From the NCBI GenBank assembly GCA_021849045.1, contig JAJZTK010000014.1:1-43092 (forward strand): a stretch of 43,092 bases of DNA, in the 5' to 3' direction. Shown piece by piece: positions 1 through 43,092 of the stretch; the first letter of the stretch is position 1, and each line of letters begins with the position of its first letter. The DNA is from Deltaproteobacteria bacterium. GTDB lineage: Bacteria; Desulfobacterota; Desulfuromonadia; Geobacterales; DSM-12255. The notes below the pieces were generated by a model. The model saw nothing but the letters and a program-made list of their open reading frames with translations. It did not search any database and was not told the DNA's origin. A program made the position numbers and the translations under genes.

Positions 1-1166
1 AGATGGTTCGCTTCGGCCAGGGCCTCGACCGAGGTATTGAACCGCTGGGCCACGGCGGCCAGGGTCTCCCGCTTCTTCGCCCGGTAGCGGGTGTAGACGA
101 TCCGCTCGCTGTAGCGCTGGTTCTCCGCGATCTTCGCGTATTCAGCCTCAAAGAGCCCCTTCTTTCCTTTCGGCAGCTTCAACTGGTAGTTGGCATAATT
201 CGGCGGGGTGCACCAACGGCGCAGTTCCGGATTGAGCGCCTTGAGGGCCGGGTACGGTACGTCGGTGATGCGTGCGACCAGTTCCAGATCGGTCCGTGAG
301 GGAACCGTTACCGTGTCCAGTTCCAGCGGCGGCAGATAGGCCACGTCGGCGAACCCGTACCGGGCCGGCTCCTTGGCGATAATCGCAGCGGCCAGCAGTT
401 TGGGGACATAATCCTTGGTCTCCGGCTTCAGGTACGACCCCTTGGTCAGTTCCCAGAAATCGCGGCTGTTGTACTTGTCGATGGCCCGGAGGATCTTGTT
501 CTCGCCGGCGTTGTAGCCGGCTGCGGCCAGGTACCAGTCGTTGTTGAAGAGGGCGTAAAGCTCCTTCAGGTACAGGGCCGCGGCAATGGACGATTTCAGC
601 GGGTCTCTCCGCTCGTCGATCCACGGATCGATCCGCAGGGAGTAGCGCTTGCCGGTGCCGGACATGAACTGCCAGGGGCCCACGGCGCTGGCCACGGATA
701 CGGCGTGGGGAGTGAAGCCGCTCTCGATCATGGCCAGGTAGACCAGGTCTTCGGGAAGCTTTTCCTTCCTGAGGACTTCCTTCATGAGCGGGATGTACCG
801 TTCGGAACGGGAGAGCCAGCGGGCAAAGAAGGAACGCCCCCTGGTCCGGAAGTAGTTGACGAAGTACTCAACCTTGCCGTTCAGGGTGAGCGGGATGTCG
901 GATTCAGGAAGCTCGATCTGGGGAAAGCGGAGTTCGATCTCGTCAACAAGGTGCGCCGGATTCTCTTCGGCGGCAAAGGTCTCGGTGTCGGCGAGGCCCA
1001 GGGACCGGTACAGCTCAGCCTCCCGCCCCAGGGAGGCCACCGTGGCGGTGCGGGTCGTGAGCATCGCCTCGTCGGCCGGAGGAGTGGCCGGCAGTTCCGG
1101 ACGCTGGGCGGCAACGCAGGGTACTGCCATGAACATGAGAAAAAGAAGGGGGAGGATCTGCTGCAT
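1..1166 (-). CDS. Membrane-bound lytic murein transglycosylase, MltD-like (3' end cut by window edge)
   Basis: Predicted periplasmic enzyme that cleaves the MurNAc-GlcNAc bond of peptidoglycan, forming 1,6-anhydro ends. About 388 residues are visible and the gene runs off the left edge. The N-terminus reads MQQILPLLFLMFMAVPCVAA, a typical signal peptide, which supports the ATG at 1166 although no strong ribosome site precedes it. The SLT domain shows the catalytic glutamate in AMIESGF (about E148), then GPWQFMSGTGKRY and AAGYNAGENKILRAI. The last visible residues (YRAKKRETLAAVAQRFN) look like the start of a LysM cell-wall binding domain, as in MltD. The domain order SLT then LysM is known for the family; the exact number of LysM repeats cannot be seen. 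Confidence 0.88.
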   Translation of the reverse strand, partial: MQQILPLLFLMFMAVPCVAAQRPELPATPPADEAMLTTRTATVASLGREAELYRSLGLADTETFAAEENPAHLVDEIELRFPQIELPESDIPLTLNGKVEYFVNYFRTRGRSFFARWLSRSERYIPLMKEVLRKEKLPEDLVYLAMIESGFTPHAVSVASAVGPWQFMSGTGKRYSLRIDPWIDERRDPLKSSIAAALYLKELYALFNNDWYLAAAGYNAGENKILRAIDKYNSRDFWELTKGSYLKPETKDYVPKLLAAAIIAKEPARYGFADVAYLPPLELDTVTVPSRTDLELVARITDVPYPALKALNPELRRWCTPPNYANYQLKLPKGKKGLFEAEYAKIAENQRYSERIVYTRYRAKKRETLAAVAQRFNTSVEALAEANH

Positions 1167-1381
1167 TGGGGGTCCACCGCCGCACCACTGGAGCGGAAAT
1201 TTCGGCACCCGGGCGGCTACATTGAAAAAGATGGCGCAGTATAGAGGAATTTTCCCACCGTGTCAAATCGGGCATCCCGGACCTGTTCCGACCATTGCGC
1301 CCGGGAACTGATGTGGTATTACTTTATGGCCGCAACGGACCGATGGGGATACGTATTGATCCGGTGACACATTTCAAAATC

Positions 1382-1434
1382 GTAGGGGTGGGGCATGCCC
1401 GGCCCAATCAGGGCGCAGCAAGCAGCGCCCCTAC
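1382..1434. repeat. Dispersed palindromic repeat, copy A1
   Basis: Begins GTAGGGG and ends CCCCTAC. The right half (GGGCGCAGCAAGCAGCGCCC) closely matches the right half of copy A2 at 5620-5690 and is related to the hairpins at 33242 and 32886. It ends one base before the AGGAGG ribosome site of pgi, so it lies in the pgi leader. It resembles REP-type elements; no transposase is in the window. Confidence 0.75.
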
Positions 1435-1445
1435 AGGAGGACATG

Positions 1446-3032
1446 ATGACATCTCAGACTCTATGGAAGCGTTACCAGGAGTACCTCTGCGTCTGTCCGG
1501 AGATCGGGCTGACCCTGGATATCAGCCGCATGAACTTCGGCACCTACTTTTTCCCCCGCATGGAACCGGCCGTGCAGCAGGCCTATGCCGCCATGGCCGA
1601 ACTGGAGCAAGGCGCCATCGCCAACCCCGACGAAGGCCGGATGGTGGGACATTACTGGCTGCGCGCCCCAAAGCTGGCTCCAACCCCGGAGATCACGGCC
1701 GAGATCGAATTCACCGTCCGGGCGGTGCGGGAGTTCGCCGCCGATATCCATGAGGCTGCCATTACCACACCGGCCGGCACACCGTTTCGCCGCCTGCTGG
1801 TGATCGGCATCGGCGGATCGGCACTGGGCCCGCAGTTTGTGGCCGACGCCCTCGGCTCGTCAGCGGACAGGATGAAGCCCCACTTTTTCGACAACACCGA
1901 CCCGGACGGCATGGACCGGGTCCTGGCCGAGATCGGTTCCGCCCTGGCAGAAACCCTGACCGTGGTCATTTCCAAGAGCGGCGGCACCAAGGAGACCAGA
2001 AACGGCATGCTGGAAGCCAGGGCTGCCTACGGGCGGGCCGGCCTGGCCTTTCCCGGATATGCCGTGGCCGTGACCGGGGCCGGGAGCGAACTGGATCAAA
2101 CCGCAGTCTCTGAGGGGTGGCTCGCCCGCTTTCCCATGTGGGACTGGGTCGGCGGCCGGACTTCGGTCACGTCGGCGGTGGGGCTCCTGCCGGCAGCCCT
2201 CCAGGGGATCGATATCGCCGGGCTCCTGGAAGGGGCGCAAGCCTGCGACACCCTCACCCGTTGCCCGGAAACCCGCAAAAACCCGGCGGCACTGCTGGCC
2301 CTGATGTGGCACCATGCCACCGCCGGCCGCGGCGCCAGGGATATGGTTGTCCTGCCGTACCGGGACCGCCTCCTGCTCTTCTCCCGCTATCTCCAGCAGC
2401 TCATCATGGAATCCATCGGCAAGGAATTGGACCTGACCGGGCGCGTGGTCAACCAGGGGATCTCGGTTTATGGCAACAAAGGTTCCACCGACCAGCACGC
2501 ATATGTGCAGCAGCTCCGGGAAGGAGTTCCCAACTTCTTCGTCACCTTCATCCAGGTGCTGAAGGACCGAGCCGGGGGGGCGCTGGCTGTCGAGCCGGGG
2601 GTTACGAGCGGCGATTACCTCTTCGGTTTTCTCCAGGGGACCCGCCAGGCCCTGGCCGAAAAAGACCGCGAATCGCTCACCATCACCGTGGACGAACTGG
2701 ACGCACAGGCCATCGGGGTGCTCATCGCCCTCTACGAACGGGCCGTCGGCTTCTACGCCAGCCTGGTCGGCATCAACGCCTATCACCAACCCGGGGTGGA
2801 GGCTGGCAAAAAGGCCGCCGGCGTAGTGCTGAAACTGCAGGAGGAACTCTTCGCCCTGCTCCGGTCGCGCCCCGGCGAGCAGCTGACCGCCGACGAGGCC
2901 GCAGCAGCGCTCGGCAAGGGTGAGGAAGCGGAAAGCGCCTTCCATATCCTGCGTCACGCAGCTGCCAACCCGGACCACGGCATCACCATGGTGCCGGAGG
3001 AACCGCTCTGGCTGAGCCGGTTCAGCGGGTAA
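1446..3032 (+). CDS. pgi: Glucose-6-phosphate isomerase
   Basis: Cytoplasmic enzyme interconverting glucose 6-phosphate and fructose 6-phosphate in glycolysis and gluconeogenesis; it also feeds nucleotide-sugar synthesis. The 528-residue protein has the SIS-fold signatures [12 protein letters not shown] (about residues 118-129), the phosphate-binding SKSGGTKET (about 176), [18 protein letters not shown], and the C-terminal [12 protein letters not shown] (about 446). There are adjacent ATG codons at 1443 and 1446. The second is chosen because AGGAGG at 1435-1440 sits 5 nt from it. An in-frame upstream ATG at 1395 would read through repeat DNA and lacks a ribosome site. It stands alone, with the palindrome A1 forming its immediate leader. 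Confidence 0.96.
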
Positions 3033-3148
3033 CCGCGATCGACGACACGAATATCTTCAGCGTGGTCGCTTTTCTTCCCCCGTTGTCAACCAACCGGGAA
3101 GTCGTCCGTTTTTATGGTATAAACCTGAAGTACGAAAGGAGATCTATC

Positions 3149-3589
3149 ATGAACAGAACGAAACGATTGGCCGTCATGCTGGCAGGAGTGCTCAGCCTGT
3201 CACTCCTGGCCGGACAGGCAATGGCCCAGACCGGTGAACCGCCGCAGGGAAGACCGAAGATGATGCACCGGGGAGAAGGGATGGGCCAGCCCGACCCCGC
3301 CCGCCACCTCCAACGCCTTACCACTAACCTCGGGCTGACCACGGAGCAGCAGGAGAAGATCAAGCCGATCCTCGATGAGGAGGCGGCCCAACTGAAGGCG
3401 ATCGACAACGAAAAGCTCACCGGCGCCGAACGCCGCACCAGAATGAAGGAACTCCACGGCGCTACCTTTGAAAAGATCCGGCCGATCCTGACCCCTGAGC
3501 AGCAGAAGAAACACGATGCCATGCGGGAACGGATGCAGGATAGAAACAAGGCCCACCAGATGAAGCCGGCGGAAGCGCCGGCCAAGTAA
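3149..3589 (+). CDS. Spy/CpxP-like periplasmic LTXXQ-motif protein
   Basis: A 146-residue exported protein. The start ATG at 3149 follows AAAGGAG at 3135-3141. The signal peptide is clear (positive MNRTKR, hydrophobic core, cleavage near AMAQ). The mature part is helical and charged and carries two LTxxQ-like motifs, LGLTTEQQEKIKPIL and ILTPEQQKKHDAM, which define the Spy/CpxP family of periplasmic chaperone or stress-sensing proteins. Length and two-motif layout fit the family. It is Met- and Lys-rich at the C-terminus. A chaperone role is family knowledge, not shown here. It is monocistronic, between pgi and a shared terminator. Confidence 0.85.
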   Translation: MNRTKRLAVMLAGVLSLSLLAGQAMAQTGEPPQGRPKMMHRGEGMGQPDPARHLQRLTTNLGLTTEQQEKIKPILDEEAAQLKAIDNEKLTGAERRTRMKELHGATFEKIRPILTPEQQKKHDAMRERMQDRNKAHQMKPAEAPAK

Positions 3590-3616
3590 TCGCCCTCCCC
3601 GGAGACAGGCAACAAA

Positions 3617-3655
3617 AAGGCCCCTGGCATTTCTTCGCGGAATGCCAGGGGCCTT
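3617..3655 (-). terminator. Intrinsic terminator for speA, possibly bidirectional
   Basis: A perfect 15-bp stem, AAGGCCCCTGGCATT (3617-3631) and AATGCCAGGGGCCTT (3641-3655), with a 9-nt loop. On the minus strand it is followed by a T-rich run (complement of AACAAAAA), so it should end the speA transcript. It lies between convergent genes and may also stop the Spy-like gene. Confidence 0.85.
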
Positions 3656-3677
3656 GTCTGCTCAAACCTTTTGTCCG

Positions 3678-5588
3678 TTATTCCCCCAGATAGGTATACC
3701 CCAGCAGGGTCCGGTCCAGGAGCTCGATGAAGTGGCTGCTCTCCTCGATGGAGACCAGACGCTTCGCCACCCCCTTCTCCAGATGCTCACGGACCCTTTT
3801 GAGGATCTCCGGTCCCTTGTACTGCACGTATTTCAGGCTCTCCCAGCAGGCATCGCCGTTGATGACCGTATCGATCATGTAGCCGGTCTTCTTGTTGAAG
3901 GTTATGTGCACGGCATTGGTGTCGCCGAACAGGTTGTGCAGGTCCCCCAGAATCTCCTGGTAGGCGCCGATCAGGAAAAAGCCGATGTAGTAATCCTCGT
4001 CTTTTCGCATCTTGTGCAGCGGCAGGAACTTGGTCCGGCCGTTCTCTCCGACGAAACTGGTGATCTCGCCGTCCGAATCGCAGGTGATGTCGGCAATGGA
4101 GGCGATGACGTCCGGCTTCTGGTTCAGCCGCTGCAGCGGCACGATCGGGAAGAGCTGGTCGATGGCCCAGGAGTCCGGGACCGACTGGAACAGGGAGAAG
4201 TTGGCGAAGTAGGTCTGGCGCAGGGCCAGCTGGAAGTTCTGCAACTCCTCCGGGATCGGCTTGATCTTCTCCACGATGCTGTTGATCTTCTTGATGATCT
4301 TGCCGTAGAGCCACTCGGCCATGGCCCGCTCCTGCAGGGTGAGGTAGCCGAGATTGAACAGGCTCACCGCCTCCTGGATCAGTTGCAGGGTATCGTGGTA
4401 GTCCTCCCGGAGAGAATAGCGGTCGATGCTCTTGTGGATGTCCACCAGCTTCTTGACGGTCGGCGCCAGCTTCTCCGCCGTGGCCAGGTCCTCCTCGAAA
4501 TCAGGGGTCAGGCGCTGGGTGTTGGTGTTGAGCACATTGGTCACCAGCACCGAATAGTGGGCGACCGTGGCCCGGCCCGACTCGGAGATGATGTTGGGAC
4601 ACTCCACGCCGGCATCGTCGCAGATGTTCTTGATCTGGTAGATGACGTCGTTGGCGTACTCGTCGATGGAGTAGTTGACGCTGGAGAAGTAACTGGACTT
4701 GGAGCCATCGTAGTCCACCCCGAGGCCGCCGCCGATATCCACGTATTCGATTCCCACCCCCAGTTTGCGCAGCTCGGCATAGACCCGCGCCCCCTCGATC
4801 AGGGCGGTCTTGATCTTGTCGATCTTGGTAATCTGGCTGCCGATATGGAAGTGGATCAGTTTCACCTGGTCGATCAGGCCGTTTTCCTCCAGGAGATCGA
4901 TGGCGGCGATGATTTCCGACATCCGCAGGCCGAACTTGGCGTCCTCACCGCCGGAGGTGGCCCACTTGCCGGTCCCCTTGGAAGAGAGCTTGACCCGGAT
5001 CCCCAGCTTTGGCTGGATGCCGGTCCGCTTCACCAGCTCGATGATCTTTTCCAGCTCGAACAGCTTTTCGACCACCAGGGTGATGTCGTAACCGACCTTG
5101 GTGGCGTAGAGGACGGTCTCGATGTACTCGGTGTCCTTGTAGCCGTTGCAGATGATGGGAAGGTTGTTGCCGCTGGAGATGGAGATACCGGCCACCAGCT
5201 CAGGCTTGGAGCCGACCTCCAGGCCGATGTTGTACCGCTTGCCGTAGCTGGCGATAGCCTCCACCACCTGCCGCTGCTGGTTCACCTTGATCGGATAGAA
5301 GGTCTGGTACTTTGCCGGGTAGTCGTTCTCGGCAATGGCGTTCCTGAAGACCCGGTTGATGCTGGCGATCCGCCCCTGCAGCACATCCATGAAGCGGAGC
5401 AGGATGGGGGGCTTGATCTTCCGCTTGATCAGGTCATCCACCAGCGCCCGCAGGTCGATGGAGCTCTTGGAACTGGACGAGGGGTGGACACAGACGTTCC
5501 CCTTCTTGTTGATGGAGAAGAGATCGGCACCCCAGTTGTCCAGGTTGTAGATCTTGGCAGAATCATTGATCGACCAGCGTTCGGACAT
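3678..5588 (-). CDS. speA: Biosynthetic arginine decarboxylase
   Basis: PLP enzyme converting arginine to agmatine, the first step of polyamine synthesis from arginine. The 636-residue length fits the large SpeA family (alanine racemase-fold type III decarboxylases). Visible features: PLP lysine in FYPIKVNQQ (K101), FHIGSQITKIDKIKTA, the phosphate-binding EYVDIGGGLGVDYDG, ESGRATVAHYS, and a C-terminal GDACWESLKYVQYKG. The start at 5588 (MSERWSIND) has GGGGAT upstream; a longer in-frame reading would translate repeat A2 and is rejected. It is last in a minus-strand polyamine set with nspC and the carboxyspermidine dehydrogenase. No agmatinase or agmatine deiminase is in the window. Confidence 0.95.
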   Translation of the reverse strand: MSERWSINDSAKIYNLDNWGADLFSINKKGNVCVHPSSSSKSSIDLRALVDDLIKRKIKPPILLRFMDVLQGRIASINRVFRNAIAENDYPAKYQTFYPIKVNQQRQVVEAIASYGKRYNIGLEVGSKPELVAGISISSGNNLPIICNGYKDTEYIETVLYATKVGYDITLVVEKLFELEKIIELVKRTGIQPKLGIRVKLSSKGTGKWATSGGEDAKFGLRMSEIIAAIDLLEENGLIDQVKLIHFHIGSQITKIDKIKTALIEGARVYAELRKLGVGIEYVDIGGGLGVDYDGSKSSYFSSVNYSIDEYANDVIYQIKNICDDAGVECPNIISESGRATVAHYSVLVTNVLNTNTQRLTPDFEEDLATAEKLAPTVKKLVDIHKSIDRYSLREDYHDTLQLIQEAVSLFNLGYLTLQERAMAEWLYGKIIKKINSIVEKIKPIPEELQNFQLALRQTYFANFSLFQSVPDSWAIDQLFPIVPLQRLNQKPDVIASIADITCDSDGEITSFVGENGRTKFLPLHKMRKDEDYYIGFFLIGAYQEILGDLHNLFGDTNAVHITFNKKTGYMIDTVINGDACWESLKYVQYKGPEILKRVREHLEKGVAKRLVSIEESSHFIELLDRTLLGYTYLGE

Positions 5589-5619
5589 AAGAATCCCCGT
5601 TGCTTTCGCTGTTATTAAT

Positions 5620-5690
5620 GTAGGGGCGCCGCTTGCTGCGCCCTTTTCTTTTTCACCTTGCATCAAGGGCGCGGCAAGCAGCGCCCCTAC
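5620..5690. repeat. Dispersed palindromic repeat, copy A2 (supplies the nspC stop codon)
   Basis: Long inverted repeat: GTAGGGGCGCCGCTTGCTGC at the left and the near-complement GGCAAGCAGCGCCCCTAC at the right, with a pyrimidine-rich centre. It fills most of the nspC-speA spacer. The TAG stop of nspC (5687-5689, read on the minus strand) lies inside its right end. Same family as A1, A3 and A4. Confidence 0.8.
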
Positions 5691-6841
5691 GACAACCTGC
5701 TCCTGAAATCCTCGTACCCGAAGCGCCTCACTACCTTCAGTTCGCCGGTCTCCGGCTCATAGGTGCAGATGGCCGGGTGCTGGATGCCGTTGAAGGTAGT
5801 GGTCTTCACCATAGTGTAGTGGGCCATGTCTTCGAAGGCCAGCCGGTCTCCCGGCTTGAGCGGCCGGTCAAAGGACCAGTCGCCGATGATGTCGCCGGCC
5901 AGGCAGGACGGGCCACCGAGGCGGTAGGTGTATGGCTTCTCGCCAGGATCGTACCCACCGGTAATTGCCGGCCGGTAGGGCATTTCCAGGCAATCCGGCA
6001 TGTGGCAGGTAGCCGAGACGTCCAGGATGGCGATATCCATCTCGTTGTGCACCACGTCCAGCACCTCGCCGACCAGGATGCCGGTACCGATGGCGATTGC
6101 CTCCCCCGGTTCAAGGTAGACCTCGACGCCGTACTTCCCCTTGAAGTACCGCACCAGTTCCACCAGGGCATCGATGTCGTACCCTTCGCGGGTGATGTGG
6201 TGGCCGCCCCCCAGGTTGAGCCATTTCATCTGCGGCAGGAACTGGCCGAACTTCTCCTCGAATGCCCTGGCAGTCCGCTCCAGCGGCTCGTACAGCTGCT
6301 CGCAGAGGGTGTGGAAGTGGAGTCCTTCGATCCCCTCAAGCGGCCTGCCGTCGAACTCTTGCCGCGGAATGCCGAGGCGCGACTTGGGGGCGCAGGGGTC
6401 ATAGATGGCAGTGTGCCCCTCCGAGTGTTCCGGATTCACCCGTAAGCCTACGGAGACCCGCCCGGCCTCCTTTTCCCACAGCGGCCGGAACCGTTCCAGT
6501 TGGTTGAAGGAGTTGAACACCAGGTGGTTGGATACCCGCAGGAGCTCGACAACGTCGCTCTCCTTGAAGGCGGCGGCAAAGCTGTGCACTTCCCGGCCGA
6601 ACTCCTCGAACCCGAGCCGCGCCTCCCAGGGAGAAGAGGCGCAGACCCCCCGCAGTGTCTCCCGGATAAGAGGGAAGACGCTCCACATGGCAAACGCCTT
6701 TAACGCCATGAGAATCTTCGCCCCGGAGCGCCGCTGCACCTCGTCCAGAATGGCCAGGTTGTGGCGCAGCCGCCCCAGGTCCACTACGTAGGCGGGGGAT
6801 GGAGCGAGTTCCAGGATTCTGTTAATATCGATACCGGTCAA
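5687..6841 (-). CDS. nspC: Carboxynorspermidine/carboxyspermidine decarboxylase
   Basis: PLP enzyme removing CO2 from carboxyspermidine (or carboxynorspermidine) to give spermidine (or norspermidine). The 384-residue protein has the alanine-racemase fold: PLP lysine in MALKAFAMWSVFPL (K48), GLHFHTLCEQ, LNLGGGHHITREGYD, LEPGEAIAIGTG, and the DVSATCHMPDCLEMPYRP segment typical of this family. The start is TTG at 6841, with AAAGG about 10 nt upstream. It lies downstream of the partner dehydrogenase and upstream of speA, so the three probably act in one pathway. The stop codon is inside repeat A2, and the last residues (SRLS) resemble the end of the HD-GYP protein (SRS), which also ends in this repeat family. 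Confidence 0.93.
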   Translation of the reverse strand: MTGIDINRILELAPSPAYVVDLGRLRHNLAILDEVQRRSGAKILMALKAFAMWSVFPLIRETLRGVCASSPWEARLGFEEFGREVHSFAAAFKESDVVELLRVSNHLVFNSFNQLERFRPLWEKEAGRVSVGLRVNPEHSEGHTAIYDPCAPKSRLGIPRQEFDGRPLEGIEGLHFHTLCEQLYEPLERTARAFEEKFGQFLPQMKWLNLGGGHHITREGYDIDALVELVRYFKGKYGVEVYLEPGEAIAIGTGILVGEVLDVVHNEMDIAILDVSATCHMPDCLEMPYRPAITGGYDPGEKPYTYRLGGPSCLAGDIIGDWSFDRPLKPGDRLAFEDMAHYTMVKTTTFNGIQHPAICTYEPETGELKVVRRFGYEDFRSRLS

Positions 6842-6905
6842 TGCTTTAAAACCTTTTGCCGAGAGAATGTGTGGAAGCCATCAACCCCTGGAGCGTGAGA
6901 TTTCC

Positions 6906-6994
6906 GTCAGATCGGCGTACCCGCAGGGAGTCCCGCGGAGGCGTAGCAGCGCTACGCCGCACAAGGAGACTTCCGAGGACGACGGCGAGATGGC
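6906..6994. repeat. Dispersed repeat B, copy 1
   Basis: About 89 bp in the spacer between the carboxyspermidine dehydrogenase and nspC. Its core is a perfect 8-bp inverted repeat, GGCGTAGC-AGC-GCTACGCC (6940-6958). The reverse complement matches 37545-37654 across most of its length, from GCCATCTCGCCG to GATCTGAC, with an insertion in the loop of the second copy. Non-coding and of unknown role. Confidence 0.8.
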
Positions 6995-7011
6995 GGGAAG
7001 GTCGCGCTCCT

Positions 7012-8205
7012 TTACAGCTCCGGCCACTCTCCTTCGACGATCACTTCCGGCAGCCCCATCGGTCCGAGTTCTTCCAGGAACAGTTCCGGATCGAACTGCT
7101 CCATGTTCCAGACCCCCGGACCGTGCCACTTGCCGGTCAGCATCATGATGGCGCCGACCACGGCCGGCACGCCGGTGGTGTAGCTGATCGCCTGTGACCG
7201 GACTTCCTTGTAGCAGTCCTCGTGGTCGCAGATGTTGTAGATGTAGACCTGTTTGCGCTTACCGTCCTTGGTGCCGCGGGCGATGATGCCGATGCAGGTC
7301 TTCCCCTTGGTCAACGGCCCGAGGCTCCCCGGATCGGGAAGGAGCGCCTTGAGGAACTGGATCGGCACGATCTTCTGCCCCTGGAACTCCACCTCGTCGA
7401 TCCTGGTCATACCCACGTTCTGCAGTACCTCCAGGTGCTTCAGGTAGTTGTCGGAGAAGGTCATCCAGAACTGGGCCTTCTTGATGGTCGGGATATGCCT
7501 GACGATCGACTCCATCTCCTCGTGGTACAGGCGATAGATGTTCATCGGCCCGATACCCCCGGGGAAATCGAAGACCCGCTTGGTGGCAAGCGGTGCACTC
7601 TCGACGAATTGCCCGTTCTCCCAGTGGCGGCAGATGGCGGTCACCTCCCGGATATTGATCTCCGGGTTGAAGTTGGTGGCAAACGGCTGGCCGTGACTGC
7701 CGGCATTGGCATCGATGATATCGATCTCCTCCACCACGTCCAGGTACCGCTTGGCCGCCAGGGCGGTGTACACGTTGGTGACGCCCGGATCGAACCCGGA
7801 CCCGAGTAGCGCCATGATGCCTTTCTCTTTGAAGCGGTCCTGGTAGGCCCACTGCCAGGAGTACTCGAACTTGGCAGTATCCAGCGGCTCGTAGTTGGCG
7901 GTATCCAGGTAGTCCACGCCGGTTTCCAGGCAGGCATCCATGATATGCAGGTCCTGATAGGGGAGTGCCACGTTGATCACCAGCTTCGGTTGCACCTGCT
8001 TGATCAGCGCCACCAGTTCGGGAACATTGTCGGCATCCACCCGGGCAGTCTTAATGCTGCCTTCGAGTTGGGCGGCAATGGCGTCGCACTTGGCCTTGGT
8101 CCGCGAGGCCAGGGTGATTTCGCTGAAGATGTCCCGGCGCTGGGCACACTTGTGGGTAACAACCTGGCCGACGCCGCCGGCGCCGATGATCAGAACCTTG
8201 CTCAT
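7012..8205 (-). CDS. Carboxyspermidine/carboxynorspermidine dehydrogenase (saccharopine dehydrogenase family)
   Basis: Predicted NADPH-dependent reductive condensation of putrescine (or diaminopropane) with aspartate semialdehyde to carboxyspermidine (or carboxynorspermidine). The 397-residue protein begins MSKVLIIGAGGVGQVV, a Rossmann dinucleotide motif. Family-type blocks follow: NVALPYQDLHIMDACLETGV, YLDTANYEP, LLGSGFDPGVTNVY and DANAGSHGQPFATNFNPEIN. The ATG at 8205 has GGAGG 5 nt upstream; the in-frame extension to 8328 is not supported. A lysine-pathway saccharopine dehydrogenase is the alternative, but the neighbouring nspC and speA argue for polyamines. The CDS ends at 7012 and is separated from nspC by repeat B. 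Confidence 0.9.
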   Translation of the reverse strand: MSKVLIIGAGGVGQVVTHKCAQRRDIFSEITLASRTKAKCDAIAAQLEGSIKTARVDADNVPELVALIKQVQPKLVINVALPYQDLHIMDACLETGVDYLDTANYEPLDTAKFEYSWQWAYQDRFKEKGIMALLGSGFDPGVTNVYTALAAKRYLDVVEEIDIIDANAGSHGQPFATNFNPEINIREVTAICRHWENGQFVESAPLATKRVFDFPGGIGPMNIYRLYHEEMESIVRHIPTIKKAQFWMTFSDNYLKHLEVLQNVGMTRIDEVEFQGQKIVPIQFLKALLPDPGSLGPLTKGKTCIGIIARGTKDGKRKQVYIYNICDHEDCYKEVRSQAISYTTGVPAVVGAIMMLTGKWHGPGVWNMEQFDPELFLEELGPMGLPEVIVEGEWPEL

Positions 8206-8349
8206 GAATACCTCCGCTGAGTCGCTGAGAACTGGTTTTGCCTGGACAGAATGCAACCTTTGAGGTTTAGTATATACACTTTCTGCTGTCAATGATTTTC
8301 CTTCGGCAGGTATCGGCACGCCAGCCACCGGTCAACCGATTGAAACCAA

Positions 8350-8378
8350 TTGACTTTACAAGAAAAATTGAGTACCAA
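8350..8378 (+). promoter_or_regulatory. Possible sigma-70-type promoter for proC
   Basis: TTGACT (8350-8355), a 17-nt spacer, then TACCAA (8373-8378), about 35 nt before the proposed proC start. The -10 match is weak, so this is tentative. Confidence 0.3.
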
Positions 8379-8412
8379 CGGAAAATGGCTTACAGAAGGA
8401 TCGGATTGGGGG

Positions 8413-9240
8413 ATGCAAGTGAACAGTGAGAGTCTGCTGAAAGGCAAAAAAATCGGCTTCATCGGCGGCGGCAACATGGCGGAGGCGCTCATCCGGGGGC
8501 TTTTGACCGGCGGCGTAACGCCGAGCGACATTCTCGTCGCCGAGCCGTTGGTCAAGAGACGTGAATACCTCGTTGACCGCTACCACGTGCAGGTGACGGC
8601 AGAGAACAAGGACTTGGTCGGCACTCCCATCCTACTTCTGGCCATCAAGCCACAGGTGGCGGCACGGGTCCTGGTACACCTGGCAGATCTGCTTCCGGAC
8701 GACACCCTCCTGGTGTCCATCATGGCAGGCACCCAGTGCGCCGCCATCGAGGCGACCTTCCCGAACCCGGTCCGTGTTGTTCGCGTCATGCCCAACACAC
8801 CGGCCCTGGTCATGGCCGGTGCGTCCGCAGTGTGCCGTGGCAGTCTGGCCACCGATGAAGACATCGCCATTGTCGAAAGAATCTTTACCCTTACCGGCAG
8901 TTGCAGTGTGGTTGACGAGAAGTTGATGAACGCCGTCACCGGCCTCTCCGGCAGCGGTCCGGCTTATGTGATGACGTTTGTGGAGGCGCTTGCCGATGCC
9001 GGGGTGGAAAACGGCCTGCCAAGGGATGTTGCCTTGTCCCTGGCCATTCAGACCGTACTCGGCACGGCCCGCCTGCTCAAGGAAACCGGAGAGCACCCGG
9101 CAGTCCTGCGGGACCAGGTAACATCGCCCGGCGGCACCACTATTGCCGGCCTGCGCGCTCTGGAGCAAGGAGCCTTCCGCGCCACGATCATGAATGCCGT
9201 CGACGCCGCAACGGCAAGGGCAAAGGAGTTGGGTAAATAA
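8413..9240 (+). CDS. proC: Pyrroline-5-carboxylate reductase
   Basis: Cytoplasmic NAD(P)H enzyme making proline from pyrroline-5-carboxylate. The roughly 275-residue length is normal. It has the N-terminal Rossmann motif KIGFIGGGNMAEALIRG, the substrate and cofactor block VRVMPNTPALVMAGAS, and the family signature near the C-terminus, ALADAGVENGLPRDVAL followed by LRDQVTSPGGTTIAGLRALE. Start choice is uncertain: ATG at 8413 has GAAGGA 12 nt upstream, while GTG at 8419 has GGGGG 6 nt upstream. An in-frame TTG at 8350 overlaps the proposed promoter and is unlikely. It diverges from the polyamine genes and converges on the glycan locus, ending 2 nt before a heptamer repeat array. Confidence 0.95.
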   Translation: MQVNSESLLKGKKIGFIGGGNMAEALIRGLLTGGVTPSDILVAEPLVKRREYLVDRYHVQVTAENKDLVGTPILLLAIKPQVAARVLVHLADLLPDDTLLVSIMAGTQCAAIEATFPNPVRVVRVMPNTPALVMAGASAVCRGSLATDEDIAIVERIFTLTGSCSVVDEKLMNAVTGLSGSGPAYVMTFVEALADAGVENGLPRDVALSLAIQTVLGTARLLKETGEHPAVLRDQVTSPGGTTIAGLRALEQGAFRATIMNAVDAATARAKELGK

Positions 9241-9241
9241 T

Positions 9242-9311
9242 GTTCAAGGTTCAATGTTCGACGTTCAAAGTTATTGCCCAGACCTTGAGCCTTGAACCCT
9301 GAACCTTGGAC
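9242..9311. repeat. Two inverted arrays of tandem 7-bp units
   Basis: Left array 9242-9269: GTTCAAG, GTTCAAT, GTTCGAC, GTTCAAA. Right array 9284-9311: CTTGAGC, CTTGAAC, CCTGAAC, CTTGGAC, which is the same unit reversed. A 14-nt spacer separates them, so the whole could fold as a long imperfect hairpin between the convergent ends of proC and the YfhO-type gene. The last codons and stop of the YfhO-type gene lie within it. The units were read directly from the sequence. Confidence 0.85.
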
Positions 9312-11712
9312 GCAGTCTTTCCCTCACCAGCATTGCCGCAAACAGCGCTAACGACGCCAGTGTCAGATATTTCCCCACCTTGAAGGGTAACGGGTCGAAG
9401 ACGAACCGGACCTCGTGGCTGCCCGGCGGCAGATAGACTCCCCGCAGAATATAGTTCACCCGCTGGATCTCGACAGGTTTGCCGTCCACCGTTGCCTTCC
9501 ATCCATTGTAGTACTTCTCCCCCAGCACCAGCAGGGCATTGGCGGCAGTGCTGACAGACAGGTCGATCTTTTCCCCCTCGTACCGTTTGAGCTGCACATT
9601 CCCTATGCCTGCGGCAGGTGCCGACTCCGGCGAAGCCAGCGGCAACGGCGGCGGGTTCTCAACCACGGCCAACTGCCGCGGGTCGAACTGCGGACTCTGC
9701 ATGATACCCAGGGCCTGCTGGGGTTGGGCGACAGTGAGCACCGATGGGACCAGCCACGCCTTGGGCATGACCGTCCGGTTCTCCAGCACCAGTTCGCTGC
9801 CGTCCGGCGCCTGGAAGACCGGTACGTACTTGTCGCCAAGCTGGGCGCGCTCCTGGGCGTATTGGGCCGCGGGATAGACCAGATGCCGGACATTCATCAG
9901 GTCCGGCATTGGTGACGCAAGGTTGAACGCATCGAGAAAATTCTGCCAGCGCTGCTGCTGGACCGGGTTGGAGGTGAACAACACCGGTATTCGGTTCGTG
10001 ACGTATAACATCGGGTCACCGCCGGTCATGGGCAGGGTTCGGTGCTGGTCACCATTGCGAAGCAGGTAATCCATTACCGGCGTCTTGACCGACCTGGCCG
10101 CAGCCGCCGGCGACGGCACCAGAAACAGGAACTTGTCGTTGATCCGCCCGACATCCACCAGATAAAGGACCAGCAGCGCCGCGGGGAGTAACGACAGCGT
10201 TCGGCCAGGTCGGCCGAGGAACCGGAACGCACCTGCTGTGAGGGCGGCAAGGCCGGCGGCGATCCCGGTCTCCAGCATCAGGTTGTCCCAGCGCTGTGCC
10301 GCCAGGTAGGCCCCCTGCTCGTAACGGGTCGGCTGGTTCAGTATCTCGGCAAACCTGGCAAGCCAGTACCCCTTCCCCCCGGCCTCGATCCCCAGGAGGG
10401 CGAGGAGCAGCAATGGCACAGCCGCAATCCCCAGGAGGTAGCGCCGAAAGCCTCTCGTCTCCCGCAGTTCCGCGTTCCGCAGGCAGTCGATCCCCCGCGC
10501 AGCCAGGATGGCCAGCCCCATGACCGGGACGAACATCATCATCTTCGGTACCCGGAAACGGTTTATGCCGGGAAAATGGTCGTACAGCAGGTTGTAGAAT
10601 ATCGTGTATTTTCCCATGGAAAAGAGGATGCCGCCGGCGATGCCGGCCACGGCGAGCCAGGTGTAGCGGTCGCGACGGAATATCAGCGGCAGTGGCAGCA
10701 GCAGCCAGGGAAGAAGTCCCATGTAACTGACCGTCTGGGTAAAGACCATCCGTCCCCAGTAGTAGCTCTTGATGTTGGGGGGGTTCTCCCCGGCCTCCTG
10801 GCGCGATAGCCCGAAGAAACCGGGGATGACGAACCCGGCCAGCTCCTCGGGAGGGAGGGACCAGGACATGGCCTCATCCCGGTCGAGCCCCCCCTTCCCC
10901 TGGTTGGCGCCGCTCTGCACCCCGCGGTTGGTATCCTTGGACCAGTCGGCCAACGGGAACAGGGACATGGAAACCGTGGAGAGGAAAAAGAGGAGCACGA
11001 CCAGGTTCATACCCAGCAGCCGCGGCAGCGGGAAGGAAGACCGTTCCTCCCGGTCGGCAAGGAGCATCAGCGACCGGAAAAGGCCGTAGGCACCGATGCA
11101 GAGGCAGGTGTAAAAGGCGATCTGCCAGTGGGTGTTAAAGAACTGGTAAGCGAGGACCACGGCCGTGGCCAGGAACCAGAAGGTCCGCCTGGTCCTGAAC
11201 CCTTTCTCAAAGCAGTAGAAGGCCCACGGCGCAAAGGAGATGGTGGCGATCTTCATGACATGGCCGGCATTGATCAGGGAGGCGTTCTCCGGCGCCAAGG
11301 CGAAAATAGTCCCGGCGAAGAAGGCCGCGAAGCGGCCGGTGCCGATCAGACGACAGCAGGCATAGACCCCGGCGGCACCGATAAAAAGATGCACGACCAT
11401 GAACCAGGCGATATTGGCCGGCAAGGGGATGAAGTGCAGCAGAAGGTTCCGGAGATAGAGAAACTGCATGGAAAGCGAACCGCCGCCATCGGAGGTGCCG
11501 CTGTTCACGAACAGGTTCCAGGTGGGATGCAGGTTCAACCGGAAGACATCGAGTAGCGGCATCTCCCGGTACGCCTTCACGGTCCAGAGGAACTCGTTGA
11601 TGATGTCCGGGGCCCGGACGATCTTGTCGGTGAAAAGGATCCGGGAAAAGAAAAGGATCAGGAGCGCCAGCATGCCGGCCAAAGCCAGGAGGTCCTTGTT
11701 GCGTTCGGTCAT
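9271..11712 (-). CDS. YfhO-type polytopic membrane protein (GT-C-like)
   Basis: An 813-residue inner-membrane protein with an N-terminal hydrophobic segment (LLALAGMLALLILFFSRILF), many further membrane spans through about residue 530, and a soluble C-terminal domain (ALLVLGEKYYNGWKATVDGK, then GVYLPPGSHEVRFVFDP) followed by one last span. This is the layout of the YfhO family, whose members are linked to lipid-carrier-dependent glycosylation. It is the last gene of the glycan locus. Its ATG overlaps the stop of the upstream GT4 as ATGA, suggesting translational coupling. The C-terminal RVQGSRSGQ is encoded by the heptamer array and is probably not ancestral. The substrate cannot be told. Confidence 0.8.
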   Translation of the reverse strand: MTERNKDLLALAGMLALLILFFSRILFTDKIVRAPDIINEFLWTVKAYREMPLLDVFRLNLHPTWNLFVNSGTSDGGGSLSMQFLYLRNLLLHFIPLPANIAWFMVVHLFIGAAGVYACCRLIGTGRFAAFFAGTIFALAPENASLINAGHVMKIATISFAPWAFYCFEKGFRTRRTFWFLATAVVLAYQFFNTHWQIAFYTCLCIGAYGLFRSLMLLADREERSSFPLPRLLGMNLVVLLFFLSTVSMSLFPLADWSKDTNRGVQSGANQGKGGLDRDEAMSWSLPPEELAGFVIPGFFGLSRQEAGENPPNIKSYYWGRMVFTQTVSYMGLLPWLLLPLPLIFRRDRYTWLAVAGIAGGILFSMGKYTIFYNLLYDHFPGINRFRVPKMMMFVPVMGLAILAARGIDCLRNAELRETRGFRRYLLGIAAVPLLLLALLGIEAGGKGYWLARFAEILNQPTRYEQGAYLAAQRWDNLMLETGIAAGLAALTAGAFRFLGRPGRTLSLLPAALLVLYLVDVGRINDKFLFLVPSPAAAARSVKTPVMDYLLRNGDQHRTLPMTGGDPMLYVTNRIPVLFTSNPVQQQRWQNFLDAFNLASPMPDLMNVRHLVYPAAQYAQERAQLGDKYVPVFQAPDGSELVLENRTVMPKAWLVPSVLTVAQPQQALGIMQSPQFDPRQLAVVENPPPLPLASPESAPAAGIGNVQLKRYEGEKIDLSVSTAANALLVLGEKYYNGWKATVDGKPVEIQRVNYILRGVYLPPGSHEVRFVFDPLPFKVGKYLTLASLALFAAMLVRERLRPRFRVQGSRSGQ

Positions 11713-12902
11713 AGGTTCACATGCTCCCTGTAGAATCTGTCCAGTTGTACCGCGTAGTCACGCCAGCTGAAGTGCTCCAGGAGATACTGCCGCCCGGCCC
11801 TCCCCAGACCATGTCGCCTTTCCGGGTCGAGCAGGAGCTCCACCGTCCCGGCAGCCATGGCCTCCCAGTCGCCCGGGTCGCAGAGGATGCCGGAGACGCC
11901 GTCCTTCACGTACTCCGCCACTTGGCCGACCCGGTCCCCCACCACGGCCTTCCCGGCCATCAGCAGCTCGGTCAGCTTGGCCGGGCACTTGCAGCGGTTG
12001 ACCAGGTTGTCGGCAAAGGGGTAGATGGCCACGTCCCCGGCCGCCAGGTAGTCGGGGAGTTCCGCCGGTTCCACCCACCCGGCCATCAGCAGGGCATCAG
12101 AGAAGCCGCCCGCACGGCCCGCTGCCAGCAGTTCCCCCTCCTCGCCGCGACGCCCCTTGCCGACCACCAGGAACCGGACACCCGGCACCCGGCGTCGGAT
12201 CTCCCCAAACACCCGGTGGAGCCGCTCCTGCTCGAATTCGAAAAAACGGGTGTAGAGGAGGACCACCGGCGCTTCCGTCCCGATCCCGAGCCGCTCCCGG
12301 ACCGCGGTCCCGTTTCCTTCGGACGTTGTAGCCACGCAGTTGGGGAGGTAGAGGAGCCGTTCCGGCGGGATCCCCATCCCCACAGCCTGCTCTGCCAGCC
12401 CCCGGCTCGCCACGGTCACGACGCACGCATTACGCAGCAGCCACTGCTCCTGGGCCGCGAACAGGTATTTTTCCAGCGGCGAATAATCGAGGACTTCGTT
12501 CATCCCCCCCCGTCCCTCCCAGTCGTCGGTATCCAGCACGACCGGGGGAAGCCGCAGGCCGAGCCGGCGCAGCGAGAGCTGAAACATTGCCGCGAGCCCC
12601 GCGTACCCCTTTGGCTTGAACAGGTGGACCAGGTCCGGCTTCTCGGCGAGGGCTGCCCGGAAGAGCCGCCACGACAGGGCCAGGGCGGACAGGGCCTTGC
12701 TGCGCGGCCCCAGCCGGGCGTTGCGCAGGAGCACCCCCCTGACGACCTCCTCCTTCCCCGAGTCCTCGGGGTTGGTGTAGGGGGGGGCCACGATGGTCAC
12801 CCGGTGTCCGAGCTGCTGCAGCTCCGTTGCCAGGGGTAGCATCCGGGCGATGACCGTCCCTTTGGGGCGGATGCCGAACGGTGCCAGGAATACGATCTTC
12901 AC
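11709..12902 (-). CDS. Glycosyltransferase family 4 (GT-B)
   Basis: A 397-residue protein with a GT-B layout: N-terminal acceptor domain MKIVFLAPFGIRPKGTVIARMLPLATELQQLGHRV (given in part), DLVHLFKPKGYAGLAA, a central VVLLYTRFFEFEQERL, and the C-terminal nucleotide-sugar site AKLTELLMAGKAVVGDRVGQ. The start is GTG at 12902, overlapping the upstream GT2 stop as GTGA; the open frame continuing to 13796 is antisense-like reading of the GT2 gene and is rejected. It transfers an unknown sugar during glycan assembly at the inner membrane. Coupled to both neighbours by 4-nt overlaps. Confidence 0.88.
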   Translation of the reverse strand: MKIVFLAPFGIRPKGTVIARMLPLATELQQLGHRVTIVAPPYTNPEDSGKEEVVRGVLLRNARLGPRSKALSALALSWRLFRAALAEKPDLVHLFKPKGYAGLAAMFQLSLRRLGLRLPPVVLDTDDWEGRGGMNEVLDYSPLEKYLFAAQEQWLLRNACVVTVASRGLAEQAVGMGIPPERLLYLPNCVATTSEGNGTAVRERLGIGTEAPVVLLYTRFFEFEQERLHRVFGEIRRRVPGVRFLVVGKGRRGEEGELLAAGRAGGFSDALLMAGWVEPAELPDYLAAGDVAIYPFADNLVNRCKCPAKLTELLMAGKAVVGDRVGQVAEYVKDGVSGILCDPGDWEAMAAGTVELLLDPERRHGLGRAGRQYLLEHFSWRDYAVQLDRFYREHVNL

Positions 12903-13975
12903 CGCTCCGCCACCTTCCGGGCAAAGGTCGACAGTGCCCGGTCTGCCGGCACCAGGAATCGTGCGATCTCGGCTGTCGTCAACCGGCGCCCGGCCTGGAC
13001 GAGGCGCCTCTTTGCAAGGAGCCGCGACATGCTTTTCAACACGTCTCCCCTGGCCCGCAGGGCGGCCCAGCCCTGCCCCCTCAGGAGAGCCAGCACGAGC
13101 CCCCCCAGGTCGAAGGAGATGATCCACGGCAGCCGGCGCAGGATGAGCGAGGCGGGCCAGTTCTTGATCAGGGTGAACCACTTGTTCCGCTGGACCTGGT
13201 AGACGGTGAACGGGCTCATCTTCCCGCTGGTGGCGGAGTGGACGTGGTAGACTACCGCGCCCGGCGCGGTGACGCAGCGCCAGCCGGCCAGCCGGCCGCG
13301 CCAGGCCAGGTCCAGGTCCTCGTAGTAGGCGAAGAACTCCGGGTCGAAGAAACCGACCTGGTCCAGCATGGCCCGGCGGTAGAGGGCCGCTCCGGCGCAG
13401 GGACCAAAGACCTCGGCCGGCTCGTCGTACTGCCCCCGGTCCTGTTCGCCCACGCCGATATTGTACCCCATGCCGTTTCCGGCAACCTTCACCCCCACCG
13501 AGTCGATCCGCCCCGGATCGAAGAAGTTGAGCATCTTGGCCGCCACCATCCCGACCCGCGGATCGGCCTTTGCCGGCCTGACGAGCTCTTCGAGGAACTC
13601 GGGCCTCGCCAGGGTGTCGTTGTTCAGGGTGACGATGAACTCCCCCCTCGCCTCTTCCAGCCCGCGGTTGTTCCCCTCTGCAAAACCGACGTTTTCCGGC
13701 AGGATCACAAGCCTCACCCAGGGGAACTGCTCCCGCACGTAGTCGGCAGTGCCGTCGCTGGAGCCGTTGTCCACCAGGATCACCTCGAAATCCCACATGG
13801 TCTGCCCGACCAGGGAGCCGAGGCAGTCGGCCAGGAAGCGACGGCCGTTCCAGGTGAGGACGATGACGGAGATGAGGGGAGCCGGAGAGCTCAATGGATC
13901 AGGCGGTGGAGAAGGTTCCTGAAATATATCTGGCCCGGGCGTGACCGTAAAACCAGCCTGTCTCCGCTCAGTCAT
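12899..13975 (-). CDS. Glycosyltransferase family 2, WbbL/rhamnosyltransferase-like
   Basis: A 358-residue GT-A enzyme. After about 33 non-conserved residues come LISVIVLTWNGRRFLADCL, the nucleotide-binding VDNGSSDGT, the DXD-like LNNDT, and FFAYYEDLDLAWRGRLAGW, which holds the acidic catalytic pair. The C-terminal third is amphipathic, as in WbbL-like enzymes, and likely membrane-associated. It resembles the next gene upstream (14037-15005) in order of motifs. The ATG at 13975 lacks a strong ribosome site, and the first 30 residues look unstructured, so a later start is possible. Donor sugar unknown; rhamnose-like 6-deoxysugars are common in the family. Confidence 0.88.
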   Translation of the reverse strand: MTERRQAGFTVTPGPDIFQEPSPPPDPLSSPAPLISVIVLTWNGRRFLADCLGSLVGQTMWDFEVILVDNGSSDGTADYVREQFPWVRLVILPENVGFAEGNNRGLEEARGEFIVTLNNDTLARPEFLEELVRPAKADPRVGMVAAKMLNFFDPGRIDSVGVKVAGNGMGYNIGVGEQDRGQYDEPAEVFGPCAGAALYRRAMLDQVGFFDPEFFAYYEDLDLAWRGRLAGWRCVTAPGAVVYHVHSATSGKMSPFTVYQVQRNKWFTLIKNWPASLILRRLPWIISFDLGGLVLALLRGQGWAALRARGDVLKSMSRLLAKRRLVQAGRRLTTAEIARFLVPADRALSTFARKVAER

Positions 13976-14036
13976 GAGTTATCGTTCTCAACACAGGTGG
14001 TCTGTGTCCTTTTCGGGTGTTGACGGCAGAGCTTCT

Positions 14037-15005
14037 TTACGCCCCACATCCGCCATGTTTCGGAACACACCGCGACTTCATTTGCGCGTTGGTAATGCGC
14101 CTGCCGGCCATTATGGACTGCCGCTTTCCGAACATCTTCCGCAGGCCTTTCACTATCTCCCACTGGGTCACAAAAGCCACCCTGAAACGACCACGCATCA
14201 GGTTTGCGAGAAATTTAAGACAATGGGTGGCGAAAATAAAGGGAAAATACTTTACCTGGAACTCAACGGGGTAATTCTTAACGATCAGGAAAATGTAATT
14301 GCGCCGCCGCATGATGTCGAAGCGGTCCCGGTTCGCGCGGTTCGCATCGGAGGTGCCGCCGACCTTATGGTAGATAACGGCATCTGGAACCAACAGGCAG
14401 CGAAAGCCGGCCCAGTTGGCGCGGAACGAGAGGTCGATGTCCTCGAAGTAGGCAAAGAAATCCTCGTCAAAGAGGCCGATCCGGTCGAACAGTTCCCTTT
14501 TGTAACATCCGCCACCGCCGCACGCGCCAAAGATGAAGCTACGCTCTGAAAAATTTCCCAAACGGGCGCATTCCCCGATCTTGTACGGCCCTCGGAGAAG
14601 GTCGAAGGCGTCTCCCGCTGAATCGATCACGTTACGTTCATAGTAATTGAGGAGCCTCGACGCGAAAATCCATACATCGGTGTTCTCCTCGATGGCGGCG
14701 GCAAGATTTTTCAGCCAGTGCGGCGCAACCTGTGTGTCGTTATTGAGAAGGACAACAAACTCCCCACGGGAGCTCTCGATTCCACGGTTGACCCCCGCTG
14801 CAAAGCCGACATTTTCCGGCAGTGCTACGACCCTCGTCTCTGGCCATCGCTCGCGCACGAACTCCACGGAGCCGTCCGTCGAGCCGTTATCCACGAGAAT
14901 GGTCTCGAAGTCCCTACAAGTCAACGTCTCCAGAGAATCGAGACATTCCTGCAGATGGTATCTGCCGTTCCAGTTGGGAATTATGACGGAAAAATATGGG
15001 GCCAT
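14037..15005 (-). CDS. Glycosyltransferase family 2, WbbL/rhamnosyltransferase-like
   Basis: A 322-residue GT-A enzyme starting MAPYFSVIIPNWNGRYHLQE, with VDNGSTDGSVEFV, the DXD-like LLNNDTQV, FGACGGGGCYKRELFDRIGLF and FFAYFEDIDLSFRANWAGF. The motif order is the same as in the neighbouring 12899-13975 gene, so the two are likely paralogues acting in the same chain. It is less GC-rich than its neighbour. A 61-nt gap separates it from the downstream GT2, and it is preceded by a glycosyltransferase remnant. Confidence 0.88.
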   Translation of the reverse strand: MAPYFSVIIPNWNGRYHLQECLDSLETLTCRDFETILVDNGSTDGSVEFVRERWPETRVVALPENVGFAAGVNRGIESSRGEFVVLLNNDTQVAPHWLKNLAAAIEENTDVWIFASRLLNYYERNVIDSAGDAFDLLRGPYKIGECARLGNFSERSFIFGACGGGGCYKRELFDRIGLFDEDFFAYFEDIDLSFRANWAGFRCLLVPDAVIYHKVGGTSDANRANRDRFDIMRRRNYIFLIVKNYPVEFQVKYFPFIFATHCLKFLANLMRGRFRVAFVTQWEIVKGLRKMFGKRQSIMAGRRITNAQMKSRCVPKHGGCGA

Positions 15006-15008
15006 GCC

Positions 15009-15191
15009 CTAAATTCCGAACTTGTCGAATTTGCTCTTCTTATAATCCAGATAACCAGCTATCATCAGCCTGAGTTTTTTGCAGTCTATCGCTTTCGAGG
15101 GAAAGTATGTTCCTGATTTCGCCAACGAATTTTCCTGGCAATATAGCATCACCATAGACAATATTTTATATTTGCTTTCTAAACAAGCCAA
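15009..15191 (-). pseudogene. Remnant of a GT2 (RfbF/rhamnosyltransferase-like) C-terminus
   Basis: A 60-codon AT-rich open frame whose last 23 residues (CKKLRLMIAGYLDYKKSKF and following) align with the C-terminus of the intact GT2 at 17331-18179 (LQKFRMVLKGYLDYKSGVM). It has no catalytic domain and overlaps the 3' end of the GT2 at 15166. The simplest reading is the tail of a lost glycosyltransferase gene. A real small protein is less likely. Confidence 0.5.
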
Positions 15192-16122
15192 TGCATAATC
15201 TGTTAATTTTTTTTAGAAACAACATAAATACAAACAATATCGGATTAAAATTCTTTGCTATTCTTGCCATTTTATCTCCGAATGACAAATCAGAGCCCCA
15301 ATGCCATATATGATTAGCCCTATTGAACTTCGCTATCATTTTTTCAAAATAATGCAGAGTGACATAACTCTTACCAAGATAATCCTTGAGCAAGAGGAAT
15401 TCATCTGAAAAATCCAACGACCGTACATTGGTTTTTGTCCACTGCTCCGCATGCTGCCTGAATTTGCACAGCGCCTCAGGAATGGATGCTAGAGCACCTT
15501 GCTCCAACAGATAAAACCACATCTCAAGATCGATTGTTTGCCGATATCTTTCCTCAAAGCCTCGTCCTGCCAGTTTCCTTCTGAAAAGGACCGCTGAAGG
15601 TTCACCAATCAGGTTTCCGTGCTGCAGACAGCGGTTTATTGCTCTAAATCCATCGACGATCTCAAACGTATCGGAATACGACAAAGTCCCGGTCGTCCGC
15701 AAATCCTTTGCCACCAGGAGTCGTGCAGATGTTACCAGGACTACCCTTGGGTGATGGTCAAGCACATTGACTTCCTTCTCCAGACATGTGGGTTCCAGCA
15801 TATCGTCAGCGCAAAGTATCTTGACATATTCACCGTGCGCATATGCAAGACTGCGGTTCAAGTTTTTTACCGGCCCGATATTGGCTTCGTTGCAAAAATA
15901 TTTCACTCGCCTATCAACGGATATGATTTTATCTACAACTTCTTTAGTATTGTCAGTTGAGCAGTTATCGACAACTATCAACTCAATATCAGTAAAAGTT
16001 TGGGCAAGGACTGACTCGATGGCATCAATCAAAAAATGAGCATGATTATAGGTGGGGATGCATACGCTTACTTTGCATCTCTTATTCTCTATAGTTGGGA
16101 ACTGACTATCAACTTGTTTCAT
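15166..16122 (-). CDS. Glycosyltransferase family 2 (paralogue 1 of 3)
   Basis: A 318-residue GT-A enzyme: KVSVCIPTYNHAHFLIDAIE, VDNCSTDNTKEVV, the DXD-type CADD in YVKILCADDMLEPTCLE, and NLIGEPSAVLFRRK, then IDLEMWFYLLEQGALASIPE. The same blocks recur in 18197-19159 and 19187-20095, so these are duplicates that have diverged. A hydrophobic C-terminal stretch (FNPILFVFMLFLKKI) suggests membrane association. AT-rich compared with the flanking gmd gene. The start lacks a clear ribosome site. Confidence 0.86.
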   Translation of the reverse strand: MKQVDSQFPTIENKRCKVSVCIPTYNHAHFLIDAIESVLAQTFTDIELIVVDNCSTDNTKEVVDKIISVDRRVKYFCNEANIGPVKNLNRSLAYAHGEYVKILCADDMLEPTCLEKEVNVLDHHPRVVLVTSARLLVAKDLRTTGTLSYSDTFEIVDGFRAINRCLQHGNLIGEPSAVLFRRKLAGRGFEERYRQTIDLEMWFYLLEQGALASIPEALCKFRQHAEQWTKTNVRSLDFSDEFLLLKDYLGKSYVTLHYFEKMIAKFNRANHIWHWGSDLSFGDKMARIAKNFNPILFVFMLFLKKINRLCIGLFRKQI

Positions 16123-16140
16123 ATTTTATTCTTACTCGCT

Positions 16141-17124
16141 TCATAAGTTGGACTCTGGCCTAAGATTCCCCAACTCGTTTTCCACCATCATCGTCACGAT
16201 GGCGGAGAACGGCACCGTCCTTTTCCAGTTGAGCCGGGAAACGATCTTTCCGGCATCGCCGCAGAGCTGAACCGACTCCGCCGGACGGAAGAACTGGGGG
16301 TCCACCCTGACGTATTCCCGGTAGTCCAGCCCCAGAGCGGAAAAGGCCGTATCCACGAACTCTCGCACGCTGTGGGTCTCTCCGGTGGCGACCACGTAGT
16401 CGTCCGGGGCTTCCGCCTGGAGCATAAGCCACATGGCCTGCACGTAGTCCGGCGCATACCCCCAGTCCCGGTAGGCATCCAGGTTGCCGAGGGTGAGGGA
16501 ATCCTGCATCCCCAGCTTGATCTTCACCGCTGAGGAGACGATCTTCCTGGTGACGAATTCGTACCCCCGGCGGGGGGACTCGTGGTTGTAGAGAATACCA
16601 GAACAGGCGAACATGCCGTATTGCAGGCGATAGTTCTTCATCAGGTGATAACCGGCCACCTTGGAGATGCCGTAGATGGAGCGGGGGTTGAAGGGGGTGT
16701 TCTCATTCTGAGGAGAGCGCTCCACATTGCCGAACATCTCGCTGGTGCCGGCGAAATAGACCCGACAACGGGGAGCAAACTCCTTGAGCGTGGCCAGGAG
16801 GTAGTGGGTGCTGTTGACGTTGTTGTTAAGAATTGAGATCTCGTCCTCGAAGGAGTAGCTAACGAAACTCGATGCTGCCAGGTGGTAGCATTCATCCGGC
16901 ACCACTTCCTTGGCCAGCTTGATGATGGAGAGCACGTTGTCCAGTGAGGCGACGTGCAAGTGGATCCGGTCGAGCAGGTGCCGGATGTTCTTCAGCTTGT
17001 GCTCGGTGTCCTCGATGGCGATCCGGCGGACGATCCCGTGCACCTCGTACCCCTTCTCCAGGAGCAGTTCCGCCAGGTATGAACCGTCTTGGCCGGCCAA
17101 GCCGGTGATGAGCGCCTTTTTCAT
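16141..17124 (-). CDS. gmd: GDP-mannose 4,6-dehydratase-like SDR
   Basis: Predicted to convert GDP-mannose to GDP-4-keto-6-deoxymannose, the precursor of GDP-fucose, GDP-rhamnose and GDP-perosamine. The 327-residue SDR has the NADP motif TGLAGQDGSYLAELLLEKGY, YHLAASSFVSYSFE, the catalytic GTSEMFG with YGISKVAGYH (YxxxK intact), YNHESPRRGYEFVTRKI, and LGNLDAYRDWGYAPDYVQAMW. It is a little short for the family. No downstream partner (Fcl, Rmd or Per) is in the window, so the final sugar is unknown. The GC-rich sequence contrasts with the AT-rich GT2 genes around it. Its ATG overlaps the stop of a glycosyltransferase remnant as ATGA. Confidence 0.85.
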   Translation of the reverse strand: MKKALITGLAGQDGSYLAELLLEKGYEVHGIVRRIAIEDTEHKLKNIRHLLDRIHLHVASLDNVLSIIKLAKEVVPDECYHLAASSFVSYSFEDEISILNNNVNSTHYLLATLKEFAPRCRVYFAGTSEMFGNVERSPQNENTPFNPRSIYGISKVAGYHLMKNYRLQYGMFACSGILYNHESPRRGYEFVTRKIVSSAVKIKLGMQDSLTLGNLDAYRDWGYAPDYVQAMWLMLQAEAPDDYVVATGETHSVREFVDTAFSALGLDYREYVRVDPQFFRPAESVQLCGDAGKIVSRLNWKRTVPFSAIVTMMVENELGNLRPESNL

Positions 17125-17264
17125 CTTTTGTCCTTTGTCCCGTTACTTGCCAACCGACCGACAGAGCTCTTGACGCCCGTCCAGAGCGCCCGGTAGACCC
17201 TGAACCGTTCCGGCATGATCCCGGTCAGCCGCTGGCAGGAGATCCCCAGCGTCCGCCGCCCCCG
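17121..17264 (-). pseudogene. Remnant of a glycosyltransferase C-terminus
   Basis: After a TAA at 17265-17267, an open frame of 47 codons runs to a TGA that overlaps the gmd start as ATGA. It reads RTLGISCQRLTGIMPERF then RVYRALWTGVKSSVGRL, similar in style to the basic C-terminal helices of WbbL-like GT2 enzymes. The perfect 4-nt overlap with gmd suggests it was the end of an intact upstream gene in the ancestral operon. Upstream sequence to 17330 is open in no single frame. Confidence 0.45.
17126..17146. repeat. Short tandem 7-bp units (weak array)
   Basis: TTTTGTC, CTTTGTC, CCGTTAC: two clear units and one doubtful unit at the gmd start and remnant junction. Listed because four stronger arrays of 7-bp units occur in the same locus. 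Confidence 0.35.
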
Positions 17265-17330
17265 TTAATGAAGACCCGGTGGGAGTGAACGATGCTCGTG
17301 GCGCCGCCATCCCCTGCACGCCATCCCGGA

Positions 17331-18179
17331 TTAGGAGACGATTCCCCCGCCCATCACACCACTCTTATAGTCCAGATACCCCTTCAACACCATGCGAAAC
17401 TTCTGCAACTTCTGCCGCTCGAAGAAGAGGATGCCGGCCAGTTCGTCGAAAAAGGCCCGCTGCTGCTGCCGGCAATACTCCGGAAACTCCTCCCTGTACC
17501 TGTCCATGACAGAGAACCGGTTCCTGGTCATGAAATACCTTCTGAACGGGGAGTGATTGGTGACGGAGAACCGCTTGATGCCGAAATCCCTGGTCACCGT
17601 ATGGCCGAGGCCGTGCTCCAGGATGGCCGCCGGCGCTTCTATCACCCTGAAACCCTGCCGGCGGAGCCTCAGGCAGTATTCGTGGTCGATATAGTCGATG
17701 AAGAGCTCGTCCATGAACGGCCCCACCCTCTGGTAGAGTTCCAGGTTCAGCAGGTTCCCGGAGGTCATGGCGACCAGCACCTCGCGGCATCCCCCCCCCT
17801 CCTGGCAAGGCATGTTCCTGATGGCATGGCGTGGCGAGACGATCCCGACCGTTGCCGGGTCAAAGCTCCCCAGGCAGTCCAGCATCCTGGCCACCATGTC
17901 CGGGGCCGGCCTGCTGTCCTGGTCCATGGTCAGCAGATAGTCGCTGCCCTGCTCAATGGCCTTTGCCGCCCCCATGTTCAGGGCCTTGGCCAGGCCAAGG
18001 TTCCTCCCGTTTTTTACATAGTGCAGTTTCGCAATTTTCTTTATCTGTTCGACCAGGTCAACGTTTAAGCTGGCGGAGTTATCGATAACGAAAAGGGTCT
18101 CGACCTGATCCGCACAGCACCGAATGTTCTCGATGACCTCATCTTCCGGGTTGTAGAGGATAACTGCGCCTGCGATCAT
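17331..18179 (-). CDS. Glycosyltransferase family 2, RfbF/rhamnosyltransferase-like
   Basis: A 282-residue GT-A enzyme: MIAGAVILYNPEDEVIENI, FVIDNSASLN, GLAKALNMGAAKAIEQGSDY, the DXD-type MTMDQDSRP, and FIDYIDHEYCLRLRRQGFRV. This is the RfbF-like rhamnosyltransferase subgroup (not the cytidylyltransferase RfbF), which usually moves dTDP-rhamnose or a related 6-deoxysugar. GC-rich compared with the next gene. ATG at 18179; GAGGAG lies 12 nt upstream, a long spacing. The C-terminal GYLDYKSG block is also found in the remnant at 15009-15191. Confidence 0.88.
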   Translation of the reverse strand: MIAGAVILYNPEDEVIENIRCCADQVETLFVIDNSASLNVDLVEQIKKIAKLHYVKNGRNLGLAKALNMGAAKAIEQGSDYLLTMDQDSRPAPDMVARMLDCLGSFDPATVGIVSPRHAIRNMPCQEGGGCREVLVAMTSGNLLNLELYQRVGPFMDELFIDYIDHEYCLRLRRQGFRVIEAPAAILEHGLGHTVTRDFGIKRFSVTNHSPFRRYFMTRNRFSVMDRYREEFPEYCRQQQRAFFDELAGILFFERQKLQKFRMVLKGYLDYKSGVMGGGIVS

Positions 18180-18196
18180 GGCTTATACGTTCTCCT

Positions 18197-19159
18197 CTAT
18201 AAAAGCTTGGCCTGTCCGTGCACAGCCTTCTTAACCAGAGAATTTATGTATTTAATCCTATTGATGTTAATTCTGATAAATAACAGGAAATAGAACAAAT
18301 ACAGGGGATAATACTCGGCAATTTTTGCATTTATTGTTTTTTTATCCAGACCGTAATTCTTATGATACCAAATATTGTAGGTTAACTGAAATTTCCACTT
18401 TTGTTCATTTATAAAGGTCTTACCGATGTAGCTTTTGTTTATGTAATCGTCATGCAATAAGATTTCATCGTCTATGAAGGTCAGAGAGGTGACATTTCTC
18501 AGAGTTGTCTGCTTTTCATGCCGCCTGAATTTACACAATTTTCCCGGAAGAAAGGCAAAATCGCCCTGTTCCAAAAGATAGAACCACATCTCAAGGTCAG
18601 TCAACTGCTTATAGTTGGCATTAAACAACCTCTTGCAATCTTTTTTCCTGAACAGAATGGCCGTCGGCTCTCCTATTATATTGCCCGCAAAAAAACACTT
18701 TCTGATCACACTTGGACCGGGCATCAACTGGAATTTACCAGAAAAAGCAAGCGAACCTATTGGATTTGAGTCTTTGTCGATCAGGAGCCGTGCAGAAGCT
18801 ACTACCGTCACTGTTGGATTGTCAGCAAAGACTTTAACACATTTTTCAATACAATCAGGCTCCAGAATGTCATCGGCACAAAGTATTTTTACGTACTCTC
18901 CACTCGCTTTTTGCAAGCAGAGATTCCAATTTGCCACCATTCCTACATTATTATCATTTTTGTAATATGATATCCGTTTATCTATAAAAAGATATTTACT
19001 AACAACCTCATCAGTATTATCCAAAGAACAATCATCAATTATAATCAACTCTATACTTTCATAAGTCTGTGAAATTACGGATTCAATAGCATATGAAATA
19101 TAATCAGAATAATTATATGATGGGATACAAACACTAACTCTTGGTCTATTATTACTCAT
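18197..19159 (-). CDS. Glycosyltransferase family 2 (paralogue 2 of 3)
   Basis: A 320-residue GT-A enzyme: RVSVCIPSYNYSDYISYAIE, IDDCSLDNTDEVV, EYVKILCADDILEPDCIE, NIIGEPTAILFRKKDC, LTDLEMWFYLLEQGDFAFLP. Clearly paralogous with 15166-16122 and 19187-20095. It is the most AT-rich gene in the window, with many AAA, ATA and TTA codons, unlike the GC-rich flanks, which points to recent acquisition. The C-terminus is hydrophobic (YPLYLFYFLLFIRININ). Donor and acceptor unknown. Confidence 0.86.
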   Translation of the reverse strand: MSNNRPRVSVCIPSYNYSDYISYAIESVISQTYESIELIIIDDCSLDNTDEVVSKYLFIDKRISYYKNDNNVGMVANWNLCLQKASGEYVKILCADDILEPDCIEKCVKVFADNPTVTVVASARLLIDKDSNPIGSLAFSGKFQLMPGPSVIRKCFFAGNIIGEPTAILFRKKDCKRLFNANYKQLTDLEMWFYLLEQGDFAFLPGKLCKFRRHEKQTTLRNVTSLTFIDDEILLHDDYINKSYIGKTFINEQKWKFQLTYNIWYHKNYGLDKKTINAKIAEYYPLYLFYFLLFIRININRIKYINSLVKKAVHGQAKLL

Positions 19160-19186
19160 ATTATCGCACTTATAACCATAATTGAT

Positions 19187-20095
19187 TCAAAATTTCTTTT
19201 TTCCAAACAATAATTGTTTTATTTTCTTGGAGATATTCAACATATAATAGAGACACAAGCCATGATATTCTGCTGTTTTTGTCTTTTTTAACGATACATC
19301 CATATCAAGCTTCCAGAGAGCTTGCGCTATATCGAATCTTGCTTCCAATTTCTGAAAGTATGAGAGCTCCATATAGCTCTTATCAGCATAATCATCGAAT
19401 AATCTGAACTGATCATCAACATAAATAAACCCTTTGATATTCGCATTGGTACCCTGCTCTTCGTGCTGCCTGATCAGACAAAGCGCTTCCGGTATAAAGG
19501 CGAAATCGCCCTGCTCAAGCAGTCGAAACCACATTTCCAGATCAACGAGCTGTCGGTATTCGGGATCAAACCCAGCGATCGCATCCTTTTTGCGGAACAA
19601 AACCGCGGTGGGTTCACCGATCAAATTACCGACAAAGAGGCATTTCCTGATGACTTCAATTCCAGGGAGAAGTTCAGGCCGGTCCGAATAAGCCAACTGT
19701 CCCAGATTATTCAGCGACCTGTCGACCAATTGTCTTGCAGATGCAACAAGTGAAACCTTCGGATTCGCCTCCAGGACCTGGACCATTTTCTCCAGACAGG
19801 TCGCCTCCAGAAGATCATCTGAACAGAGTATTTTTATATATGTACCGGAGGCCAACTCGATACATCGATTCAGATTGCAGACGAGCCCTAGATTTTTCTC
19901 ATTACGAATATATTTTACATTGCGCCCTTCCTGAAGATAACCAAGGACAACTTCCTCGGTGTTGTCAGTTGAACAATTGTCAATAACGAGCAACTCATAA
20001 TCGCTAACGGTCTGGGATAGTACCGATTCTATGGCATCAGCAATAAAATGCGCGTAATTGTAAGTAGGAATGCAAATACTGATTTTGGGTTGCAT
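19187..20095 (-). CDS. Glycosyltransferase family 2 (paralogue 3 of 3)
   Basis: A 302-residue GT-A enzyme: KISICIPTYNYAHFIADAIE, VIDNCSTDNTEEVV, YIKILCSDDLLEATCLE, NLIGEPTAVLFRKKDA, VDLEMWFRLLEQGDFAFIPE. Third member of the paralogous set. The ATG at 20095 has AAGG about 8 nt upstream and begins 28 nt after the flippase stop; an in-frame extension to 20179 would overlap the flippase and is rejected. AT-rich. It ends with a basic tail (KKIKQLLFGKKKF) that may bind the membrane surface. Confidence 0.86.
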   Translation of the reverse strand: MQPKISICIPTYNYAHFIADAIESVLSQTVSDYELLVIDNCSTDNTEEVVLGYLQEGRNVKYIRNEKNLGLVCNLNRCIELASGTYIKILCSDDLLEATCLEKMVQVLEANPKVSLVASARQLVDRSLNNLGQLAYSDRPELLPGIEVIRKCLFVGNLIGEPTAVLFRKKDAIAGFDPEYRQLVDLEMWFRLLEQGDFAFIPEALCLIRQHEEQGTNANIKGFIYVDDQFRLFDDYADKSYMELSYFQKLEARFDIAQALWKLDMDVSLKKTKTAEYHGLCLYYMLNISKKIKQLLFGKKKF

Positions 20096-20123
20096 TACGT
20101 CAACCTTGCCCTTTGTCTTACAA

Positions 20124-21533
20124 CTAACCAGTTGTTGGTCTTTGATTAAATTTGAAGTACTTATTATACATAAAGGCAACTATTATCAAATAGATAATCC
20201 CATAGGTTATCATCAAAACATATCTATTCAAAGCAAACGAGGCTAACGTAGCCACAATTACTGTTGGAATTATCGATGCTGAGAAGAAATAGTAAAAATC
20301 TTTGACTATCGGGTAATCGGTAGTCTTCTTGAAATAAATGTAGCCCACTACCGTCACGATGACTTTTGCCGCCAGCGTAGCCAGGGCGGCGCCAACGGCG
20401 CCAAAGAACGGGATGAGGGAAAAATTGAGTATGGTATTCAACACATTCCCCCAAAAAATGGAAGCCCCATACTCCTTTGACATATTCCAGACGGCAAAGG
20501 GCTGTACTATTATGCCGCTGGTGAATCCGAACGTGATGACAAACCCGAGAATCCTCAACGGATCAACACTTCCCAAAAATTTTGTTCCATACAAGAGGGA
20601 AACCACATCCCTTGAGAAAAACAACAGAAAGAAGCCAAGCGGTATGGTAAATATCGACATGGTGAAAACGTATTTGGCCATCACCGGATAGAGCTTCCCC
20701 TGTTTGAACGACTGCGCCAGTTCCCTGAACATGGTGGGCGTTATGACCGAATTTATGGAATAGAATGGATTGATGACCTTGTAGGCGGCTTCATAGATGC
20801 CCACCGTGTGGGCATTGGTAAAATAATACAGGATGAGCCTGTCTGATGTCGTGTACACATACACCGACAATTCAGCTTTGAGAAAATGCCCCGCCTCCCG
20901 ATAGAACGCCTTCACCTTCCTGATGTATTGATGCTTGAACAAAGCCCTGTCAAAGGAATAGAGCTTGAAATGCCACAGGAATGCCGTTGCCATGGCCAAG
21001 TTGATGACTGAATTGAACAGCGTCAGGAACGGCAGATACTTCCAGTCTTCCGGTTTGTGTATGAAAATAAGTAGTGAGGCGGCGTACAGAAAGCTCTGGC
21101 CGATCCGAATGGCCGAGGCCGCGTTTATTCTTCCCATTGCCACAAAGACCCATGCTGGGGTACAGGCTTCGAAAAAGACGAGGAAGACGGATACCGCTAT
21201 AAAGTACTTGAGCCGTGGGTCGAGCGGCAGCAGATAGGTAACCAGCAAGGTCGCCATAATCAAGATTGCCGACGCGACAATTTTCGGAGGTAAGGTAACT
21301 GCCAGAAGCGCGTCCAGTTTTTCATCATCCCGCGCCAGCCGCTGCGAAGCCAGGGACGTCAGCCCTCCGTCGGCGAGCCGCGACACCAGAAGCAATGCAG
21401 CACCGGTTGTGGCACTGAAACCGAGGTATTCCGGTCCGACAACGCGGCTGATATAGATCACGCTCAAGGCTCCGATCACGAGACCGGCCATCTCGGCAAC
21501 TGCACGGAATGTCAATCTCTTACTGATCAGCAT
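20124..21533 (-). CDS. wzx: Wzx-type polysaccharide flippase
   Basis: A 469-residue inner-membrane protein predicted to flip undecaprenyl-diphosphate-linked oligosaccharide to the periplasm. About 12-14 hydrophobic segments are visible, starting with FRAVAEMAGLVIGALSVIYI. The N-terminal VVGPEYLGFSATTGAALLLV and the basic loops fit the polysaccharide transport (MOP/RfbX) family. Its ATG lies within the last codons of the upstream methyltransferase (7-nt overlap). The presence of Wzx implies a Wzy-dependent route, but no polymerase is recognised in the window. Confidence 0.88.
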   Translation of the reverse strand: MLISKRLTFRAVAEMAGLVIGALSVIYISRVVGPEYLGFSATTGAALLLVSRLADGGLTSLASQRLARDDEKLDALLAVTLPPKIVASAILIMATLLVTYLLPLDPRLKYFIAVSVFLVFFEACTPAWVFVAMGRINAASAIRIGQSFLYAASLLIFIHKPEDWKYLPFLTLFNSVINLAMATAFLWHFKLYSFDRALFKHQYIRKVKAFYREAGHFLKAELSVYVYTTSDRLILYYFTNAHTVGIYEAAYKVINPFYSINSVITPTMFRELAQSFKQGKLYPVMAKYVFTMSIFTIPLGFFLLFFSRDVVSLLYGTKFLGSVDPLRILGFVITFGFTSGIIVQPFAVWNMSKEYGASIFWGNVLNTILNFSLIPFFGAVGAALATLAAKVIVTVVGYIYFKKTTDYPIVKDFYYFFSASIIPTVIVATLASFALNRYVLMITYGIIYLIIVAFMYNKYFKFNQRPTTG

Positions 21534-22381
21534 TGTTTTTGTGCGTAGTATACCGAAGTGATAAAGCGCCCGTTTTTGAAATACTTATGCTCCTTGCACC
21601 GGAAGCCATCGCGGCTCATGTACTCCAGTACATCCGACCCGAAATCCCTGAACGCCAGAATGCCGTCTCCACGGACCGTGTCGCCGTGCATGACCGGTTC
21701 CAGAAGGTGTTCCACCTTGCCGTCCACGACAGATGCCCTTTCGATGGTCTTCGACAGTTCGAAATCAACCGGAATGGTGAAGACATGAAAACCACCGGGT
21801 TTCAAGACTCTTCTGATTTCTGACAAGGCCCTGTTCAGGTCGCCGACATGTTCAAGCACATCACTGTTAATCAATATGTCTAAACTGTTATCGGGAAAAG
21901 TGAGGCCTTCAAGGTTTTCATTCCTGACCCCATTTACACTGCTACCGAAAGGCGTGTTATCAAAATACTCTGACACTTGATAGTTATCAATTTTCTTAAT
22001 ATCATCCATTCTAAATAGATTGTAAGCAGCGGTTTCATAACACCTGAAGTCATCATCAGATTTTAGTCTTTTTATCAACTCGCTGGCCTTGGACATATTC
22101 AACAACCGTAGTGCCGAAAGAGCGTGAGCCCTAATTCTGAAATTGGCAAAGCAGTAAATACAAATATAATTCTCTCTTTCCACTAATGTTTGCTTGAAAC
22201 TGTCACTCAATTTCCAAGGAGATACTATTTTTGTGAGTTCTGTTTTTATTTCTGAAGAAAATACCAATACACTCTTGCCATTACAAGAGGGGCAATACTC
22301 CATTGAACTGTATTTCCAGCGCCAGTGCTGTGCTATCAGTCGCTGAATGGTCTTTGATATTCTACTGGCGCTAATTCCCAT
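21527..22381 (-). CDS. Class I SAM-dependent methyltransferase with N-terminal zinc-finger-like Cys pairs
   Basis: A 284-residue protein. The N-terminal part has two CxxC pairs (YCPSCNG and CIYCFANF) that could bind zinc. The C-terminal part has Methyltransf_11-like motifs: LTFPDNSLDILINSDVLEHV (acidic post-I motif) and RALSEIRRVLKPGGFHVFTI. The usual glycine-rich SAM loop is not visible; YETAAYNLF and SEYFDN occupy that region. It probably methylates a sugar or glycan intermediate, by context only. The ATG at 22381 has AGAGGGG close upstream and overlaps the rfbD-like gene by 11 nt. AT-rich, unlike the GC-rich genes upstream, so it marks the border of the variable segment. Confidence 0.78.
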   Translation of the reverse strand: MGISASRISKTIQRLIAQHWRWKYSSMEYCPSCNGKSVLVFSSEIKTELTKIVSPWKLSDSFKQTLVERENYICIYCFANFRIRAHALSALRLLNMSKASELIKRLKSDDDFRCYETAAYNLFRMDDIKKIDNYQVSEYFDNTPFGSSVNGVRNENLEGLTFPDNSLDILINSDVLEHVGDLNRALSEIRRVLKPGGFHVFTIPVDFELSKTIERASVVDGKVEHLLEPVMHGDTVRGDGILAFRDFGSDVLEYMSRDGFRCKEHKYFKNGRFITSVYYAQKQC

Positions 22382-23234
22382 TTTCCCCTCTCAGGTACCT
22401 CTCCAAACCATCCCGCCAGTGCGGCAACCCGATCCCCAACTCCCGCGCCCTGACATTGGCCAGCACCGAATAGAGCGGCCGCCGCATGTCGCCGCTCATC
22501 CCGCCCCGGTCCACCGGAACCACCTCGACCGGGAGCCCGGCAATCTCGTAGATCGCCCGCGTGAACTCGTACCAGCTGCACTCCCCCTCGTTGACCAGAT
22601 GATAGATGCCGGGACCTACGCCAGGGTGCTCCACCAGCTGCCATACGGCCCGGCTCAGGTCGTCGGTGGACGTCGGCGAAACCACCTGATCGCATCCCAT
22701 CTCCAGGGTGGTACAGCTTTTCGCATCCTCGATCCGTTTGTCAACGAAGTTCCCGCCCTTCGACTGCGCACCGCTTCGTCCATAGAGCCCGCAGGTCCGG
22801 ATGATCACCGCCTGTTTCGGCGCCGTCGCCAATGCAGCACACTCTCCGGCAAGCCGGGATATCCCATACATCTGCAACGGCTGGGGACGGTCGTCTTCCA
22901 GATAGGGGGTCCGCTTGTCGCCACCGAAGACGTAATCGCTGCTGAAGGTGACAAAGAGGGCACCGCTCTCCCGACACAGCGCCGCCAGATCCCGCACCGC
23001 TGCGCAGTTAACGCGAAACGCCCGCTCCACCTCGCTCTCACAGAGGGGCACATTATGGAAGGCCGCCGTATTGATGACCAGATCCGGGGCGAACTCCCCG
23101 AAGGCCGCAGACACGGAATCCGGCTGCCCGATGTCGAGCTCGCTCCGCCCGGGTGCGTAGAGTTCATGGCCGGGGTTGTTCCTGATCAGGTCCCCCCCGA
23201 GCTGACCGGTTTTGCCGATCAAGAGGACTTTCAC
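22371..23234 (-). CDS. rfbD: RmlD/RfbD-like 4-keto sugar reductase (catalytic Lys replaced)
   Basis: A 287-residue SDR of the dTDP-4-dehydrorhamnose reductase family, predicted to reduce the 4-keto group of a nucleotide-linked 6-deoxyhexulose with NADPH. It shows KVLLIGKTGQLGGDLI, VINTAAFHNVPLCE, TFSSDYVFGG and a C-terminal substrate region. The catalytic motif reads MYGISRLAGE: Tyr is present but the lysine of YxxxK is arginine (codon CGG). The start is GTG at 23234, overlapping the rfbC-like stop as GTGA. Given the CDP-sugar operon, the substrate is probably a CDP- rather than dTDP-hexulose. The symbol reflects family only. Confidence 0.82.
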   Translation of the reverse strand: MKVLLIGKTGQLGGDLIRNNPGHELYAPGRSELDIGQPDSVSAAFGEFAPDLVINTAAFHNVPLCESEVERAFRVNCAAVRDLAALCRESGALFVTFSSDYVFGGDKRTPYLEDDRPQPLQMYGISRLAGECAALATAPKQAVIIRTCGLYGRSGAQSKGGNFVDKRIEDAKSCTTLEMGCDQVVSPTSTDDLSRAVWQLVEHPGVGPGIYHLVNEGECSWYEFTRAIYEIAGLPVEVVPVDRGGMSGDMRRPLYSVLANVRARELGIGLPHWRDGLERYLRGENGN

Positions 23235-23776
23235 ACGCCCACCTTCCTGTACGCCGGATAAGAACAATCCTTGGGGGCGATAACCGACACCGGCAGCGGC
23301 CAGCTGATGCCGAACGCCGGGTCGTCCCAGCAGACCCCGGCGGCATGTTCCGGTGAATAGAAGGCGAACATCTGGTAGAAGACCTCCGTGTCGTCCTCCA
23401 GGGTCTGAAAACCGTGGGCGAACCCTTCGGGGATGTAGAGGGCGCGGTGATTGGCGGCGGTCAGATCCACCCCGAACCAGTGACAATAGGTCGGCGAGTC
23501 GGAACGCAGATCGATGATGACATCGTACAGCGCTCCCTGCGTGCAGCGCACCAGCTTGGCCTCTGCCTTGGGTGGGAGTTGGAAGTGCATCCCCCGCACG
23601 GTCCCCTGCTGCCGGTTGAAGGAGATGTTGCACTGGGCCACTGCCGCCGCCGCCTGCAGACCGTGGGCGGCAAACTCTTCCTGGCAGAAACTGCGGGCAA
23701 AGAAGCCGCGCTCGTCGGCATACTGCTCGAGCTCCACAATATAGGCGCCAGCCAGGGCTGTTTCCCTGAATATCAC
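23231..23776 (-). CDS. rfbC: RmlC-like 4-keto-hexulose 3,5- or 5-epimerase
   Basis: A 181-residue cupin. Residues expected for RmlC activity are all seen: H64 in RGMHFQ, K74 in AKLVR, D89 in IIDLR, H121 in FAHGF, Y134 and Y140 in VFYQMFAFYS, and WDDPAFGISWP. It would epimerise C5 (and perhaps C3) of the 4-keto-6-deoxy sugar. If C3 carries a methyl and hydroxyl group after the upstream methyltransferase acts, only C5 inversion is chemically straightforward, as in TylK-like enzymes. ATGA overlap with the methyltransferase gene. The substrate is likely CDP-linked by context; dTDP cannot be excluded. Confidence 0.87.
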   Translation of the reverse strand: MIFRETALAGAYIVELEQYADERGFFARSFCQEEFAAHGLQAAAAVAQCNISFNRQQGTVRGMHFQLPPKAEAKLVRCTQGALYDVIIDLRSDSPTYCHWFGVDLTAANHRALYIPEGFAHGFQTLEDDTEVFYQMFAFYSPEHAAGVCWDDPAFGISWPLPVSVIAPKDCSYPAYRKVGV

Positions 23777-24993
23777 AGGATCCGCACCTCGGGGATGGCC
23801 TGGATGAACCTCCCCCCCTTTGCCAGGTAGGCCCGCTGCTGCTCGATGATCTCTTCAGCGAAGTTCCAGGCCAGCAGCAGCACGTAATCGGGCATCTCCT
23901 CGGCCAGTTTATCGGGGTGATGGACAGGGAGATGCATCCCGGGCGTGTAAAGGTCCTGCTTGTACGGGCTCTTGTCGACCGTGTAGTCGACCAGGTCGGT
24001 GGAGATGCCGCAGTAATTGAGAAATGTGTTCCCCTTGGCCGGCGCCCCGTAGGCGGCGATCCGCTTACCTTCGCCCTTCAGGCTACGGAGCAGGGAGAGG
24101 ATATCATCCCGCACCCGCTCGGTCCGGGTCGCAAAGGCCGCATAGGTCTCCGGCCGGTCCAGCCCCTTGTCGCGTTCCTCCTGAATGAGCTGCGGAACCG
24201 TTTCATTCACGGCATGCGCCCCCTTGTGGCCGATGAAATAGATGATCGACCCGCCGTGGATCGCCACCCGCTCCGCATCGAAAAGCTCCATGCCGTACAG
24301 GTCGAAGAGGTACGCCATCGCCCGCACCGACAGGTACGAATAGTGCTCGTGGTATACCGTATCGAACTCATTCTTTTCCACGAAGTCGATCAGGTAGGGG
24401 GCCTCGATGGCAACCGCGCCGGTTGGTGCCAGGAGCGCCTTCAACCCTTTGACAAAGCTGTGGATCTCCGGCACATGAGCAAAGACGTGACGCGCCAGGA
24501 TGACGTCGGCAGCGCCGTGCCGGTGAAGAAGGGCAGCAGCGGTATCGTCATGGAAAAACTCGTTACAGGTCTCGATCCCCGCAGCGCTGGCCACCTTTGC
24601 GATATTCGCCGCCGGCTCGACCCCCAACACCTTCACCCCAGTCTTTTGGAAATAGGAGAGGACCGTGCCGTCGTTACTGGCGATCTCCACCACCCGCGAA
24701 CTGCCGGTCAGGCCGAACCGCTGCTGAAAACTCCGGGCGAGGTAGGCCGCATGCCGGTGCACCAGGTCGGAGGTGGCGGAAAAATAGATATACTCCTTGA
24801 ACAGGGCATCCGGGGGGACCACATGTCCGATCTGTACCAACCCGCACTGTTCGCAGAAAAAGACGTCCAGGGGATACTTCGGCTCGTTGCCCGCCGCCAG
24901 CTCGCCGGCAGTGAGAAAACTGTTGGCCAGCGCCATGGTCCCCAGGTCAAGAAACCGATAAATATCATCTTTGCCACAAAATCTGCAGTTCAC
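23773..24993 (-). CDS. Sugar C-methyltransferase (TylC3/NovU-type, zinc-binding N-terminus)
   Basis: A 406-residue SAM enzyme with the three-part layout of nucleotide-sugar C-methyltransferases. The N-terminal zinc domain has Cys pairs (CRFCGKDD, FFCEQCGLVQ). The SAM domain has RVVEIASNDGTVLSYFQKTG and VILARHVFAHVPEI. The C-terminal domain has RIAAYGAPAKGNTFLNYCG and YTVDKSPYKQDLYTPG. Relatives methylate C3 of 4-keto-6-deoxy sugars. It begins with GTG at 24993, overlapping the rfbG stop as GTGA. Its place between rfbG and the epimerase matches a path from CDP-4-keto-6-deoxyglucose to a branched sugar. No 2,3-dehydratase or E1-type deoxygenase is nearby, so hydroxyls at C2 and C3 are probably kept. 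Confidence 0.88.
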   Translation of the reverse strand: MNCRFCGKDDIYRFLDLGTMALANSFLTAGELAAGNEPKYPLDVFFCEQCGLVQIGHVVPPDALFKEYIYFSATSDLVHRHAAYLARSFQQRFGLTGSSRVVEIASNDGTVLSYFQKTGVKVLGVEPAANIAKVASAAGIETCNEFFHDDTAAALLHRHGAADVILARHVFAHVPEIHSFVKGLKALLAPTGAVAIEAPYLIDFVEKNEFDTVYHEHYSYLSVRAMAYLFDLYGMELFDAERVAIHGGSIIYFIGHKGAHAVNETVPQLIQEERDKGLDRPETYAAFATRTERVRDDILSLLRSLKGEGKRIAAYGAPAKGNTFLNYCGISTDLVDYTVDKSPYKQDLYTPGMHLPVHHPDKLAEEMPDYVLLLAWNFAEEIIEQQRAYLAKGGRFIQAIPEVRIL

Positions 24994-26072
24994 AGCACCA
25001 CCTCGTTTTTTCGATATGCTTCAATCTGCCGCAGGCACTCCTGCCGCAGATCGCCGTTGCCACGATACACCCCGGTCCATTCCGCGATTCGTTCGAGAGC
25101 CTGCCCCAGTCCCCACCGCGGCTGCCAGCCGAGCTCGGCCCTGGCCTTGGAACAGTCGAGTTTCAGATAATGGGCCTCATGGGGATGCTCCCCTTCGTCA
25201 AGCCGGTACCGAGCCCCCCCGCCCCACATCTCGCACAGACGCCTGACCAGCCACTCCACAGGGCGGGCATCCTCATCCAACGGACCGAAATTCCACCCCT
25301 CCGCATAGCGCGGCCCGTCGGTAAACAGCCGCTCAGCCAGGAGAAGATAGCCTGCCAGCGGCTCCAGCACATGCTGCCAGGGGCGGATGGCGTGGGGGTT
25401 GCGGATCAGGATGGTCTCGCCGGCCAAAAGAGCCCGGATGCAATCGGGAATGAGCCGGTCGCCCGCCCAGTCGCCGCCGCCGATGACATTGCCGGCCCGG
25501 GCCGATGCAACGGCCACACCGTGGCGCTCATAGTCCCGCGGATTGAAATAGGAGGAGCGGTAGGCAGCGGTCACCAGTTCCGCACACCCCTTGCTGTTGG
25601 AATAGGGATCGTAGCCGCCGAACGGCTCGTTTTCCCGGTACCCCCAGACCCACTCCCGGTTCTCGTAGACCTTGTCGGTGGTGACATTGACCACCGCTCG
25701 CACGAACGGACAGCCGCGAACCGCTTCCAGCAGGTGGACCGTCCCCATGACGTTGGTGGCATAGGTCTCCACCGGAATCCTGTAGGAGTCCCGTACCAGC
25801 GGCTGGGCCGCCATATGGATGACGATCTCGGGTGCGGCAACGGTCATTTCACGCTGCAGCCGCTCCAGGTCCCGCACGTCGCCGATTACCGAGCGGACCA
25901 GTTCGTCGACCCGCGCCAGCCCGAACAGATTCGGATCGGTCGGCGGCTCCAGGGCGTAACCGGTCACCTCGGCACCCAGGGCATGGAGCCACAGGCAGAG
26001 CCAGGATCCCTTAAAACCTGTATGGCCAGTGACAAACACTTTTTTTGCCTTCCAGAAGCCGCAGTTAATCAT
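24990..26072 (-). CDS. rfbG: CDP-glucose 4,6-dehydratase
   Basis: A 360-residue extended SDR making CDP-4-keto-6-deoxyglucose from CDP-glucose. Motifs: VFVTGHTGFKGSWLCLWL (NAD-binding; typical of RfbG), HMAAQPLVRDSY, VNVTTDKVYEN, the catalytic YSNSKGCAE (YxxxK), SARAGNVIGGGDWAGDRLIPD, and HAIRPWQHVLEPLAGYL. Length is normal. It is the second enzyme of the CDP-sugar operon after rfbF; the junction with rfbF is the only loose one in this set and holds a heptamer array. Downstream genes overlap by 4 nt. Confidence 0.95.
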   Translation of the reverse strand: MINCGFWKAKKVFVTGHTGFKGSWLCLWLHALGAEVTGYALEPPTDPNLFGLARVDELVRSVIGDVRDLERLQREMTVAAPEIVIHMAAQPLVRDSYRIPVETYATNVMGTVHLLEAVRGCPFVRAVVNVTTDKVYENREWVWGYRENEPFGGYDPYSNSKGCAELVTAAYRSSYFNPRDYERHGVAVASARAGNVIGGGDWAGDRLIPDCIRALLAGETILIRNPHAIRPWQHVLEPLAGYLLLAERLFTDGPRYAEGWNFGPLDEDARPVEWLVRRLCEMWGGGARYRLDEGEHPHEAHYLKLDCSKARAELGWQPRWGLGQALERIAEWTGVYRGNGDLRQECLRQIEAYRKNEVVL

Positions 26073-26089
26073 AATTGATGTTCCCGTTT

Positions 26090-26124
26090 CTCAACCTTGA
26101 ACATTGAACTCAGAACCTCTAACC
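26090..26124. repeat. Tandem array of five degenerate 7-bp units
   Basis: CTCAACC, TTGAACA, TTGAACT, CAGAACC, TCTAACC: five consecutive heptamers filling most of the rfbF-rfbG spacer. On the transcribed (minus) strand the consensus is close to GGTTCAA, the same unit as the arrays at 9242-9311. Confidence 0.8.
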
Positions 26125-26126
26125 GC

Positions 26127-26897
26127 CTACCATACCTTCCATGGCGCCTTGCCGTTGTTCCAGAGCTCCTCAAGCTGTTGCTTGTCCCTGAGGGTGTCCA
26201 TCGGCTGCCAGAACCCCCCATGTTTGAACGCAAACAGTTCCCCGTCACGGGCGAGCCCTTCCAGGGGCTCCTTCTCGAACACGGTGGCGTCACCGGAGAT
26301 GTAGTCAAGGACCTTCGGCTCCAGGATGAAGAAGCCGCCGTTGATCCAGCTGCCGTCACCGGCCGGCTTTTCCTGGAACGCGGTGACCCGGTTGTCGGCG
26401 GTCAGATTCAGGGCACCGAACCGGCCCGAGGGCTGGGTGGAGGTGACGGTGGCCAGACAACCATGTGCCTTGTGGAACGCCACCAGCTCGCCGATATTGA
26501 CGTCTGCCACCCCGTCGCCGTAGGTCAGCATGAAGGTCTCGTTCCCCAGGTACGGTGCGACCCGCTTCACCCTGCCGCCGGTCATGGACTCGGCCCCGGT
26601 ATCGACCAGGGTGACCCGCCACGGCTCCACATACTTCTGGTGCACCTCCATGGAGTTTTGCTCCATATCGAAGGTCACGTCGCTCATATGGAGAAAGTAG
26701 TTGGAGAAGTACTCCTTGATCATGTACCCCTTGAAACCGAGGCAGATGACAAAGTCGTTGAAGCCGTAGTGGGAGTAGATCTTCATGATATGCCAGAGGA
26801 TCGGCTTCCCCCCGATCTCCACCATCGGCTTGGGACGGACGACCGTCTCTTCGCTCAGCCGCGTCCCCAGTCCACCAGCCAGAATAACGACTTTCAT
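26127..26897 (-). CDS. rfbF: Glucose-1-phosphate cytidylyltransferase
   Basis: A 256-residue nucleotidyltransferase forming CDP-glucose from CTP and glucose 1-phosphate, the committing step of CDP-6-deoxyhexose synthesis. It has the N-terminal [20 protein letters not shown] with [17 protein letters not shown], the metal-binding [21 protein letters not shown] and [10 protein letters not shown]. Length and motifs are those of RfbF rather than of dTDP-glucose synthases (RmlA). ATG at 26897 overlaps the regulator stop as ATGA, so regulator and enzyme are co-translated. Confidence 0.95.
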
Positions 26898-27517
26898 GGT
26901 TCCTCCCAGGCAGCCAGGCTCCCTGGCCGGAAAATGTTTCCCTTTGCGGCCCCAAGGCCGATCATGACGGCCTCCAGCTGCTCGCGACGCTTCATCGAGG
27001 TGAGCACGACCGTTGCGGAGTCATCCCTCGGCCATGCAGCCGGCGACACGACCCGATGGATGAAGAACTCCGTCCCGGCCTTTTCGTCATCGAGCACCGC
27101 CGCGAGTTCGATGCCGACCTCCTGCAGCGAAAGATAGGCGATCTCGGCCACCTCGTCCACACCGCAGAAAACCACCCGCCGCACCCCTTCCATCTTGAGC
27201 CGCCGGAAAAGTGCCAGGTAGTCCTGACGGGCAACGGTATAGAGGTTCGTGAAATACGTGAGATGCTGGTAGGCGAGGCGGCTCTTCTCCGCCAGCCCCT
27301 GGGGGGTGAGGAGATAGGCATAGCGGTTACTGGGGAAGTTCTTAACCCGCACATATCCCTTGGCAACCAGATTTTTGAGGTATGAGTTCACCAGGCCGAC
27401 GGCGATGCCGAGGCGGCGGGATATCTCCCGCTGGGAGAGGGGCTCCTCTCCGGCGATCTCCGAGAGAAGGAGGAAGGAACGGTATGATTCGAGGGACTTT
27501 TCAGCATTGTCGTTCAT
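26894..27517 (-). CDS. Winged-helix (MarR/EPS-type) regulator fused to a Rossmann-like domain
   Basis: A 207-residue protein. Residues about 10-75 form a winged helix ([20 protein letters not shown], then KGYVRVKNF and [16 protein letters not shown]), as in MarR-type EPS-cluster regulators. A helical linker follows. Residues about 110-205 ([42 protein letters not shown]) look like a small Rossmann domain of the sort found in PglD-like or CoA/nucleotide-binding proteins, so the regulator may sense a sugar nucleotide or related ligand (inference). ATG at 27517 has no strong ribosome site; the transcript may have a short leader. Two matching inverted repeats flank its start and suggest autoregulation. 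Confidence 0.78.
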
Positions 27518-27526
27518 AACATGAAC
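27512..27526. promoter_or_regulatory. Operator-like inverted repeat 1 (GTTCAT-AAC-ATGAAC)
   Basis: Perfect 6-bp half-sites with a 3-bp centre, overlapping the regulator start codon. It shares GTTCA-N5-TGAAC with site 2, 50 bp away. Likely binding site for the regulator itself, by analogy with autoregulated MarR-type proteins. Confidence 0.6.
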
Positions 27527-27561
27527 ACTAATTGAGAAGCGTAAAAGAGGCAAGAAAAAAT

Positions 27562-27576
27562 GTTCACAGGATGAAC
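27562..27576. promoter_or_regulatory. Operator-like inverted repeat 2 (GTTCA-CAGGA-TGAAC)
   Basis: Second 15-bp copy in the 69-bp spacer between the GT4 stop and the regulator start. Centre-to-centre distance to site 1 is 50 bp, near five helical turns. A weak minus-strand promoter (TTGCCT, 17 nt, TAGTGT) could lie between the two sites. Confidence 0.55.
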
Positions 27577-27586
27577 GGTCACGTTT

Positions 27587-28765
27587 TCACTGCTCCAGCA
27601 TGCGCCGGTACACCGCTATCAGCCGTGCGCCCCGCGACTGCCAGGAGTGCTCGGCAATTGCCCGCTCCCGCCCCCGGACGGCAAGGTCTTCGCGCAGGAC
27701 CGGGTCAGCAAGGAGCGTTTCCAGCTTATCCGCAAAGTCCACCGTCTCCGGGTAGCGGGCGTAGAGGGCGGCATCTCCCAGGATTTCCCGGTTGATGGGG
27801 GTGTCGAACACCAGGGTCGGCAGGCCGCAGGCCAGGTAGTTGAAGAGCTTGCCGTTGGCCTCGGTGAGTGAGATCTTCGGCGACAGCGCCACGTCGGCGG
27901 CCGAGAGGCAGAAAGGAGCCTCCCGGTAATCGATCCGACCGGTGAAGGTGATCAGGTCGGCCACCCCCATCTCCATCGCCAATTGCCGGTACCGCTCGTC
28001 GGGAAAGCCCATGAGCAGGAAATGGACCGGCACTCCCCTTCCCTGCATGATCTTCACCACCTCCAGGAGCAGGTCGACCCCCTGGTAGCGGTTCATCACC
28101 CCTATAAAGGCCACCACCGGCCGGTCGTGGGGAAGTCGTAGTCTCTTGTGGGCCTCGTCCCGGTCCATGGGACGGAACTCGTCGGTATTGACCCCATCGG
28201 TGAGGGGCAAGACCTTTCCGGACGCTACCCCCCAGGTCTCCACCAGTTCCCTTGCACCGGGGCCGGAGCTGGTCAGGATGACGTCGGCATGGCGGTTGAT
28301 GAACCGCTCCAGTACGCCGAACAGCCGTGCAAGCAGCGACCCCTTCCTGACAAAGCCGTGATCGATGATCTCGCCGGTAAGGCTCCCCTGGCAGTCGAAG
28401 AGGAGCGGCACACCGAGGAGCCGTTTCAGGAAAATCCCCAGGAACGCCCCTTCGTGGAGGTGGGCATGGATCAGGTCGGGCCGGAAGCGGCGACCCACGG
28501 CCAACGCCTTCAGGAAGAGGAGGATATCCAGGTACGGCTTGTGCCAGGAGGGACCGGCGGCCAACTTCCGGTACCAGGGGATGGAGGCTATCCGGTCGGT
28601 GGGAATCGCCCCCATGTCTCGCCCCAGGTGGTAGGTGACGATCCGGACCCGGTGCCCCAGCGCCGTCAAGGTCCGCGCCTCTTCGTAGATGCGGACGTGA
28701 CACCCCCGATCGGCAAAATACGGGGTTGGTGCCAGCATCAGGATCTTCAGCGGGGCATCAGTCAA
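27587..28765 (-). CDS. Glycosyltransferase family 4 (GT-B)
   Basis: A 392-residue GT-B enzyme: LKILMLAPTPYFADRGCHVR, LIHAHLHEGAFLGIFL, the central VVAFIGVMNRYQGVDLLLEV, and the C-terminal donor site SLTEANGKLFNYLACGLPTL. Start is TTG at 28765, overlapping the upstream GT2 stop by 8 nt; there is no better in-frame start, and a nearby ATG is out of frame. It is the last gene before the CDP-sugar operon promoter region. The sugar it transfers is unknown. Confidence 0.87.
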   Translation of the reverse strand: MTDAPLKILMLAPTPYFADRGCHVRIYEEARTLTALGHRVRIVTYHLGRDMGAIPTDRIASIPWYRKLAAGPSWHKPYLDILLFLKALAVGRRFRPDLIHAHLHEGAFLGIFLKRLLGVPLLFDCQGSLTGEIIDHGFVRKGSLLARLFGVLERFINRHADVILTSSGPGARELVETWGVASGKVLPLTDGVNTDEFRPMDRDEAHKRLRLPHDRPVVAFIGVMNRYQGVDLLLEVVKIMQGRGVPVHFLLMGFPDERYRQLAMEMGVADLITFTGRIDYREAPFCLSAADVALSPKISLTEANGKLFNYLACGLPTLVFDTPINREILGDAALYARYPETVDFADKLETLLADPVLREDLAVRGRERAIAEHSWQSRGARLIAVYRRMLEQ

Positions 28766-29702
28766 TGTTCAGTTTCTCGCGAATGACGTAGATCGGCTTT
28801 CCCTGGGCCTCGTAGTAGGTCCGGGCGTTCAACTCGCCCAGAAGGCCGAGGACGATGAACTGCACCCCCATGAAGAGCAGGAAGGCGGTCAGGATCAGAA
28901 GCGGGTTCCGGTTCATGTTCATCTGCTCGAAGAGCTTCATGTAGATGGTCGCGCCGCCGGAGAGGAAGCCGGCCAGCAGGGTGTAGATCCCCCATTTGCC
29001 AAAGAGCTGGATCGGCTTGGTGGAGTACTGGAGGAGGAACTTGACGGTCATCAGGTCCAGGACCACGCGGACGGTCCGGGAGATGCCGTACTTGCTGGTG
29101 CCGTACAGGCGGGGATGGTGCCTGACCGGCAGTTCCGCCACCTTGGCCCCAACCTGGGAGGCGAGTGCCGGCACGAAGCGGTGCATCTCGCCATAGAGGT
29201 TGATCCCCTCCAGCACCTCCCGGCGGTAGGCCTTGAGGGTGCAGCCGTAGTCGTGGAGATGGACCCCGGTCAGGCGGGAGATGAGGGCATTGGCGATCAT
29301 GGAGGGGAGCTTGCGGTTGACGAAGGTATCCTTCCGCTCCTTGCGCCAGCCCGACACCACGTCGTACCCCTCGTCGATCCTGGCCAGTAGCCGGGGAATA
29401 TCGCTCGGGTCGTTCTGCAGGTCGCCGTCCATCGGCACGATGACCCGCCCGGCCGCAGCAGTGAACCCGGCGGCCATGGCCGCGGTCTGGCCGAAATTGC
29501 GGCGGAAGCGGATCACCTTCACCCGCCGGTCTTCCCGGGCGATCTCCTGGAGGAGGAGGAAGGAATGGTCGACCGAGCCATCGTCTACCAGGATCAGCTC
29601 GTACGTCAGGCCACTTTCCGCCAGGGCAGCCGTCACCCGCTCATGGAGAAGCGGAATATTCTCTTCTTCGTTGTAGATCGGAACGACTATGCTCAAGTCC
29701 AC
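28758..29702 (-). CDS. Polyprenyl-phosphate glycosyltransferase, GtrB/ArnC-like GT2
   Basis: A 314-residue enzyme predicted to load a sugar onto undecaprenyl phosphate. N-terminal GT-A domain: LSIVVPIYNEEENIPLLHE, LVDDGSVDHS, RRNFGQTAAMAAGF, the DXD motif PMDGDLQNDP, GWRKERKD. Two C-terminal membrane spans (IYTLLAGFLSGGATIY and LLILTAFLLFMGVQFIVLGL), as in GtrB. GTG start at 29702 with AAGGAG 7 nt upstream. Such enzymes supply GT-C membrane transferases, and the locus has two (30869-32731 and 9271-11712). A small glycan-linked DUF2304 gene lies upstream. Confidence 0.9.
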   Translation of the reverse strand: MDLSIVVPIYNEEENIPLLHERVTAALAESGLTYELILVDDGSVDHSFLLLQEIAREDRRVKVIRFRRNFGQTAAMAAGFTAAAGRVIVPMDGDLQNDPSDIPRLLARIDEGYDVVSGWRKERKDTFVNRKLPSMIANALISRLTGVHLHDYGCTLKAYRREVLEGINLYGEMHRFVPALASQVGAKVAELPVRHHPRLYGTSKYGISRTVRVVLDLMTVKFLLQYSTKPIQLFGKWGIYTLLAGFLSGGATIYMKLFEQMNMNRNPLLILTAFLLFMGVQFIVLGLLGELNARTYYEAQGKPIYVIREKLNID

Positions 29703-29723
29703 GGGATACTCCTTGGGATATCT

Positions 29724-29751
29724 GGCTCAGTGCTCAGGGCTTAGAGTCAAG
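29724..29751. repeat. Tandem array of four degenerate 7-bp units
   Basis: GGCTCAG, TGCTCAG, GGCTTAG, AGTCAAG. The array holds the stop codon and last residues (DSKP) of the DUF2304 protein, so a gain or loss of one unit would shift its frame. Confidence 0.75.
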
Positions 29752-30111
29752 ATCGGTGCCCTGGGCCTTCACAATCTTCTCGAACTGGTGACGCAGGATC
29801 GCATTCTCCTGCACCAGATCCTTTACCTGGTCGGAGAGGCGGGAAATCTTGATGGAAAACTGGACCCCCAGGAGGACCAGGAACACGATGGAGCCGGTAA
29901 AGAGGGTCGAGGTGGGCAGGGCGGCACCGATGAGATTGGTAAGAGTGACCAGCCAGTCGTACTTGATCACCAGGACGAACATGATGCAGCTGGTGAAGAG
30001 CCAGAGGACCGAGTACTCCTCACGGAGCCGCTTCTGGCGCACCATTTCGATGGTGAACACAAAGACCAGGAGACTCACCAGCAGGGCAAATACCTGTTGC
30101 TTGAACGGCAT
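29734..30111 (-). CDS. DUF2304 small membrane protein
   Basis: A 125-residue protein with three hydrophobic segments (VFALLVSLLVFVFTIEMV, VLWLFTSCIMFVLVI, TLFTGSIVFLVLLGVQF) followed by a charged coiled-coil-like tail (RLSDQVKDLVQENAILRHQF). This matches DUF2304 proteins, which are commonly encoded next to GT2 enzymes in glycan clusters and have no known activity. ATG at 30111 is chosen since GGAGG lies 5 nt upstream; it overlaps the upstream GT2 stop (TGATG). The C-terminus is set by a heptamer array. Confidence 0.82.
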   Translation of the reverse strand: MPFKQQVFALLVSLLVFVFTIEMVRQKRLREEYSVLWLFTSCIMFVLVIKYDWLVTLTNLIGAALPTSTLFTGSIVFLVLLGVQFSIKISRLSDQVKDLVQENAILRHQFEKIVKAQGTDLDSKP

Positions 30112-30848
30112 CACGTCCTCCGGAAGAACTTACGGTTGCGCAGCAGGGTAACGAAGATGGACAGGCACATCTTGAACATGTAGTAGAGCGGCTTGGTGCC
30201 GCTGTGCATGGTCTTGCCGGTCGGGTTGGCATACATCCGGACCGGCACCTCGCGGATGCGAAACCCGGCCAGATTGAGGGTGATCAGCATATCGGCGTCA
30301 GGATAGTCGCAGGGAAAGACGTCGGTGGTGAAAAACCGGAGCACCTCCCGGTTGAACGCCTGGTAACCGGAGGTGGGGTCGGTGACGCTCCGGCCGATCA
30401 GGTGGGTCACCAGCTTCCGGAAGAAGAGGATGCCCAACCGCCGGGAAAACGAGGGACGATAACTCTCCTCCTCCAGAAAGCGGGAGCCCAGCGCAAAGTC
30501 TGTGTCACCGGCCATCACCGGTGCCAGGAGGCGGGGGATGAAGGCCGGATCGTGCTGACCGTCGGCATCGATCTGGACCACGTACGGATAGCCATGGCAA
30601 TGGGCAAATTTATACCCGGTCTGGATGGTCACTCCGTACCCCATGTTGAAGGCGTGGGAGAGCACGATCGCCCCGGCGCCGGCAGCAGCGGCGGCGGTGC
30701 CGTCACGGGAGCCGTCGTTCACCACCAGGATGTCGCACTCCGGCACCACCCTGCGGATGGCAGCGACCACCCGACCGATATTGCCGGCCTCATTGTAGGC
30801 CGGTATGATCACCAGGACCTTTGCCAGGTCCCGCTCCTCGCTCCTCAC
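30111..30848 (-). CDS. Polyprenyl-phosphate mannosyltransferase-like GT2 (DPM1-type)
   Basis: A 245-residue GT-A enzyme: VLVIIPAYNEAGNIGRVVAA, VVNDGSRDGTA, FNMGYGVTIQTGYKFA, the DXD motif QIDADGQHDP, and DPTSGYQAFNREVL. Single-domain DPM1-like enzymes transfer mannose or another hexose to a polyprenyl phosphate. There is a weakly hydrophobic C-terminus but no clear double span. The start is GTG at 30848, which lies inside a heptamer array whose units provide GAGGA as the ribosome site; upstream GTG codons in the array are in other frames. Confidence 0.87.
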   Translation of the reverse strand: MRSEERDLAKVLVIIPAYNEAGNIGRVVAAIRRVVPECDILVVNDGSRDGTAAAAAGAGAIVLSHAFNMGYGVTIQTGYKFAHCHGYPYVVQIDADGQHDPAFIPRLLAPVMAGDTDFALGSRFLEEESYRPSFSRRLGILFFRKLVTHLIGRSVTDPTSGYQAFNREVLRFFTTDVFPCDYPDADMLITLNLAGFRIREVPVRMYANPTGKTMHSGTKPLYYMFKMCLSIFVTLLRNRKFFRRT

Positions 30849-30861
30849 TCCTCACTCCTCA
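30834..30861. repeat. Tandem array of four 7-bp units over a translation start
   Basis: CTCCTCG, CTCCTCA, CTCCTCA, CTCCTCA: three identical units and one with a single change. On the minus strand each unit offers GAGGA plus GTG, so the array forms both the ribosome site and the start codon of the DPM1-like gene and fills the gap after the TPR gene. Confidence 0.9.
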
Positions 30862-30868
30862 CCGGGCA

Positions 30869-32731
30869 TTACCGTTTCATCCTGGCTTCCAGCATCGGCG
30901 CAAACCCCGAACGGAGCTGCACCAGGGACAGGTACTGTTCGATGACGCAGGCCTGATCGCCGGTTGCCAGGCAGGCCAGCCCCAAATTATAATGGGCCGG
31001 CGCGTAATCGGGGTCCATGTCCAGGGATTTGCGGAAGCTGGCGATGGCATCCATCGGCCGGCCAAGGTAGTCGTAGGCCAGCCCGAGGTTGTTGTGGGCC
31101 TTGGCAAACCAGATCGTTTGGGCATCCGCATTGACAGCCGACAGGTCCCTGAACATCTCCACGGTCCTGTCGAACCGGCCAAGGTACGACCCCAACTGGG
31201 TAAGGGCCAGCCCCACATTGTTCCAGGCATCCGGATGTCCCGGATCGAGGGAGATGGACCTGATCAGGGGGGGAAGTGCCCTGGCCGGCTCTTTGCGCTT
31301 CAGGTATGCATATCCCAGGTTGTTCCAGGGGCGGGACAGGGTGGGCGACTTCCGGGTGACATCCTCCCAGAGCGTGACTTCGTCGCTCCAGACCAGGTTC
31401 CGCTTGACCGTAGCCACCACAAAAACCAGGCAGAGCAGTGTCATTGCCAGGCAGACGGAGGAAAGAACCCGCTCCCTCTGGCCGGCAAGGCCGATCATTG
31501 CCGAACTGATGGCAACAAAGGCACCGGCCGACAGCAGGTACACCCGGTGCTCGAAGATCGGGTCGATAATGGGAATAACGCTCGATTCGACCAGCAGCGC
31601 GATATAGAACCAGCCAATGCCGATGGCCACCAGCCTCAGATGCGGAGCAGGCAGGAATGCCGGTGCCGACGAAGGTCGGGAACGGACCACGCACCAGACC
31701 GCCAATCCCAGCAGGGCAAGATGCAGTGCCAGCCCACCGAGGACAGCCGGATCGGCAAGCGAATGGGAAAATGCAACCCCGTAATCCAGGTTCTGGTTCA
31801 CGGGGAAGATCAGCAGACGCAGGTAGGTAGCCACCACCCGGAACTGGGTCAGCAGATAGTCGGTCCGGGAAATGATGGTCTGGACCCGCGTTGCCTGGTC
31901 GGCCGCCGCCAGCAGGCCTGTCATCCCCCCCCGTATACCCACCAGGCTCAAGGGGATGATCGCCATGGTCATCAGGAACAGGGAGATGGGCAACAGGCGC
32001 GCCCGAAGCGTCCCCCGGAAGCAGAGCAGTTCCAGGAATATCAACATGAGCGGCAGGGTGAAGGAGATCTCCTTGGTCCGCATGGCCAGGAGCGCCGACA
32101 GGAAGGCGAGCGCGAAATTACCAACCGGAGAAGCGCGCCGCACGGGATCGGTACCGTTCAGGGCCAGTCTCGCCCGAACATAGCAGACCGCGGCAAGCAG
32201 ATAGAACAGGGTAGCCAGGGAGGTGAACCGCTGGACAATGTAGGTGACCGCCTGGGTCTGGACCGGATGACTCACGAACAGGAGAGCGCTAAAAAAGGCG
32301 ATTATCCGGCCATGGTCGGCCATGGTGAGCGCCATCCCCTGCGAGACGAGCGGACTGCGCCAGAGCAGAGTGATCAGGCCGTAGAGAGTCAGGGCGGCCG
32401 ACAGGTGGACGAAGAGATTGACCAGATGGTACCCGATCACCCAGTCGCCGTGCAGTCGGTAGTTCAGGGCAAAACTAAAGATTCCCAGGGCCCGGCCGCT
32501 CTTCAGCAACGATGGCGTCATCAGGGAGCCCAGGTCCTTGATCTGCGGGTTCCCCAGGATATTGACCATGTCATCGAAGGTAAACGGAAACGTCATGCTG
32601 TTGGCATAGGCCAGCAGTCCGGTGATTACGATCAGGGCAAGCCGGTACCAGCCGTCCCTGCGGGATGTTCCGGTAATGAGCCCCACGTATCGCCCCGGCA
32701 ATCCGGGTATCCCCATTTCACGTCCAGTCAT
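30869..32731 (-). CDS. GT-C-like multi-span membrane protein with C-terminal TPR repeats (TMTC-like)
   Basis: A 620-residue protein. N-terminal half: about 10 membrane spans, beginning LALIVITGLLAYANS, with an acidic pair in FTFDDMVNI (D53, D54) in the first extracytoplasmic loop, as in GT-C transferases, and GYHLVNLFVHLSAALTLYGL. C-terminal part (about 470-605): three to four TPR units (WNNLGYAYLKRKEPARALPP, AWNNVGLALTQLG, AHNNLGLAYDYLGRPMDAIA, AHYNLGLACLATGD). This resembles eukaryotic TMTC proteins, which use a polyprenyl-phosphate sugar donor; the adjacent DPM1-like and GtrB-like genes would supply it. ATG at 32731 has AAGGG 8 nt upstream. It is the first gene of the minus-strand locus. 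Confidence 0.8.
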   Translation of the reverse strand: MTGREMGIPGLPGRYVGLITGTSRRDGWYRLALIVITGLLAYANSMTFPFTFDDMVNILGNPQIKDLGSLMTPSLLKSGRALGIFSFALNYRLHGDWVIGYHLVNLFVHLSAALTLYGLITLLWRSPLVSQGMALTMADHGRIIAFFSALLFVSHPVQTQAVTYIVQRFTSLATLFYLLAAVCYVRARLALNGTDPVRRASPVGNFALAFLSALLAMRTKEISFTLPLMLIFLELLCFRGTLRARLLPISLFLMTMAIIPLSLVGIRGGMTGLLAAADQATRVQTIISRTDYLLTQFRVVATYLRLLIFPVNQNLDYGVAFSHSLADPAVLGGLALHLALLGLAVWCVVRSRPSSAPAFLPAPHLRLVAIGIGWFYIALLVESSVIPIIDPIFEHRVYLLSAGAFVAISSAMIGLAGQRERVLSSVCLAMTLLCLVFVVATVKRNLVWSDEVTLWEDVTRKSPTLSRPWNNLGYAYLKRKEPARALPPLIRSISLDPGHPDAWNNVGLALTQLGSYLGRFDRTVEMFRDLSAVNADAQTIWFAKAHNNLGLAYDYLGRPMDAIASFRKSLDMDPDYAPAHYNLGLACLATGDQACVIEQYLSLVQLRSGFAPMLEARMKR

Positions 32732-32885
32732 CAGCCTGTCCCTTAGCAGATAGCATGCCGATCGGCAAACCGGCTTACTATACCTGCATTTATCTGGCGG
32801 CAAAAGGAATTTTTCCGCCAGATCGCCGTATCTTCAGGGGGATTGACAGGATTGGACCGGGGGGATATACACGATGATGTTGCAA

Positions 32886-32928
32886 GGGCGGGGTTTCCCC
32901 GCCCCGGGTGCGGTGACCGCACCCCTAC
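32886..32928. repeat. Double palindrome, copy A3
   Basis: Two adjacent hairpins: GGGCGGGG-TTT-CCCCGCCC (32886-32904) and GGGTGCGGT-G-ACCGCACCC (32906-32924), ending CCCCTAC like copies A1, A2 and A4. Lies just upstream of the small membrane protein gene. Confidence 0.7.
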
Positions 32929-32962
32929 GGTGGATCAACGTTGGACCGGCGAGGTGATTACC

Positions 32963-33211
32963 ATGGAGATGTTTGGCGGGTTCATGATGCTGGTGTCGAT
33001 TCTCTTCTTTTTCCTGGCCATAATCTGGTTCATCCTGCCGTTCATCATCTTCGCCATCAAAGGTAAGGTCGACCGGTCGGTCGAGCAGTTGGAGGAGATC
33101 GAGCGGCGGCTGGCTTCCCTGGAGGCGCAGCTGGCCAGGCTTAGCCCGCCGCCGGCCGGCAGGGCCGACGCCACGCCCGAAACATGTCCGACCGAATCCG
33201 CGCCGGAATGA
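32963..33211 (+). CDS. Small single-span membrane protein with coiled coil
   Basis: An 82-residue protein of no recognised family. The N-terminal half is one or two hydrophobic spans (MEMFGGFMMLVSILFFFLAI and IWFILPFIIFAIKG), followed by a charged heptad-like helix (VDRSVEQLEEIERRLASLEA) and a Pro-rich tail. ATG at 32963 follows GAGGTG at 32951-32956. In-frame upstream codons to 32843 would translate palindrome A3 and are rejected. Flanked by palindromes A3 and A4. Function unknown. Confidence 0.7.
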   Translation: MEMFGGFMMLVSILFFFLAIIWFILPFIIFAIKGKVDRSVEQLEEIERRLASLEAQLARLSPPPAGRADATPETCPTESAPE

Positions 33212-33241
33212 ACAACGCCTTGATCCTGCACCATATGAACG

Positions 33242-33269
33242 GTAGGGGCGCTGCTTGCCGCGCCCCTAC
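33242..33269. repeat. Compact palindrome, copy A4 (supplies the HD-GYP stop codon)
   Basis: Perfect 9-bp inverted repeat GTAGGGGCG and CGCCCCTAC around CTGCTTGCCG. The TAG stop of the HD-GYP gene (33266-33268) lies in its right arm. It may also act as a hairpin between convergent genes. Confidence 0.8.
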
Positions 33270-34960
33270 GACCTGCTGTGCATGACACGCTGAAGATACC
33301 CGGTAAAGGCCTCCACCACTGCCCGGTCGAACTGGCTTCCTACGCAGCGTTGCAACTCAATGATCGCCTCCTGGACCGACAGCCCCTTCTTGTAGGGACG
33401 ATCGGACACCATGGCATCGAACGAGTCGGCAACCGCCACGATCCGCGCCGCCAGGGGAATCGATTCCCCCTTCAGGCCATGGGGATAGCCGCTCCCGTCA
33501 AACCGCTCATGGTGGTGAAGCACCCCGGGTAGCACGTCCTGCAACTGTCGGATCGGCGCAAGGATCGCCACCCCCTTTTCCGGATGGAGCCGCAGGGGGG
33601 GGAATTCATCCTCCGACAGCTCCTCGGGTTTCTCCAGGAGCGCCTCGATGATCCCGATCTTGCCAATATCGTGGAGAAGCCCCGCAAGCCGGATCCGCTC
33701 CACCTCTGTCTCGGTGAGCCCCATCTCCCTGGCAATGGTGGTCGCCACGTTCATTACCCGCTCGGAGTGCCCCTTGGTCCAGGGTGACTTGGCATCGATG
33801 GCATTGGCCAGCGAGGCCACCGTATTGATGAACAGGCTTCGCATCTCCTCGTAAAGCCGGGCATTCTCCAGGGCAACCGCCATCTGGGCCGCGATCTTCT
33901 CGATGGTAAAGGCATCCTCCCGGACAAACTGGCCGCGCGTGGTATCCCCCAGGAGGAGTACCCCCTTCGGCTGCTCCTTGCTGATGAGCGGAATCGCCAT
34001 GAGAGACTCGATGCCAACGTTCCGCAGGGCTTTTTCCAGGGCTGGCAGCCGTTTCTGTATCCCCAATTGTGGGATGTAACGGCTCTCACCATGGGTAAAC
34101 GCCTGCCCGGCAACATTCCCCCTGCCAATCACCGCGCCCCGCTTGAGGGCTGGCAACTCTTCAGTAGTGACACCACTCCTGGTGGCCAGGACCACCAATT
34201 GCCCGCCGGCGCTCTCCAGAACCGACACCAGTTCACACTGCATGATCCGCTCGATCTGCTCCATGGCAGTATCGATAATCCGCTCCTGGCTCAGGGAGGA
34301 GGAGATGGCCTTGTTGATCTCGTCCAGGGTCAGAATGACGTCGATCCGCTTGGCCATGTCCAGCGCCATTTCCAGAGACTGGTCGAACAGCTCGATGTGG
34401 CTCACCACCAGCGCCGCATGGGAGACCATGTCCTTGATGACGGAGATCTCGTCCAGGCTAAAGGTCAAGGCAACCGAACGCCGCCTCGCCACGAAAACCG
34501 CGCCGGTCACCTGGTTGTGCACCACCATCGGCACTGCCAGGAGGGAAAAACTTTTGAGGAGCCGACGGAATGTCGGGCTCAGCAGGCGGGAACTCTCGGG
34601 GTTGGTGATCTGCAGATGGTGTTTTTTCTGGAGAATCGTCCGGAGCAGGGGAATTTTTTCCGGTACCAGGGGCATATCCCTGAACAGTGGCAGGTATCGG
34701 GGTGGCATGCCGCAACTCCGGGCCGGGGCAAAGTCGCGCCGTTCCCGATCCAGCAGGTAGACGACCGCCCAACCGCTCCTTACCGTCTTCTTCAGGAGAC
34801 GGGAAAGCCCCTGGAGCACCTCGTCCACGTCCCGCAGGGTTGACAGACGTCGGCTATCCTCAATCACCTTGCCAAAGCCGTTCATGGTAGTGGCCAACCC
34901 CTGTCTACCGCGTGGCAAAGCCTGTTGCCAAGCGCCGGAATTTTCGTTAGTATGCTGCAT
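33266..34960 (-). CDS. Two-GAF-domain HD-GYP phosphodiesterase
   Basis: A 564-residue cytoplasmic signalling protein with no signal peptide or membrane span. GAF-like regions lie at about 40-190 and 215-365 (FDQSLEMALDMAKRIDVILT separates them; the second contains VLLLGDTTRGQFVREDAFTI). An HD-GYP domain at about 370-560 has LLHDIGKIG (about 427) and intact HHERFDGSGYP (about 482-493), so cyclic di-GMP hydrolysis is predicted. The GAF domains probably sense a small ligand. ATG at 34960 is the longest start; no clear ribosome site is seen, and ATG at 34885 is an alternative. The gene ends within palindrome A4 (SRS then TAG). It diverges from fabI. Confidence 0.88.
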   Translation of the reverse strand: MQHTNENSGAWQQALPRGRQGLATTMNGFGKVIEDSRRLSTLRDVDEVLQGLSRLLKKTVRSGWAVVYLLDRERRDFAPARSCGMPPRYLPLFRDMPLVPEKIPLLRTILQKKHHLQITNPESSRLLSPTFRRLLKSFSLLAVPMVVHNQVTGAVFVARRRSVALTFSLDEISVIKDMVSHAALVVSHIELFDQSLEMALDMAKRIDVILTLDEINKAISSSLSQERIIDTAMEQIERIMQCELVSVLESAGGQLVVLATRSGVTTEELPALKRGAVIGRGNVAGQAFTHGESRYIPQLGIQKRLPALEKALRNVGIESLMAIPLISKEQPKGVLLLGDTTRGQFVREDAFTIEKIAAQMAVALENARLYEEMRSLFINTVASLANAIDAKSPWTKGHSERVMNVATTIAREMGLTETEVERIRLAGLLHDIGKIGIIEALLEKPEELSEDEFPPLRLHPEKGVAILAPIRQLQDVLPGVLHHHERFDGSGYPHGLKGESIPLAARIVAVADSFDAMVSDRPYKKGLSVQEAIIELQRCVGSQFDRAVVEAFTGYLQRVMHSRS

Positions 34961-35074
34961 TCAATCGTAGCATAATTTGGATTTTTTTCTTATTCGTCGA
35001 TCACGGACCAGCCGTTGGCGTTGAATGTTGCCTTTGTGCGTGAGAGTCCGTCACCAGTTCAAGGAGGGGAGTAC

Positions 35075-35845
35075 ATGTCGTTGCTTGCAGGAAAAAAAGC
35101 CTTGATCGTCGGCGTCGCCAACGAAAAGAGCATTGCCTGGGGAATTGCCGAGGCATTCAAGCGGGAAGGAGCGTCCATAGCCCTTTTCTATGCCGGCGAG
35201 ACCCTGGCGAAACGGGTCATCCCGCTGGGTGAAAGTATCGGCGCCGACCTCATCGTTCCCTGCGACGTACGCAGCGACGAGGAGATCGCCAAGGCCATGG
35301 AGATGGTGAAGGAAAAATGGGGTGGTCTGGACATTCTCATCCACTCGGTGGCCTTTGCCAACAAGGATGAGTTGAAAGGCTCCTTCCTGAATGTCACCCG
35401 CGAAGGGTTTGCCACCGCCATGGAGGTGAGCGTCTTTTCGCTCATCGCCCTGGCCAAGGCGGCGGCCCCGCTCATGGAAGGACGAGAGGCGAGCATGCTG
35501 ACCCTCACCTACTACGGTGGCCAGCGGGTTTTCCCCAACTATAACATAATGGGAGTGGCCAAGGCCGCCCTGGAAATGAGCGTCCGCTACATGGCCGAAG
35601 CGGTCGGCCCCAGCGGGATCAGAGCCAACGCCATCTCCGCCGGGCCGTTGAAAACACTGGCCGCCGCCGGCGTCGGCGGGTTCAACCAGATCGCCGGCAT
35701 CGTCGAAGGAAAAGCGCCGCTCCGTCGCAACATCACCAAGGAAGAGGTCGCCAACGCAGCTGTTTATCTCAGCAGCCGGTTGGCCAGTGGCGTGACCGGC
35801 GAGGTGCATTTCGTGGACAACGGGTATAATATCATCGGGCTGTAA
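35075..35845 (+). CDS. fabI: Enoyl-[acyl-carrier-protein] reductase (NADH)
   Basis: Last step of fatty-acid elongation: reduces trans-2-enoyl-ACP. The 256-residue SDR has the FabI-type cofactor motif IVGVANEKSIAWGIAEAF, HSVAFANKDELKG, and active-site residues Y146, Y156 and K163 in TYYGGQRVFPNY and NIMGVAKAALEMS, at the same numbers as in E. coli FabI, followed by AISAGPLKTLAAAGV. The ATG at 35075 has AAGGAGGGG upstream; the in-frame extension to 35015 is rejected. hflX follows after 23 nt, so the two are probably co-transcribed. Confidence 0.96.
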   Translation: MSLLAGKKALIVGVANEKSIAWGIAEAFKREGASIALFYAGETLAKRVIPLGESIGADLIVPCDVRSDEEIAKAMEMVKEKWGGLDILIHSVAFANKDELKGSFLNVTREGFATAMEVSVFSLIALAKAAAPLMEGREASMLTLTYYGGQRVFPNYNIMGVAKAALEMSVRYMAEAVGPSGIRANAISAGPLKTLAAAGVGGFNQIAGIVEGKAPLRRNITKEEVANAAVYLSSRLASGVTGEVHFVDNGYNIIGL

Positions 35846-35868
35846 CTTCAGGAGCGAGGAGAAAACCC

Positions 35869-37527
35869 ATAAAACAGCTCCACGGCAACCTTACCGGCCT
35901 CAAACCCAGCCAGATCAACTCCCTCGAACGGCTTTTCCGACGCCGTATCCCGCCGAGCGAGGTCGTCACCCTGGATCTGGCGCGGGCACTCCTGGCCATC
36001 TCCCATGAAACCGGCCGCCAAATCGGTATCCTGGTGAACCGGGTGGGGGAAGTGGAATATGTCATCGTCGGCGATGAGCGCAGCATCTTCATCCCCGAAC
36101 TCCCCGATTATCCTCTTGGCAGGAAACTGCTGCGCGGCCTGCGACTCCTCCATACCCACCTGAAGGGTGAGGCGCTGAACGACGACGACCTGACCGACCT
36201 GGCACTGCTCCGCTTCGATCTGCTGGCGGCCATCAGCACACCGGCCCCAGACCTGCCGCCGGTAATCCAGCTTGCCCACCTGATCGTCCCCGGAAGCGGC
36301 CAGCATCCGTACCGGGTGGAACAGATCACCCCCCTTGCCCGCCTCAGCCTGAATCTCCAGGAGTTCCTGGAAAATCTGGAAAAGGAGCTGGCCACCGGAG
36401 CCTCCGCCAGCAGGGAGATTGCCGGCAGCGAGGAGCGGGGGATACTGATCTCCGTCACCCGGCAGACCCACGAAGAGGCAATCGATTCCATCGAGGAGTT
36501 GAAGGAACTGGCCCGCACCGCCAATGTGGCGGTCCTGGACACGGTCATCCAGCACCCGCGGCAGTTCTCCCCCCGCTACCTCATGGGCGAGGGAAAGATG
36601 CGGGACGTGGTGATCCGGGCACTGCAGCTCGGGGCAACCATGCTTATCTTCGATCAGGAGCTCACCCCGGCCCAGGTTCGCTCCATTTCGGAGATGACCG
36701 AGCTGAAGGTCATCGACCGGAGCCAGCTGATCCTGGACATCTTCGCCCGCCGGGCCACCACCCAGGACGGCAAGGTTCAGGTGGAGCTGGCCCAACTCAA
36801 GTACCTCCTGCCACGGTTGGTGGGACGCGGTGTGCAGATGTCCCGCCTGATGGGAGGGATCGGTGGGCGCGGCCCCGGCGAGACCAAGCTGGAAATGGAC
36901 CGTCGCCGCATCCGCGACCGGATCGCCCGCCTGGAGAAGGACCTGCGGGAGCTTTCCCGCGGCCGCTATCAGCGCCGCCAGCGGCGGATCAGGGCCGGCA
37001 TCCCCATCGTCTCCATCGTTGGCTACACCAATGCCGGCAAATCCACGCTCCTCAACGCCCTGACCGCAAGCGACGTCTTCACCGAAAACCTGCTTTTCGC
37101 CACCCTGGACACGTCAACCCGCCGGCTCCGGTTCCCGCGAGAACGGGAAGTGATCATCACCGACACGGTCGGGTTCATCCGCTCCCTCCCCAAGTCCCTG
37201 CTGGGCGCCTTCAAGGCCACCCTGGAGGAGCTGCGGGACGCAGACCTCCTGCTGCACCTGGTGGACTGCGCCAACCCCCGCTTTGCCGAACAGATCGGGC
37301 AGGTGGAGGCCATCCTCGCCGAACTGGAGCTGGCCGACAAACCACGCCTCCTGGTCTTCAACAAGGCCGATCTGCTCCCGGAACTGAAAAAACAGTTCCC
37401 CCTGGCTGTCGTGAAGATCCGCCAGGTGGCCCGCCAGACCGGGGCTATCCTGGTGGCCGCCAACGAACGGGATAGCCTGGGACCGCTGCTCAATGAAATG
37501 GAGCGGCGGTTCTGGCCACGGAAATAG
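35869..37527 (+). CDS. hflX: Ribosome-associated GTPase HflX (apparent AUA start)
   Basis: GTPase that splits stalled ribosomes. Features: GGIGGRGPGETKLEMDRRRI before the G domain, P-loop GYTNAGKST (about 385), DTVGFIRSLP and NKADLLP. The first standard in-frame start is GTG at 36034, but coding-like sequence continues 55 codons upstream (KQLHGNLTGLKPSQINSLER, then FRRRIPPSEVV), with GC-rich third positions and no ATG, GTG or TTG. GAGGAG at 35856-35861 is 7 nt from an ATA at 35869, exactly where a start belongs. Either AUA is used, or the base is a recent mutation or sequence error. Full length would be 552 residues. It follows fabI by 23 nt. Confidence 0.88.
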   Translation: MKQLHGNLTGLKPSQINSLERLFRRRIPPSEVVTLDLARALLAISHETGRQIGILVNRVGEVEYVIVGDERSIFIPELPDYPLGRKLLRGLRLLHTHLKGEALNDDDLTDLALLRFDLLAAISTPAPDLPPVIQLAHLIVPGSGQHPYRVEQITPLARLSLNLQEFLENLEKELATGASASREIAGSEERGILISVTRQTHEEAIDSIEELKELARTANVAVLDTVIQHPRQFSPRYLMGEGKMRDVVIRALQLGATMLIFDQELTPAQVRSISEMTELKVIDRSQLILDIFARRATTQDGKVQVELAQLKYLLPRLVGRGVQMSRLMGGIGGRGPGETKLEMDRRRIRDRIARLEKDLRELSRGRYQRRQRRIRAGIPIVSIVGYTNAGKSTLLNALTASDVFTENLLFATLDTSTRRLRFPREREVIITDTVGFIRSLPKSLLGAFKATLEELRDADLLLHLVDCANPRFAEQIGQVEAILAELELADKPRLLVFNKADLLPELKKQFPLAVVKIRQVARQTGAILVAANERDSLGPLLNEMERRFWPRK

Positions 37528-37544
37528 CCGGTTGCTGAAACACA

Positions 37545-37654
37545 GCCATCTCGCCGCCGTCCTCCCAGGCTCTCTTGTGCGGCGTAGCGTTGTTTATGCC
37601 CGGTATTTGGGTACTACGCCTCCGCGATGCCTGCTGCGGGTGCAACGATCTGAC
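37545..37654. repeat. Dispersed repeat B, copy 2
   Basis: About 110 bp between hflX and phoB, matching the reverse complement of 6906-6994: shared blocks GCCATCTCGCCG, CTTGTGCGGCGTAGCG, CTACGCCTCCGCG, CTGCGGGT and GATCTGAC. The loop contains about 18 extra bases around TATGCCCGGTATTTGGGT. It ends about 50 nt before the phoB start, so it sits in the likely promoter region. Confidence 0.8.
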
Positions 37655-37703
37655 TATTTTTGAGCAACCTTACTTTTCAACATACTGGCAAAGGATCATC
37701 CTC

Positions 37704-38384
37704 ATGCAAAGAATACTGATAATCGAGGACGAACAGGACCTGGCCTCACTGGTTGCCTTCAACCTCCAGGGCGAGGGATACGCCGTCACGGTCTGCCATG
37801 ATGGCAGGGAGGGGCTGGAAAGCGCCCTTGAAGCTTCGCCTGACCTGATCATCCTCGACCTGATGCTTCCGACCATCCTGGGGACCGAAGTCTGTAAGAG
37901 GCTCAAGAACAAGACAAGCACGGCCGACGTGCCGGTCATCATGCTCACCGCCAAGGGAGAGGAGATCGACCGGGTGGTCGGTTTCGAGGTCGGGGCCGAT
38001 GACTACGTGGTCAAACCGTTTTCCGTGCGGGAGCTGCTCCTGCGAGTCAGGGCGCTCCTGCGGCGGACCGGAGCGCCGGTATCCGGAGAAACGCTGGTCA
38101 GGATCGGCGACCTGGCCATCGACACCGACCGGCACCAGGTGACCGTGGCAAACGAGCCGGTAGTTCTGACCACCACGGAATTCAAACTTCTGCATATCCT
38201 GGCCGAGCGGCGCGGCCGGTTGCAGAGCCGGGATACGCTGTTGAAGGATGTCTGGGGATACGCCTACGTGGGGGACACCCGCACCGTCGACACCCATGTC
38301 ACCAGGCTCCGCACCAAACTGGGACCGGTGGGCGACATGATCAAGACCGTCAGGGGATTCGGCTACAAAATGGAGGAGGCTTGA
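37704..38384 (+). CDS. phoB: Phosphate regulon response regulator
   Basis: A 226-residue OmpR-family regulator. Receiver domain: IEDEQD acidic pocket, phospho-acceptor D52 in LDLMLP, T and K residues in VIMLTAKGE and VVKPFSVREL. DNA-binding winged helix at about 130-225: LTTTEFKLLHILAERRGRLQ, TVDTHVTRLRTKLG and the terminal VRGFGYKMEEA. ATG at 37704 has AAGGA 8 nt upstream; the open frame back to 37575 would translate repeat B. The phoR-type kinase follows after 28 nt. PhoB is the best fit; another OmpR regulator cannot be fully excluded as no pst or phoU genes are visible. Confidence 0.88.
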   Translation: MQRILIIEDEQDLASLVAFNLQGEGYAVTVCHDGREGLESALEASPDLIILDLMLPTILGTEVCKRLKNKTSTADVPVIMLTAKGEEIDRVVGFEVGADDYVVKPFSVRELLLRVRALLRRTGAPVSGETLVRIGDLAIDTDRHQVTVANEPVVLTTTEFKLLHILAERRGRLQSRDTLLKDVWGYAYVGDTRTVDTHVTRLRTKLGPVGDMIKTVRGFGYKMEEA

Positions 38385-38412
38385 ACGGTCCCATGCCGGA
38401 GTACGGACAACC

Positions 38413-40179
38413 ATGAGACTCACCATCCGCAGCAAACTGATGGGATCGTACCTGCTCATCATCCTGGTGATGGGAGGGGCACTGTTTGTCTACCTGAATC
38501 AGACCCTTGAACGGTATATGGTTGGCAGCATCAGGGAAAACCTTCAGAGCGAGGCACGCCTGGCCGCTCTCATGGCCACCAGGGAGGTTCACTCCCTCAG
38601 GGAGGACGCCCCGCGGGTCACCAGCGATCTCGGCCGCACTATCCGGGCCCGGGCCACCATCATGACCGATGATGGCGTGGTTGTCGGCGATTCCGAACTG
38701 AAGCGGGAGGAACTCGTCGGACTGGAAAACCACCGCACCCGTCCCGAGGTGCTGGCAGCGCTGCAAAGCGGCGCCGGTGAGGCGATCCGCTACTCGGCCA
38801 CCCTGCGCACCGACATGCTCTACGTGGCGCTCCCCTTTACCTGCAGCACCGGCGACAAGGGGATCATCCGGCTGGCCCTGCCACTTTCCGCTGTGGCAAA
38901 GACCACTGCCAGCCTGCATGCCAGCCTGGGGATCGCCCTGCTCATTGCAACGCTCCTCTCACTGATCCTCAGCTATCTCCTCTCCAACGTGACCTCCCGC
39001 ACCCTCCGGGCCATGGCGGCCAGCGCCGTCCGCTTCGGGACCGGCGATTTCCGCCCCCCCCTGCCGGTGAAGAGCGATGACGAACTGGGAGAACTGGCGC
39101 GGGTAATGAACGAGATGGCAGGACGCCTGGAAACCCAGATGCAGCGGCTCTCGGCCGAAAAGAACCAGCTGGACGCCATCCTGCGCGGCATGGGGGAAGG
39201 GCTCCTGGTTATCGATGCCGAAGGAACGGTCACGCTGGTCAATCCGGCCTTCCGCACCCTGTTCTCCCTGCCGGCAGACGTTGCAGGGGCGCCGCTCATG
39301 CAGATCACCCGCCATCCGGCCCTGCACGAAACATTTCGGACCGTGGTGACCGATCGTGCGGAACAGTGGCACGAAATCACCCTTGCCGGCGAAGAGGAAA
39401 AAACCATTCTGACGCACTGGGTGCCGCTTCTGGGGCAGGGCGCTTTACACGGCGTTGTAGCGGTCTTCCACGACATCAGTGCCCTGAAAAGGTTGGAGCG
39501 CATACGCAAAGACTTCGTGGCCAACGTCTCCCACGAACTCCGGACCCCGGTCACCGTCATCAAGGGGTATACCGAAACCCTCCAGAAGAACGGTATCGGG
39601 ACCGCTCCGGAAACCGTGGAACGCTTTCTGGCCGTCATCCATACCCATGCCGACCGGCTGGCAAACCTGATCGGCGACCTCCTCACCCTCTCGGAGTTGG
39701 AATCGGCGGGCTATACCCTGACACTCCACCCGGTGGCACTGCCGGAGGTGGTTGCAACTGCCCGGATGCTCTTGGAGCAGAAGGCAGCTGAGAAGGAGAT
39801 CACGATCAACCCGGGCAGGCTGTCGGGGCTTAAGGTACTTGCCGATGTCGGCCGTCTGGAGCAGGTCCTGGTCAATCTCCTGGATAATGCCGTGAAATAT
39901 ACCCCGTCAGGCGGAACAATTGACCTCCTTGCCAGGGAAACAGGCGATGAAGTCGAGATAGCCGTACGGGACAGTGGCCAGGGAATCCCTCCACAGGATC
40001 TCCCCCGCCTTTTCGAACCCTTCTATCGGGTGGACTCCGCCCGCAGCCGTCAGGAGGGCGGGACCGGTCTCGGCCTCGCCATTGTCAAGCATATCGTGCA
40101 ACTCCATGGCGGCACCGTCCGTGTTGAAAGTATTCCCGGTAAAGAAACGACTTTCTTCTTCACACTCAGGAAGGCCTGA
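38413..40179 (+). CDS. phoR: PhoR-type sensor histidine kinase
   Basis: A 588-residue membrane kinase. Order: TM1 (YLLIILVMGGALFVYL), a periplasmic domain of about 130 residues, TM2 (LGIALLIATLLSLILSYLL), HAMP (about 185-240), PAS (DAILRGMGEGLLVIDAEG onward), HisKA with the phospho-acceptor in NVSHELRTP (H374), and HATPase with NLLDNAVKY, DSGQGIPP and GGTGLGLAIV. All boxes are intact. This is the PhoR layout with a large periplasmic region. It pairs with the upstream phoB. Start ATG 38413 has GGAG at a long distance. The signal is probably phosphate status, by family. Confidence 0.88.
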   Translation: MRLTIRSKLMGSYLLIILVMGGALFVYLNQTLERYMVGSIRENLQSEARLAALMATREVHSLREDAPRVTSDLGRTIRARATIMTDDGVVVGDSELKREELVGLENHRTRPEVLAALQSGAGEAIRYSATLRTDMLYVALPFTCSTGDKGIIRLALPLSAVAKTTASLHASLGIALLIATLLSLILSYLLSNVTSRTLRAMAASAVRFGTGDFRPPLPVKSDDELGELARVMNEMAGRLETQMQRLSAEKNQLDAILRGMGEGLLVIDAEGTVTLVNPAFRTLFSLPADVAGAPLMQITRHPALHETFRTVVTDRAEQWHEITLAGEEEKTILTHWVPLLGQGALHGVVAVFHDISALKRLERIRKDFVANVSHELRTPVTVIKGYTETLQKNGIGTAPETVERFLAVIHTHADRLANLIGDLLTLSELESAGYTLTLHPVALPEVVATARMLLEQKAAEKEITINPGRLSGLKVLADVGRLEQVLVNLLDNAVKYTPSGGTIDLLARETGDEVEIAVRDSGQGIPPQDLPRLFEPFYRVDSARSRQEGGTGLGLAIVKHIVQLHGGTVRVESIPGKETTFFFTLRKA

Positions 40180-40372
40180 AACAACCGCGACAAGCCTCCG
40201 GGGAACATCAACCCATCGAAAACCTGACCAGACTCAATCGGCAAACCTTACTACAACTATCGCAGATGACGCAGGTTCTTTGCGCCTGACGTTTGGCCCG
40301 GTGCCGTTTACAGCTTCAAGGGCGCTGCGCACATTCCGATAGGATGTACTACACCATACGGGCATAACCTCC

Positions 40373-41635
40373 ATGGACCCACAAAAAGTCATCAGGAAAC
40401 CGTTGTCCCTTACCTGGCAGTTCTTCCGCCGTTACTGGCTACGGCTCTTTATCTCCTTCATACTTCTCCCGCTGGTACTCATCGCCGCCCTGGTCCGTTT
40501 TTCCATCGAAGGTGTTTTCGACGGCATCTATCTGCTCAAGGGAACCGGTCGGGCGGTATTGGAGGTAAAGGATGAGATATTCCTCGGGGAATACGAACGG
40601 CTGATTGCCAGGATCGAGTACGAGCCCTTCCTGAACCTGCTCCGCACTGGATCTCCGGAGCAGGACAACGAGGACCGTGCCCACCTGACGTACCGGTGGA
40701 ATGACCGCCAGGGCAGAGGCTTCATTCAGAGCCAGGGCACTGACGGTAGCCAGTTCATCATCTGTTTCGGCCGCTTCGTCGACTCCAACGGCAAGTCACC
40801 CCAGGGGCTTTTTCTCGGTGGCGGCCTCCCCTACTCCCGCTACGCCCACGAAACCGTCCAGATGAACGAGACCGGCATGGCGTACTTCGACAGCCGGGAA
40901 TGGTTCCATCTCTGGTGCAATGCCAATGAGGGAATTGCCGGTGCCGACTCGCCGGATAAACTGGTCTACCCCTCCGACTGGGAGTTCCTGGGGAGCCGGG
41001 TCCCGTTCGCCACCAGCCAAGAACTGATCATCCACAGCCGACATAAGGCAGTTGTGGACAAGGTACCGTTCAGGATCGACCGTTACGCCCTCTACCGGGC
41101 AGGAGAACCCTACCTTGTGCTGGCCATCAGGATCACCAACGTGGGACAACAGCCGGCGGGCTATTTTTATGTCTACGGCGATGAACCATGGGTAGGGGAT
41201 TACGGCACATCAATCGGTAATGTCGGGTGGACAAAAAATCGGCTTTTTTTCTACGAATCATTGATAGATCCGCAAAACAACTCCTTTGTCGGGATGTATG
41301 ATTACGGCAACCGGGCTATCAACGAAAAAAAGGAGCGTTTCTCGCGCATGGCCAATTTCATCGAGTGGATCGGCATGATACGGCCCCAACTGGTCTACGT
41401 TTCAAACAAGGAAGGAAAGATATCCGACGAATCCCGGCATATCCCCCTGGACAGCCAGGACAACCGGGTACTGTTCCTCCAGTGGGGCCCGCGACTGCTC
41501 ACCCCCGGGCAGTCGGATCTGCTGATCATGGCCATCGGCATGGCCGGACATGATCCGAAATCGGACATTCCGGCCAAGCCGGAGATCAACATCGACTGGG
41601 ACGATCTGAATTTCGTGCTGAGCAGCGATAACTAA
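40373..41635 (+). CDS. Unrecognised membrane-anchored protein
   Basis: A 420-residue protein not matched to any family I know. An N-terminal span (LFISFILLPLVLIAALVRFS, about 29-48) after basic residues suggests an inner-membrane anchor with the remaining 370 residues outside. The exported part is rich in aromatic residues and Gly, has few Cys (ICFGRF, LWCNAN), and shows beta-rich patterns (YLVLAIRITNVGQQPAGYFY; VYGDEPWVGDYGTSIGNVGW). ATG at 40373; CCTCC just before is not a ribosome site, so the start is uncertain. A 193-nt gap separates it from phoR. It ends at a strong hairpin shared with ahcY. Confidence 0.7.
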   Translation: MDPQKVIRKPLSLTWQFFRRYWLRLFISFILLPLVLIAALVRFSIEGVFDGIYLLKGTGRAVLEVKDEIFLGEYERLIARIEYEPFLNLLRTGSPEQDNEDRAHLTYRWNDRQGRGFIQSQGTDGSQFIICFGRFVDSNGKSPQGLFLGGGLPYSRYAHETVQMNETGMAYFDSREWFHLWCNANEGIAGADSPDKLVYPSDWEFLGSRVPFATSQELIIHSRHKAVVDKVPFRIDRYALYRAGEPYLVLAIRITNVGQQPAGYFYVYGDEPWVGDYGTSIGNVGWTKNRLFFYESLIDPQNNSFVGMYDYGNRAINEKKERFSRMANFIEWIGMIRPQLVYVSNKEGKISDESRHIPLDSQDNRVLFLQWGPRLLTPGQSDLLIMAIGMAGHDPKSDIPAKPEINIDWDDLNFVLSSDN

Positions 41636-41662
41636 TCCGCACCTGGTCCGGCACACAGACAA

Positions 41663-41696
41663 GAGAAGGGCCGGAATATGAATTCCGGCCCTTCTC
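41663..41696. terminator. Hairpin between convergent genes
   Basis: Perfect 14-bp stem GAGAAGGGCCGGAA (41663-41676) and TTCCGGCCCTTCTC (41683-41696) with loop TATGAA. No strong T-run follows on either strand, but its place between convergent ends suggests a bidirectional terminator. Confidence 0.7.
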
Positions 41697-41718
41697 GCTT
41701 AACATTGCTAACCGGCTC

Positions 41719-43092
<1,374 letters not shown>

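Follow-up and report, generated by a model that had tools for sequence, protein, structure and literature searches.

Evidence for an ancient AUA/AUC/AUU start codon behind a strong Shine-Dalgarno sequence in long-form hflX

Introduction

Where does translation of hflX begin when a long, coding-like stretch of DNA precedes the first canonical codon of its frame? The question was raised by a locus in the window, by which we mean the whole stretch of DNA analysed here (43,092 nucleotides, from a Deltaproteobacteria bacterium), for which a preliminary description had proposed that hflX starts at AUA. The textbook case of a regulated non-AUG start is infC, and few such starts have, to our knowledge, been characterised in bacteria. 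Among the matches listed from the open PMC literature, we found no paper linking hflX to an AUU start, to a non-AUG start, or to IF3 or infC, which does not imply absence from print.

Results

The hflX locus of the window

The features of the locus, together with the infC loci used for comparison, are given below (coordinates, strand, description).

35075..35845, +: gene for a fabI-like enoyl-ACP reductase, directly 5' of hflX, with an ATG start and a Shine-Dalgarno (SD) sequence; control gene
35856..35861, +: SD sequence GAGGAG, read directly, ending 7 nt 5' of ATA
35869..35871, +: AUA start codon of hflX (near certain); ATA, ATC or ATT at this place in all order genomes with a usable 5' end
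35869..36438, +: N-terminal domain of HflX, residues 1-190, with an AlphaFold2 model, structure matches and conserved residues; no Pfam family found
35869..37527, +: long form of hflX, encoding 552 aa that comprise the N-terminal domain and the HflX GTPase (TIGR03156, Pfam)
36034..36036, +: GTG, first canonical in-frame codon, not the start; GTG in 8/77 loci
G000:C263 (L207), L112-L141 and L208: infC loci of the order, all ATA

The upstream gene is named fabI-like by resemblance. Bases 35856-35880 were read directly as GAGGAG AAAACCC ATA AAA CAG CTC. The hflX frame is open from the ATA at 35869 to the stop at 37527, giving a product of 552 residues, and its first in-frame ATG, GTG or TTG is the GTG at 36034, which lies 55 codons after ATA. 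Both the strong SD sequence seen earlier 7 nt before an in-frame ATA and the run of 55 codons devoid of a canonical codon were therefore borne out by the letters themselves.

Over residues 191-547, the product scored 438.8 bits with TIGR03156 (GTPase HflX), whose curated cut-off is 216.75, and it matched the Pfam families GTP-bdg_N, GTP-bdg_M and MMR_HSR1. The 55 codons following ATA translate to IKQLHGNLTGLKPSQINSLERLFRRRIPPSEV..., and relatives could be aligned from residue 1 onwards; G6, G10, L11, S45 and R50 were invariant among 18 diverse aligned sequences, in agreement with the preliminary description, which had called these codons coding-like. By DNA search, the site is single-copy in its own genome (a draft of 271 contigs).

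Start codon class across relatives

To describe the start position across genomes, codons were grouped as ATH (ATA, ATC or ATT; AUH in RNA) or canonical (ATG, GTG or TTG). The search of the order Geobacterales covered 97 genomes, from which G012 and G092, having weak matches only, were left out. In the 95 genomes with a usable 5' end, hflX carried ATC in 44, ATT in 27 and ATA in 24, and a canonical codon in none.

A draft assembly such as that of the window could carry an assembly or sequencing error at 35869-35871. Against this, the closest relative found, Geobacter argillaceus ATCC BAA-1139 (L032/L003; 97% identical), has the same ATA start, and several of the 95 genomes, all of them with ATH, are single-contig assemblies. 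Because ATA is shared with G. argillaceus and ATH is general in these genomes, we take ATA to be neither a read error nor chance, and an error at this codon is vanishingly unlikely.

The comparison was then widened. A profile search with the N-terminal domain found long-form hflX in 183 of the 247 genomes of the window's phylum, and in 106/118, 29/99 and 71/77 genomes of the phyla of G337, G338 and G339, respectively. These three phyla are probably the Nitrospira group (G337; locus L090), one including Pyrinomonadaceae (G338; locus L107) and, as the data suggest, Myxococcota (G339; locus L103). Pyrinomonadaceae are presumably an acidobacterial family. In the window's phylum, 110 loci were read from the 183 matching genomes (30 returned and 80 picked across families) and 107 were kept; in the other three, the best-scoring 30 loci each were read, of which 29, 28 and 27 were kept, so that weak-scoring members are under-sampled. 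Three loci (L072, L097 and L101) lacked a 5' end. Merging identical stretches around the start left 328 loci, and exclusion of two rows classed as "other" left 326 in four phylum-level groups.

Of these 326 loci, 275 had ATH and 51 had canonical codons only; the AUH start can thus be absent, which counts against the explanation proposed below. ATH and canonical loci numbered, respectively, 69 and 0 in the order search, 60 and 7 in the scan of named genomes, 86 and 20 in the phylum sample, 28 and 1 in the G337 phylum, 26 and 2 in the G338 phylum, and 6 and 21 in the G339 phylum. The last is a clear exception, with 21 of its 27 loci canonical and hflX starting mainly at TTG or ATG. In its loci L381-L408, TTG was often accompanied by an SD sequence, and ATG mostly stood without a clear one; at L103/L321, hflX possibly starts at ACG. 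In several of the loci L365-L376 (G338 phylum), the ATH codon seemed to be shifted upstream by one or two residues, with S, P or A as the next residue. The hflX gene of E. coli, which encodes a related GTPase core, has an annotated TTG start and a CDS of 1281 bases, and falls in the canonical class; its product presumably lacks the long N-terminal domain.

Most of the ATH loci (232 of 275) were strict, in that no canonical codon occurred between 12 codons upstream (or a nearer stop) and 3 codons downstream. The other 43 were mixed, with a nearby canonical codon upstream only (32), downstream only (10) or on both sides (1); in 40 of these 43, the stronger SD sequence belonged to the ATH codon. 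Judged by alignment, several phyla have kept the class of the hflX start, which is AUA, AUC or AUU but not AUG, and this start appears to be ancient. Aligning the N-termini of relatives, as had been suggested earlier, thus placed an AUH codon at residue 1 throughout the order. The preliminary description was right about the start, but did not recognise it as a trait that is conserved in several phyla rather than an oddity of a single genome.

Residue 1 as the start of HflX

An isoleucine codon could also be kept at this place if residue 1 were internal to a protein that starts upstream. The third base does drift as that of a synonymous site would, 19 of the 95 order rows fail the test of having an upstream stop in view with no canonical codon in between, and a canonical codon lies upstream in 33 of the 43 mixed rows. 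The other 76 order rows pass that test, however, and an in-frame stop was found upstream within 1, 2, 6, 10 and 20 codons in 5, 21, 81, 129 and 176 of the 232 strict rows, respectively. Because a stop lies within six codons in 81 of these rows, residue 1 cannot be internal there; in six rows the stop directly precedes the first ATH candidate. Moreover, the codons that an upstream extension would need are occupied by the letters of the SD sequence at a fixed spacing. ATA made up a larger share of starts (17/76) than of Ile codons in the interior of these genes (264/2577), which is modest evidence, the p-value of 0.0015 being overstated since related sequences were counted as independent. We consider an internal isoleucine at 35869 very improbable.

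What favours a start at the GTG at 36034, or at another codon downstream, is that no canonical codon precedes this GTG in the hflX frame. Of 77 loci, however, only 8, that of the window among them, have GTG at the equivalent position (residue 56), the others having GTC, ATC, GTT, GTA or further codons. In the 182 strict rows that had a downstream canonical codon, the nearest lay at a median distance of 26 codons. In addition, the residues that precede the GTG are conserved and are predicted to form helices at 13-24 and 35-48 and most of a strand at 52-57 (mean pLDDT 92), so that a protein starting there would lack both helices and the greater part of the strand, much as had been anticipated for its N-terminal region. 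A downstream start is thus hardly credible.

Sequencing error, internal isoleucine and downstream GTG were all rejected, given the ATH codons of relatives, the upstream stops and the conserved N-terminus. With relatives keeping AUA, AUC or AUU behind a strong SD sequence, and many of them having an in-frame stop shortly upstream, AUA is by far the best reading of the hflX start in the window and, as far as sequences can tell, a near certain one.

The N-terminal domain of long-form HflX

The domain that begins at AUA was modelled by AlphaFold2 with a mean pLDDT of 92.2. A Pfam search found no family for it, and a sequence search found no credible solved relatives. In structure comparison, the top VIA rows were JAMM/MPN proteins, with Pyrococcus JAMM1 at Z 7.9 (rmsd 3.1, 108 aligned) and RadC at Z 6.5, values in a range (under 8) in which, by the tool's own warning, a match can mean a common arrangement. 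The best Foldseek match had an E-value of 4.5e-3, with none at 0.001, and unrelated folds were also among the matches.

Over 208 rows, H95 was conserved in 206, H97 in 200, S, T or N at 104 in 203 and D107 in 206, forming a near-JAMM pattern, HTH-X6-(S/T/N)-XX-D. Position 47 provided a candidate acidic residue (149 rows with E and 46 with D among the 208). The JAMM/MPN+ motif is given as EXnH(S/T)HX7SXXD (PMC300881); the domain does not show it exactly, the spacing being X6 rather than X7. Among the matches listed from open PMC papers, none placed hflX in the JAMM/MPN literature. The domain may have a JAB/MPN-like fold, the match being suggestive only.

infC and control genes

We then compared hflX with infC, read in the best 30 genomes returned of the 58 searched, plus G000 and G001. 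It started with ATA behind a strong SD sequence in all 32 of these order loci, in 28 of them without a nearby canonical codon. In the wider set, infC was located by motif in 48 of 60 genomes (12 were dropped), and the candidate with the best SD sequence was ATH in 44 of the 48. The exceptions were G596 (GTG), G123 and G195 (ATG), and G295, in which GTG and ATA tied. At L518 (G123) and L521 (G195), where the best infC candidate was ATG, hflX was canonical too.

Among located genomes with a canonical hflX, the best infC candidate was still ATH in 22 of 25 (counted by eye, and leaving out G219, which is labelled canonical in the infC set and mixed in the start classification). Because of these 22 genomes, hflX and infC do not appear to switch together, and a joint loss of AUH by the two genes was rejected.

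The control genes appear not to share the non-AUG trait. All 69 distinct fabI loci had a canonical codon no more than four codons away from the aligned start. For frr and lepA (29/29 each), one was found between -12 and +5 codons, a loose test given the range of 18 codons. For the response regulator gene downstream of hflX, the start was readable in two loci only, both ATG. Three features of the infC class were found at hflX, namely a fixed residue encoded by a codon other than ATG, GTG or TTG, a strong and well-spaced SD sequence, and a non-AUG infC in the same genomes.

Shine-Dalgarno strength and changes of the start codon

In the 129 loci of the order search and the named-genome scan, G, G, A and G occupied positions -11 to -8 in 82, 85, 64 and 78%, respectively. 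The same loci had C at -2 in 74% and AAA as second codon in 85-91% per base (35867 and 35872-35874 in the window).

Taking the best SD energy in rows with several candidates, on both sides of the comparison, the median duplex energy was -8.5 kcal/mol for ATH loci (n = 275) versus -4.1 kcal/mol for canonical loci (n = 51). Canonical medians were -2.8 for ATG (n = 29), -7.4 for TTG (n = 19) and -4.2 kcal/mol for GTG (n = 3). Exclusion of the G339 phylum gave -8.4 (n = 269) versus -3.15 kcal/mol (n = 30). This contrast has modest support, from few independent switches: over five independent supported pairs, an average of 4.5 went in the same direction and 0.0 in the opposite one (a handful of the 200 pairings had a single opposite pair), with a median sign-test p of 0.0625. 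A weak start codon appears to pair with a strong SD sequence, and ATG with a weak one, as if their product were kept low. In a tree of 208 N-terminal domains, the third base changed within A, C and T at least 46 times, a number that weak branches can inflate (81 of 205 inner branches in this quick tree), and ATH and canonical codons were exchanged eight times.

These data bear on the main rival to an IF3-sensitive start, namely that AUH does no more than fix HflX output at a constant low level (a role proposed for the start of pcnB), without any sensing of IF3 or of ribosomal subunits. The weak SD sequences of the ATG loci look as if selection kept low output alone, and the independent switching of infC and hflX fits this as well. 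If constant low output were all that is selected, however, ATG with a weak SD sequence should arise often, and the tree needs only those eight switches beside the many changes within ATH; a fitness valley could also explain why switches between ATH and canonical codons are rare. We judge constant low output to have somewhat less than an even chance of being the full account.

Discussion

Our best explanation of the whole is that the AUA start throttles hflX, in an IF3-sensitive manner that is coupled to the pool of ribosomal subunits, and we regard it as probable. The initiator tRNA would read the AUA at 35869 as fMet, and the strong, well-spaced SD sequence would keep the 30S subunit on the hflX start. 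With the AUA-CAU mismatch, IF3 would reject most initiation complexes, and HflX would be made at a low, IF3-sensitive rate. When IF3 is short relative to 30S, both IF3 and HflX would be expected to rise, because IF3 binds free 30S and infC also starts with AUA; HflX would be coupled to the subunit pool because the ribosome splitter rises together with IF3. Within this explanation, throttling by the AUH codon is likely, and we would give sensing of IF3 by the hflX start an even chance at best. Tentatively, and with more doubt than belief, one may go further and see in infC and long-form hflX an ancient start-codon regulon of several phyla, in which the balance of free 30S and IF3 would be read through the escape of AUH starts from IF3 rejection, raising IF3 and HflX.

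Known systems offer parallels. IF3 represses the non-AUG starts of infC and sigR (PMC5472188). HflX proteins from other bacteria are known to split 70S ribosomes, and do so under stress; IF3 keeps free 30S separate from 50S (PMC9067457). In S. aureus, where infC itself starts with AUA, AUU and AUA starts with an extended SD sequence yielded about 10% of what AUG did in poor medium; in rich medium, the non-AUG start of ccpN reached up to 30% (PMC13009471).

On the best reading, hflX is a further gene that is throttled by starting at a codon other than AUG, alongside infC, pcnB, sigR, ccpN and cvfC1. As in infC, an AUH start is combined with a strong SD sequence in distant bacteria, infC of the window's genome, like that of 31 relatives, having ATA; in contrast to infC, the product of hflX is not the sensing factor, so that control would be cross-regulation rather than IF3 autocontrol. 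The AUU start of pcnB likewise limits a chromosomal gene through its inefficiency, but is described for E. coli (as cited in PMC1780047 and PMC13009471); in hflX, the trait has been retained across several phyla, and the codon itself shifts between AUA, AUC and AUU. In Staphylococcus, ccpN (AUA) and cvfC1 (AUU) likewise combine a conserved non-AUG codon with an SD sequence that is strong and extended; they are other genes, with conservation among Staphylococci or shared by S. aureus and B. subtilis, and their output was measured (PMC13009471), whereas the case for hflX is comparative only. The start of sigR, also a non-AUG and IF3-sensitive start of a stress gene, differs in being GUC (GTC), in belonging to Streptomyces and in having been demonstrated experimentally (PMC5472188).

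Regulated non-AUG starts are known as a kind; hflX adds a member to them that is notable both for how deeply the start is conserved and for which gene it is. Gene finders restricted to ATG, GTG and TTG would place the start of HflX wrongly here, at a cost of tens of residues of the N-terminal domain. The AUH start suggests that HflX output is deliberately kept low, perhaps in connection with the availability of free ribosomal subunits. If true, a second translation-factor gene whose AUH start persists in several phyla, with SD strength traded against the codon, would extend control by IF3 from autoregulation to a ribosome splitter.
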